Positions 1 to 40,354 of a DNA stretch of 40,354 nucleotides are shown piece after piece (within the stretch, counting starts at the first letter, position 1; each line of letters opens with the position of its first letter). Position numbers and translations under genes: made by a program. The notes beneath the pieces were generated by a model. The model was not told the origin of the DNA. It did no database searches and saw only the letters and a program-made list of their open reading frames with translations. The stretch is taken from positions 1 to 40,354 of the forward strand of contig JAABQB010000025.1 in NCBI GenBank assembly GCA_011391695.1, in the 5' to 3' direction. This DNA comes from Desulfobacteraceae bacterium (GTDB lineage Bacteria > Desulfobacterota > Desulfobacteria > Desulfobacterales > RPRI01).

Positions 1-1340
1 ACGACCATGATGCCCGCGAAAATCGCCCTGTTGATCCGCCTTACTCTCTCTTCATTCTCCTTCTCCTTGCTGGTGTACATGAAGTTCGGGGTATTGACAT
101 TGTCCGAAAGGGCTATACCCAGAGCGGGCGTGAAGGCTATGCGCTCCGTGAGGCAACCTGAATCGTCCACATCCTGGCAGGCCGGAATCGAATCCTGCTC
201 GCTCAGCGGGTCCAGCACTTCGCAGGGAATTCCGAGCTGAGTTCCGATATAGTCGATCATGGGCGGGTAGATGTTCATGGCGCAGGAGACGAAAATCCTG
301 TCGATTTTTTCGCCGCCCTGGATAGAGGAAAAGCTCTCGAAGGTTCTTTCCACCTGGCGGGCGAGCCGGTCCAGGGCGGGCTGAATCATCTCGAAAACCT
401 TTTCTTCAGTCAGATCGAAGTCGGCATACGCTTTATGAGGATCAGGTGAATCCGGGCTGATGGAAAAAAGGATTTTACGGGCATCTTCGGGTGTCAGGGG
501 AGCCGCTTCAAAGACTTTTGAATAGTTGTGCTGCCCGATCAGGGATTCCACCATGCTGCTGATTCCCGCCCTGATCCCACGGGTCATAGTAAGGTTGCCG
601 CCGGAATAGACGTCAATTCGCGAAAAATCATTTCCGATAAAGAGACTGGTATGGGGACCTTCCCCTGCCGGCATCCACCCGGTCCGGAAAAGATTCTGTC
701 CCGCAAACGGGACTATCGATATCCCTGTAAGGGGCCAGCCTATCCTGGAAAAGAGGTTTCTGAGATCCTCCATATCCCTGCGGGGCGCTGTGTAGAACAT
801 GACTGCCAGCTTGGGAATGCCCTGCTCGATGACCTCGCCCTGGACTTCGAAATCAAAGAGCATCTCCTTTTCGTCGAAGGGAGCTTCCTTTTTGGCAGTC
901 CAGAAAACCGCGTTGCGGATCTGTTTCTTAGCTACCTTGGGGATGCGTATGCTGCGCAGTTCGACACTGGCCGATGACATGATGGCCCAAAAATCCGACT
1001 GCTTCGGTGATCCGCAGGCCGATAAGAGGCATGACTTCAGAAAGGCCGCAAATTGAGGCGAATCCATGGGAGTTTCAGTCGGCAGGGTGAAGCGCCGCCG
1101 GTCAATGATCTGCCTTTTACCCAGTAAGCCTGTTTCGGTTCGGACAATGCGGAGGAACTCATGGCCGATGTCGATGCCTGCTGTGGATGATTTTCCGGGC
1201 GAAATAGAAAATTTTGCTGGAGATTTGACAGTCCCGGATTTTTTGGCTGGGGGTTCGGCGGGAGCCGACCCTAACTCCTCCTTGCTGCGGATGACATTGA
1301 GAAGCTTTTCCGTCGATGTAATGTCGCCGAGTTGAGTCAC
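1..1340 (-). CDS. PilM-like actin-fold protein, partial (3' end outside window)
   Basis: This open frame starts at a GTG at 1340 and runs without a stop off the left edge, giving about 446 codons. An AAGGAAAGGGG ribosome binding site lies 7 nt before the GTG. The protein begins with a low-complexity Ala/Pro/Lys/Ser stretch (about residues 20-50). An actin-like phosphate-binding start, TAGIDIGHEFLRIVR, follows, and later a second glycine-rich strand, VYSGGNLTMTRGI. This fits the PilM/GspL-type ATPase-fold proteins of type IV pilus and type II secretion assembly platforms. The last visible residues (INRAIFAGIMVV) look like the start of a membrane helix after a charged KEKENEERVRR stretch. A PilM followed by a membrane segment would be GspL-like or a PilM-PilN fusion. 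Family assignment is from motif and overall reading only. Confidence 0.6.
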   Translation of the reverse strand, partial: MTQLGDITSTEKLLNVIRSKEELGSAPAEPPAKKSGTVKSPAKFSISPGKSSTAGIDIGHEFLRIVRTETGLLGKRQIIDRRRFTLPTETPMDSPQFAAFLKSCLLSACGSPKQSDFWAIMSSASVELRSIRIPKVAKKQIRNAVFWTAKKEAPFDEKEMLFDFEVQGEVIEQGIPKLAVMFYTAPRRDMEDLRNLFSRIGWPLTGISIVPFAGQNLFRTGWMPAGEGPHTSLFIGNDFSRIDVYSGGNLTMTRGIRAGISSMVESLIGQHNYSKVFEAAPLTPEDARKILFSISPDSPDPHKAYADFDLTEEKVFEMIQPALDRLARQVERTFESFSSIQGGEKIDRIFVSCAMNIYPPMIDYIGTQLGIPCEVLDPLSEQDSIPACQDVDDSGCLTERIAFTPALGIALSDNVNTPNFMYTSKEKENEERVRRINRAIFAGIMV

Positions 1341-1484
1341 TTCAGAACCCCTTTCCTTATATGGTTGATCCTGCGACCCTTATCTGTTGTAGCCATATAC
1401 AAACATGAAAAATTTAACATATTTGAAACACTCATTTAAGTTCGATTGTCACTGATATCAGAAATACAAATATACTGTCAAGCT

Positions 1485-1720
1485 TTAAATCAATAGATCA
1501 ATAACGCCCTGCCTCCCTTTGAACTCCTCCAGTCGGAACATTATTTCGACGACTGCTATATCATATTCTTGAAGTTTGTCTGTCAGGAAATCCCTACAAA
1601 GATAAATTTTTAATCGACTCCCTGAAAATTGTTTTTAAGAACTTCAAAAACGATTTCATCCCGGTTAACTTTTTCAAAAGTCTCAAATCCATCAAGTAAA
1701 AAACATCCACTATCATCCAC
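1485..1720 (-). pseudogene. possible frameshifted small-gene remnant
   Basis: Two adjacent minus-strand frames each read like real protein. The first (GTG at 1720 to a stop at 1610) includes CFLLDGFETFEKVNRDEIVF. The second, in another frame, ends at 1485 and includes KIYLCRDFLTDKLQEYDI and VEIMFRLEEFKGRQ. A single frameshift near 1610-1630 would join them into about 80 residues. I do not recognise the family and see no ribosome binding site at the GTG. It may be a decayed gene or a chance pair of frames. Confidence 0.3.
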
Positions 1721-1796
1721 TATTTTTATATTGCTTTTATTAGTTTTAAAGCTTATAAATTATTATAAAAATAATTGCAAGTATTTTATTTTTTTC

Positions 1797-1830
1797 TTGA
1801 CACATACATTAAATTGTATCATTTATATAT
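1797..1830 (+). promoter_or_regulatory. likely sigma-70 promoter of the dcw cluster
   Basis: A perfect TTGACA -35 hexamer sits at 1797-1802 in very A+T-rich DNA. The -10 is less clear: CATTTA at 1820-1825 (17-bp spacer) or the TATATA run slightly downstream. Transcription would begin near 1832, immediately before the MraZ-type repeats. The -35 is seen directly; the exact -10 is a guess. Confidence 0.5.
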
Positions 1831-1832
1831 AA

Positions 1833-1862
1833 AAAGTGGCTCAAAGTGGTTATATCTGGATA
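1833..1862 (+). promoter_or_regulatory. MraZ operator: three 10-bp direct repeats
   Basis: Three units lie head to tail with an exact 10-bp period: AAAGTGGCTC (1833), AAAGTGGTTA (1843) and TATCTGGATA (1853). Known MraZ operators are 10-bp-phased direct repeats (TGGGN with 5-nt spacers in E. coli; AAAGTG(T/G) with 3-nt spacers in Mollicutes). The first two units match the Mollicute form closely. The position between the promoter and the mraZ start fits autorepression of the whole cluster. Confidence 0.7.
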
Positions 1863-1885
1863 ATCATGCATAAAAATGGTGGAAT

Positions 1886-2332
1886 ATGTTTAGAGGAACA
1901 TCTTTTCATACGATAGATTCCAAAGGCCGCATAATAATACCCGCAAGGTTCCGCGATATAATTAAAAACGGGGATCAGGACGGGGTTGTTGTGTCAAGAA
2001 TGGACGGAACTCTTTACGCATATCCTTCTGAAGAATGGAGAAAGATAGAAAACAAGATTCTCTCTCTTGCCGAGAAAAGTGACAGCATGCGCCGCTTCAG
2101 GAGAATATTTATCGGGGCGGCATTTGAATGCTCCTGCGATAGGCAGGACAGGATTCTGGTTCCGCCGGCCTTGAGACAGTATGCGGAGCTTGAAAAAGAT
2201 ATCGTACTTGTCGGAGCCCTTGATCATTTTGAAATCTGGTCCCTTGAAAAATGGAACAAGGAACTTGAAGAGATGGAAAACGACAATAAAAAGGAGGATG
2301 TAAGAAACGAAATTGCGAAATTAGGAATCTGA
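1886..2332 (+). CDS. mraZ: MraZ, transcriptional regulator of the dcw cluster
   Basis: MraZ is a DNA-binding protein with two tandem AbrB-like (swapped-hairpin) domains. It forms ring-shaped oligomers and represses the division and cell-wall cluster it heads. At 148 aa it has the family's usual length. Both DxxxR signature motifs are visible: DSKGR at residues 11-15 followed by IIIPARFR, and DRQDR at 85-89 followed by ILVPPALR. A GGTGGA ribosome binding site precedes the ATG. Three 10-bp-phased operator-like repeats lie just upstream, so autoregulation is likely. The rsmH start follows 3 nt after the stop, as is standard for this cluster. Confidence 0.95.
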   Translation: MFRGTSFHTIDSKGRIIIPARFRDIIKNGDQDGVVVSRMDGTLYAYPSEEWRKIENKILSLAEKSDSMRRFRRIFIGAAFECSCDRQDRILVPPALRQYAELEKDIVLVGALDHFEIWSLEKWNKELEEMENDNKKEDVRNEIAKLGI

Positions 2333-2335
2333 TAT

Positions 2336-3289
2336 ATGCAGATTTACCATCTCCCTGTCATGACAAAAGAGGTCTTATATTATCTTGACTGCAAACCGGG
2401 AAAAATTTACGCAGACTGCACTCTCGGAGGCTCCGGCCATGCAAAAGCCATTTGTGAAAAAATCATGCCTGATGGTCTGCTGATAGGGATTGACCAGGAT
2501 AAAGATGCGATTGAAAACGCAAAGAATGTTTTAAAGACTCACCAGCAGAATGTACGCCTGTTCAAAGGCAATTTCGTTCACCTCTCCGAGTTCCTTTCAG
2601 AATCAAATATCTCAAAGATTGACGGTATATTGCTTGATCTGGGCATTTCTCTCCATCAGATTGAATCGAGCGGAAGAGGCTTCAGTTTCAGGCGGGCGGA
2701 GCCTTTAGACATGCGAATGGATACCGAATCGGATACGACGGCAGAAAATCTGGTCAACGAGTTGGATGAAAAAAGCCTCGGAAAGCTTTTTAAAAATTAC
2801 GGGGAAGAACGCTGGGCGGGAAACGTCGCGCGCAATATTGCAAAAGCAAGGAAAACAGCGCGCATAAGAACAAGCGCGCGCCTTTCGGAAATAGTATCTG
2901 CTTCAATACCGAAAAAAGCGCAGAACAGGCAGAAAATCCATCCCGCGACACGGGTCTTCATGGCTCTTCGAATCGCTGTCAACAGGGAGCTCGAAAATCT
3001 TTCTTTATTTATGGACGGGGCTGCCGAACTTCTGAATCCGGGGGGGCGTATTTGTGTACTCACGTTTCATTCCCTTGAGGACAGAATAGTAAAGCAGAAG
3101 TTCAGGGAGTTTGAAAATGGATGCATCTGTCCTCCGGGTTTTCCAATATGCGTATGCAATAAAACAAAGATATTGCGGTCACTCAACAAAAAGGTTCTCC
3201 GCCCGGATCAGGAAGAGATTTTATTAAACCCGATGGCCCGAAGCACAAAGTTGCGGGCAGCGGAAAAATTGCGGGAAGGACATGCGTAA
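2336..3289 (+). CDS. rsmH: RsmH, 16S rRNA m4C1402 methyltransferase
   Basis: RsmH (MraW) transfers a methyl group from S-adenosylmethionine to N4 of C1402 in 16S rRNA, in the decoding centre. The 317-aa length is typical. The SAM-binding motif is at residues 25-37 (YADCTLGGSGHAK). The acidic motif GILLDLGIS lies at 97-105, and the family block GFSF...PLDMRMD at 115-129. The C-terminal half has VLTFHSLEDRIVK and a cysteine-rich CICPPGFPICVC segment found in this family. It follows mraZ by 3 nt and overlaps ftsL by 8 nt, so translation is probably coupled. Confidence 0.96.
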   Translation: MQIYHLPVMTKEVLYYLDCKPGKIYADCTLGGSGHAKAICEKIMPDGLLIGIDQDKDAIENAKNVLKTHQQNVRLFKGNFVHLSEFLSESNISKIDGILLDLGISLHQIESSGRGFSFRRAEPLDMRMDTESDTTAENLVNELDEKSLGKLFKNYGEERWAGNVARNIAKARKTARIRTSARLSEIVSASIPKKAQNRQKIHPATRVFMALRIAVNRELENLSLFMDGAAELLNPGGRICVLTFHSLEDRIVKQKFREFENGCICPPGFPICVCNKTKILRSLNKKVLRPDQEEILLNPMARSTKLRAAEKLREGHA

Positions 3290-3587
3290 TACAAATAAAA
3301 TCCCCCGGAATAAGAAAACAGGCCTGAAGCTGGCTGCGATATGGTCAATTATCGCGATTCTCTTCATAGCAGAACTATTTTTGTACACATGGTGCAGGGT
3401 TCAATGCGTCAAAACCGGATACGAGATAACGAAAGAGACCGATAAGCGGTTAAGGCTTTCATCATTGCAGAATGATCTCAAGGTAGAAATCGCACATCTG
3501 AAATCACCTCAGAGAATAGCGAAGATCGCGACTACGCAGCTTGGTCTCATAATACCAACCCCTGATAAGATGATTACGATTCCATGA
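3282..3587 (+). CDS. ftsL: FtsL, bitopic divisome protein
   Basis: This 101-aa protein has a short basic N-terminus, one membrane helix at about residues 16-37, and a periplasmic segment with the heptad pattern of a coiled coil. That is the layout of FtsL, which joins FtsB and FtsQ to activate FtsW-FtsI. Sequence conservation in FtsL is low, so the call rests on topology, length and its place between rsmH and ftsI. It overlaps rsmH by 8 nt, and its stop overlaps the ftsI start (ATGA). Confidence 0.85.
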   Translation: MRNTNKIPRNKKTGLKLAAIWSIIAILFIAELFLYTWCRVQCVKTGYEITKETDKRLRLSSLQNDLKVEIAHLKSPQRIAKIATTQLGLIIPTPDKMITIP

Positions 3588-5320
3588 GAACTCTTGAAAC
3601 AAAATATATAAAATTCCGGATAACAGTAGTCGGTTTTGTTTTTACCGCCTTTCTTTCCGCTATCGGGGCAAAAGCCGGATACCTGCAGATCTACCAGAGT
3701 TCATGGCTTACCAAAAAAGCTTCCGCCCAGTACGAAAGGCCGTTTAAGGAACTTGGGAACCGCGGGACTATTTACGACGCGAATCTGCGTGAAATGGCCG
3801 TTTCAATCAACACGACATCAATTGCGGCCTATCCGCGTAAAATTCAGGATCCGGCGGCAACCGCAAAGATGCTTGCAAACTCGCTGAATATGGATGCCAG
3901 AACCCTTCAGGGAAAGCTCCTTGCAAAGAAACCCTTCATTTGGATAAAACGGCAGGCCACACCGAAGGAGGTCAGTGCTGTAAAAAGCCTGAACCTTGAA
4001 GGCGTCGGTTTCCTTTCTGAAACCAGCAGATTCTATCCGCAGAAAACGCTCGCGGCACAGACAATAGGCTTTACCGGAATGGACGGAAACGGACTTGAAG
4101 GCATTGAATTCTATTTTGACAACCAGTTAAAAGGCTCCAATTTCGAGTATGTTGTTTTAAAGGATGCGCTCGGGCAGGGTTTTGATTCTGAGAAAACTAC
4201 AACAGATTACAGCGGAAAGAATATTGTTCTTACCATCGACCAGACAATCCAGTTCATAACAGAAAAAGCGTTGAAGGAGGCTGTCGATGAAAATAATGCG
4301 AAATCCGGGATAGCGGTAGTAATGTCGCCCAGAACCGGCGCAATCCTTTCAATAGCACAGTATCCTTCATTAAACCCGAATTCCTATGAAAAATTCGACA
4401 GGGATCTATGGAGAAACAGGGCAATAACGGATCCTTTTGAGCCGGGTTCGACAATGAAAGTTTTTACTGCAGCCGCGGCAATTGAACATGGCAACTGCTC
4501 TGAAAACACGACTTTTTTCTGCGAAAACGGGGAATATAGAATCGGGAAAAATATAATTCATGATACACATCCTCACGGATGGCTGACTCTCAAGGAAGTT
4601 GTAAAGTTATCGAGCAATATAGGAGCATCCAAAGTCGTACAGAAAACAGGTTATGAATCTCTTTACAGAACCCTGAAAGATTTTGGATTTGGTGAAAAAA
4701 CAGGCATCAACTGCCCCGGGGAAACCTCCGGCATCGTTACTTCATATAAAAACTGGCGCCCGATTGATGCCGGAACCATATCCTTCGGCCAGGGAATTTC
4801 CGCTTCTCCTCTTCAGCTAATCTCGGCTGTTTCGGCAATAGCCAATGATGGGCTTCTCATGAAGCCTTACATAGTTCAGGCCATAATGGATCAAAAAGGC
4901 TTTGCCGTCAGCCGGTTCGATCCGATCCAGGTGCGCCAGGCCATTTCGTCAGCAACCGCCGAAAAATTAAAGAACATATTAATGTCCGTAACAGAGAAGG
5001 AAGGAACGGGCTTTAACGCGGCGCTTGAAGGTTATACGGTGTGCGGTAAAACAGGAACTGCTCAAAAAACAGATGAAACAGGGAGATACGCAAAAGGCAA
5101 ATATATTTCATCCTTCATCGGCTTTGCTCCGGCTGAAAATCCGGAAGTTGCCATACTCGTTATGGTAGATGAACCGACCAAAAGCCATTACGGCGGAATT
5201 GTATCTGCTCCGGCTTTCAAGAAAATAGCTCAGGAAACCCTTACCTACATGAATATCCAGCCTAAAAACAGAGAAGCCGGAAAATTGAGAGTTTCCCGGG
5301 AAAGCGGGTTTTTGGGGTGA
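3584..5320 (+). CDS. ftsI: FtsI/PBP3, septal peptidoglycan transpeptidase
   Basis: FtsI is the monofunctional class B penicillin-binding protein that cross-links septal peptidoglycan, working with FtsW. The 578-aa protein has an N-terminal membrane anchor (about 11-31), a pedestal domain (50-200) and a transpeptidase domain carrying all three active-site motifs: STMK at 289-292 (nucleophile Ser289), SSN at 343-345 and KTGT at 488-491. No PASTA repeats follow, so it ends like the proteobacterial form. It overlaps ftsL and murE by 4 nt each. Confidence 0.95.
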   Translation: MRTLETKYIKFRITVVGFVFTAFLSAIGAKAGYLQIYQSSWLTKKASAQYERPFKELGNRGTIYDANLREMAVSINTTSIAAYPRKIQDPAATAKMLANSLNMDARTLQGKLLAKKPFIWIKRQATPKEVSAVKSLNLEGVGFLSETSRFYPQKTLAAQTIGFTGMDGNGLEGIEFYFDNQLKGSNFEYVVLKDALGQGFDSEKTTTDYSGKNIVLTIDQTIQFITEKALKEAVDENNAKSGIAVVMSPRTGAILSIAQYPSLNPNSYEKFDRDLWRNRAITDPFEPGSTMKVFTAAAAIEHGNCSENTTFFCENGEYRIGKNIIHDTHPHGWLTLKEVVKLSSNIGASKVVQKTGYESLYRTLKDFGFGEKTGINCPGETSGIVTSYKNWRPIDAGTISFGQGISASPLQLISAVSAIANDGLLMKPYIVQAIMDQKGFAVSRFDPIQVRQAISSATAEKLKNILMSVTEKEGTGFNAALEGYTVCGKTGTAQKTDETGRYAKGKYISSFIGFAPAENPEVAILVMVDEPTKSHYGGIVSAPAFKKIAQETLTYMNIQPKNREAGKLRVSRESGFLG

Positions 5321-6873
5321 AGCTGTCAGAACTTGTAAAAACTGTCCGCGCAACACAAACTGCCGGAAATCCTTATCCTGAGCGGGAGGACTCGCCTTTT
5401 TTCCATGACCCCGAAATCGGATCCGTTCATTACAGGGCCCAGGATGTCAGGCCGTCAGGCCTTTTTGTCGCTATTCCCGGCCATTCGGCGGACGGCCACG
5501 ACTTTATTGACGAGGCAATATCAAGAGGGGCTTCTGCTGTTGTAGTTCAAAAAACTGTGGGCAGGGATCTTATTGCAATTCAGGTTGAAAATACCAGGAA
5601 GGCGCTTGGAAAAATCGCAGCAAAGTTCTACGGCAACCCTTCCATGAAACTTGTAACAATCGGCATCACAGGAACAAACGGCAAAACGACCACTTCATAT
5701 ATTATCGAAAGCATTCTTGCTTCAGCAGGTTTTAACGTCGGTGTCATAGGAACAATCAACTATCGTTTTTCGGGAAAAACTTTTTCAAACCCCGTTACAA
5801 CCCCCGAGTCACTTGATCTCCAGAGAATTCTTTCCGAAATGGTGAAAGACGGCATAACCCATCTGGTCATGGAGGTTTCTTCCCACGCCCTCGATCTTTT
5901 CAGGATAGAGGATTGTTTTTTTGACGCCGCCATTTTCACAAACCTTACTCACGATCATCTTGATTACCATGGAGACATCGAAACCTACTGGTTGTGCAAG
6001 AAAAAATTATTTACCGACACACTTGTCTCCGGACCTAAAAAGGAGAAGGCTTTCGCGGTAATAAACTGTGATGACGCAAGAGGCAAAGAACTTTCCGAAA
6101 CTCTTTCAACAAAATGCATTAAAACAGGCTCGAACCCGGCATATGACATACACATAATAAATTCCACCCTCAGTCCGGAAGGAATTGAAGCTGCGATTTC
6201 GACTCCCATGGGAAGTTTTCATTTCAAGACGGGCCTTGTTGGAAAGCATAATGTTGAAAATATCTTGTGCGCGGCAGGTCTCGGCGCAGGGCTCGCCATT
6301 TCGCCGGAAAGAATAAAAAAAGGAATCGAATCGGTCCGGGTTATTCCGGGGCGGCTTGAACGAATCGATAATGATTCGGAAAGATCGGTATATGTCGATT
6401 ATGCCCATACTCCCGATGCCCTTAAAAATGTGCTCCTTTCTTTAAGGCCCATCACAAGGGGCAGGCTTATATGCATCTTCGGCTGCGGGGGTGACAGGGA
6501 CAGGACAAAACGGCCTCTCATGGGTGAAATAGCAGCAACTCTTTCAGATATTGCAGTCATTACATCCGATAACCCCAGAACAGAAAATCCGTTGGACATC
6601 ATAAAAGATATAACAGACGGGGTTACACGAAATAAAATCGACCGTTACGATCCGTTAGAACTGACGTGTCATTTTAACGGACGGGGATATGTTACAGAAC
6701 CTGACCGGAAAAGAGCGATAGAGCTCGGAATATCGGCATCCCGGCCCGGAGATACGGTTCTGATCGCAGGAAAAGGTCATGAGAATTATCAGATAAAAGG
6801 TGTGATGAAGATTCAGTTTGATGACAGGCAGGAGGCAAAACTTGCGCTTTCATCAATAAACTCAGCTGGTTGA
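5317..6873 (+). CDS. murE: MurE, UDP-MurNAc-tripeptide synthetase (meso-DAP-adding)
   Basis: MurE adds the third amino acid to UDP-MurNAc-L-Ala-D-Glu in the cytoplasm, using ATP. The 518-aa protein has the Mur ligase P-loop TGTNGKTT at residues 118-125. The DNPR motif at 418-421 is the known signature for meso-diaminopimelate rather than lysine. A conserved YAHTPDALKN block (362-371) and LIAGKGHE near the C-terminus also fit. The GTG start at 5317 overlaps the ftsI stop by 4 nt, and no closer in-frame start is better placed. murF follows 4 nt downstream. Confidence 0.95.
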   Translation: MKLSELVKTVRATQTAGNPYPEREDSPFFHDPEIGSVHYRAQDVRPSGLFVAIPGHSADGHDFIDEAISRGASAVVVQKTVGRDLIAIQVENTRKALGKIAAKFYGNPSMKLVTIGITGTNGKTTTSYIIESILASAGFNVGVIGTINYRFSGKTFSNPVTTPESLDLQRILSEMVKDGITHLVMEVSSHALDLFRIEDCFFDAAIFTNLTHDHLDYHGDIETYWLCKKKLFTDTLVSGPKKEKAFAVINCDDARGKELSETLSTKCIKTGSNPAYDIHIINSTLSPEGIEAAISTPMGSFHFKTGLVGKHNVENILCAAGLGAGLAISPERIKKGIESVRVIPGRLERIDNDSERSVYVDYAHTPDALKNVLLSLRPITRGRLICIFGCGGDRDRTKRPLMGEIAATLSDIAVITSDNPRTENPLDIIKDITDGVTRNKIDRYDPLELTCHFNGRGYVTEPDRKRAIELGISASRPGDTVLIAGKGHENYQIKGVMKIQFDDRQEAKLALSSINSAG

Positions 6874-6877
6874 ATAT

Positions 6878-8293
6878 ATGAAACAACCTATTCCATGGTC
6901 ACAGGAAGAAATAATCAAGGCAACAGAAGGAGAGATTCTTTCCGCCGGGAGCAATCTTTTATTTTCCGGTGTCTCCATAGATTCAAGAACGATATCAGCC
7001 CGCGATATTTTTGTAGCAATCAGGGGTGATCTCCATGACGGGCACACTTTCGCCGGGGAAGTAATAAATCTTGGAGTAAAAGGGCTCATTATTGACAGGC
7101 GGGAGGCGGTCAGGCTTCAATGTGAAAAATGGAATAAAGCCGGCATTCTTTGCGTGGCGGTTGAAGATACCGTTAAAGCGCTCGGCCGTCTCGCATCATA
7201 CAACAGGATAAGAGCGGGTGTTACGGTTGTGGCAATTACAGGTTCTAACGGGAAAACAACAACAAGAGGAATGACCGCGGAAGTCGTTTCACGCCGTTTC
7301 GAAACTCTCTCAACACCTGGGAATCTTAACAATGAAATCGGCCTCCCCCTGACCCTTCTCAAGCTCAGCCCCAGCCATAAATGGGCTGTAGTCGAACTCG
7401 GGATGAATCATCCCGGTGAAATAGAACGGCTCGCGCGAATCTCAAGACCGGACATCGGTATCATAACAAACATAGGCCCGGCGCATCTTGAAGGATTGAA
7501 TTCTTTAGAAGGCGTTATGAATGCGAAGGGAGAACTTATTGACGGAATCAATCCTGCCGGTACGGCCGTTCTTAATGCGGATGACGAAATGGTCATGAAT
7601 CTTGCCCGCAGGACATCAAAAAAAGTCCTCCTCTTCGGATTTTCAGGCAATGCATTGGTAAGGGCGTCCCGGGTTGAGGTTAAAAGATATGCCACTTCTT
7701 TTACCCTTCTTCTCCCGGAAGAGACCGTTCACGTTGACCTTCCGGTCTCCGGCCGATTCATGGTGACAAATGCCCTTGCAGCGGCATCGACAGGATATCT
7801 TGCAGGATTGCCCGCATCAGAGATCAAGGCCGGACTTGAAAATATTACTCCTGAAAAAGGCCGGATGAATATTTTTACCCTGTCAAACGGAATCACCATT
7901 ATTGATGACACCTACAATGCAAACCCCGGTTCAATGGAGGCAGCAATAAAAACCCTTTTGGAACTCAAGGCTGATAACAGGGGAGTTCTTGTTGCGGGCG
8001 ACATGCTTGAGCTCGGGAAGCATTCCGCCAAAATGCATGAGAAAACAGGGGCTCTTTGCGCGGATTCAGGCATCGCGAGGCTTTACGCAACTGGACAATT
8101 TGCGGAAAATACCGCGGATGGAGCTGTCGGGAACGGAATGAGTCTCGATAGTATCATTACCGGATCAAACGACAATATCCTGGAAGATATCACAAGATGG
8201 CTTGTTGAGGGAGACTGGGTGCTTGTAAAAGGCTCAAGGGCAATGGGTATGGAAAAAATCGTTTCTAAACTGAAGGTCTGGGCGGGAGAATAA
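6878..8293 (+). CDS. murF: MurF, UDP-MurNAc-pentapeptide synthetase
   Basis: MurF ligates D-Ala-D-Ala to the UDP-MurNAc-tripeptide, completing the soluble precursor. The 471-aa length is usual. The N-terminal domain contains [19 protein letters not shown] (32-50), a MurE/F nucleotide-binding signature. The ATP-binding loop TGSNGKTT is at 121-128, and [13 protein letters not shown] and [11 protein letters not shown] blocks follow. It sits between murE and mraY with 4-nt gaps on both sides. The partner enzyme Ddl, which makes D-Ala-D-Ala, is not encoded in this cluster. Confidence 0.95.
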
Positions 8294-8297
8294 GAGG

Positions 8298-9377
8298 ATG
8301 CTTTATCATTTACTATATCCTCTGCACACGACATTTACTGTTTTTAATGTATTCAGATACATTACTTTCAGAACAATATATGCGATCCTCACGGCTTTTT
8401 TAATATGCTTTATTATGGGACCGTGGTTTATACGAAAACTGTCACAAATGCAGGTAGGACAATACATAAGAGAAGACGGCCCCCGGGATCACCACAAGAA
8501 AACAGGAACGCCCACAATGGGAGGAACGCTCATAATCATCTCAATTACCGTATCGACGCTGCTCTGGGCCAACCTCACCAGCTATTACGTGTGGATACTG
8601 CTTCTTGCTATCACGGGATTCGGCGCAATCGGATTTGCCGATGATTATTTAAAGCAGGTCAAAAAAGAGAACAAGGGCCTGAGCGCAAGCCAGAAAATTA
8701 TAATGCAGTCCGGATTGGCGCTTATCGTCGGCGCGCTTATCTATTTCAGCCCCGATTTTTCAAGCATACTGACATTCCCCTTTTTCAAGAAATTTTCACC
8801 CGACCTCGGTCTGTTTTATATCTTTTTCACCGCGCTGGTTATTGTGGGCACTTCAAATGCGGTCAATCTTACCGACGGGCTCGACGGGCTTGCCATAGGT
8901 CCGGCAATAATCGTAGCGGTGACCTATATGATATTCGCATATGTTACAGGCCATGTAAAAATTGCAGAGTATCTCCAGATAAATTACGTGGCAGGGAGCG
9001 GAGAGATAACCGTGTTCTGCGGAGCGCTTGTAGGAGCGGGACTCGGTTTTCTCTGGTTTAACGCCTATCCGGCGCAGGTTTTCATGGGTGATGTCGGATC
9101 ACTCTCCATAGGCGGCGTAATCGGGACAATTGCGGTAATTACAAAGCAGGAATTTCTCCTTGTCATTGCCGGCGGATTATTTGTAATCGAAGCCCTTTCC
9201 GTTATCTTTCAGGTGGGTTTCTTCAAAATGACAAAAGGCCGCAGGATTTTCAGGATGGCGCCCCTTCATCACCATTTTGAATTAAAAGGATGGCCGGAAC
9301 CAAAAGTCATTGTCCGGTTCTGGATAATTTCAATCGCTCTCGCTCTTATTGCGTTGAGCACGCTTAAATTAAGGTGA
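8298..9377 (+). CDS. mraY: MraY, phospho-MurNAc-pentapeptide translocase
   Basis: MraY is the integral membrane enzyme that transfers phospho-MurNAc-pentapeptide to undecaprenyl phosphate, making lipid I. The 359-aa protein is strongly hydrophobic, with about ten predicted helices. Conserved blocks are visible: [17 protein letters not shown] (60-76), the acidic GFADDYLK, the catalytic-region [10 protein letters not shown] and the C-terminal [11 protein letters not shown] loop. A GAGG ribosome binding site precedes the ATG. A 124-nt repeat-bearing gap separates it from murD, the first clear break in the operon. Confidence 0.95.
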
Positions 9378-9379
9378 GA

Positions 9380-9484
9380 AGGCATGAGGCTAAAGGCGGA
9401 AGGCGGAAGGCAGGGAAAGATCGTGAATCGTGGATAGAGAATCGTAAATCGAATAACGAACTACGATCCACGAATCACGACCAG
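9380..9484. repeat. heptad-periodic intergenic repeats between mraY and murD
   Basis: Two arrays lie in this gap. Five AGGCNNN units occupy 9380-9414 at an exact 7-bp period. Nine CGNNNNN-type units occupy 9422-9484, also at 7 bp. The second array folds on itself: 9421-9435 is complementary to 9466-9480 with one mismatch, so it may form a hairpin in the transcript. The words are degenerate, unlike a simple microsatellite. Confidence 0.85.
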
Positions 9485-9501
9485 CAGCACCAAGGAAACA
9501 G

Positions 9502-10917
9502 ATGAAAATATCCGGGGAAAAAATAGTTGTCGCAGGGCTGGGAAAAACGGGAATGTCTGTCGCGCTTTTTTTAAAAAGAAGGGGGGCACAGGTTACTGTT
9601 ACCGATTCTTCAGCCGACAAAGAACTGGCGGACAGAGCAGACACCCTCGGGAAAATGGGCATCAAGGTTGAATTGGGATCACACAATCCGGATACATTTG
9701 AAAATGCCGGGCTTATAGTATTAAGCCCCGGTGTGCCCCATACTATTGAGCCTGTCATGAGAGCTGTTGAGCGGGGTGTTCCTGTTATCGGAGAAATAGA
9801 GCTTGCATCAAAATTTATTAAAAAACCTATCGTTGCCATATCAGGAACAAACGGCAAAACAACCGTAACTACGCTTGCCGGGAAAATGCTTGAAGAATCG
9901 GGATTAAATGTTTTTGTGGGCGGAAACATCGGGAATCCTCTGATAGATTATGTTGACAGTACAAAGAGAGCGGAAATTATAGTTGCCGAAATCAGCAGCT
10001 TCCAGCTTGACACCATCGACACCTTCAGGCCGGGGATAAGTGTTTTGCTGAATATAACTGAAGACCACCTCGACCGTTATGCCGATTTTAACGCTTATGT
10101 TAAATCAAAGGGAAGGATATTTGAAAATCAAGAGGGGTCCGATATCTGTATTTTCAATGCATCGGACAAGCATATTCGCTCGATGGTCGGAAATATAAGG
10201 TGCAGAAAAATCCCTTTTTCAAGTGAGGAACATTTAAAGGGACATAAAGAATACGCAAAGATATTAAATGACCGCATAGACTTTAATATCGAGAAAAGTT
10301 TGGCCGGTTCCGATCTGACCTTATCGGGAAATTTCTCATTATATTTCTCTGAAATAGGCATTCCTGGAAGACATAATATTGAGAATGTTGCCGCAGCAGC
10401 TCTTGCTTCACTTGCCGCAGGCGGCAACGCGGCAGGAATCAGGTCGGCGCTTAAAAAGTTCAGTGGCCTGCCGCACCGTATAGAACACGTAGCTGTAATC
10501 AAAGGAACAGAATACTATAATGATTCAAAAGCAACAACTGTTGATTCGGTGGCAAAGGCCCTCGAAGCATTCAGCAGACCAGTGATACTTATAATGGGGG
10601 GCCGCAATAAAGGAAGCAATTTCAGTATTTTAAAAAATACCGTGATGAAACACGTTAAAAAACTGATTGTTCTGGGAGAAGCAAGAGAGGAGATAAAAGC
10701 CTCTCTTGAAGATATTGTTGAAACTGTTTCGGCTGAATCGATGGAAGATTCCGTTAACCTTGCTCACGGCTCGGCAGAGCCCGGCGATGTTGTGCTTTTG
10801 TCTCCGGCCTGTTCAAGTTTCGACATGTTCACAAGCTATTCGCACAGAGGGGAAATCTTCCGCAGGGCGGTTGAAACACTGAAGAGAAGAGAAGTCAATG
10901 TTGATGGACTCGAATAA
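9502..10917 (+). CDS. murD: MurD, UDP-MurNAc-L-alanine:D-glutamate ligase
   Basis: MurD adds D-glutamate to UDP-MurNAc-L-Ala. The 471-aa protein starts with a Rossmann-like UDP-binding domain (VVAGLGKTGMSVALFL, 9-24) and has the ATP-binding loop SGTNGKTT at 114-121. NITEDHLDRY and the C-terminal LSPACSSFDMFTSYSHRGEIF blocks are characteristic of MurD. AAGGAAACAG upstream of the ATG serves as ribosome binding site. It follows the mraY-murD repeat gap and precedes ftsW by 50 nt. Confidence 0.95.
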   Translation: MKISGEKIVVAGLGKTGMSVALFLKRRGAQVTVTDSSADKELADRADTLGKMGIKVELGSHNPDTFENAGLIVLSPGVPHTIEPVMRAVERGVPVIGEIELASKFIKKPIVAISGTNGKTTVTTLAGKMLEESGLNVFVGGNIGNPLIDYVDSTKRAEIIVAEISSFQLDTIDTFRPGISVLLNITEDHLDRYADFNAYVKSKGRIFENQEGSDICIFNASDKHIRSMVGNIRCRKIPFSSEEHLKGHKEYAKILNDRIDFNIEKSLAGSDLTLSGNFSLYFSEIGIPGRHNIENVAAAALASLAAGGNAAGIRSALKKFSGLPHRIEHVAVIKGTEYYNDSKATTVDSVAKALEAFSRPVILIMGGRNKGSNFSILKNTVMKHVKKLIVLGEAREEIKASLEDIVETVSAESMEDSVNLAHGSAEPGDVVLLSPACSSFDMFTSYSHRGEIFRRAVETLKRREVNVDGLE

Positions 10918-10926
10918 GTTCACCAA

Positions 10927-10955
10927 CGTAAAAAGGTGTTTTATGACTTTTTACG
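10927..10955 (+). other. small stem-loop between murD and ftsW
   Basis: CGTAAAAAG at 10927-10935 is perfectly complementary to CTTTTTACG at 10947-10955, with an 11-nt loop. It lies in the 50-nt murD-ftsW gap, shortly before the ftsW start. No U-run follows, so it is not a standard terminator. It may affect mRNA stability or ftsW translation; that is inference. Confidence 0.45.
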
Positions 10956-10967
10956 AAGGTATCAATA

Positions 10968-12131
10968 ATGAAACGTGACAGTCGGTCATATGTATCGGTC
11001 GATGAATCTGTCGGCTCTTATGATGTAAAACTTATGTTTCCTGTTCTCATACTGGTGACGATAGGAATAATAATGGTTTACAGCGCAAGTTCTGTTCTTG
11101 CTTTCAAGAAATTCGGAACAGACTTTTATTTTTTGAAAAAGCAGGCTCTGTTTGCGATGGCCGGTTTTATCGGGCTGGTCTGCGGAAGACATTTTCCTTA
11201 CAGGCATTTTAAGAAACTGGCTTATCCCTTTCTAATGATCGCAATAATTCTGCTCGGGGCAATATTTATCCCGGGTATCGGATATTCTGCGGGGGGTTCT
11301 GCCAGGTGGCTCCGACTTGGCGTACTTACAGTCCAGCCTTCCGAATTCGCCCGTCTTGCCATGATTATTTATCTTGCTTATTCTCTGGATAAAAAAAACG
11401 GGGAGCTTAAAAACTTTTATGTAGGCTTTCTGCCGCACGTTTTTGTGCTCGGAATATTAACAGTCCTCATAGCTATGCAGCCTGACTTTGGTTCTGTTGT
11501 AATACTGGGTGGAATAACATGGCTCATGCTTTTCGTCGCGGGCGTTCGGATACTGCATCTTGCCCCGTCGTTACTGCTGCTCGTACCGATAGGATACATT
11601 TACATGGTAAGCGCGGAATACAGGGCCAGACGGCTGATGAGTTTCTGGGATCCCTGGCAATACTCCGCAAACGAAGGATACCAGATAATCCATTCCCTTA
11701 TGGCCTTCGGAACAGGGGGAATCTGGGGAACAGGCATAGGGCAAAGCTATCAGAAGCTTCATTACCTTCCCGAACCACATACCGATTTTATATTTTCTGT
11801 TATCGGAGAAGAACTGGGGCTTCTTGGGGTCACAATCGTTCTTTCCCTTTACGTGCTCATATTGTGGAGAGGAATCATTATCGCAAAAAACGCCGTGGAT
11901 TCCTTCGGAACCTTTCTGGCAACAGGAATTACATCCGCAATAGCTGTTCAGGTTTGTACCAACATGGGCGTTGCCCTCGGATTGCTGCCGACGAAGGGCC
12001 TTACTCTCCCCTTTTTAAGCTACGGGGGAACATCGCTCCTTGTTAACATGGCCTCTATAGGAATACTCATGAACATAGGAACCCTGGCGCATAAACAACC
12101 ATATGCCTACAGGCCTCCGAGGAGAGCATGA
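10968..12131 (+). CDS. ftsW: FtsW, septal SEDS peptidoglycan polymerase
   Basis: FtsW is the SEDS-family glycosyltransferase that polymerises lipid II at the septum together with FtsI. The 387-aa protein is polytopic (about ten helices). It has family blocks IMVYSASS (residues 19-26), WLRLG...QPSEFARL (near 110-127), PDFGS, GYQIIHSLMAFGTGGIWGTGIGQS with PEPHTDFIFSVIGEELG, and the C-terminal PFLSYGGTSLL. The PEPHTDF loop distinguishes SEDS polymerases. Its stop overlaps the murG start (ATGA). Confidence 0.95.
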   Translation: MKRDSRSYVSVDESVGSYDVKLMFPVLILVTIGIIMVYSASSVLAFKKFGTDFYFLKKQALFAMAGFIGLVCGRHFPYRHFKKLAYPFLMIAIILLGAIFIPGIGYSAGGSARWLRLGVLTVQPSEFARLAMIIYLAYSLDKKNGELKNFYVGFLPHVFVLGILTVLIAMQPDFGSVVILGGITWLMLFVAGVRILHLAPSLLLLVPIGYIYMVSAEYRARRLMSFWDPWQYSANEGYQIIHSLMAFGTGGIWGTGIGQSYQKLHYLPEPHTDFIFSVIGEELGLLGVTIVLSLYVLILWRGIIIAKNAVDSFGTFLATGITSAIAVQVCTNMGVALGLLPTKGLTLPFLSYGGTSLLVNMASIGILMNIGTLAHKQPYAYRPPRRA

Positions 12132-13297
12132 CAGAGAACCGGAAAAGCTCAGAGCATATCGCAAACTCCGCAGAGGCAATAACGTACGGCGGAGGCAAAA
12201 GCCTGCGTGTTATCATTGCCGGAGGCGGTACGGGCGGTCATCTTTTCCCCGGAATCGCCATAGCGCAGGCATTTACCGGAAAAAATCCCGGAAGCGAAAT
12301 CCTTTTTGTCGGAGCTGGAAATACTTTTGAAAAAAGAACGGTCGAAAAGGCCGGATTTAATCACAGAAGCATTCCGGTTGAAGGCATAAAAGGGCGTGGT
12401 TATCTGAAACAGTTGATATCTGTTTTAAAAATACCAAAGGGGATGTTTGAGTCATATAAAATAATACGGAATTTCAAACCGGATCTTGTTGTCGGGGTCG
12501 GAAGTTATTCTTCCGGGCCTCTTGTTATCATGGCCCGGCTTTTGCGCGTTAAAACAGCGCTGCATGAGCAGAATATTATTCCGGGCATAACAAACGGTAT
12601 CCTGTCCAGGTTTGCCGACCGCGTTTATGTCTCCTTTGAAGAGACAAAAAAAAGGCTTTGTCCTAAAAAGGCGGTTCTTGCCGGAAATCCAGTAAGAAGA
12701 GAAATTATCAATGCCGCCTGCAAAAATCTTCCCTCCGGTTCATCAGACTGTAATACGCCATTTGCTGTTCTGATCCTTGGAGGAAGCCAGGGGGCTCATA
12801 GAATAAACATGGCAGTCATCGAAGCCCTTCCGTTTCTTAAGAACAAAGAAAAATATTTCTTTGTGCATCAGACAGGAGCCCAGGATGAAGAATATGTCAC
12901 CGGCGCCTATGAAAGATCAGGCATTTCATGCATGGTGAAACCGTTCTTTGAAGATATGGCAGAGCGATACAGCAAGGCAAATCTCGTAATCTGCAGGGCC
13001 GGTGCGACAACTGTCGCAGAAATCACAGCCATGGGGCTGGGAGCAATTTTTATTCCCTATCCTTATGCCGCAGATGATCATCAGGCTTTAAACGCCCGCA
13101 CCCTTTCGGATTCGGGCGCATCGGAAATGATCCTGGAAAAAGATTTAACGGCTGAAATTCTTTCTGAAAGAATTGAATATTATGCGGGACATCCCGGAGA
13201 ACTTTATAAAATGGCATCTGCGGCAAAAAAATTCGGCAGGCCTGATGCCGCGGAATTTATAGTTAACGACTGTTATGGAATAGTGAAAAGTGAATGA
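12128..13297 (+). CDS. murG: MurG, lipid II-forming GlcNAc transferase
   Basis: MurG adds GlcNAc from UDP-GlcNAc to lipid I on the inner face of the membrane. The glycine-rich donor/acceptor loop AGGGTGGHLFPG is at residues 31-42. GVGSYSSGP, HEQNIIPG, LILGGSQGAHRIN and the UDP-binding RAGATTVAE block follow in the expected order. At 389 aa it is somewhat longer than usual because of about 25 residues before the first strand. The ATG chosen overlaps the ftsW stop by 4 nt, which argues for it despite the extension. A repeat-bearing gap of 193 nt separates it from murC. Confidence 0.94.
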   Translation: MTENRKSSEHIANSAEAITYGGGKSLRVIIAGGGTGGHLFPGIAIAQAFTGKNPGSEILFVGAGNTFEKRTVEKAGFNHRSIPVEGIKGRGYLKQLISVLKIPKGMFESYKIIRNFKPDLVVGVGSYSSGPLVIMARLLRVKTALHEQNIIPGITNGILSRFADRVYVSFEETKKRLCPKKAVLAGNPVRREIINAACKNLPSGSSDCNTPFAVLILGGSQGAHRINMAVIEALPFLKNKEKYFFVHQTGAQDEEYVTGAYERSGISCMVKPFFEDMAERYSKANLVICRAGATTVAEITAMGLGAIFIPYPYAADDHQALNARTLSDSGASEMILEKDLTAEILSERIEYYAGHPGELYKMASAAKKFGRPDAAEFIVNDCYGIVKSE

Positions 13298-13302
13298 AAA
13301 AA

Positions 13303-13463
13303 GGATTCGAGGGGTCAAGGATTCAAGGGTTCGAGTGGGACAAAAGACGCGGGGCATGAGAGACAGGGATCAGAAACCAGAGAAGAGCAGTCAGGGACAA
13401 AAAAGGAGTTAGACGGTGAGGGTTTTCACTTGAACCCTTGAATCCTTGGCCACTTGAACCCTT
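13303..13463. repeat. octad-periodic inverted repeat pair between murG and murC
   Basis: GGNTTCRA-type 8-bp units run at 13303-13338. Their complement, TTGAACCC/TTGAATCC units, runs at 13429-13463. The arms 13317-13337 and 13427-13447 are complementary over 21 bp with one mismatch, giving a long potential hairpin around an 89-nt loop. The loop itself contains 7-bp-phased CAGGGA-like words. Confidence 0.85.
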
Positions 13464-13490
13464 TATTAACACTTAATAATTGGTTGAACT

Positions 13491-14903
13491 ATGTATCTGA
13501 AAAAATACCATATACATTTTGTGGGAATCGGCGGAATCGGAATGAGCGGCATAGCCGAACTCCTTCTCAATCTGGGCTACGAGGTTTCTGGATCGGATTC
13601 GGCTTCAACCGATATAACCGATCGTCTGGAAAAGCTTGGAGGCACCATATTCAGGGGGCACAAAGGAGAGCAGATAGAGGGGGCGGATGTGGTAGTGATC
13701 TCTTCTGCAATCGGCCCCGGCAACCCCGAAGTGGTTGCCGCATCCCAGGTCTCAATCCCCGTTATACCAAGGGCTGAAATGCTGGCTGAACTGATGCGTT
13801 TAAAATACAGCATCGCTGTTGCAGGCGCTCACGGAAAAACAACGACCACTTCCATAATAGCATCCGTACTGGCAAAAGGAGATTTGGATCCGACGGTTGT
13901 CATCGGCGGCAAATTGAAGAGCATAGGCTCAAATGCCCTGCTTGGACAGGGAAATTTCATTGTTGCCGAGGCTGATGAAAGCGATGGCTCTTTCCTTAAA
14001 TACTCTCCCGCAATCGCGGTAGTCACCAACATAGATAATGAACACCTCGATTATTACAAGGACATGAACGCCATTAAGGAAGTCTTTCTCAGTTTTATTG
14101 ACAGAATACCCTTCTACGGCCTCGCGGTACTCTGCCTCGATAACGAGTCTGTTCAGGAGATAATTCCGAGAATAAAAAAACGTTACACAACTTACGGGAT
14201 GAGTTCCCAGGCCGATTTTCAGGCTAAAAACGTTTTGATTGACGGTTTGACAAGTTCTTATACGGTTTATCACCATGGGAAATATCTGGGTGAAATAGCC
14301 CTGAATCTGCCCGGGATTCACAACGTGTATAATTCTCTGGCGAGTATTGCGGTTGGACTTGAACTCGACATACCCTTCGATGTCATCAGGGAAGCGCTCG
14401 GAACCCTGCAAGGTGTTCAGAGAAGACTTGAAATCAAAGGTGAAGCAAAGGGAATTACCGTTGTGGATGATTATGGTCACCATCCTACAGAAATTAAAAC
14501 AACGTTACAGGCCGCGAAGGAGAGCTGGCCGGAAAAACGCCTTGTCGTTATTTTTCAGCCGCACCGCTATACGAGGACAAAAGCTCTGTTTGATGATTTC
14601 ACCCGCGCTTTTTATCAATCCGATTTCCTTGTTATCCTCCCCATCTATTCTGCGGGGGAAACCATAATAGAGGGTGTGGATTCGAATGTTCTGTGCGAAG
14701 AGATAGCGGCCCATGGCCATAAAGAAGTTGTTTTCATGGAGGGGCACGAAAAGGCGGTTGCATTCCTATTAAAAGAGTTAAAGGAGAACGACTTATTGCT
14801 GACTCTCGGAGCCGGAGATGTCTGGAAGGCAGGCATGAGTCTGCTGGAGTCTTTAAAAAAAGAAAAGGGCAGGAAAAAGAAAAAAAAGAATGTCCATCGA
14901 TAA
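13491..14903 (+). CDS. murC: MurC, UDP-MurNAc:L-alanine ligase
   Basis: MurC attaches the first amino acid, L-alanine, to UDP-MurNAc. The 470-aa length is standard. The N-terminal UDP-binding motif [17 protein letters not shown] (9-25) and ATP loop [10 protein letters not shown] (111-120) are diagnostic of Mur[24 protein letters not shown] and [12 protein letters not shown] blocks follow. The C-terminus ends in a very lysine-rich tail ([12 protein letters not shown]). Its 3' end overlaps murB by 14 nt. Confidence 0.95.
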
Positions 14904-15840
14904 AGATTCAATAAACTGGCTGAACAATCTGTTCGGAGGCTGCGTAAAATTCGGCGAGCCAATGTCAAGGCATACTTATTTCAGAGTCGGCGGCCCGGCT
15001 GATGCCTTTATATGCCCTGACAATGTTGAAAAACTGAAGGAACTGTTGCGCTGGGCGGGAGATAAAAGAATTCCACATATCGTAATAGGAGACGGATCAA
15101 ACCTTATAGTAAGAGACAAAGGAATCCCCGGAATCGTTATTGCTCTGACAAAATGTCTCAATGAAATTTCCCGTTCCGGTGGAAACGGAGAATCGGTTCT
15201 GATTGAGGCTATGGCCGGTGTCAGAACACAGACTTTTTGTCGCTATGCAATAGAAGAAGGTCTGTCGGGAATAAATTTTGCGCTCGGGATCCCTGGCACT
15301 GTAGGCGGAGCCATAATGATGAACGCCGGCACATCTTCTGGCTCCATATCGGATGTTCTCGATTCTGTAAATGTTATGCTCTCCTCCGGGACCATGTTGA
15401 GGATAAAACGGGAAGCGCTCGATTTTTCATACAGGAAACTCTCCTGGGATAAAAATTTTACAGGGTCGAACCGGGAAGAACCCATAATAATCGGCGGCTG
15501 CTTCAGGCTCTTTCAGTCGAATCCGGTCGAACTGAAAAAAGAGGCCAGGGCTATTTTAAAAAAAAGAAGGGATAACCAGCCGACCGGAATGGCGAGCGCG
15601 GGATGTTTTTTCAAAAATCCGCCTTCAGGTAAAACGGCCGGTCAGCTTATTGACATGGCCGGGCTCAAAGGAACGCGGATAGGCGGAGCGGAAATTTCGG
15701 CAAGGCACGCCAATTTCATAGTAAATACGGGCGCTGCGTCCGCTTCAGACATACTCGGACTCATGCAATTGGTACAGGAAGCTGTATTTAAAATATTTAA
15801 TGTCAATCTTGAACCAGAGGTTAAAATTTTTGGAATTTAA
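14890..15840 (+). CDS. murB: MurB, UDP-N-acetylenolpyruvoylglucosamine reductase
   Basis: MurB is the FAD enzyme that reduces UDP-GlcNAc-enolpyruvate with NADPH to UDP-MurNAc. The 316-aa protein shows the FAD-binding blocks [23 protein letters not shown] and [18 protein letters not shown]. The SAGCFFKNP motif contains the catalytic serine, and the C-terminal LEPEVKIFG contains the catalytic glutamate. The short length and lack of the extra E. coli insert point to a type II MurB. Its ATG lies inside the 3' end of murC, and ftsQ begins inside its own 3' end. Confidence 0.95.
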
Positions 15841-16684
15841 ACAGATAAACAATAAGCATTACAAAAAAAGGCATCCTAGAAAAAAAGCGACCGGAATCAG
15901 GGAGCGTGTCGTCTTCTGTCTGAAGATAATGCTTGCATTTTCAGTTATACCTGCCGTCAGCCTGGTCTGCATATTCGGTTACGACTGCCTTACTCAAAGC
16001 GATTATTTCAGGGCAGAAACTATTACTGTTGAAGGAAATCAAATTCTCTCCAAAGAGGAAGTAATTAAAGAGGCTCTTATAAAACCGGGAGACAATATTA
16101 TTTCTGTAAATCTCTCAATGGTAAGAAAACGGCTTATGGCGAATGCATGGATAGCAGAAGCCGAAGTGGCAAGAAAGATTCCTTCGGGCATCATTTTGAG
16201 AATAAAGGAGTACAAACCTCTTGCTGTTCTTGATCTTGGAAAAGAATTTATACTCAGTGAAGACGGAGAAATATTTAAAGAGAAAACAGCAACAGACCTG
16301 CAAAGTCTTCCTCTGGTAAAAGGCCTTAAATTTTCAGATTTGAGCATAAGCGGCACAAAAAGAAGCCCTTCGTTTGATGCGGTGATGAACGTGCTCAAAC
16401 TTGGCCGGAAGCCCGAAAGCATTCTTCCCAACAGTTCGATTACCCGGATAAATGTGGACAGGGAAATCGGGCTCACTGTTTTTGCTTTCGATAAAACCAT
16501 CAAGCTCGGATATAACAATTATCCCGACAAGTATGAGAAGCTGGAAAAAGTCTTTTACCTTGCACAAAATGGCCCTGACTTCTCTGATTTTGAAACTGTC
16601 GATCTTAATAACCCGAGCCGCATAGTCATCTGCCCTGCAGCTGCTCCTGCTGAAGAGCCCGAAGAACATAAGAAGGAGGTTTAA
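15800..16684 (+). CDS. ftsQ: FtsQ, divisome POTRA-domain protein
   Basis: FtsQ is a bitopic protein linking early and late divisome proteins through FtsB/FtsL. It has a strongly basic cytoplasmic tail, one membrane helix (about residues 32-54), a POTRA domain starting at FRAETITVEGN and a following FtsQ/DivIB beta domain. Length with the ATG at 15800 is 294 aa. A TTG at 15830 with CAGAGG 9 nt upstream is an attractive alternative start (284 aa) and reduces the murB overlap from 41 to 11 nt. Placed between murB and ftsA, as expected. Confidence 0.88.
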   Translation: MSILNQRLKFLEFKQINNKHYKKRHPRKKATGIRERVVFCLKIMLAFSVIPAVSLVCIFGYDCLTQSDYFRAETITVEGNQILSKEEVIKEALIKPGDNIISVNLSMVRKRLMANAWIAEAEVARKIPSGIILRIKEYKPLAVLDLGKEFILSEDGEIFKEKTATDLQSLPLVKGLKFSDLSISGTKRSPSFDAVMNVLKLGRKPESILPNSSITRINVDREIGLTVFAFDKTIKLGYNNYPDKYEKLEKVFYLAQNGPDFSDFETVDLNNPSRIVICPAAAPAEEPEEHKKEV

Positions 16685-16685
16685 A

Positions 16686-17912
16686 ATGCCGGTACGGGAG
16701 AACATCGTTGTCGGCCTTGACATCGGAACAACAAAAATCTGCGCTGTGGTTGGTGAACTGGTAGACAATGCGATAAACATAATCGGGATCGGCACGCATC
16801 CATCGATAGGACTCAGGAAAGGCGTAGTTGTTAATATTGAATCGACTGTCGACTCCATTAAAAAAGCGGTTGAAGAGGCGGAACTTATGGCGGGATGCGA
16901 AATTTCTTCCGTTTATGCCGGAATCGCAGGAGGCCATATTACCGGATTCAACAGCCGCGGCATTGTTGCCATCAAGGGCCCAGAGGTAACCAAGCTGGAT
17001 GTGGAACATGTTATCGATGCCGCCAGAGCTGTAGCGATACCGATGGACCGCGAAGTAATACATGTTCTTCCCCAGGAATATATTGTCGACGAGCAGGCCG
17101 GGATACAGAATCCCATAGGCATGTCGGGGGTCAGGCTTGAAGCAAAAATTCATATTGTGACAGGCGCTGTAACATCCGCGCACAACATAGTCAAATGTGC
17201 AAACCGTTCGGGTCTTGACGTATGCGACATAGTGCTCGAGGCGCTTGCTTCCGGAGAAGCAGTGCTGACCGAAGACGAAAAGGAGCTTGGCACAGTGCTT
17301 CTTGACCTTGGAGGAGGTACGACGGACCTTGCTGTTTTTTCGGGGAAAAACATAAAACACACTTTTGTGCTTGCTCTCGGAGGGAATAATCTTACCAATG
17401 ACATCGCTGTCGGATTACGCGCTCCGATTCCTGAAGCAGAAAAAATCAAAATAAAATACGGGAGCTGTGTCGCGAGGAATATACACAGCGATGAAATGAT
17501 TGAAGTGCCTGGAATGGGAGGGCGCGCACCGAGGAAACTCGCCCGCCAGATACTGGGTGAAATTCTTGAACCCCGTATGGAAGAAATTTTCACGCTTATT
17601 AACAGAGAAATATACAGGGCCGGACAGGAAAACTCAATACCTTCGGGTGTCGTTCTTACAGGAGGCTCCGCCCTGTTGACAGACGTTACTGAAATAGCGG
17701 AATCGGTTTTTAATCTTCCAACCCGTCTTGGAAAACCCATGGGAATCGGCGGCCTTGTCGATGTGGTTAACAACCCTATGTACGCAACAGGGGTTGGTCT
17801 TGTTTTATACGGTGCAAAAAACCAGACTCAGAAGAAATTCCGGATTCGCGACGGAAATATATTCATCAGAGTCATGAACAGAATGAAAAAATGGTTTAGT
17901 GATGTGATATGA
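16686..17912 (+). CDS. ftsA: FtsA, actin-like membrane anchor of the Z ring
   Basis: FtsA tethers FtsZ polymers to the membrane and recruits later division proteins. The 408-aa protein has the actin-fold ATPase motifs: phosphate-1 VVGLDIGTTKICAV (residues 8-21), LLDLGGGTTDLAVF, and the adenosine motif GVVLTGGSALL. The C-terminal RVMNRMKKWFSDVI forms the amphipathic membrane-targeting helix typical of FtsA. An AGGAGG ribosome binding site precedes the ATG, and the gene follows ftsQ at once. A 122-nt repeat-bearing gap precedes ftsZ, so ftsZ may have extra control. Confidence 0.95.
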   Translation: MPVRENIVVGLDIGTTKICAVVGELVDNAINIIGIGTHPSIGLRKGVVVNIESTVDSIKKAVEEAELMAGCEISSVYAGIAGGHITGFNSRGIVAIKGPEVTKLDVEHVIDAARAVAIPMDREVIHVLPQEYIVDEQAGIQNPIGMSGVRLEAKIHIVTGAVTSAHNIVKCANRSGLDVCDIVLEALASGEAVLTEDEKELGTVLLDLGGGTTDLAVFSGKNIKHTFVLALGGNNLTNDIAVGLRAPIPEAEKIKIKYGSCVARNIHSDEMIEVPGMGGRAPRKLARQILGEILEPRMEEIFTLINREIYRAGQENSIPSGVVLTGGSALLTDVTEIAESVFNLPTRLGKPMGIGGLVDVVNNPMYATGVGLVLYGAKNQTQKKFRIRDGNIFIRVMNRMKKWFSDVI

Positions 17913-17918
17913 AAAAAA

Positions 17919-17985
17919 GGGTCAGGGATCAGATGGGTCAAGGAGTCAAGGGTGAAAAGCCGTAAGGCGGAAGGCGTGAGGCAGA
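17919..17985. repeat. heptad repeats between ftsA and ftsZ
   Basis: GGGTCAG/GGATCAG-like words at 17919-17955 are followed by three AGGCNNN units at 17965-17985 with a 7-bp period. The AGGC words match those upstream of murD and, in reverse complement, those next to rluD and ispE. Confidence 0.75.
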
Positions 17986-18034
17986 GATCAGAGACCGGAG
18001 TCTTAAACAATTATTTAATGGGGGGGCGTAAATT

Positions 18035-19222
18035 ATGTTTACTTTTGTTGAAAATGAAAATCATGCAAGAATTAATGTTATCGGCGTCGGTGGCGCCGGA
18101 GGAAATGCTATTAACAACATGATTTCCTCGAACCTGGCTGGTGTCAAGTTCATTACGGCAAATACTGATGCCCAGGCTCTTGACAAATCATTGGCTTCAG
18201 TCAAAATTCAGATCGGCGAAAAACTTACCCAGGGACTTGGAGCAGGCGCTATTCCCCAGATCGGCAGGGACGCCGCATTTGAGACTGAAGAAACAATCAG
18301 AAAATCCCTTGAAGGCAGCCATATGGTCTTTATAACCGCCGGTTTCGGTGGAGGAACCGGAACTGGCGCCGCTCCTGTCATAGCCAAAATTTGTAAAGAG
18401 ATGGGGGCGCTTACCGTGGCAGTGGTTACAAAGCCGTTCTCGTTTGAGGGCAAAAAACGCATGAAGCAAGCCGAGGATGGAATCAATGAACTCAAAAAAT
18501 TCGCAGATACGGTAATTACCATTCCCAATGACAGGATGAGAGGGCTTGCTTCAAAAAATGCCAAAATGACGGAGATGTTCAGAAAGGCGGATGAAGTTCT
18601 GCTCCATTCCGTAAAAGGAATAACAGATCTTATCATGATGCCAGGCATTGTTAACCTCGATTTTGCCGATGTAAAGACCACTATGTCCAAGACCGGCATG
18701 GCCATTATGGGTATTGGTGTTGGGAGCGGTGACAACAGGGCGGTTGAAGCAGCTGAACGCGCCATATCGCATCCGCTGCTTGAAGACATTTCAATAAAGG
18801 GCGCAAAAGGAGTGTTAATGAACATAACATGCGGCAGCGATCTCACCATGGAAGAGATGGCCGAAGCTTCAGACCGTATTTTCAATGAAGTCGGAGAAGA
18901 TGCCGATATAATATGGGGTGCGGCTGTTGATGACAGCCTTGGCGATGAGTTAAGGGTAACAGTTATTGCGACAGGCATAGGCTCACCCCATGCAGAAATC
19001 ATAACCGAGGCAAAAGAGAGTAAATTCCAGGCAAGAGGAAAAGTGCGGAGTCTAACAATCGAAGACATGAAGGTTGCCGTGGATTATGACGTACCTACCA
19101 TCATACGCCAGCAGCAAGCCGTCGGCGAATCAGGAGGCGCATTATACCGGGGTTATAAGGGGTTGGTTATTGATAACAACGATCTTGATGTCCCGACATT
19201 TTTAAGGAAAAAAGCTGATTAA
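18035..19222 (+). CDS. ftsZ: FtsZ, tubulin-like division GTPase
   Basis: FtsZ polymerises with GTP into the Z ring that places and organises septation. The tubulin signature GGGTGTG is at residues 105-111, and the N-terminal INVIGVGGAGGNAINNMI block (13-30) is standard. The T7-loop region and GEDADIIWGAA follow. The C-terminal tail ends LDVPTFLRKKAD, the conserved peptide that binds FtsA and other partners. At 395 aa it is average in length. A GGGGGG ribosome binding site lies about 8 nt upstream. It ends the dcw cluster. Confidence 0.97.
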   Translation: MFTFVENENHARINVIGVGGAGGNAINNMISSNLAGVKFITANTDAQALDKSLASVKIQIGEKLTQGLGAGAIPQIGRDAAFETEETIRKSLEGSHMVFITAGFGGGTGTGAAPVIAKICKEMGALTVAVVTKPFSFEGKKRMKQAEDGINELKKFADTVITIPNDRMRGLASKNAKMTEMFRKADEVLLHSVKGITDLIMMPGIVNLDFADVKTTMSKTGMAIMGIGVGSGDNRAVEAAERAISHPLLEDISIKGAKGVLMNITCGSDLTMEEMAEASDRIFNEVGEDADIIWGAAVDDSLGDELRVTVIATGIGSPHAEIITEAKESKFQARGKVRSLTIEDMKVAVDYDVPTIIRQQQAVGESGGALYRGYKGLVIDNNDLDVPTFLRKKAD

Positions 19223-19234
19223 GCGAGAAATTGA

Positions 19235-19302
19235 AGGCTGTAGGCTGTAGGCTATAGACTATTAGCTAACAGCCTAACAGGCTACAGGCTGATAGCCTAA
19301 CT
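19235..19302. repeat. heptad repeats with inverted copies downstream of ftsZ
   Basis: AGGCTGT, AGGCTGT, AGGCTAT, AGACTAT run at exact 7-bp spacing from 19235 to 19262. The segment 19271-19302 carries both AGGCTAC/AGGCTGA words and their complements (AGCCTAAC). Several alternative hairpins are possible. No U-run marks a classical terminator. Confidence 0.75.
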
Positions 19303-19332
19303 TAACACTTTTTATGACCGGTCAAACAATCA

Positions 19333-21039
19333 ATGCCATGGAGAAAAGACAAAAAACAGAAGGATTTTTCAAAGTCCGAAACGGGCGCTGTCCATAAACA
19401 ATGGAAAGGACATGTCAGGGTAGCCCTTGTCTATCCCAATAATTATGAAGTCGGGATGTCAAATCTCGGTTTTCAGACGGTTTATGATATTTTAAACGGA
19501 CTTGATCATATTTTGTGTGAAAGGGCTTTTCTCCCTGAAAGCAATACTGACCCGGTAAAGACAATTGAATCATCAAGACGGCTGGCCGATTTTGATGTAA
19601 TTGCGTTTTCAGTATCCTTTGAAAACGATTTTTCAAACATTCTTTCCATTCTCGAAAGAGCGGAACTCCCCCTTAAAGCCAATGAAAGAGGAACCCCCCA
19701 TCCTCTTATCATGGCGGGGGGAGTTGCCTGCTTTATAAACCCGGAACCTGTTTCCCGTTATATCGACTGTTTTATAATAGGCGAAGCAGAAGGAATCATC
19801 GAAAGTTTCTTCGACTATTATGAGCCGGGAATAGAAAAAAGGAAGATTCTCCAAAAAATCGCAAAGCATGTGCCCGGCATATATGTCCCGGCATTTTATG
19901 AAACATCCTATAACAAAGACGGAACCATTCGCTCTTTTTATTCCATTACCGATGTCCCGGAAAAAATCAAACGGATTTATTGTGAAGATATTTCCCGAAA
20001 ATGCACCTGCAGCAAAATCATATCTGAAAAGACAACCTTTGACAGAACTTTTTTAATCGAAGCATCAAGGGGATGCCCTCATGGTTGCAGATTTTGTGCC
20101 GCAGGTTACATTTACAGGCCAACAAGATTCAGAAGTCTTTCGTCACTGATAAAGTGCCTTGATCATGGAATAGCCGAAACATATAAAATAGGATTTATCG
20201 GAGCTGCTGTTTCGGATTTTCCTGATATTGCAGAACTTTGCAATACGGCTCAGGAAAAAGGCGCTAAAATATCTTTCAGCTCCTTAAGAGCCGATGCTCT
20301 ATCCAGAGAGCTTGTTGCTGCTCTTGAAAAAAGCGGGGTCAAGACGGCAACCATAGCGCCGGATGCAGGTTCACAGCGAATGCGCGACGTTATCAATAAG
20401 GGAATAAACGAAGACCAGATCCTGGCCGCCGCTGAAACAATAGTGGAAGGAGGGATTCCGAACATTAAACTATACTTTATGATCGGGCTTCCCTGTGAAA
20501 CTATGGATGATGTTGAAGCGATATCAACTCTTTGCAGGAAAATAAAGAAAAGCTTTCTTGCTTCAAGCAGAAAGAAAAAACGTATAGGACAAATTACGGT
20601 CAGCGTAAATCCCTTTGTCCCGAAACCCTTCACTCCTTTTCAATGGGTTGCGATGGATGAATTGTCTTCCCTGAAAAAGAAAATTTTACAGATTAAAGCC
20701 GGTCTCAAAAAGGAAGCAAATGTAAGAATAGATGCGGAATCTCCGAAAAGAAGCTATATCCAGGCCCTGATTTCAAGAGGTGACCGCAGAGTAGCTGAGG
20801 TTTTATCACTTGCAAATTCAAACGGAGGAAATTGGGCAAACGCATTAAAATCATTGCCCTTAAATGCCGATTTTTATGTTTACAGAGAAAGATCTTTTGA
20901 TGAAACGCTCCCGTGGGATTTTATAGACCATGGTATTAAAAAATCTTTTTTGTTAAAAGAATACAAAAAAGCCCTGTTGGGAAAAGCCTCCCCGCCCTGC
21001 CCCATGAATTCATGCAGAAAATGTGGTGTCTGTAAATAA
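19333..21039 (+). CDS. radical SAM protein with N-terminal B12-binding-like domain
   Basis: The 568-aa protein has a radical SAM core with the [4Fe-4S]-binding cysteines C248, C252 and C255 in the pattern CPHGCRFC. The N-terminal 160 residues (ALVYPNNYEVGMSNLGFQ, MAGGVACFINPEPV, FIIGEAEG) resemble the cobalamin-binding-like domain of the uncharacterised TIGR03960-type radical SAM family. The C-terminus has a cysteine-rich tail, CPMNSCRKCGVCK, which could bind another metal centre. It lies 110 nt after ftsZ on the same strand and ahead of the cytochrome/Rnf genes. The substrate is unknown; I infer nothing beyond radical SAM chemistry. Confidence 0.8.
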   Translation: MPWRKDKKQKDFSKSETGAVHKQWKGHVRVALVYPNNYEVGMSNLGFQTVYDILNGLDHILCERAFLPESNTDPVKTIESSRRLADFDVIAFSVSFENDFSNILSILERAELPLKANERGTPHPLIMAGGVACFINPEPVSRYIDCFIIGEAEGIIESFFDYYEPGIEKRKILQKIAKHVPGIYVPAFYETSYNKDGTIRSFYSITDVPEKIKRIYCEDISRKCTCSKIISEKTTFDRTFLIEASRGCPHGCRFCAAGYIYRPTRFRSLSSLIKCLDHGIAETYKIGFIGAAVSDFPDIAELCNTAQEKGAKISFSSLRADALSRELVAALEKSGVKTATIAPDAGSQRMRDVINKGINEDQILAAAETIVEGGIPNIKLYFMIGLPCETMDDVEAISTLCRKIKKSFLASSRKKKRIGQITVSVNPFVPKPFTPFQWVAMDELSSLKKKILQIKAGLKKEANVRIDAESPKRSYIQALISRGDRRVAEVLSLANSNGGNWANALKSLPLNADFYVYRERSFDETLPWDFIDHGIKKSFLLKEYKKALLGKASPPCPMNSCRKCGVCK

Positions 21040-21065
21040 AATATTAAAATAAAATATATTGAAAG

Positions 21066-21119
21066 CTCTAAACAAATGTGCTAGTGGAAATGTGCTCGAT
21101 AATTTAGAGTTGTTTTTTT
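21066..21119 (+). terminator. probable rho-independent terminator after the radical SAM gene
   Basis: CTCTAAA at 21066-21072 pairs with TTTAGAG at 21103-21109, and a TTGTTTTTTT run follows at 21110-21119. The 30-nt loop contains AAATGTGCT twice and is longer than usual. It would separate the radical SAM transcript from the cytochrome/Rnf operon. Confidence 0.5.
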
Positions 21120-21149
21120 GTTATATATTTCGGAAGGATATTAAAAAAT

Positions 21150-21596
21150 ATGAGTTCAAACAAGGAGCTTAGACTGGCTTTGTATATGGCTGCTGTTCTG
21201 TTTGTTGTTGGGACTGTTTGTTATGCAGCCTTTCCGGCCAAAAAACATGAGCAGCCGGTCAGGATCATGTTCAAGACTCTTGCCGGGAAAGTCCTTTTCG
21301 ATCATAAAGCACATACTTCGGAAAAAGGCTACGCTCTTTCATGCCAAGATTGTCACCATCATCCCGAAGGTGATGATGCCTCTGCCAGTGCCTGCGGTGA
21401 ATGTCACATCAATTCGGAAGATAAAGCACCGGCTCCGGAAAAATGCCTTGAATGTCACGATTCCGGAGATTTTGAAGGCGTTGCTTTGACAAAAAAAACC
21501 GACGCATTTCACCAGCAGTGCGATAATTGTCATGAAAAAGCCGATGCCGGTCCCAGGGAAAAAGAGAAAAGATGCAACTGGTGTCATAATATGTAA
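21150..21596 (+). CDS. membrane-anchored or secreted pentaheme cytochrome c (class III-like)
   Basis: This 148-aa protein has five CxxCH heme c motifs, at residues 65-69, 82-86, 99-103, 124-128 and 142-146. The first 26 residues form a signal peptide or uncleaved anchor, so the hemes face the periplasm. Class III cytochromes (c3/c7) usually hold three or four hemes in about 110 aa, so five is above the norm. Scattered HH and FDHKAH residues can supply distal ligands. It is the first gene before rnfC (70-nt gap) on the same strand. This recalls Methanosarcina acetivorans, where the multiheme cytochrome MmcA is encoded with Rnf. It probably exchanges electrons with RnfG. Confidence 0.88.
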   Translation: MSSNKELRLALYMAAVLFVVGTVCYAAFPAKKHEQPVRIMFKTLAGKVLFDHKAHTSEKGYALSCQDCHHHPEGDDASASACGECHINSEDKAPAPEKCLECHDSGDFEGVALTKKTDAFHQQCDNCHEKADAGPREKEKRCNWCHNM

Positions 21597-21666
21597 GCCG
21601 GAAAACAGACTTTTACGCGGTCATGAATCCGAGCGCACAATTGCATTAATAAAAGGTAATAAATAC

Positions 21667-22944
21667 ATGAAAAAACGACCATTCATATGCCTCAGCGAAC
21701 CACATCTTGAATATGACGCTATCGAACCGGGCTGCAAACTTAATGTCATTCCCGTACCGAAGAAAGCAGTTCTTTTTTTCGGTACGGCATATGACAAAAA
21801 AGGGGCTCCTTTATTTAAAGAAGGGGACAGGGTAAAAACAGGGCAGAAACTGATTCTTTATGCCGACTCGGAAGAGTATATTGTTTCCACAGTTACAGGC
21901 GCCATATCTTCTGTTTCTCCATACGCCGGGGATTTTGGGAAATCCTACACATCTGTTCAGATTGACGTTGCTGAAGATGAAACCGATGATGCTTTCGAAA
22001 AGGTATCCGGGGACCTGAGCATTGATAACGTCAGGAACTATCTTTCATCCCTGCCCGGCAACCTGCCCGTAAAATCCTTTTCAGATCCGGACAATAAAAT
22101 TGACACAATAGTTATTGCCGGTGTTGATTCTGATTTGCAGGTTATAACCAGTCAGTATATTGTCAGCTCAAAAATGGAGCATATAATAAAAGGTATAAAA
22201 ATATTGAAATTGATCCCCGGAATCAACAATATAGTTCTTGCGGCAAGAAGAGATTCGCTTCAGGGGTATGGACATATCGGGGCAGAAGTAAAAAATATCG
22301 GCACAAGATATCCCTCGGCTTTCAGGCAGCTTGTTATAAAAGAATCTCTCGGAAAGATACTTCCGGCAGGGAAAAAGCCCGAAGATATCGGGGTCTGTGT
22401 TATTAATGCGGAAGCGGTTGCGTCTTTAGGAAGCGCTTTCCTGCATAACAGAATTCCCACGGATAAAATTATCACATTAATAAATAAAGACGGGACTAAA
22501 AAACTGGTTTCAGCAAGAATGGGAACTCCCCTGGGCGATATTCTCAAAGCCTTCAACATTACCTTAAATCATGGGGACCGCTTGATTCTCGGAGGGCCTA
22601 TGGCCGGTTCTCCCGTATATTCGGAAGATTATCCGGTTCTGTCTGATACCGATGCAATAATGGTTCAGGATAAAAATCAGATACAACCGGTTTCAGATTA
22701 CCCGTGCATAAACTGCGGTGACTGTATAAGAGTATGTCCGGTCAATATTCCCGTGAATATGCTTGTAAGATACCTCGAAGCAAGAATGTACCCTCAGGCC
22801 GCAGAGGAATATGATCTTTATTCCTGCATAGAATGCGGCCTTTGCAGTTATGTTTGCGTATCTAGGATGCCGATATCACAATATATCAGGCTTGCCAAAT
22901 ACGAACTTGCCGAAATAAACAGAGCGGAGGCGGCAAATGCCTAA
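21667..22944 (+). CDS. rnfC: RnfC-like subunit with degenerate NADH/flavin-binding region
   Basis: RnfC is the peripheral cytoplasmic subunit that normally reacts with NAD(H). Here (425 aa) the two ferredoxin-type [4Fe-4S] motifs are intact: cysteines 347/350/353/357 and 387/390/393/397. The RYPSAFRQL segment (214-222) and ILGGPMAGS (308-315) also align with RnfC. The glycine-rich loop (GLGGAGFPT in E. coli RsxC) is replaced by SSLPGNLPV (127-135), and the following ECEPY motif by DSDLQ (154-158). The N-terminal GGIHP motif is also missing. The start at 21667 is chosen because it begins the conserved region; an in-frame ATG at 21532 lies inside the cytochrome gene. It overlaps rnfD by 8 nt. 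Confidence 0.85.
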   Translation: MKKRPFICLSEPHLEYDAIEPGCKLNVIPVPKKAVLFFGTAYDKKGAPLFKEGDRVKTGQKLILYADSEEYIVSTVTGAISSVSPYAGDFGKSYTSVQIDVAEDETDDAFEKVSGDLSIDNVRNYLSSLPGNLPVKSFSDPDNKIDTIVIAGVDSDLQVITSQYIVSSKMEHIIKGIKILKLIPGINNIVLAARRDSLQGYGHIGAEVKNIGTRYPSAFRQLVIKESLGKILPAGKKPEDIGVCVINAEAVASLGSAFLHNRIPTDKIITLINKDGTKKLVSARMGTPLGDILKAFNITLNHGDRLILGGPMAGSPVYSEDYPVLSDTDAIMVQDKNQIQPVSDYPCINCGDCIRVCPVNIPVNMLVRYLEARMYPQAAEEYDLYSCIECGLCSYVCVSRMPISQYIRLAKYELAEINRAEAANA

Positions 22945-23905
22945 TCAGAAAAAATTAATTGTTTCTCATGCACCTTACTGCCATGACGGGAGCAATATTT
23001 CAACCCGTAGCAATAACATCATGCTTGCGGCGCTTCCCGCCGTTCTACATGGTTGTTACTTATATGGGCTGCCTGCTGTCGGGGTCGTTGCTCTTTCCAT
23101 TTCAACTGCAATAATCTGGGAATACCTGATAAACCTCCTGACCAAACGGCCGTCAACAATCGGAGATGGAAATGCGGCGGTGATCGGGATGATGACGGCG
23201 ATGCTTTTTCCTGCAACAACCCCATGGTGGGCGGTCATCACAGGAACATTTGTTGCGATCGTTGTTGGAAAGCAGATATATGGCGGGATCGGCGGAAACC
23301 CCTTCAATCCTGCCTTGATAGGAATTGCTATCCTGATGCTGTCATGGAAAAATATCTTTGATATTGATTATGCTTTATTAAATTATGATTTTAATTTTCC
23401 TGCGGCATATCCGCTTGTCGCTCTGAAGCATTATGGTGCGTCCTCTGTCGAGTCATTCAGTCTTACAGACCTTTTAATGGGAAACCAGACCGGCAGCATA
23501 GGCTCGGCATTCGGGCTTGCCCTTGCTCTCGGCGGATTATATCTCATAATCAGGGGATTTATACGGTGGGAAATATCCTTTTCGTTTCTTGCCGCCCTTA
23601 TAATCACCTCTCTGCTTTTTCAACTTTATGCCCCCGGCAAGTATGCCGGTCCTTTATTCCATCTTTTAACAGGCAACACCCTTCTGGGAGCTTTTTTTCT
23701 TGCTACCGAAGATTCATCGTCTCCTGTCAACTTTATTCCCATGTTAATATACGGGGCCGGCACGGGATTGATGGTTATGCTGATAAGAAATATCGGCGGT
23801 CATGCCGATGGAGTGGTTTTTGCGATTCTTCTGATGAATCTCACGAATCCTCTCATAGACAAGATAAGGCCAAAAGCCATGGGAAAGGTCAACAGCCATG
23901 CGTGA
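22937..23905 (+). CDS. rnfD: RnfD-like membrane subunit lacking the flavinylated threonine
   Basis: RnfD is an integral membrane subunit that usually carries covalent FMN on a threonine in a (S/T)xATPL motif. The 322-aa protein is polytopic and has RnfD blocks KQIYGGIGGNPFNPALIG (112-129), LGAFFLATED (250-259), IRNIGGHADGVVFAILLMN (283-301) and PLIDKIRP. At the motif position, just before LTDLLMGNQTGSIG, it reads FPAAYPLVALK (154-164), with Tyr158 where the FMN-bearing threonine is expected. It overlaps rnfC and rnfG by 8 nt each, so the subunits are translationally coupled. Confidence 0.87.
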   Translation: MPNQKKLIVSHAPYCHDGSNISTRSNNIMLAALPAVLHGCYLYGLPAVGVVALSISTAIIWEYLINLLTKRPSTIGDGNAAVIGMMTAMLFPATTPWWAVITGTFVAIVVGKQIYGGIGGNPFNPALIGIAILMLSWKNIFDIDYALLNYDFNFPAAYPLVALKHYGASSVESFSLTDLLMGNQTGSIGSAFGLALALGGLYLIIRGFIRWEISFSFLAALIITSLLFQLYAPGKYAGPLFHLLTGNTLLGAFFLATEDSSSPVNFIPMLIYGAGTGLMVMLIRNIGGHADGVVFAILLMNLTNPLIDKIRPKAMGKVNSHA

Positions 23906-24488
23906 AATGCTTAAAATGATAATAGTCCTGACCGTCTTATGCTCTTTTTCGGGCGGACTCCTTGCTGCGCTCCGGAATGAAACAATGGAAAAAATTGAAA
24001 ACCAGCAACTTGAGTTTGTCAAAGGGCCGGCAATCCGCAATATTTTAAAAGGATCATCAAATGATCCGATTGCCGACCGCTTCAAAATCAAAGTCGGAGA
24101 AACCGAAAAAAGTTTCTTTGTGGGAAAATTCGACGGAAAAGCGGAAACCGTTGTCTTTGAATCCACAGGAAAGGGTTTTGGCGGAGATTTTGGCATTATG
24201 CTTGGTGTCAATGTTGCAGACGACAAGATCATTGGCATAGGTGTTACCACTCACAGTGAAACACCCGGGATCGGCTCAAGAGCCCAGACAGACCCTCGTT
24301 TCGCAGCTCAATTCAAAGGTCTTCCCCTTGCGGGCGATTTCAAGGTCAAAAGTGAGGGTGGGCAGGTCGATGCCATTTCAGGCGCTACAGTCACCTCAAA
24401 GGGTGTCGCAGGCGCTGTTACTGATGCTGTAAAAACTTACGTAAGCCTGAAACCACAGCTTGCAGAAAAATTGAAGGGATTCAAATAG
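23898..24488 (+). CDS. rnfG: RnfG, periplasmic covalent-FMN subunit
   Basis: RnfG is anchored by one N-terminal helix (here about residues 7-25) and exposes an FMN-binding domain to the periplasm. The 196-aa protein has the FMN-transferase target DAISGATVTS at 158-167, so FMN should be attached to Thr164 by ApbE, which is not encoded in this window. THSETPGIG (118-126) is another family block. It overlaps rnfD by 8 nt and precedes rnfE by 11 nt. With the upstream cytochrome it would form the periplasmic electron-transfer arm. Confidence 0.92.
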   Translation: MREMLKMIIVLTVLCSFSGGLLAALRNETMEKIENQQLEFVKGPAIRNILKGSSNDPIADRFKIKVGETEKSFFVGKFDGKAETVVFESTGKGFGGDFGIMLGVNVADDKIIGIGVTTHSETPGIGSRAQTDPRFAAQFKGLPLAGDFKVKSEGGQVDAISGATVTSKGVAGAVTDAVKTYVSLKPQLAEKLKGFK

Positions 24489-24499
24489 GGAGAAACTTA

Positions 24500-25096
24500 A
24501 TGGCAAAGACCTTAACTCAGGAATTTACAAAAGGATTGTGGGCTGAAATTCCGCCATTCCGGCTTGTGCTCGGCTTATGCCCGATACTTGCAGTTACAAA
24601 ATCGGTTGAGAATGCAATTGGCATGGGCGCTGCCGTTGTTTTTGTTCTTGTAGGCTCAAATGTCCTGGTTTCATTGCTGCGAAAAATTATCCCTTCAAAG
24701 GTAAGGATTGCGTGTTTCATAATTGTTGTTGCGACTTTTGTAACGGTTGTAGAGCTTCTCATGCAGGCCTACACTTACCCGCTCTTTCTGAAACTTGGAA
24801 TATTCATACCTCTCATCGTTGTTAACTGCATTCCGCTCGGCCGAGCCGAAGCGTTTGCATACAAGAATGGAATAATACCTTCCTTTGCGGACGGTCTCGG
24901 CCTTGGAATAGGATATGCGATGTCTTTAACTGCTCTTGGAGCTATCCGGGAGGTTTTCGGAAGCGGAACTTTTTATGGAAACCAGGTTTTCGGGCCTTCT
25001 TTTCAACCTTTTAATTTCATGATAGAAGCGCCCGGCGCATTCGTGTGCTTAGGGCTCATGCTTTGCGTAATGAATTTCGTAGGGAAGAAAGCATGA
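24500..25096 (+). CDS. rnfE: RnfE, membrane subunit with Fe-S cysteine pair
   Basis: RnfE and RnfA are homologous six-helix proteins inserted in opposite orientation. Together they bind an intramembrane [2Fe-2S] cluster. The 198-aa protein keeps both cysteine motifs: LGLCPILAVT (Cys27) and VNCIPLGRAEAFA (Cys110). It follows rnfG by 11 nt with a GGGAGAAA ribosome binding site. A 145-nt gap with heptad repeats separates it from rnfA, which is unusual because these two genes are normally adjacent. Confidence 0.93.
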   Translation: MAKTLTQEFTKGLWAEIPPFRLVLGLCPILAVTKSVENAIGMGAAVVFVLVGSNVLVSLLRKIIPSKVRIACFIIVVATFVTVVELLMQAYTYPLFLKLGIFIPLIVVNCIPLGRAEAFAYKNGIIPSFADGLGLGIGYAMSLTALGAIREVFGSGTFYGNQVFGPSFQPFNFMIEAPGAFVCLGLMLCVMNFVGKKA

Positions 25097-25177
25097 AAAA
25101 AGAAGGGGGCAATGGTTCGAGAAAAAGAAAAGGTCAAATAGCAAGGGATAAGTGGAAAAGAACGGAATAACAAATAT

Positions 25178-25226
25178 CGATATTCGATGTACGATGTACG
25201 ATATTCGATGTACGATGTACGATTCA
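25178..25226. repeat. seven CGATNNN units between rnfE and rnfA
   Basis: The units CGATATT, CGATGTA, CGATGTA, CGATATT, CGATGTA, CGATGTA and CGATTCA follow one another at an exact 7-bp period. The array sits just upstream of the rnfA ribosome binding site (TAGGAGAC). Confidence 0.9.
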
Positions 25227-25241
25227 TAAATAGGAGACATT

Positions 25242-25817
25242 ATGGGTGACTATGTTCTGCTTGCCATAAGCTGTGTACTTATAAACAATATATTGCTGAT
25301 GCAATACCTCGGAAATTGCCCTTTCCTTGGAACATCAAAGAAAATGGAGACGGCTGTCGGAATGGCAATGGCCGTTATTTTTGTTCTCGTCCTTGCCGGC
25401 GCCATCACATGGCTGACCGAGATGTTTATTTTAAAAAAATTCGGGCTTGAGTACTTAAGGACAATGTCTTTCATACTCGTTATTGCAGCCCTTGTTCAGT
25501 TCGTGGAAATGTTTTTAAAGAAAAGCATTCCTGCCCTTTATGCGGGACTTGGCATCTTTCTTCCTCTTATTACAACAAACTGCGCAGTTCTGGGAGTATG
25601 CCTGATAAATATAAAGGAAGAATACACCTTCATCGAATGCCTTGTATCTTCTTTTTCCTATTCTGCAGGATTCGGCCTTGCGCTGATACTTTTTGCGGGG
25701 GTACGTGAGCGGATATTGCTTGCAAGAATTCCGAAACCGCTTCAGGATACATCAATAGGGCTTGTCACTGCCGGGCTTCTTTCTCTGGCATTTTTTGCTT
25801 TCAAAGGCATGGCTTGA
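25242..25817 (+). CDS. rnfA: RnfA, membrane subunit with Fe-S cysteine pair
   Basis: RnfA is the partner of RnfE in the membrane core. The 191-aa protein has six predicted helices and both cluster motifs: LGNCPFLGTSKKMETAVGM (Cys26) and TTNCAVLGVCL (Cys114). AGGAG lies 7 nt before the ATG. In most bacteria rnfB follows rnfA or precedes rnfC; here the next gene is rluD on the opposite strand, so this is the last Rnf gene of the locus. Confidence 0.93.
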   Translation: MGDYVLLAISCVLINNILLMQYLGNCPFLGTSKKMETAVGMAMAVIFVLVLAGAITWLTEMFILKKFGLEYLRTMSFILVIAALVQFVEMFLKKSIPALYAGLGIFLPLITTNCAVLGVCLINIKEEYTFIECLVSSFSYSAGFGLALILFAGVRERILLARIPKPLQDTSIGLVTAGLLSLAFFAFKGMA

Positions 25818-25896
25818 TCACATGTTCTGAATATATGGTTTGTGGTTCTCTTTTTTTTGACCAGGGACTATGAGCCATGAATTCCGCTTTTACTTT

Positions 25897-25926
25897 TGCC
25901 TTACGCCTCAAGCCTTCCGCCTGCTC
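25897..25926. repeat. heptad repeats at the rnfA/rluD junction, entering rluD
   Basis: Four GCCTNNN-type units at 7-bp spacing (reverse complement of the AGGC family) span the stop codon of rluD at 25908-25910. The last codons of rluD, encoding RRKA, are therefore made of repeat sequence. Confidence 0.8.
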
Positions 25927-26885
25927 ATCTCTTTCAGTGAATCTATTAGCCCTGCCATGTCATCAGGGACAGGGGCTTCAAACTCCATTATCTTATTTGT
26001 GGAAGGATGGCGGAATCTTAAGCGCCAGGCATGAAGCATCTGCCTTTTAACCGATTTCAATATCTCGTGTTTTTCTTTATTATTTGCATTGGGCGCTTTA
26101 ATCCTGCTGTGCCCGTAGATCTTATCTCCCACAACCGGATGCTTTATTGCCGAACAGTGAACCCTTATCTGGTGTGTCCGGCCTGTTTTTAAATCGATGC
26201 TTATAAGAGAAACGATATCTAAACGCTCTTCGACGTTCCAGTATGTTTCAGCAATTCTTGGTTTGCGGGTTACAACAGACATCTTTTTCCTGTCTGAAGT
26301 ATGTCTTCCGATAGGAAACTGAATCGAACCGGAATCTTGTTCCATACTTCCATGAACAATAGCTAAATATTGTTTTTTGATTTTTCTTTCCCTGAATTGA
26401 GAAGAGAGAAAAGCGTGAGCGGAATCGTTTTTTGCAGCTACAAGCACTCCCGATGTGTCTTTGTCCAGCCTGTGAACAATCCCGGGCCTCATTTCACCTC
26501 CTATTCCGGCAAGATCACGGCAATGAAACAGGAGGGCATTGACAATGGTGCCTGAATAATGGCCCGGAGCCGGATGAACAACAATACCGGGTGGCTTGTT
26601 AATAACTATTATATCTGAATCCTGATAAAGGATATCGATTTCAATAGGTTCAGGGGAGTAGCAGACCGGATCAGGATCAGGAATTGTCCCCGATATTTTA
26701 TCCCCGGGTCTTACTCTGTATCCGGGTTTTTTCAGATTACCCTGAACCAGTATATTGCCTTTATGTATCAGAGAAGCAGCAAGGGATCTGGAACAGGAAG
26801 AAAGAAATGAAGAGACAACCACATCAAGACGTTTCCCGGAACCGGATTTGTCCACGTAAATGGTAAAGTCTTTCCTGCCGGGCAT
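25908..26885 (-). CDS. rluD: RluD-family 23S rRNA pseudouridine synthase
   Basis: The family isomerises uridines in helix 69 of 23S rRNA (positions 1911, 1915, 1917 in E. coli). The 325-aa protein has an N-terminal S4 RNA-binding domain (about 17-70) and the catalytic motif HRLDKDTSG (138-146) with Asp141 as nucleophile. INKPPGIVVHPAPGH and LKTGRTHQIRVH blocks also match RluD. It starts 6 nt after carD on the same strand. RluC/RluA-type specificity cannot be excluded, but the S4 domain and motif context favour RluD. Confidence 0.9.
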   Translation of the reverse strand: MPGRKDFTIYVDKSGSGKRLDVVVSSFLSSCSRSLAASLIHKGNILVQGNLKKPGYRVRPGDKISGTIPDPDPVCYSPEPIEIDILYQDSDIIVINKPPGIVVHPAPGHYSGTIVNALLFHCRDLAGIGGEMRPGIVHRLDKDTSGVLVAAKNDSAHAFLSSQFRERKIKKQYLAIVHGSMEQDSGSIQFPIGRHTSDRKKMSVVTRKPRIAETYWNVEERLDIVSLISIDLKTGRTHQIRVHCSAIKHPVVGDKIYGHSRIKAPNANNKEKHEILKSVKRQMLHAWRLRFRHPSTNKIMEFEAPVPDDMAGLIDSLKEMSRRKA

Positions 26886-26891
26886 ATATAT

Positions 26892-27452
26892 CTAGGTGCT
26901 TTGGGTTTCCTGTACAAACAGAGATTCAATCTCGGAAAATATTTTGGCCTCGGTTGTATTTCTTGCTGTTGATAGTTCTTTTACAAGAAGAGTCTGGGCT
27001 GTGTCGAAAAGTTTCCTTTCTCCAAAGGAGAGATCTTTTGTAAGTTTTAAAAGATAAAGGTCCCTGAAAACTTCTGCAACATCATACAGTGAACCTGTCT
27101 TTATTTTATCCATGTAATCCCTGTATCGCCGGTTCCATGTCTGACTTTCGACAGAATTTACTTTCTTGCTTTTCATGAACTCATAAATCTTGGAAACTTC
27201 CCTTTCACTGATAACGTCCCTTAATCCGACCGACTCAACATTCCATGTAGGAATCATTATAACCATGCCGTTTTCAAGAACCTTGATTATATAAAATTCA
27301 TGCTTTTCTCCGTTTACCGTCTTGTTTTCTATTGCTTCGATACGGCCGACCCCGTGAGCCGGATACACGGCAAGATCACCTACGTGGAATTCACGAACTT
27401 CTTTTCTGATTACCTGTACTTTAACCTGTTTACCATTTAGTTTTGCACTCAT
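26892..27452 (-). CDS. CarD/CdnL-family RNA polymerase-binding regulator
   Basis: CarD-type proteins bind the RNA polymerase beta subunit with an N-terminal Tudor-like domain and stabilise promoter open complexes. The 186-aa protein has this domain at about residues 20-75 (FHVGDLAVYPAHGVGRIEAI) and a helical C-terminal domain (about 85-175) with a WNRRYRDYMDKIKTG block. The first 17 residues are an unusual basic lead-in. The upstream ribosome binding site is weak, so a later start is possible, although VREFHVG directly follows. It is upstream of rluD and probably co-transcribed. Confidence 0.88.
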   Translation of the reverse strand: MSAKLNGKQVKVQVIRKEVREFHVGDLAVYPAHGVGRIEAIENKTVNGEKHEFYIIKVLENGMVIMIPTWNVESVGLRDVISEREVSKIYEFMKSKKVNSVESQTWNRRYRDYMDKIKTGSLYDVAEVFRDLYLLKLTKDLSFGERKLFDTAQTLLVKELSTARNTTEAKIFSEIESLFVQETQST

Positions 27453-27556
27453 ATTTTTTTATCGCCGGTACTTCATCATCCAAAGATTATTAAAAAGATT
27501 ATAAGTCCCTTCATCAATGGTTATATATCTAACACACTTTCCATGAACAAGCAAAC

Positions 27557-27590
27557 AAAAAAGGATTAGCGCAATTGTACACGCCAATCC
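27557..27590 (-). terminator. rho-independent terminator after pth
   Basis: Read on the minus strand, GGATTGGCG (27590-27582) pairs with CGCTAATCC (27571-27563) with one mismatch and an 10-nt loop. Six T's follow at 27562-27557. It lies between pth and carD and would end the prs-rplY-pth transcript. Confidence 0.7.
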
Positions 27591-27658
27591 TCTATTATTA
27601 TTGAGATTAAGAACAGCAGTCTGCATAAGTTAAAATGCATTAAGCAAAGCCACGACTT

Positions 27659-28249
27659 TTAAGTTATGGCCTTGTTTTCGTTAAACCTGTTCATTCCTTC
27701 AGCAATTCCATTACAAAGGATCTTAACAACGGCATCCCTTGCCCTCTTGATAATCTGGTCAAGCAGATCCTTTTCAATATTACTGAATCTTCCAAGAACA
27801 TGATCTGAAGTGTTTATTCCGGCTTCGGAACGCCCGACACCCATGCGAAGCCTTGGAATATATTCACAGCCAAAGGAATCAACTATTGATTGCATGCCTT
27901 TGTGACCGCCGGACCCGCCTTTCTCATTTATTTTCAATCTTCCAAATGCAAGATCGACATCATCATAAACGACCAGCATGTTCTCGCACGATATTTTGTA
28001 ATAACCGGATAAGTTTTGAATCGGAGGACCGCTCCGGTTCATAAAAGCCATCGGTTTTACCAGAATAACCTCAATGCCTTCAATTACACCGCGCCCATAT
28101 GAAGCATCGAACTTTTTCTTCTCAACCGGAATCGAAAATTCACCGGAAAGAGAATCCACCACCATAAATCCTATATTATGACGGGTCTTGGCATAGGCAT
28201 CGCCCGGATTTCCCAATCCGGCAACAAGCCGGATATTTTTTCCTGACAT
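27659..28249 (-). CDS. pth: peptidyl-tRNA hydrolase
   Basis: Pth releases peptides from peptidyl-tRNAs that drop off ribosomes. From the ATG at 28249 the protein is 196 aa, the usual length. The N-terminus has VAGLGNPGDAYAKTRHNIGF (9-28) with the catalytic His24 and substrate-binding Asn residues. KPMAFMNRSG and GGSGGHKGMQSI are further family blocks. An upstream in-frame ATG at 28354 lies inside rplY in another frame and encodes only a lysine/arginine-rich stretch, so I rejected it. The gene begins 7 nt after rplY. Confidence 0.95.
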   Translation of the reverse strand: MSGKNIRLVAGLGNPGDAYAKTRHNIGFMVVDSLSGEFSIPVEKKKFDASYGRGVIEGIEVILVKPMAFMNRSGPPIQNLSGYYKISCENMLVVYDDVDLAFGRLKINEKGGSGGHKGMQSIVDSFGCEYIPRLRMGVGRSEAGINTSDHVLGRFSNIEKDLLDQIIKRARDAVVKILCNGIAEGMNRFNENKAIT

Positions 28250-28256
28250 AGAATTA

Positions 28257-28904
28257 TTATTCTTTTCCGCCGGCTTTCGCTTCTTCCTTGACCGGAGCGG
28301 CGGCTTCTTCTTCAACCTCTTCTTCGGCAACCTTCTCTTCAACCTTTGTTGCAAGGAGAGTAACTACCGTATAATTCACATCGGCAGAGATTTCAACACC
28401 TTCAGGAAGTGCTAAGTCACGGACATGTACGGCATCACCAACGTTAAGTTCTGTTATATCAATCTCGATTGACTTCGGTATTCTCAAAGGCAGACATAAT
28501 ACTTCAATTTCTCTGCTGATCACCTGGAGCATGCCGCCAAAATCAACCCCTTTAGCAATCCCATGAGTAACAACAGGAATCTTTACCTTAATTTTCCTAT
28601 CCATGGCAATTTCATAGAAATCAACGTGCAGATATTTCCTTGAAACAGGATGGATCTGTAATTCCTTGATCATGGCTGTTCGGGCAGACACAACTCCGTT
28701 TTGAATCTCAAGGTTGAAAATAGCCTGCCCGACATTTGTCTTTTTTAATATATTCTCAAGATCCTTGACTGAAACCGACAGTAAAACAGAATCCTTCCCA
28801 GGGCCATATATAACCGCCGGAACTTCTCCTTCCCTTCTCAATACTCTGGACGGACTGTTGCCGACAGATTTTCTAACTTTTGCTTTAAGCTGTATTGACT
28901 CCAA
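28257..28904 (-). CDS. rplY: 50S ribosomal protein L25, long (Ctc) form
   Basis: L25 binds 5S rRNA in the central protuberance. The 215-aa protein is the long form: an N-terminal 5S-binding beta-barrel (about 1-90) plus the TL5/Ctc C-terminal domain (about 95-185). A low-complexity acidic Glu/Ala/Lys tail follows (KVEEKVAEEEVEEEAA). An AAGGAGGAG ribosome binding site lies upstream. The order prs-rplY-pth is common in bacteria. Confidence 0.94.
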   Translation of the reverse strand: MESIQLKAKVRKSVGNSPSRVLRREGEVPAVIYGPGKDSVLLSVSVKDLENILKKTNVGQAIFNLEIQNGVVSARTAMIKELQIHPVSRKYLHVDFYEIAMDRKIKVKIPVVTHGIAKGVDFGGMLQVISREIEVLCLPLRIPKSIEIDITELNVGDAVHVRDLALPEGVEISADVNYTVVTLLATKVEEKVAEEEVEEEAAAPVKEEAKAGGKE

Positions 28905-28948
28905 AAGTATCTCCTCCTTATTTAGTTTTTCCCCCGCAGGCGGTTACC

Positions 28949-28980
28949 TTGAACCCTCGACTCCTTGAATCCTTTCTTTC
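28949..28980. repeat. octad repeats between rplY and prs
   Basis: TTGAACCC, TCGACTCC, TTGAATCC run at 8-bp spacing and end at the prs stop codon. The same word family occurs upstream of murC and between serA and the hydrolase. Confidence 0.75.
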
Positions 28981-29927
28981 TACACAAACAGAGATGTAAC
29001 CGAATCGCCTCTATAGCTGCGGATTATTGCCTCCCCGACCAGTTTCGATATTGATAATACCTTGAATTTATCACATTCAGACGCTTCTTTACTCAAAGGT
29101 ATCGTATCAGTAACAACCATACTTTTTAAAGCTGAATCCTTGATTCTCTGTATTGCCGCACCGGACAAAACTGCATGCGAGCAGCATGCGTGAACCTCTT
29201 TTGCGCCATTTTCAACAAGAGCGCTCGTTGCCTCCGTAAGAGTGCCTGCCGTATCGACCATGTCATCAAGTATTATGGCTATCTTTCCCCGGACATCACC
29301 AATGACCGACATCGCCTTAGCTTTGTTGGGTGCCTCTCTGCGCTTATCAATTATAGCCAGATCACAGCTTAAACGTTTGGCATAAGCCCTCGAACGCTCT
29401 GCTCCCCCTGCATCCGGAGAAATTATCACAAGATTATCCCTGAAACTCGACATTATATACTCAATCAGAACAGGGGCGGCAAACAGATTGTCAACGGGAA
29501 TATTAAAAAATCCCTGAATCTGTCCCGCATGCAAATCCATTGTAATAACCCTGTTTGTTCCGGCAATGGTTAAAAGATCTGCAACCAGTTTTGCGCTTAT
29601 GGGAACGCGGGGCGCCACTTTCTTGTCCTGCCTGGCATAGCCGTAATAAGGAATAACCGCGGTTATTCTTCTTGTTGAAGAGCGTTTAAAAGCGTCAATC
29701 ATGAGCAGCAATTCAACAAGGTTATCATTTACGGGAGAACATGTTGATTGTATTATAAAAACATCCTTTGATCTGACGTTCTCATTTATTTCAATCTGTA
29801 TCTCACCATCGCTGAAAGTCTTGACCTTGGCTCCTCCCAGCGGCATTTGAAGATAATTACAGATTTTACTCGATAGCCCGGGATTTGAGTTTCCCGAAAA
29901 AATCACATAATCACTCATTTTATCCAC
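28980..29927 (-). CDS. prs: ribose-phosphate pyrophosphokinase (PRPP synthetase)
   Basis: Prs makes phosphoribosyl pyrophosphate from ribose 5-phosphate and ATP, feeding nucleotide, histidine and tryptophan synthesis. The 315-aa length is typical of class I enzymes. [11 protein letters not shown], the divalent-cation loop [13 protein letters not shown], the flexible loop region [17 protein letters not shown] and the PRPP-binding motif [13 protein letters not shown] all appear. It is transcribed towards rplY and pth, with tRNA-Gln just upstream on the same strand. Confidence 0.96.
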
Positions 29928-29954
29928 TCACATTAGTTTGTTTGATTCTAATCC

Positions 29955-30029
29955 TGGTTGGGGCGGGAGGATTCGAACCTCCGGATGCAGGAACCAAAAT
30001 CCTGTGTCTTACCGCTTGACGACGCCCCA
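29955..30029 (-). tRNA. tRNA-Gln (anticodon TTG)
   Basis: On the minus strand the 75-nt sequence folds into a full cloverleaf. The acceptor arms are TGGGGCG and CGCCCCA, with discriminator A and an encoded CCA end. The D stem is GTC/GAC, and the anticodon stem CAGGA/TCCTG encloses loop TTTTGGT with anticodon TTG. The T stem is GGAGG/CCTCC around TTCGAAT. It reads CAA and, by wobble, CAG. It lies between ispE and prs, an arrangement often seen in Proteobacteria. Confidence 0.96.
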
Positions 30030-30051
30030 GTGTCGGGTGTTAATTATAACA

Positions 30052-30135
30052 GTGAATAGTGAAAAGTCGTTAGTGAATAGTCTGAAATATAAAGAATATC
30101 AGCCTATAACCTTTCGCCTCACGCCTTACGCCTTT
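30052..30135. repeat. heptad repeats between tRNA-Gln and ispE
   Basis: Five GTGAATA-like units (30052-30086) and three CGCCTNN units (30115-30135) both run at 7-bp periods. The second array ends 2 nt from the ispE stop codon. Confidence 0.8.
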
Positions 30136-30137
30136 TT

Positions 30138-30971
30138 TCAACATATTGCATCAGCAAGAAAAACCTGCCATTTGCTATTCATCGAAAGGGCTTTGTTTGC
30201 TATTATGGCGCTGTCATAATCAGGAAAAAGACCGAATACAGACGACCCGCTTCCCGACATAAGAGCCCCTTTTGCCCCCATTTTTAATAAGGCCTTTTTA
30301 ACTTCATTAATTGCAGGGTGCCTGGGAGCAGTAACGGATTCAAGATCATTGCAAAGAAGCTCCGGATTAAATTCCCGTTCAAAGGGGTTGTTCTTAAGTT
30401 TTTTTTTACAATTTGTCAATCTCAAATTCAGATTATTATATATATCTTTAGTTGAAACGCCAAATCCGGGGTATATAATAAGGATCTTATAAGGTATTTT
30501 AAAAGGATATTCCTCCAGTTTGTCGCCTATCCCTGTCGCAAGTGCTGGTTTTTTAAACAAAAAAAATGGAACATCAGCTCCGATCTCAAGTCCCATTTTC
30601 ATAATTTCACTTAAAGGAAATGGACTGCCAAAGAAGTTGTTTAATCCCGACAAAACGGCAGCAGCATTGCTGCTTCCACCTCCAAGCCCAGCTCCTGTTG
30701 GTATTTTTTTATCAATATTTATTCTAACTCCCTCTTTTTTATCGAGTTTTTTAAAAAAAAGATCGGCAGCCCTGTAAGCATGGTTCTTTTCGTCAGTTGG
30801 GATTTCAGGATCGGTACAAGATACGGATATGTTTTTATAGCCCGTATTAATTGACAATATATCATAGAGAGTTACGCAACACATCAGAGTCAAAAGCTCA
30901 TGATAGCCATCCGGCCTTTTTCCCGAAATGTGCAGAAACAGATTTATCTTAGCGGGCGAAAGTATTTGCAA
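30138..30971 (-). CDS. ispE: IspE, CDP-methylerythritol kinase
   Basis: IspE phosphorylates 4-diphosphocytidyl-2-C-methyl-D-erythritol in the non-mevalonate isoprenoid pathway. The 277-aa protein is a GHMP kinase, with PAKINLFLHISGKRPDGYHE at residues 6-25 and the ATP-binding loop PTGAGLGGGSSNAA at 91-104. GAKGALMSGSGSSVFG forms the C-terminal GHMP motif. The ATG at 30971 opens the conserved N-terminus. It lies upstream of tRNA-Gln and prs on the same strand. Confidence 0.94.
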   Translation of the reverse strand: MQILSPAKINLFLHISGKRPDGYHELLTLMCCVTLYDILSINTGYKNISVSCTDPEIPTDEKNHAYRAADLFFKKLDKKEGVRINIDKKIPTGAGLGGGSSNAAAVLSGLNNFFGSPFPLSEIMKMGLEIGADVPFFLFKKPALATGIGDKLEEYPFKIPYKILIIYPGFGVSTKDIYNNLNLRLTNCKKKLKNNPFEREFNPELLCNDLESVTAPRHPAINEVKKALLKMGAKGALMSGSGSSVFGLFPDYDSAIIANKALSMNSKWQVFLADAIC

Positions 30972-30991
30972 ATAATATCCCTCGAGCCAAT

Positions 30992-31068
30992 TGCAAAAGT
31001 ATGTTTCCCCCTCACCCTAACCCTCTCCCTCTCCCGCAAGGGGAGAGGGGATTTTTGAGACTTTTGCA
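30992..31068. repeat. nested palindromic intergenic element (REP-like)
   Basis: TGCAAAAGT at 30992-31000 is the exact inverted match of ACTTTTGCA at 31060-31068. Inside, CCCTCTCCC at 31027-31035 pairs with GGGAGAGGG at 31041-31049 around a GCAAG loop, flanked by CCCTCACCCTAACCC words. It sits between degP and ispE. The G+C-rich core resembles the CCCTCACCC...GGGAGAGGG repeats I recall from many proteobacterial genomes. It may also act as a transcript end. Confidence 0.7.
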
Positions 31069-31085
31069 GTTACCTCTATAGTTAC

Positions 31086-32609
31086 TCATTTTGTAAGCTT
31101 TGCTATTACAAATCCGATCTTGTCTCTCCATATAAGCAATTTAATGGACTCGCCTTTTTTGATTTTGCCGAGCACTTCTGTATAATCTTTCACAGATTTC
31201 ACAGGCTGGCGGTTTATCTCTTTGATAATATCGCCCTGAATTATTCCTGCATCGGCAGCCTCCCCATCAGGATTTACATCTAATACAATAACACCTTCGG
31301 TTTCAGCAATATTGAAACGTCGGGCCATCTCCTGTGTTATATTTGCAACTCTGATTCCTATTTCATCCGAACGGCCCTTTATAGAATCCTTGGCGGAAGC
31401 TATTTTTTCGTCCATCCTCTTTGCTATTTCAACATTGATTGTTTTTTCCCTGCCGTCTCTTAACACTTTAATTTTGGCAATAGCTCCTACTCCTATCCCT
31501 GCAACTATTTTCAAAAGAGACCTGCTTGATTCAACCTTTTCACCATTAATTTCAGTAATAATATCTCTTGGTTTAATCCCTGCCTTGTCGGCTGGATCGC
31601 CTTCAATAACATCTGAAACAAGAACGCCCTTCCCATCTTTAATTCCCAAATACTCGGCCAGTTCAGCCGGAACATCCTGAATTGTAACACCAAGCCATCC
31701 CCTTGTGACATCACCATGTTTTTTAAGCTGGTCAACAATTCCTTTACCGAGGTTTATAGGAATCGCAAATCCGATACCCTGTCCTCCTGCGATGATGATT
31801 GTATTTATTCCAACTACTTCACCGTTCATGTTTACGAGAGGACCGCCACTGTTTCCCGGGTTTATCGAAGCATCGGTCTGTATAAAATCATCATAAGGAC
31901 CTGAACCTATTACTCTGCCTTTAGCGCTGACAATGCCGGCTGTTATTGTCTGTTCCAATCCGAAAGGGCTGCCTATTGCAAGCACCCACTGGCCGACTTT
32001 CAAGGCATCCGAATCGCCTATTCTGGCAACAGGAAGATCATTCCCAGAATTTATTTTAATGACTGCGAGATCCGTTTTTTCATCACGACCCACAATTTCC
32101 GCTTCAAATTCTTTCTGGTCTTTTAATATAACCTTTATCTTGTCGGCATTTTCTACAACATGATTATTCGTTACAATATATCCATCTTTTTCAATTATGA
32201 ATCCTGAACCAAGGCTTCTTTGTTTAAATTGTCTTTGCGGGTCCTGATTGAAAAATTTATTGAAAAAATCGTCCATTGGATCATCCTCGCCGAATGGTCC
32301 TTTATTGAAATTGCGGAAAACATTGGCTGATTTCGCAGTTTTAACAGTCCGGATATTTACAACGGCGGGACCCACCATTTCGGCAAGTGAGCTGAAGTTT
32401 TCAGGTACAAACCGTGTTGATTCCAAAGTTTTTGTTTCGCCAACTAAAGAAGCTGAGCTTTCCTTGCCTTTGTTTGTGTCACTTTTTTTTGTCTTGTCAT
32501 CGGAAACAGAATTGAAGCATGAAACCGCAACTATGGCCGTTGCAATGAATATGACGGCAAAAAAGGTTTTGCGACGCAAAATCAGATTAACGAATTTGTT
32601 TATCCACAT
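31086..32609 (-). CDS. DegP/HtrA-family periplasmic serine protease
   Basis: HtrA proteases remove misfolded envelope proteins. From the ATG at 32609 the protein is 507 aa. A membrane helix (about 14-30) ends in AVSC, so it may be a lipoprotein with Cys31. The catalytic triad is present: His150 (VTNNHVVENA), Asp180 (EKTDLAVIK) and Ser254 (INPGNSGGPLVN). Two PDZ domains follow. The start at 32609 is preferred because AGGAGGG lies 4 nt upstream; an ATG 15 nt earlier would place that site inside the gene. DegP, DegQ and DegS cannot be told apart here, though two PDZ domains exclude DegS. Confidence 0.9.
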   Translation of the reverse strand: MWINKFVNLILRRKTFFAVIFIATAIVAVSCFNSVSDDKTKKSDTNKGKESSASLVGETKTLESTRFVPENFSSLAEMVGPAVVNIRTVKTAKSANVFRNFNKGPFGEDDPMDDFFNKFFNQDPQRQFKQRSLGSGFIIEKDGYIVTNNHVVENADKIKVILKDQKEFEAEIVGRDEKTDLAVIKINSGNDLPVARIGDSDALKVGQWVLAIGSPFGLEQTITAGIVSAKGRVIGSGPYDDFIQTDASINPGNSGGPLVNMNGEVVGINTIIIAGGQGIGFAIPINLGKGIVDQLKKHGDVTRGWLGVTIQDVPAELAEYLGIKDGKGVLVSDVIEGDPADKAGIKPRDIITEINGEKVESSRSLLKIVAGIGVGAIAKIKVLRDGREKTINVEIAKRMDEKIASAKDSIKGRSDEIGIRVANITQEMARRFNIAETEGVIVLDVNPDGEAADAGIIQGDIIKEINRQPVKSVKDYTEVLGKIKKGESIKLLIWRDKIGFVIAKLTK

Positions 32610-32620
32610 ATGTCCCTCCT

Positions 32621-33040
32621 TCACTTCATTTCCTTCACATATATTATTCTTAAATCATAAAGAATATTTTTCAGCATAGCATCTTCATCTTTTGATAAAT
32701 TTCCCCGTGTTTTTTCTTCAAGCAGACACAAAATATCAATAGTCTGTTTGGCAAGAGCAAGATTTTTCTCTCTTTTACCCGTAGAAGGATTTTCAAGAAC
32801 ACCGAGATTAAAGAGTGCGGAAGCATTCAGAGACATAATAAAGGTCGGAAAATTTATTTCCGGTAAACAGGCTTCTGCCTCCTTATCGTCCGGAGCAAAA
32901 TCTTTTTTTGGCTCTTTTGCTTCCGGTTCATCAATTTTCTCTTCCTTTACTTTCTCTTCCGTTTTTTCGGCTTTATCAAGATTCTCTTGAGAAAAAATTC
33001 TCCGGTCTTTTATTATGAAATCTTTTTTTTCTTCCGGCAT
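32621..33040 (-). CDS. DUF1844-containing protein
   Basis: The 139-aa protein has a highly charged Lys/Glu N-terminal half (residues 1-50) and a C-terminal domain of about 80 residues. That domain includes INFPTFIMSLNASALFNLGV and a LAKQTIDILCLLEEKTRGNL segment, matching the DUF1844 family of unknown function. CTCC-type complement upstream (AAGGAGA) gives a good ribosome binding site. It lies directly upstream of the protease gene (11 nt to its start) and is probably in the same operon. Function unknown. Confidence 0.8.
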   Translation of the reverse strand: MPEEKKDFIIKDRRIFSQENLDKAEKTEEKVKEEKIDEPEAKEPKKDFAPDDKEAEACLPEINFPTFIMSLNASALFNLGVLENPSTGKREKNLALAKQTIDILCLLEEKTRGNLSKDEDAMLKNILYDLRIIYVKEMK

Positions 33041-33122
33041 ATTGATTCTCCTTTATAATTAACTGTTCAGGTGTTTAGGATGAAGGCATACAGGCTGACA
33101 GTCTTCCTCCTTAAGCCTCCAC

Positions 33123-33223
33123 CAGTTGTCAGTCACCAGTTTTCAGTTTCCTGTTGCCCCCCGGTCCCTGGCCCCTGATACCTGGCCCCTGACCCCTATC
33201 TTCACTATCAACTATTCACTATT
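33123..33223. repeat. three tandem families of heptad repeats upstream of the DUF1844 gene
   Basis: Four CAGTNNN units (33123-33150), five (G/A)NCCCCT-type units (33163-33197) and three (C/A)ACTATY units (33203-33223) occur side by side, all at exact 7-bp spacing. The last array ends shortly before the serA stop codon. This gap is almost wholly repeat DNA. Confidence 0.85.
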
Positions 33224-33225
33224 AA

Positions 33226-34809
33226 TCACAGCTCAAGAGGTATAACGCTTTTTACCATGGGAAGGGCTCTCAATTCATCAATAACAGGTCCCGGTATCGG
33301 CGAATCGGTCTTAAGCAAAATAATATTTCTTGCGCCCTCTTCTTCCTGCCCGACCTGCATTCTCCCGATATTGATATTGTTTTTGCCAAGAGTTGTTCCG
33401 ATGCTCCCGATTGCACCCGGTTTATCAAGATTGTGAATAAGGGCAAGATGTCCGCTCGGATGCATCTCAAGCCTGAAGTTGTTTATTTCAACAATCCTTT
33501 GATCCTTTTTCCCGAAAATCGTCCCGGCAATCTTTGTAGTCTTATCAGCCGTAATACCCTTTACGGTAATAAGATTAATAAAATCTTCGGATTCCTCGCT
33601 TGCAGTCTCTATTACTTTTATTCCCCTCTCCTTTGCTATGAGATTGGCGTTTACAAAATTGACGTCATCCTTCACAATATGAACAAGGAGACCTCTTAAT
33701 AAAGCCGTTGAAACCGGCGACATATCGAGTCCATCGAAATCACCCGTGTACTCTATTATAATCTCTTTGATGGGACCGGTAGAAAGCTGGGTCAGAAGGC
33801 TGCCCATTTTGTCGGCAAGCGATAAAAAAGGGCCGATTTTTTTCAAAAGTTCGCCGGTAACCGAAGGGACATTAACAGCATTTACAATGGTGCCTTTCTT
33901 TAAATATTCAATAATCTGCCCGGCAACTGCTGTGGCGACATTAGCCTGTGCTTCCTGGGTTGAAGCTCCGAGATGGGGCGTACAAATTACCTTGTCCAGC
34001 TCGAAGAGAGGTGAATTCCCAGGCGGCTCTTTCTCAAAAACATCCAGAGCGGCCCCCGCTACTTTTCCCGATTTCAGGGCATCATATAGATCGGCCTCAT
34101 TAACAATTCCGCCACGGGCACAGTTGATTATCATGACGCCTTTTTTCATTTTATCAAAAGCATCCTTGTTAAGTAAGCTTATAGTGTCTTTCAGTTTCGG
34201 GACATGGACTGTAATGTAATCGGATTTGAGGTATAACTCATCGAGCGTAGCGCTGGAATATCCTGCTTTTTCTATTCGTTCGGGAGTTACATAAGGATCA
34301 TAGATAATAACCTGCATCTTAAGGCCGCGCGCACGGTCGGCAACTATCGAACCAATCTTACCGAATCCGACAATTCCCAGAATTTTATTATACAGCTCGC
34401 GCCCTTCAAGGTTTTTCTTTTCCCACTTCCCAGCCTTAAGAGAAGCCGTTCCCCAGGGAATGTTTCTTGTCAGAGACATCATCATGGCAATAGCATGCTC
34501 GGCGGTTGTGATTACATTTCCTCCGGGAGTATTCATTACAATCACTCCATGCTTGGTAGCCGCAGGAATATCGACATTATCGAGACCTATCCCGGCACGC
34601 CCGACAACCTTAAGACGCTTTGCGGCATCCAGAAGATCCGGGGTCACCTTTGTGGCGCTTCTTATTACAAGAGCATCGTACTCCCCGATAATGCTTTTCT
34701 GCTCTTCGGGAGATAAGCCGGTTTTAACATCAACTTCAATTCCGTCTTCCTCCTGAAACATCTTGACACCGCTCGAATCCAGATTATCACTGACAAGTAC
34801 TCTCATCAT
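33226..34809 (-). CDS. serA: D-3-phosphoglycerate dehydrogenase
   Basis: SerA oxidises 3-phosphoglycerate with NAD+ in the first step of serine synthesis. The 527-aa protein is the long form. It has a substrate/NAD domain with VGRAGIGLDNVD (69-80) and GIVGFGKIGSI (145-155), the catalytic Arg in NCARGGIVNE and the His in CTPHLGASTQEAQ. An intervening ASB domain and a C-terminal ACT domain (about 450-527) for serine feedback follow. AGGAGGAAA precedes the ATGATG; either ATG may be used. Confidence 0.95.
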   Translation of the reverse strand: MMRVLVSDNLDSSGVKMFQEEDGIEVDVKTGLSPEEQKSIIGEYDALVIRSATKVTPDLLDAAKRLKVVGRAGIGLDNVDIPAATKHGVIVMNTPGGNVITTAEHAIAMMMSLTRNIPWGTASLKAGKWEKKNLEGRELYNKILGIVGFGKIGSIVADRARGLKMQVIIYDPYVTPERIEKAGYSSATLDELYLKSDYITVHVPKLKDTISLLNKDAFDKMKKGVMIINCARGGIVNEADLYDALKSGKVAGAALDVFEKEPPGNSPLFELDKVICTPHLGASTQEAQANVATAVAGQIIEYLKKGTIVNAVNVPSVTGELLKKIGPFLSLADKMGSLLTQLSTGPIKEIIIEYTGDFDGLDMSPVSTALLRGLLVHIVKDDVNFVNANLIAKERGIKVIETASEESEDFINLITVKGITADKTTKIAGTIFGKKDQRIVEINNFRLEMHPSGHLALIHNLDKPGAIGSIGTTLGKNNINIGRMQVGQEEEGARNIILLKTDSPIPGPVIDELRALPMVKSVIPLEL

Positions 34810-34975
34810 TTTCCTCCTATCAACTTTTTAAAAATATAATGAACTGAAATTTATTAAATATATCCGAGTCTGATAACAATTTATTTTTATAGTGGAATAT
34901 AAGATAGCGGGTCAAGATTGTCAAATTGTCTTAAAACAAGTGTCATATATTCAGCCTCGGGCTGTTTGAATCACC

Positions 34976-35007
34976 CGAACCCTTGAATCCTCGAATCCTT
35001 GACCCCT
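34976..35007. repeat. octad repeats between serA and the hydrolase gene
   Basis: CGAACCCT, TGAATCCT, CGAATCCT, TGACCCCT run at an exact 8-bp period, the same word family as upstream of murC and between rplY and prs. A short inverted repeat, TCCCAA/TTGGGA (35011-35026), follows. Confidence 0.8.
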
Positions 35008-35037
35008 TTATCCCAACTAATTGGGAGAAGAGTCTTA

Positions 35038-35850
35038 TCATATAATGCCCTGTTTTATCAAAAATATCTTTATATCTTTCTGGAAAAGAACCGGATCAGG
35101 AGGGCAATCATTGTGCCCGCAATCATATGCAACCATTGTAGCTTTTCGTGCTGCTTTTGATAGGGCAACCCCATGACCGAATGGTATGATTTCGTCGTTT
35201 TTGCCATGAATAACAAGAACAGGTCCATCATATGATGCAATTAACTTAAGATTGTCAAAAGGGTCACGCATCAATAAACCCGGAACCAGATATTTTGATG
35301 AGAAAGACCGGACACTTGTAAATGCCGACATCAGTATAATCGCAGCCGAAGGACGTTTTTCGGCAAGAGCGCAAACCGCTCCGCCCCCAATAGAACGCCC
35401 GACAAAAACAACCCTGGAGGAATCTACACCCTTTTTTGCAATAAGAAAATCATACGCACGCACAAATGCATCCGTAATGCTGCGCTGAGACGGAACCCCT
35501 TCCGATCGTCCATACCCCGGATATTCGACAAGCAGCACGCCCACGCCAAATTCAGTAAAAAACCTTAATTCATCCGGCCAGAAATCTATTAATTCCCCGT
35601 TACCATGGGCAAATATAACCGCTGGCGCCGGATTGCCTCCTGAACCTGAAACAGGCGGCATATACCAGACCTCAATTTTTCCCGAATCGGTTTCAATAAA
35701 ATTTCTTTCAATATCTGAGGTTTTTTGTGTTTGCAGCGGTGGAGTTTCTATCATGAAGCGCGGGAAAAGGACATGCCTCTGCATGAAAAAAAGAAAACCG
35801 CAGTAAATGCCATACAAAAGCGCCGCAGATATCGCCAGTTTTAAAAACAA
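35038..35850 (-). CDS. membrane-anchored alpha/beta hydrolase
   Basis: The 270-aa protein has one N-terminal membrane helix (about 4-22) and an alpha/beta hydrolase fold. The nucleophile elbow is GRSIG with Ser153; the acid is Asp219 in HGKNDEIIP and the base His246 in GHNDCP. AHGNGE (81-86) forms the oxyanion region. It resembles ABHD13/BEM46-like hydrolases; the substrate is unknown. The start is a TTG at 35850 with GGAGGT 10 nt upstream, and no ATG is better placed. It stands alone between serA and the integrase. Confidence 0.8.
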   Translation of the reverse strand: MFLKLAISAALLYGIYCGFLFFMQRHVLFPRFMIETPPLQTQKTSDIERNFIETDSGKIEVWYMPPVSGSGGNPAPAVIFAHGNGELIDFWPDELRFFTEFGVGVLLVEYPGYGRSEGVPSQRSITDAFVRAYDFLIAKKGVDSSRVVFVGRSIGGGAVCALAEKRPSAAIILMSAFTSVRSFSSKYLVPGLLMRDPFDNLKLIASYDGPVLVIHGKNDEIIPFGHGVALSKAARKATMVAYDCGHNDCPPDPVLFQKDIKIFLIKQGII

Positions 35851-35958
35851 AAGTTATCGTACCTCCATTTTTGAAATTCTATATTCTATATCCGTTAGTT
35901 GTGCAGACGCACACCCATACCCTGATATGACAACAACTTTATCAATCTCGGTTCGGAC

Positions 35959-36951
35959 TCACAGGCTGTCAAGTGGGCTTAAAGTTTTTGTAATATCTTT
36001 TTCCATGACATGGGTATAGACTTCAGTTGTTTTCACATCTGCATGCCCCATCAGTTCCTGAACAACCCGGATGTTGATGCCGTTTTCAAGAAGATGGGTG
36101 GCAAAAGAATGCCTGAAAGTATGGCAACTGACCCTTTTGGTGAGACCCGCTCTTTCGACGGCTATCTTAACAGCTTTTTGAAGTCCTGATTCCAGAACAT
36201 GATGCCTTCGTGCAATCCCGCTTCTCGTATCAACCGATATCTTTTTTGAAGGGAAAACATACTGCCATCTGAATTCCATTTTTGCATTCGGGTATTTTCT
36301 TGAAAGTGCCTCGGGAATATAAACTTCACCAAAACCTTCCGCAAGATCCTTATTATGAAGCTCCCGCACTCTGCTTACATGGTGGCGGATTTCGTCCTTG
36401 ATATTTGCAGGGAGATTTACGGTTCTGTCTTTGTTTCCTTTTGCGGCTCTCACATAAATCAGATTTCTCTCAATATCCACATCTTGAATCCTCATGCGTA
36501 CACATTCCATAAGCCTCAGCCCACAGCCATATAGCAGTTTTGCCATAAGCAGATGTGTCCCGCTGATATTGTCCAGCACTTTTTTGACTTCATTTTTAGT
36601 CATAACCACAGGAGGTTGGTGATATTTACTTGCTCTTACAGGTGAAAGCTGCTCGTCAATGCTTATATCAAGAACCAGTTTGTACAGAAAAACAATCGCG
36701 TTCAAAGCCTGGCGCTGGGTGGAGGCTGAAACCTTAAGATCAGTAGCAAGGTGGCTCAGGAAATCTTCTATCTCTCTCTTGCCCATTTCAGAAGGATGCC
36801 GTTTGCACTTATGAAATTTGATATAACGGCTTATCCAGTCGCAGTAGGTTTTTTCGGTGCTCATCGAGTAATGATGATATCTCAAAACCTGCCGCACCTG
36901 ATCCATAAGTTCTATCTTGGGATCTGGTATAAATTTATTCTTGATTTCCAT
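35959..36951 (-). CDS. intI: integron integrase (IntI)
   Basis: This tyrosine recombinase inserts and excises gene cassettes. From the ATG at 36951 it is 330 aa. The catalytic residues are Arg146 (GCGLRLME), His277 and Arg280 (CHTFRHSF), His303 (GHADVKTT) and Tyr312 (EVYTHV), all intact. The segment at about 213-241 (ALSRKYPNAKM...WQYVFPS) is the extra domain unique to IntI and absent from XerC/D. I chose 36951 because it leaves about 15 residues before MDQVRQVLRYHHYS, as in class 1 IntI; starts at 36969 (ATG) or 36972 (TTG) are possible. It diverges from the cassette genes, as in all integrons. Confidence 0.93.
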   Translation of the reverse strand: MEIKNKFIPDPKIELMDQVRQVLRYHHYSMSTEKTYCDWISRYIKFHKCKRHPSEMGKREIEDFLSHLATDLKVSASTQRQALNAIVFLYKLVLDISIDEQLSPVRASKYHQPPVVMTKNEVKKVLDNISGTHLLMAKLLYGCGLRLMECVRMRIQDVDIERNLIYVRAAKGNKDRTVNLPANIKDEIRHHVSRVRELHNKDLAEGFGEVYIPEALSRKYPNAKMEFRWQYVFPSKKISVDTRSGIARRHHVLESGLQKAVKIAVERAGLTKRVSCHTFRHSFATHLLENGINIRVVQELMGHADVKTTEVYTHVMEKDITKTLSPLDSL

Positions 36952-36970
36952 GATAACAGTCAATATCATC

Positions 36971-37074
36971 AAAACATGGAAAACTCAACAGTGTTTTTTC
37001 CATGTTTTATTGCTAATACGGCAATACGTGGAAAGCTTTTCCATCGTATGTAGGCAATAGATGGAAAGCTTTCC
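36971..37074. promoter_or_regulatory. intI upstream region with inverted repeats; presumed attI side
   Basis: A perfect 13-bp inverted repeat (36971-36983 and 36996-37008, 12-nt loop, core CATGGAAAA/TTTTCCATG) overlaps the integrase start region. Two more palindromes with the same GGAAA/TTTCC word lie at 37029-37043 and 37063-37074. The attI recombination site should be in this interval, but no clear GTTRRRY core is visible. No LexA box of the E. coli type is seen. Confidence 0.45.
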
Positions 37075-37118
37075 GCTTATTAACACTTTCGATTCCAATA
37101 ACAAAGGAGGAAAGCACG

Positions 37119-37661
37119 ATGAAATGGAAAACACAGGATGGCGGATGGAGTCCTTACCTCGCAGGAGCCCTGTTGGGATTGTTGGCCATTGCATCAGTTT
37201 ATGCAACCACCGAGTGGATGGGGAAATCCAACTATCTGGGCGCATCGACTACCTTCGTGCGCGCTGCTGGCCTTCTTGAACGGACTTTTGCTCCGGATCG
37301 AGTAGCAGCAAACGAGTACTTCATAAAGGAGAAGGTTCGCGTCGATTGGCAGTTCATGCTCGTTCTGGGCATCTTCCTGGGGGCACTGATCTCTTCCGCA
37401 ACGGACAGAAGCTTCAAACTGGAGAGTGTTCCTCCGACATGGGAGAAGCGTTTCGGCCCATCCATCGGGAAACGGGCAGTGGGGGCGTTCCTGGGAGGCA
37501 TCGTCGCCATGGTGGGTGCACGAATGGCCGACGGCTGTCCCAGCGGACACGGATTGAGCGGCATGATGCAGCTCTCGGTCAGTTCCTTTGTCGCCCTCGC
37601 GATGTTCTTCAGTGTCGGCGTTCTCGTTGCCGCCCTTGTTTATAGAAGGAGGCTGTCATGA
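37119..37661 (+). CDS. YeeE/YedE-family transporter half, first protein
   Basis: The 180-aa membrane protein carries ADGCPSGHGLSGMMQLS (133-149), the signature of the YeeE/YedE (sulfur transport) family, whose members take up thiosulfate or other sulfur species through conserved cysteines. It has about four to five helices and is a half-size version that pairs with the next gene, as in PmpA/PmpB-like pairs. AAAGGAGG upstream gives a strong ribosome binding site. Its DNA is clearly more G+C-rich than the operons to the left, which suggests transfer. It is the first gene after intI, on the cassette side. Confidence 0.8.
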   Translation: MKWKTQDGGWSPYLAGALLGLLAIASVYATTEWMGKSNYLGASTTFVRAAGLLERTFAPDRVAANEYFIKEKVRVDWQFMLVLGIFLGALISSATDRSFKLESVPPTWEKRFGPSIGKRAVGAFLGGIVAMVGARMADGCPSGHGLSGMMQLSVSSFVALAMFFSVGVLVAALVYRRRLS

Positions 37662-38188
37662 GTATAGATCAGATGCTCGGTCTCATTACGGGGGTATTAT
37701 TCGGCTTCCTGCTGCAGAAGGGTCGCGTTCTGCGCTTCGAGAAACAGGTCGGCGCCATGTTGCTGAATGACATGACGATATTCAAGTTCATGCTTTCCGC
37801 CATATTGGTCGGCATGGTCGGGATAGCTCTGCTCACGGATGCAGGGATTATAACCTTAAGCCACAAACCGATGAACCTCGGCGCCGTGCTTCTGGGAGGG
37901 GCCCTGTTCGGAACTGGATGGGCAGTGATGGGGTTCTGTCCGGGCACGTCGATCGGCGCTCTGGGCGAAGGGCGCTGGCATGCCTTGTTCGCCGTTGCGG
38001 GAATGGTAGCAGGGGCCGCACTCTACGCGGAGCTCTTTCCCTTCATCAAATCGACGGTTCTCGCGTGGAAAGACCTCGGCAAGATAGGGTTACCGGAAGT
38101 CCTTGGAGTCTCACCATGGGTCATAATTCCTTTCTTCTGGGCCGGAACGATCTCCTTGTTCTTTTGGTTTGAGAAAAAGGGCCTCTAA
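37658..38188 (+). CDS. YeeE/YedE-family transporter half, second protein
   Basis: The 176-aa protein has about five membrane helices and the second YeeE/YedE half-signature GFCPGTSIGALGEGRW (87-102 or so), with one conserved cysteine. It overlaps the preceding gene by 4 nt (ATGA), so the two are co-translated and probably assemble into one transporter. Substrate is likely a sulfur compound; this is inferred from the family. The stop codon TAA falls inside the R'' box of the first attC. Confidence 0.8.
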   Translation: MSIDQMLGLITGVLFGFLLQKGRVLRFEKQVGAMLLNDMTIFKFMLSAILVGMVGIALLTDAGIITLSHKPMNLGAVLLGGALFGTGWAVMGFCPGTSIGALGEGRWHALFAVAGMVAGAALYAELFPFIKSTVLAWKDLGKIGLPEVLGVSPWVIIPFFWAGTISLFFWFEKKGL

Positions 38189-38289
38189 CCTCGAAGATAT
38201 GATCGAACAAGGGAGTCAACCTGACCGCCGGGTGCAGCGTTTTCTGAATCAAGTTCAGTGGCGGCGGCAGGTTACCCTAAACGTTATGC
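38183..38289 (+). other. attC site 1 (candidate)
   Basis: R'' is CTCTAAC (38183-38189) and R' is GTTATGC (38283-38289), 107 bp in all. The inner stem is clear: AACCTG and CCGCC (38218-38229) pair with GGCGG and CAGGTT (38260-38273) with an unpaired base between. R''/R' complementarity is limited to the core, as expected when the 3' TTATGC belongs to the next cassette. Confidence 0.6.
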
Positions 38290-38339
38290 GAAAAAGATCG
38301 AATCATGATCAGGAATATCTCGGGTAAAGGAAATTACTT

Positions 38340-39221
38340 ATGATTGATACAGGACTTAAGGGAAAAACGGTAATCGTGACCGGTGCCAATCATGGGATTG
38401 GTGCTGCTATAGCCATCGCTTTTGCCCGTGAAGGGGCCAGGGTCTTAATTACCTTTTTACGACAATCACCGGAGCTGTATGGAGAAACCCAGGCGAATGT
38501 GGAGAGCGCAACGACCCCGGGGAGAGCATATTATTGCCGTGAGATCGGACAATCTGCAGATCTGGTAGCGGAAAAGATACAGGCTTTGGGTGGCGAATAC
38601 ATAATATGGGAAGCGGATTTGTCTGATCCTGACATGATTTCAAAGCTGTTTGACCAAGCGGAGAAAAGATGGGGGGCGGTTGATGTCATTGTGAACAATG
38701 CCGCATTCGCTGCCCCTGATACCTTTCTGCCCCAACCTGTATTAGACAGAGATCCCGTCTTTTCCGATGAATATTTTCTCAAACCATTGTCCGCCCAGAC
38801 ACATGATGCGCATTTTCATGTCAATAGCAGAGCAGTTGCTCTTATGATGGCGGAATATGCAAAACGCCATATCGAGCGTCATGCTCAGTGGGGCCGGATT
38901 ATCAATATCACAACGGATGGCGCTCGATGTCATCCTTCTAGCGTTTCTTATGGCGCCAGTAAATTCGCCATTGAAAGCTATACGCGTTCAGCCGCAACCG
39001 AACTAGGCCCTTATGGGATAACAGTTAATGTTATTTCACCGGGTGCCGTGCAAACCGGCTGGATTCCAGCCGAATTGGAAAAAGAAATTGCCGCCACATA
39101 TCCACTCCGGCGAATCGGACAGCCGGAAGACATCGCGAAAGCGGTTACCTTTTTTGCATCAGATCAAGCTGAATGGATCACGGGACAAGTGCTGCAGGTC
39201 GGTGGTGGAAATCGCATGTGA
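38340..39221 (+). CDS. short-chain dehydrogenase/reductase (cassette gene)
   Basis: The 293-aa protein is a classical SDR. TGANHGIG (14-21) binds the NAD(P) cofactor, NNAA (119-122) stabilises the fold, and Tyr204-x3-Lys208 (YGASK) forms the active site. The usual catalytic serine position reads NITTDG, so threonine may replace it. The C-terminal VISPGAVQTGWIP and GQVLQVGGGNRM are standard. The substrate is unknown; a ketoacyl-type reductase is one option. AAAGGAA is the ribosome binding site. It lies between attC1 and attC2 and is the sole gene of its cassette. Confidence 0.85.
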   Translation: MIDTGLKGKTVIVTGANHGIGAAIAIAFAREGARVLITFLRQSPELYGETQANVESATTPGRAYYCREIGQSADLVAEKIQALGGEYIIWEADLSDPDMISKLFDQAEKRWGAVDVIVNNAAFAAPDTFLPQPVLDRDPVFSDEYFLKPLSAQTHDAHFHVNSRAVALMMAEYAKRHIERHAQWGRIINITTDGARCHPSSVSYGASKFAIESYTRSAATELGPYGITVNVISPGAVQTGWIPAELEKEIAATYPLRRIGQPEDIAKAVTFFASDQAEWITGQVLQVGGGNRM

Positions 39222-39252
39222 TAAACATCGGTCATGTCGATTTTACATGAAC

Positions 39253-39327
39253 GCATAACAACCGCATCAACTTGGACTGGCAATTCCGCTGCGCTTCATT
39301 ACTAGCCGGTTATGCGGAGCGTTATGT
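39253..39327 (+). other. attC site 2
   Basis: R'' GCATAAC (39253-39259) and R' GTTATGT (39321-39327) delimit 75 bp, a typical attC length. CCGCAT (39262-39267) pairs with ATGCGG (39312-39317) inside. R'' is the exact complement of GTTATGC, the start of this cassette at attC1, which is what a circularised cassette requires. Confidence 0.85.
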
Positions 39328-39354
39328 GTGTGACCTCAAAAATAAGGTGTTGAA

Positions 39355-39588
39355 ATGAAACATTTTGACATGGGTTCAATTATCGTAATAGCTGCAACGT
39401 TTGTTCTTTTTGCCATGGCTCTATTTTTTACTGGGTTCACCCATGATTTATTGTTGGAGGCAGGTGTTTTATTGGTTTCCGTGAAACTTATCATGATGGC
39501 ATATAAGGCAAGCTTATCATCAAAAAATATTAAACGTGAACTTGAAGAAATAAAAGATCTTCTGAAAAATATCAAGGAAAACACATAA
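39355..39588 (+). CDS. small membrane protein with C-terminal coiled coil (cassette gene)
   Basis: This 77-aa protein has two predicted membrane helices (about 7-27 and 31-50) joined by a short turn, followed by a charged helix (54-76) with leucine/isoleucine heptads. I do not recognise the family. AAGGTG precedes the ATG. Its stop TAA lies inside the R'' of attC3 (ACATAAC), as with the first cassette. Small orphan membrane proteins are common in integron cassettes. Confidence 0.75.
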   Translation: MKHFDMGSIIVIAATFVLFAMALFFTGFTHDLLLEAGVLLVSVKLIMMAYKASLSSKNIKRELEEIKDLLKNIKENT

Positions 39589-39654
39589 CAAATCACTGCA
39601 CTGGATTTTTACTCCGCTTCGCTACGTAAAAACCAATGAGTTCAGTCGTTATGC
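39583..39654 (+). other. attC site 3
   Basis: R'' ACATAAC (39583-39589) and R' GTTATGC (39648-39654) delimit 72 bp. CTGCACT pairs with AGTTCAG, and GGATTTTTAC pairs with GTAAAAACC with one extrahelical A. The terminal loop is a TCCGCTTCGCTAC segment. R'' with its preceding C (CACATAAC) matches the complement of this cassette's 5' end, GTTATGTG at attC2. Confidence 0.88.
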
Positions 39655-39685
39655 ATATAAATTGAAAGTAATAGGAGTTTGGCGT

Positions 39686-39955
39686 ATGAGCTTCAACATA
39701 TATCCAAGAAGCTATGAGGATCAACTTGAGTATAAAGAATGGTTGAGTGAATTGATTGCACTTACAGAACAAGAATTGCCTACGCCAAAACCGAAGAACA
39801 AAAGTAAAAAAATAGGAAAAAAGCACATAACCTCACACTCCAGCCGACCGCAAAAAGCTGCGTCGGCTGAGTTTAGCGTTCTGCCCAAAAGATGTTGTAT
39901 TCTTGACAGCGACCATTACACGTGTTACTACACGTGCTATTTCAGAGGGGGGTGA
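39686..39955 (+). CDS. short charged cassette protein reading through attC4
   Basis: From the ATG at 39686 (AGGAG 9 nt upstream) the frame encodes an acidic start, SFNIYPRSYEDQLEYKEWLS, then a proline/lysine-rich stretch. It has no stop before attC4 and continues through the site to 39955, giving 89 codons. The last 40 residues are therefore translated attC and leader DNA. One base less in the A-runs near 39806-39820 would put the stop TAA in R'' (ACATAAC), as in the other cassettes. Either a natural frameshift or a sequencing indel is possible. Family not recognised. Confidence 0.5.
   Translation: MSFNIYPRSYEDQLEYKEWLSELIALTEQELPTPKPKNKSKKIGKKHITSHSSRPQKAASAEFSVLPKRCCILDSDHYTCYYTCYFRGG
39825..39884 (+). 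other. attC site 4
   Basis: R'' ACATAAC (39825-39831) and R' GTTCTGC (39878-39884) delimit 60 bp, the shortest of the four. CAGCCGAC pairs with GTCGGCTG around a CGCAAAAAGCTGC loop, and ACTC pairs with GAGT below one unpaired C. R'' matches the complement of this cassette's 5' GTTATGC at six of seven positions. Confidence 0.8.
39903..39939 (+). promoter_or_regulatory. toxin-antitoxin promoter and operator
   Basis: TTGACA at 39903-39908 is a perfect -35; TACTAC at 39926-39931 (17-bp spacer) is a plausible -10. Two direct repeats, TACACGTGTTA and TACACGTGCTA, lie at 39917 and 39929, exactly 12 bp apart, each with a CACGTG palindrome. They overlap the promoter and suit binding by the ribbon-helix-helix antitoxin. 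Confidence 0.6.
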
Positions 39956-39960
39956 TTATT

Positions 39961-40191
39961 ATGCAAAAAAAACTCACTGTCACCATAAATGAAGAAGTTT
40001 ACGACGGATTGCATTCGATAATTGGACCAAGGAAAATTAGCCGTTTTATTGAAGAGTTAGTTCGTCCACATGTTCTAAAAAAAGATATGTATGCTGCTTA
40101 TAAAGAGATGGCTGCCGATCAAATCAGAGAATCCGACGCCATTGAATGGGCTGAAGGTACTATTGGAGATATAAATGATGAAAAGGGGTGA
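39961..40191 (+). CDS. MazE/CopG-like ribbon-helix-helix antitoxin (cassette gene)
   Basis: The 76-aa protein begins [20 protein letters not shown], a ribbon-helix-helix DNA-binding strand and helix, followed by a second helix ([12 protein letters not shown]) and an acidic C-terminal arm ([17 protein letters not shown]) suited to wrap a toxin. AGAGGGGGG lies upstream of the ATG at 39961; the longer frame from 39922 would include the operator. It overlaps the next gene by 14-17 nt, the standard antitoxin-toxin layout. Confidence 0.82.
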
Positions 40192-40354
40192 TGTTTGGTG
40201 GGTTAATTTCGAGCCTTCTATCGGTGGTGAAATCCGCAAACAAAGACCTGCCATCATCGTCAGCAATGATGCTGCAAATTATTATCTGAACAGAGTCCAG
40301 GTTGTGCCTATAACGAGTAATATTGATAAGTTTTATCCAAGTGAGGCCTATGTA
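40178..40354 (+). CDS. MazF/PemK-family toxin, partial (3' end outside window)
   Basis: MazF toxins are ribosome-independent or -dependent mRNA endoribonucleases. The 59 visible residues, starting [19 protein letters not shown] and continuing [14 protein letters not shown] and VQVVPITSN, match the N-terminal SH3-like barrel of the family, including the conserved GDVWWV and RPAIIVS strands. An ATG 3 nt earlier (40175) is also possible. The frame is open to the right edge. It pairs with the antitoxin gene it overlaps. Toxin-antitoxin cassettes are known to stabilise large integron arrays. Confidence 0.87.

Follow-up and report, generated by a model that had tools for sequence, protein, structure and literature searches.

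The rnf operon in the 40,354-base stretch of DNA analysed here (the window, contig C34 of a 2.8-Mb genome that is 98% complete) probably encodes a cytochrome-linked Rnf pump, the cytoplasm-bound return arm of which has been stripped of its flavins. The genes follow one another on the forward strand in the order cytochrome c, rnfC, rnfD, rnfG, rnfE, rnfA. The first (21150–21596) encodes a multihaem cytochrome c with five CxxCH motifs and an N-terminal export signal or anchor, which scores 38 bits against the NCBIfam TmcA-like profile (below the cut-off) and 30.2 bits against Pfam Cytochrome_C7, and which occupies the orthologous position in the operons of relatives. It is followed by RnfC (21667–22944, 425 aa), RnfD (22937–23905, 322 aa; TIGR01946, 248 bits), RnfG of the DVU2794 type (23898–24488, 196 aa; NF045876, 254 bits, cut-off 205), RnfE (24500–25096) and RnfA (25242–25817), the last two each retaining, according to profiles and alignments, the cysteine pair of the [2Fe-2S] site in the membrane. 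RnfD, RnfG, RnfE and RnfA all pass the cut-offs of their own profiles, and only RnfC misses its own. No rnfB follows rnfA in the window operon; the next gene in the 3' direction is an rluD-like gene on the opposite strand. The gap between rnfE and rnfA, short in relatives, contains a tandem repeat in the window (25178–25223; 2.2 copies of a 21-base unit).

Loss of the FMN and NAD motifs in RnfC

The first-pass annotation had proposed that RnfC lost two motifs known from E. coli RsxC, and translation from position 21667 bears this out: SSLPGNLPV (residues 127–135; 22045–22071, forward strand) is found where RsxC has its glycine-rich FMN loop GLGGAGFPT, and AGVDSDLQVI (residues 151–160; 22117–22146, forward strand) where RsxC has NAAECEPYIT. 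The E. coli motifs quoted there are correct, as rsxC of MG1655 has GLGGAGFPT and INAAECEPYITADD (NAAECEPYIT). Both the KIDTIVI segment and the C-terminal Fe-S region, said to align still, are in register in a MAFFT alignment with about 35 relatives, as they are when aligned by profile to solved RnfC (chains 8ahx, 7zc6 and 9eri), which rules out misalignment as the cause. The Fe-S region comprises two CxxCxxCxxxC 4Fe-4S motifs, C347–C357 (22705–22737) and C387–C397 (22825–22857), both on the forward strand and invariant in the orthologue alignment; the eight cysteines counted earlier are those of the two motifs, but the total for the protein is 11.

The window RnfC lacks the canonical signature (GxGGx[GAT]FP, ECEP) and scores 198.9 bits against TIGR01945 (cut-off 245.95), although Pfam Complex1_51K still matches it with 38.7 bits despite the lost motifs. 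It also stays below threshold against the archaeal RnfC equivalog NF041837 (125 bits, cut-off 650) and against the nqrA profile TIGR01936 (41 bits, cut-off 321). An AlphaFold model built from 49 sequences (pLDDT 86.9) exhibits the RnfC fold, with structural matches to RnfC chains (Z about 32–34), NqrA (25–28) and NuoF (about 15–17). The modelled protein has thus kept the RnfC fold and lost the motifs, in agreement with the earlier claim of a loss within an otherwise conserved protein.

The same change is found in relatives. A search of 40 of them identified orthologues of the window type in most (35–88% identity), all without both motifs and encoded behind a cytochrome of four to seven haems; many of the same relatives carry a second RnfC (26–33% identity), in most cases with both motifs and with no cytochrome. 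Both motifs are gone and both cysteine motifs kept in 80/80 orthologues from named genomes, which are Desulfobacterales or Deltaproteobacteria/Proteobacteria records, including Desulfonema magnum. One genome (G024) has two motif-less operons, one of which (L068) encodes a ten-haem cytochrome and an RnfC of 382 aa. Another altered type of RnfC, with the glycine-rich loop gone and ECEP replaced by EFEP or EFEF, occurs in loci L282, L285, L289 and L291, which keep the FMN threonine of RnfD and have no adjacent cytochrome; together with L296 they make up five exceptions with changed RnfC motifs and intact RnfD.

A genome search found no canonical RnfC elsewhere in the window genome that could serve as a backup, the other matches to the RnfC family being NuoF-type proteins, one NqrA and ferredoxin-like stretches. 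The NqrA (L081:9961–11298, minus strand, contig C52) belongs to an NQR cluster, scores above the NF003761 cut-off and still has, at its C-terminus, a domain containing two CxxCxxCxxxC motifs. Solved NqrA structures contain no cofactors, and the contig C52 protein is possibly an evolutionary intermediate between RnfC and NqrA.

Co-loss of the RnfD flavin site and its evolution

In the structure from C. tetanomorphum, FMN is attached to Thr153 of RnfD and lined by Arg130, Glu185, Ser284 and Gly237 (PMC9588780). The window RnfD has lost the FMN-bearing threonine: alignment places Tyr158 (codon 23408–23410, forward strand) at the position of Thr153 of 7ZC6. Rnf clusters were compared in a phylum-wide sample (395 genomes searched, 100 loci taken and added to the earlier ones). 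Thr153, Arg130 and Glu185 are each present in 74/74 clusters with intact RnfC motifs. In the motif-less clade (130 clusters), the Thr153 position is occupied by Tyr in 95 and otherwise mostly by Pro, Glu, Phe, Ser or Ala; two members show ETPL or ETLL there, with the rest of the motif gone. Instead of Arg130 these clusters have Ile, Leu, Val, Trp, Tyr or Met (Arg is not among the commonest residues), Glu185 is left in 4/130 and Gly237 has become Tyr in 92. An acid is found at the position of Asp248, on the riboflavin/Na+ side, in 130/130 clusters; Asn124 is mostly kept. The sites preceding RnfD in the electron path are also retained: the SGAT flavinylation motif of RnfG is present in the window (24378–24389, forward strand) and its Thr in 125/128 clusters of the clade, and the cysteines of RnfA and RnfE are kept throughout. 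Judged from these alignments, the flavin sites of both RnfD and RnfC are absent in the motif-less clade, and the flavin cofactors themselves are likely to be missing from the return arm, which leads from RnfG through FMN-RnfD and FMN-RnfC to NAD+. In the openly available literature consulted, neither the RnfD loss nor how far it reaches was found described.

A tree of 137 rows was calculated from RnfE and RnfA, independently of RnfC and RnfD. It groups all co-loss clusters (60 rows) together with full support, as a large and old branch of bacterial Rnf, and over all 137 rows requires 3 changes for each of the two traits. The co-loss of the RnfC and RnfD sites thus represents about one evolutionary event, the idea of independent events in individual clusters is rejected and, because the co-loss clusters form one clade, cluster counts are not independent observations. 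Of the clusters with both losses, 115/128 have a neighbouring multihaem cytochrome gene, compared with 0/72 of the canonical clusters, in a sample biased to relatives of the window (80 loci were found using its RnfC). Basal members of the clade have no adjacent cytochrome, so that such a gene is not a strict rule for the clade, and their position suggests that the flavin losses preceded the recruitment of the cytochrome. Also in the clade are operons that encode a ten-haem cytochrome, a small RnfB and an RnfG matching the NCBIfam DVU2794 family; their gene order, matching that described in PMC4841214, points to Desulfovibrio-like operons.

Proposed electron route and competing explanations

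The canonical series of cofactors comprises ferredoxin, RnfB, the [2Fe-2S] site of RnfA/E, the FMN of RnfG in the periplasm, FMN and then riboflavin in RnfD, and two 4Fe-4S clusters and FMN in RnfC. In characterised Rnf, electrons follow a U-shaped path through RnfB, RnfA/E, RnfG, RnfD and RnfC to NAD+ (PMC11889175, PMC9588780). As the path appears intact up to the FMN of RnfG and the later flavin sites are missing, exit at RnfG is the simplest reading. RnfB would take up electrons from ferredoxin or NAD(P)H; these would then cross RnfA/E and reduce the FMN of RnfG outside, and RnfG would pass them to a cytochrome c in the periplasm, probably the product of the five-haem gene upstream. Ion pumping at RnfA/E and RnfG could still operate, with RnfC and RnfD remaining as structural and ion-path parts, and the site for NAD(P)H may have shifted to RnfB on the input side, similar to the arrangement in NQR. 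From the sequences, this route, with a cytochrome as the acceptor, is the most likely one. The single ApbE copy of the window genome and its lack of a canonical RnfC count in favour of a cytochrome-linked pump, as does the failure of vesicle assays for ferredoxin:NAD+ activity in D. alaskensis (PMC4841214).

Other observations speak against parts of this proposal. In D. alaskensis, the decahaem gene dhcA of the operon has almost no fitness effect, yet rnf is essential on several donors (PMC4215793), which argues against a role of the adjacent cytochrome; another periplasmic cytochrome could be the acceptor instead. The basal members without an adjacent cytochrome also speak against a cytochrome-linked pump, and the supporting counts are weakened by the single origin of the co-loss. 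A dead arm, moreover, need not keep the eight Fe-S cysteines of RnfC and the acid of RnfD. This conservation is in line with an alternative, unlikely in our opinion, which turns on the RnfC Fe-S clusters and the RnfD riboflavin. The mostly retained Asn124 and the contact between RnfC and RnfB in solved structures (PMC9588780) also agree with it, and PMC5109826 likewise calls for a further partner. However, no carrier is known that could link RnfG to the riboflavin once FMN-RnfD is absent, and the distance between the RnfB and RnfC clusters in A. woodii exceeds 30 Å (PMC11889175).

It is more doubtful still that RnfC binds FMN and NAD(H) via a rebuilt pocket and that the complex remains a ferredoxin:NAD+ oxidoreductase. 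The retained fold of the AlphaFold model would be compatible with such a pocket, as would the conservation of the new positions among Desulfobacterales orthologues (among them P130, G131, D156 and the AEAVAS segment), but nearly all positions of both motifs are altered in the clade, and the preceding carrier, FMN-RnfD, lacks its threonine and the surrounding residues in the same clade. A decayed or mis-sequenced rnfC can be dismissed, and the first-pass annotation had already argued against a pseudogene: although the segment 125–165 evolves faster than the remaining protein (dN/dS up to 0.46), the same change in 80/80 relatives, the intact operon and an overall dN/dS of 0.16–0.23 against near relatives, which demonstrates purifying selection on rnfC, all speak against decay or error.

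With the exit at RnfG, a generalization can be proposed, which we favour by a small degree: a widespread clade in sulfate reducers and their relatives, including the Desulfovibrio-like operons, may represent a one-way Rnf that releases electrons at RnfG into the periplasm and carries any NAD(P) site on RnfB. The prediction depends on few residues. If it is true, the label of ferredoxin:NAD+ oxidoreductase would be wrong for complexes of this clade, and both the failed vesicle assay and the frequent cytochrome gene before rnfC would be explained. In sulfate reducers, Rnf is regarded as the site at which ferredoxin is coupled to NAD+, an assumption on which metabolic models of Desulfovibrio and of syntrophic sulfate reducers rely. 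Should NAD+ be out of reach for the clade, a new picture would be needed of how ferredoxin in the cytoplasm connects to the cytochrome pool of the periplasm.

Relationship to known systems and the large RnfB

The closest known counterpart is the Tol2-type Rnf. According to PMC5109826, which cites the D. toluolica Tol2 genome paper, RnfC of Desulfobacula toluolica and Desulfococcus multivorans is without the NADH-oxidoreductase domain, and the clusters of these species (Rnf2 in D. multivorans) encode an RnfB of about 700 aa with NAD-binding sites and a cytochrome. All three features recur in the window genome (RnfC without the NADH/FMN motifs, an RnfB of 694 aa with an NAD-binding domain, a cytochrome gene in the cluster), but its rnfB is not linked to the operon. 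The RnfC loss is therefore a further case of an already published type; what is added here is that, in the same clade, the sequence of RnfD has also lost the FMN threonine and the other residues lining the flavin, together with the spread of this loss.

Desulfovibrio DhcA-RnfCDGEABF (PMC4841214, PMC4215793) shares the upstream cytochrome and the NF045876-type RnfG, and Desulfovibrio-like loci share both the RnfC and the RnfD losses, but they differ in having ten haems and a small RnfB; this Rnf is still called a ferredoxin:NAD+ or ferredoxin:NADH oxidoreductase (PMC4287179, PMC4215793). In the Rnf-MmcA system of Methanosarcina acetivorans (PMC4023990), a multihaem cytochrome c gene likewise precedes rnfC, no NAD(P) is reduced and electron transfer has been modelled from RnfG to cytochrome c, as proposed here; it differs in being archaeal, in its methanophenazine acceptor and in the extra MA0665. 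In Na+-NQR, NqrA corresponds to an RnfC that lost FMN, and NAD(P)H enters on the RnfB-equivalent side. Na+-NQR, however, still has FMN in NqrB and passes its electrons to quinone, whereas the window RnfC keeps its 4Fe-4S motifs (all eight cysteines) and RnfD has lost the FMN threonine; with the low TIGR01936 score, this places the window complex outside the Na+-NQR family.

RnfB is mostly about 260–390 aa long in canonical clusters, and in most relatives of the window an RnfB of 690–725 aa is encoded directly after rnfA. In the window genus, rnfB lies outside the rnf operon, and two large RnfB proteins are encoded elsewhere in the genome. One of them (694 aa; L080:5593–7677, minus strand, contig C26) is encoded alone, unlike in most relatives; its N-terminus is of the RnfB type and is joined to a FAD and NAD(P) domain resembling NfnA/GltD (Fer4_20, Pyr_redox_2), with 9bov, 9n5u and 5jca as the best solved relatives. 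This domain architecture is consistent with use of the NAD(P) domain as an input to Rnf. The second large RnfB-like protein (L079:8179–13266, plus strand, contig C53) exhibits a degenerate FAD loop, GGGAEGLS, and is encoded after NuoE-like and NuoF-like genes; this locus possibly encodes a membrane-anchored NfnABC-like bifurcating complex.

Follow-up and report, generated by a model that had tools for sequence, protein, structure and literature searches.

Tyrosine in place of the flavin-carrying threonine of RnfD in a cytochrome-associated Rnf cluster of Desulfobacterota: evidence for a clade-wide change and its possible meaning for electron flow

Canonical RnfD carries FMN on the threonine of an (S/T)xATPL motif, which reads SQATPL in E. 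coli RsxD. The rnf cluster discussed here lies within a 40,354-nucleotide stretch of DNA from a Desulfobacteraceae bacterium (contig JAABQB010000025.1; hereafter the window), and an initial annotation proposed that tyrosine takes the place of this threonine in its RnfD. This raises the question of whether such an RnfD can still hold its flavin and, if it cannot, which route electrons would take through the complex. In the canonical complex the path is described as leading from RnfB via the RnfA/E metal centre, RnfG-FMN, RnfD-FMN, riboflavin, the RnfC clusters and RnfC-FMN to NAD (PMC9588780, PMC12174285).

The rnfD gene (22937-23905, + strand) codes for a protein of 322 aa and was recognized from the ORF list, a profile match and the model fold. 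Its product matches TIGR01946 with 248 bits against a cut-off of 207.05 and the Pfam family PF03116 with 302 bits. An AF2 model (pLDDT 76, pTM 0.80) has the RnfD/NqrB fold, its best matches being RnfD and NqrB chains at Z 28-34.5, including 8ahx_D (Z 34.5) and 9eri_D (Z 33.7). Codon 158 is TAT (23408-23410, + strand), in a PAAYPL context upstream of SLTDLLMGNQTGSIG, and in HMMER alignments to solved RnfD and NqrB chains Tyr158 stands opposite the FMN-carrying threonine (Thr153 in C. tetanomorphum), thus bearing out the proposed exchange. The covalent FMN-threonine of canonical Rnf is therefore absent from this protein. The proline after Tyr158 is invariant among 19 close relatives, which makes the register of the alignment firm, and the agreement of separate alignments, including those to solved chains and to close relatives, rules out an alignment slip. 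An assembly or sequencing error is likewise ruled out, as tyrosine is found at this site in the relatives L003, L004 and L005 and in 52 of the 76 distinct sequences of the clade described below. Tyr158 also aligns with the engineered tyrosine of PDB 9ud3, a laboratory mutant (NqrB-T236Y) of V. cholerae that is among the fold matches of the model. It is the same exchange at the same site, but made by design in NQR; we know this entry from its title and chain sequence, and our literature search found no publication on it.

The neighboring rnfG (23898-24488, + strand; 196 aa) belongs to an NCBIfam family named after DVU2794 (NF045876, 254 bits against a cut-off of 205). Its SGAT flavinylation motif (24378-24389, + strand; Thr164, hand-counted) is intact within DAISGATVTS, as the initial annotation had stated, and the two sequences together support its suggestion that one covalent flavin would be left in the complex. 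Loss of the flavin transferase was considered and ruled out. The genome of the window (2.8 Mb in 116 contigs) has one ApbE and, on contig C52, a complete nqr operon (subunits named by inspection) whose NqrB keeps SGATPL, so the tyrosine in RnfD is not explained by missing flavinylation machinery. The NqrA of this operon (L204:7958-9298, - strand) ends in two CxxCxxC motifs of the 4Fe-4S type, although NqrA is reported to carry no redox cofactor (PMC12174285).

RnfD loci for comparison were gathered from the named relatives of the window protein, which are Desulfobacterales and other Desulfobacterota, and from genome searches in relatives, class and phylum. The class search gave a match in 227 of 241 genomes and the phylum search in 140 of 394, and part of these were sampled, with stretches chosen by hand for the breadth of the family. 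This yielded 144 distinct RnfD/NqrB ORFs, and the counts below refer to 142 of them, leaving out NqrB (L001) and a partial sequence (L024). We divided these into an FMN type and a no-FMN type by the presence of Arg130 (C. tetanomorphum numbering), so that the figures for this arginine (66/66 and 0/76) hold by construction. Thr153 is present in all 66 sequences of the FMN type, but in only 2 of the 76 of the no-FMN type, where the site holds Tyr (52), Pro (5), Ala (4), His (3), Glu (3), Ser (2), Phe (2), Thr (2), Asp (2) or Asn (1). The initial annotation, although correct on the exchange itself, is on this comparison too narrow: the change extends across a clade, further residues of the FMN pocket are gone, and the FMN/NAD motifs of RnfC are lost as well.

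It would be conceivable that FMN has moved to another residue of RnfD. An alternative Ser or Thr in the FMN-accepting position, which would have spoken against the initial annotation, was looked for in the alignment and none was found. The columns of Ser169, Ser175 and Ser190 offer some support, with Ser or Thr in 46 to 54% of the sequences from the clade, but no Ser/Thr column of the linker is conserved; the maximum is 61%, in a column where the window has Ala. A nearby replacement is thus ruled out, and a shifted attachment in general appears extremely improbable.

The pocket itself has changed along with the threonine. In C. tetanomorphum RnfD, Arg130, Glu185 and Ser284 surround the isoalloxazine ring of the FMN on Thr153, Ser284 lying near N5, while Asn90 is on a proposed ion path near the FMN, and Asn124 and Asp248 are at the riboflavin, the latter at a riboflavin/ion position (PMC9588780). 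The residue letters named there agree with the numbering of the chain used here. At the FMN site, the window RnfD has Ile130 (23324-23326, + strand) for Arg130, Ser190 (23504-23506, + strand) for Glu185 and Val294 (23816-23818, + strand) for Ser284. At the riboflavin site, Asn124 (23306-23308, + strand) is kept and Glu258 (23708-23710, + strand) preserves the acid of position 248. The same division runs through the family. Glu185 is found in 66/66 sequences of the FMN type and 2/76 of the no-FMN type, and Arg130 gives way in the latter to bulky or hydrophobic residues (Ile, Trp, Tyr, Leu, Val, Met), whereas Asn124 is retained in 65/76 and position 248 is Glu in 60 and Asp in 16 of the 76. When all alignment columns are ranked by how well they distinguish the two groups, Glu185, Ser284 and Asn90 are among the top 14 of 309, and the riboflavin residues Asn124 and Asp248 rank 257 and 62. 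With positions 130 and 153 left out, positions 185, 284 and 90 rank 10, 4 and 12 of 307 (P about 5e-5 that three named positions would all rank 12 or better, a figure that serves as a guide only because the columns are not independent). Within the no-FMN clade, position 153 has undergone 16 changes or more, and Asn124 and position 248 show 11 and 12, compared to no changes at any of the three in the FMN type; the two riboflavin positions are thus under weaker constraint here as well.

A simple untethering, in which FMN stays in RnfD bound non-covalently, would agree with the well-kept fold of the model (Z 34.5 to 8ahx_D and 33.7 to 9eri_D) and with the occurrence of such flavins in related complexes. 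Mere loss of the tether, however, would not be expected to remove the equivalents of Arg130, Glu185 and Ser284 together with the threonine, nor does it sit well with the free drift of the site through 16 or more changes, and we regard it as very unlikely. The drift at position 153 looks like released constraint, and not like the swap of one nucleophile for another. We infer that the window RnfD lacks FMN, and the sequence comparison makes cofactor loss in the clade as a whole well supported.

In a maximum-likelihood tree, 75 rows without Arg130 fall on one side of a single branch (SH-aLRT 98). The tree was made by a quick method from an alignment in which the linker and positions 130 and 248 were masked; it is unrooted, has several long rows, omits L024 and L005, keeps the NqrB (L001) and includes C. 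tetanomorphum as an addition. Two sequences inside the no-FMN clade, L145 and L181, have Thr at the site without Arg130 and Glu185, and were counted as no-FMN type. Because the tree is unrooted, a single change fits either direction, and the ancestor could have lacked FMN, which the other branch and NqrB would then have gained. This history is improbable in our estimate, as the sole NqrB included, which has both Thr and Arg, lies on the FMN side and the free drift resembles released constraint, though neither point decides the root. It concerns history only and is compatible with the explanation favored below.

The other genes of the cluster show where further stations of the path are kept or lost. 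In the window the order is cytochrome, rnfC, rnfD, rnfG, rnfE (24500-25096, + strand) and rnfA (25242-25817, + strand), the last two identified by profile matches. For rnfC (listed as an ORF from 21532), the probable start is the ATG at 21667, giving 21667-22944 on the + strand. Its product lacks both GxGGAxFP, at whose place it reads YLSSLPGNLP (22039-22068, + strand), and ECEP, with DSDLQ (22126-22140, + strand) at the place of canonical ECEPY (coordinates of both hand-counted), and it keeps two 4Fe-4S motifs. Consistent with this, its match to TIGR01945 (198 bits) is below the cut-off of 246 and the Nuo51 FMN-binding profile is matched only from position 21 on; the model (pLDDT 83, best match 8ahx_C) keeps the RnfC/NqrA fold. 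Gene-order counts used groups of 67 and 77, since NqrB (as L204) and L024 were kept, and drew in addition on longer flanking stretches of 20 FMN-type loci. GxGGAxFP was found in 0 of 73 RnfC proteins of the no-FMN type compared to 56 of 60 of the FMN type, and E(C/F)E(P/S) in 0 of 73 compared to 59 of 60 (one of the 60 being NqrA), whereas all 73 of the no-FMN type retain two CxxCxxC motifs. Three FMN-type loci (L153, L156 and L157) have an RnfC without GxGGAxFP but with EFEP and their nearest RnfG match about 3.7-4.1 kb away; they possibly represent a third Rnf subtype. The flavin motif of RnfG is kept in 72/76 of the no-FMN type; L010 and L121 have SGAS in place of SGAT. By regular expression, the cysteine motifs of RnfA and RnfE were found in 48/49 loci of the no-FMN type and 37/48 of the FMN type, NqrB and loci without exactly two RnfA/E ORFs being left out. 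In view of the FMN-type figure, we claim retention of these motifs for the no-FMN clade only.

The first gene of the cluster (21150-21596, + strand) codes for a multiheme c-type cytochrome of 148 aa with five CxxCH motifs and an N-terminal hydrophobic segment, suggesting a periplasmic location. It matches the Cytochrome_C7 profile with 30.2 bits (cut-off 24.8), and TmcA, HmcA and CytC7 profiles weakly and below cut-off. Defined as an ORF with at least three CxxCH on the same strand and within 4.5 kb upstream, a multiheme ORF accompanies 39 of 45 evaluable no-FMN loci and none of 46 of the FMN type. The link is not universal, since six evaluable loci of the clade (L128, L129, L136, L145, L149 and L161) are without it. 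One locus, L124, combines a decaheme cytochrome, rnfCDGEAB and an ApbE-like gene, which is the layout of D. alaskensis; it has Asp at the RnfD site and an RnfC without FMN/NAD motifs.

RnfB is absent from the window's rnf cluster, because the gene following rnfA is on the minus strand, and RnfB-like fusions lie on other contigs. A search of the cluster for an NqrF-like ORF gave none. In many relatives a large RnfB of about 700 aa adjoins rnfA. Evaluable loci of the no-FMN type showed an RnfB in 31 of 42 cases, with 689-736 aa in 26 of them; for the FMN type it was 42 of 44, all with 233-430 aa. Pfam domains of the fusion are FeS, Fer4, Fer4_20 and Pyr_redox_2. Apart from the rnf cluster, the window's genome encodes two proteins, 692 and 694 aa long, in which an RnfB-like part is joined to a GltD-like NAD(P)H oxidoreductase. 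On contig C53 (L202:3180-8782), genes for NuoE-like, NuoF-like, RnfB-GltD fusion (692 aa) and RseC-like proteins stand in a row. The second fusion (694 aa) stands alone on contig C26 (L203:5593-7677, - strand), near a gene that we take to be MscL-like. The fusion in L202 may supply the missing RnfB, and that the partner of the window's cluster is one of these two copies is a guess. Elsewhere in the window are two adjoining small membrane proteins (37119-38188), presumably resembling YeeE/YedE-type transporters, and a short-chain dehydrogenase-like ORF (38340-39221).

Parts of this picture are already in print. For the 'D. toluolica Tol2-type' Rnf, the published description gives a large RnfB that binds NAD, an RnfC devoid of NADH domains and a gene for a cytochrome, and a different mode of action is said to await verification; in D. 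multivorans, both Rnf1 and Rnf2 are reported as produced, and of the six Rnf2 subunits five could be detected in every condition tested (PMC5109826). The published positions of rnf1 (3.09 Mbp) and rnf2 (3.11 Mbp) in that organism (PMC5109826) match those of a Thr-type RnfD (3.099 Mbp) and a Tyr-type RnfD (3.118 Mbp) in genome G018, which appears to be D. multivorans. The clade resembles Tol2-type Rnf2 in its large RnfB with NAD-binding sites, RnfC without NADH-oxidoreductase domains and small cytochrome gene, and the window shares an RnfC with two 4Fe-4S motifs and no NADH site together with the cytochrome gene at 21150-21596. It differs in that rnfB is not beside rnfA, and the flavin of RnfD is not mentioned in the part of the Tol2 account compared here (PMC5109826). 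Thus, the peculiarities of RnfB and RnfC are known from 'Tol2-type' Rnf2, and none of the passages covered by our literature search mentions that RnfD has lost its site in this clade; the search extended to the partial text of PMC5109826, with the original Tol2 genome paper (its reference 49) and supplements outside its scope.

Compared to canonical Rnf (C. tetanomorphum 7zc6, A. woodii 9eri and A. vinelandii 8ahx), the window has the same RnfD and RnfC folds, RnfG flavin site, RnfAE and gene order CDGEA, but its RnfD lacks the FMN-threonine and pocket, its RnfC lacks the FMN/NAD motifs, no rnfB adjoins and a cytochrome gene is added. Na+-NQR is similar in that the RnfC-like NqrA has lost the FMN/NAD site and NAD(P)H chemistry is at the input end; its NqrB, however, keeps the FMN-threonine and its acceptor is quinone instead of a cytochrome. 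The Rnf of Methanosarcina acetivorans, as published, likewise has a cotranscribed cytochrome and does not use NAD(P), and RnfG-FMN is proposed to feed the c cytochrome (PMC4023990), but it is archaeal and linked to methanophenazine. According to one account, NqrB and RnfD share a conserved FMN site, and two-subunit Nqr/Rnf-like systems are without it (PMC11334425). These systems share with the window an RnfD/NqrB homologue without the FMN-threonine, and one-way electron export was proposed for them; they differ in having two subunits only and an NAD domain fused to the membrane subunit (PMC11334425). In many Desulfovibrionaceae, rnfB is reported to be replaced by a gene for an FAD-dependent oxidoreductase and a cytochrome recruited (PMC11434368), and the idea that the cytochrome connects cytoplasmic NAD(P)H/ferredoxin to the periplasmic pool is also found in print (PMC4287179).

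Our preferred explanation, which we hold to be probable from the sequence evidence, is that the window cluster represents a cytochrome-linked Rnf variant of Desulfobacterota ('Tol2-type'/Rnf2) with a dismantled return arm and electron flow between RnfB and the cytochrome. Without FMN in RnfD, the route from RnfG-FMN via RnfD-FMN, riboflavin and RnfC to NAD would be cut. The two missing stations, RnfD-FMN and RnfC-FMN/NAD, would both belong to the return arm, and the outward arm would be intact. On the simplest reading, electrons would then move, in either direction, between the cytoplasmic RnfB side and the periplasmic multiheme cytochrome via the 2Fe-2S cluster of RnfA/RnfE and the FMN of RnfG, with a single crossing of the membrane. 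Input on the RnfB side may be ferredoxin, or NAD(P)H via the RnfB-GltD fusion; NAD(P)H chemistry would have moved to RnfB in most loci of the clade with an RnfB found, as that of NQR resides in NqrF. RnfD, with its probable riboflavin site, may stay as an ion-translocating or structural subunit and RnfC as an iron-sulfur cap or a docking site for a further partner. The mechanism is inferred, and the pump probably does a job other than that of textbook Rnf.

The retention of the RnfC clusters in 73/73 and of most riboflavin residues nevertheless hints that the RnfC/RnfD arm still carries electrons. RnfG-FMN could enter or sample the emptied pocket of RnfD and hand electrons directly to riboflavin, from where they would pass through the 4Fe-4S clusters of RnfC to a cytoplasmic acceptor other than NAD. 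Asn124 in 65/76 and an acid at position 248 in 76/76 agree with such a hand-over, and a similar proposal exists for the two-subunit complexes without the NqrB/RnfD threonine (PMC11334425). Since D. alaskensis can, in addition, do without dhcA under most of the conditions tested, we keep this hand-over as the main rival, though an unlikely one: Arg130 has turned bulky or hydrophobic, no acceptor-binding site is recognised on RnfC, and the cytochrome gene in 39/45 loci would be left unexplained.

Going beyond the window, the reading of a one-crossing Rnf with a dismantled return arm can be extended, tentatively and with somewhat less than even confidence, to the 'Rnf' of Desulfobacterota, and operon layout and RnfG family make it probable that the well-studied Desulfovibrio complex belongs here too. 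This 'Rnf' would then transfer electrons between ferredoxin or NAD(P)H and a periplasmic cytochrome c, with one membrane crossing and without the arm leading to NAD. Energy models of sulfate reducers take Rnf as a ferredoxin:NAD+ pump (PMC4215793, PMC4841214, PMC10553843, PMC5109826). If RnfD has no FMN and RnfC no NAD site, this assignment fails for the clade, and if the same is true across Desulfobacterota, the role is wrong in these models. Experiments with D. alaskensis vesicles on ion transport coupled to electron transfer from ferredoxin to NAD+ were unsuccessful (PMC4841214); a single crossing would explain this, although negative results have many causes and D. alaskensis is compared here via its layout. 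Reduced FMN in RnfD/NqrB has been proposed as the gate of the ion channel (PMC10643135, PMC9588780). If our reading is true, FMN in RnfD would not be needed for a working machine of the Rnf type, and with both sites missing the clade would be a natural test case for the coupling mechanism of Rnf and NQR.
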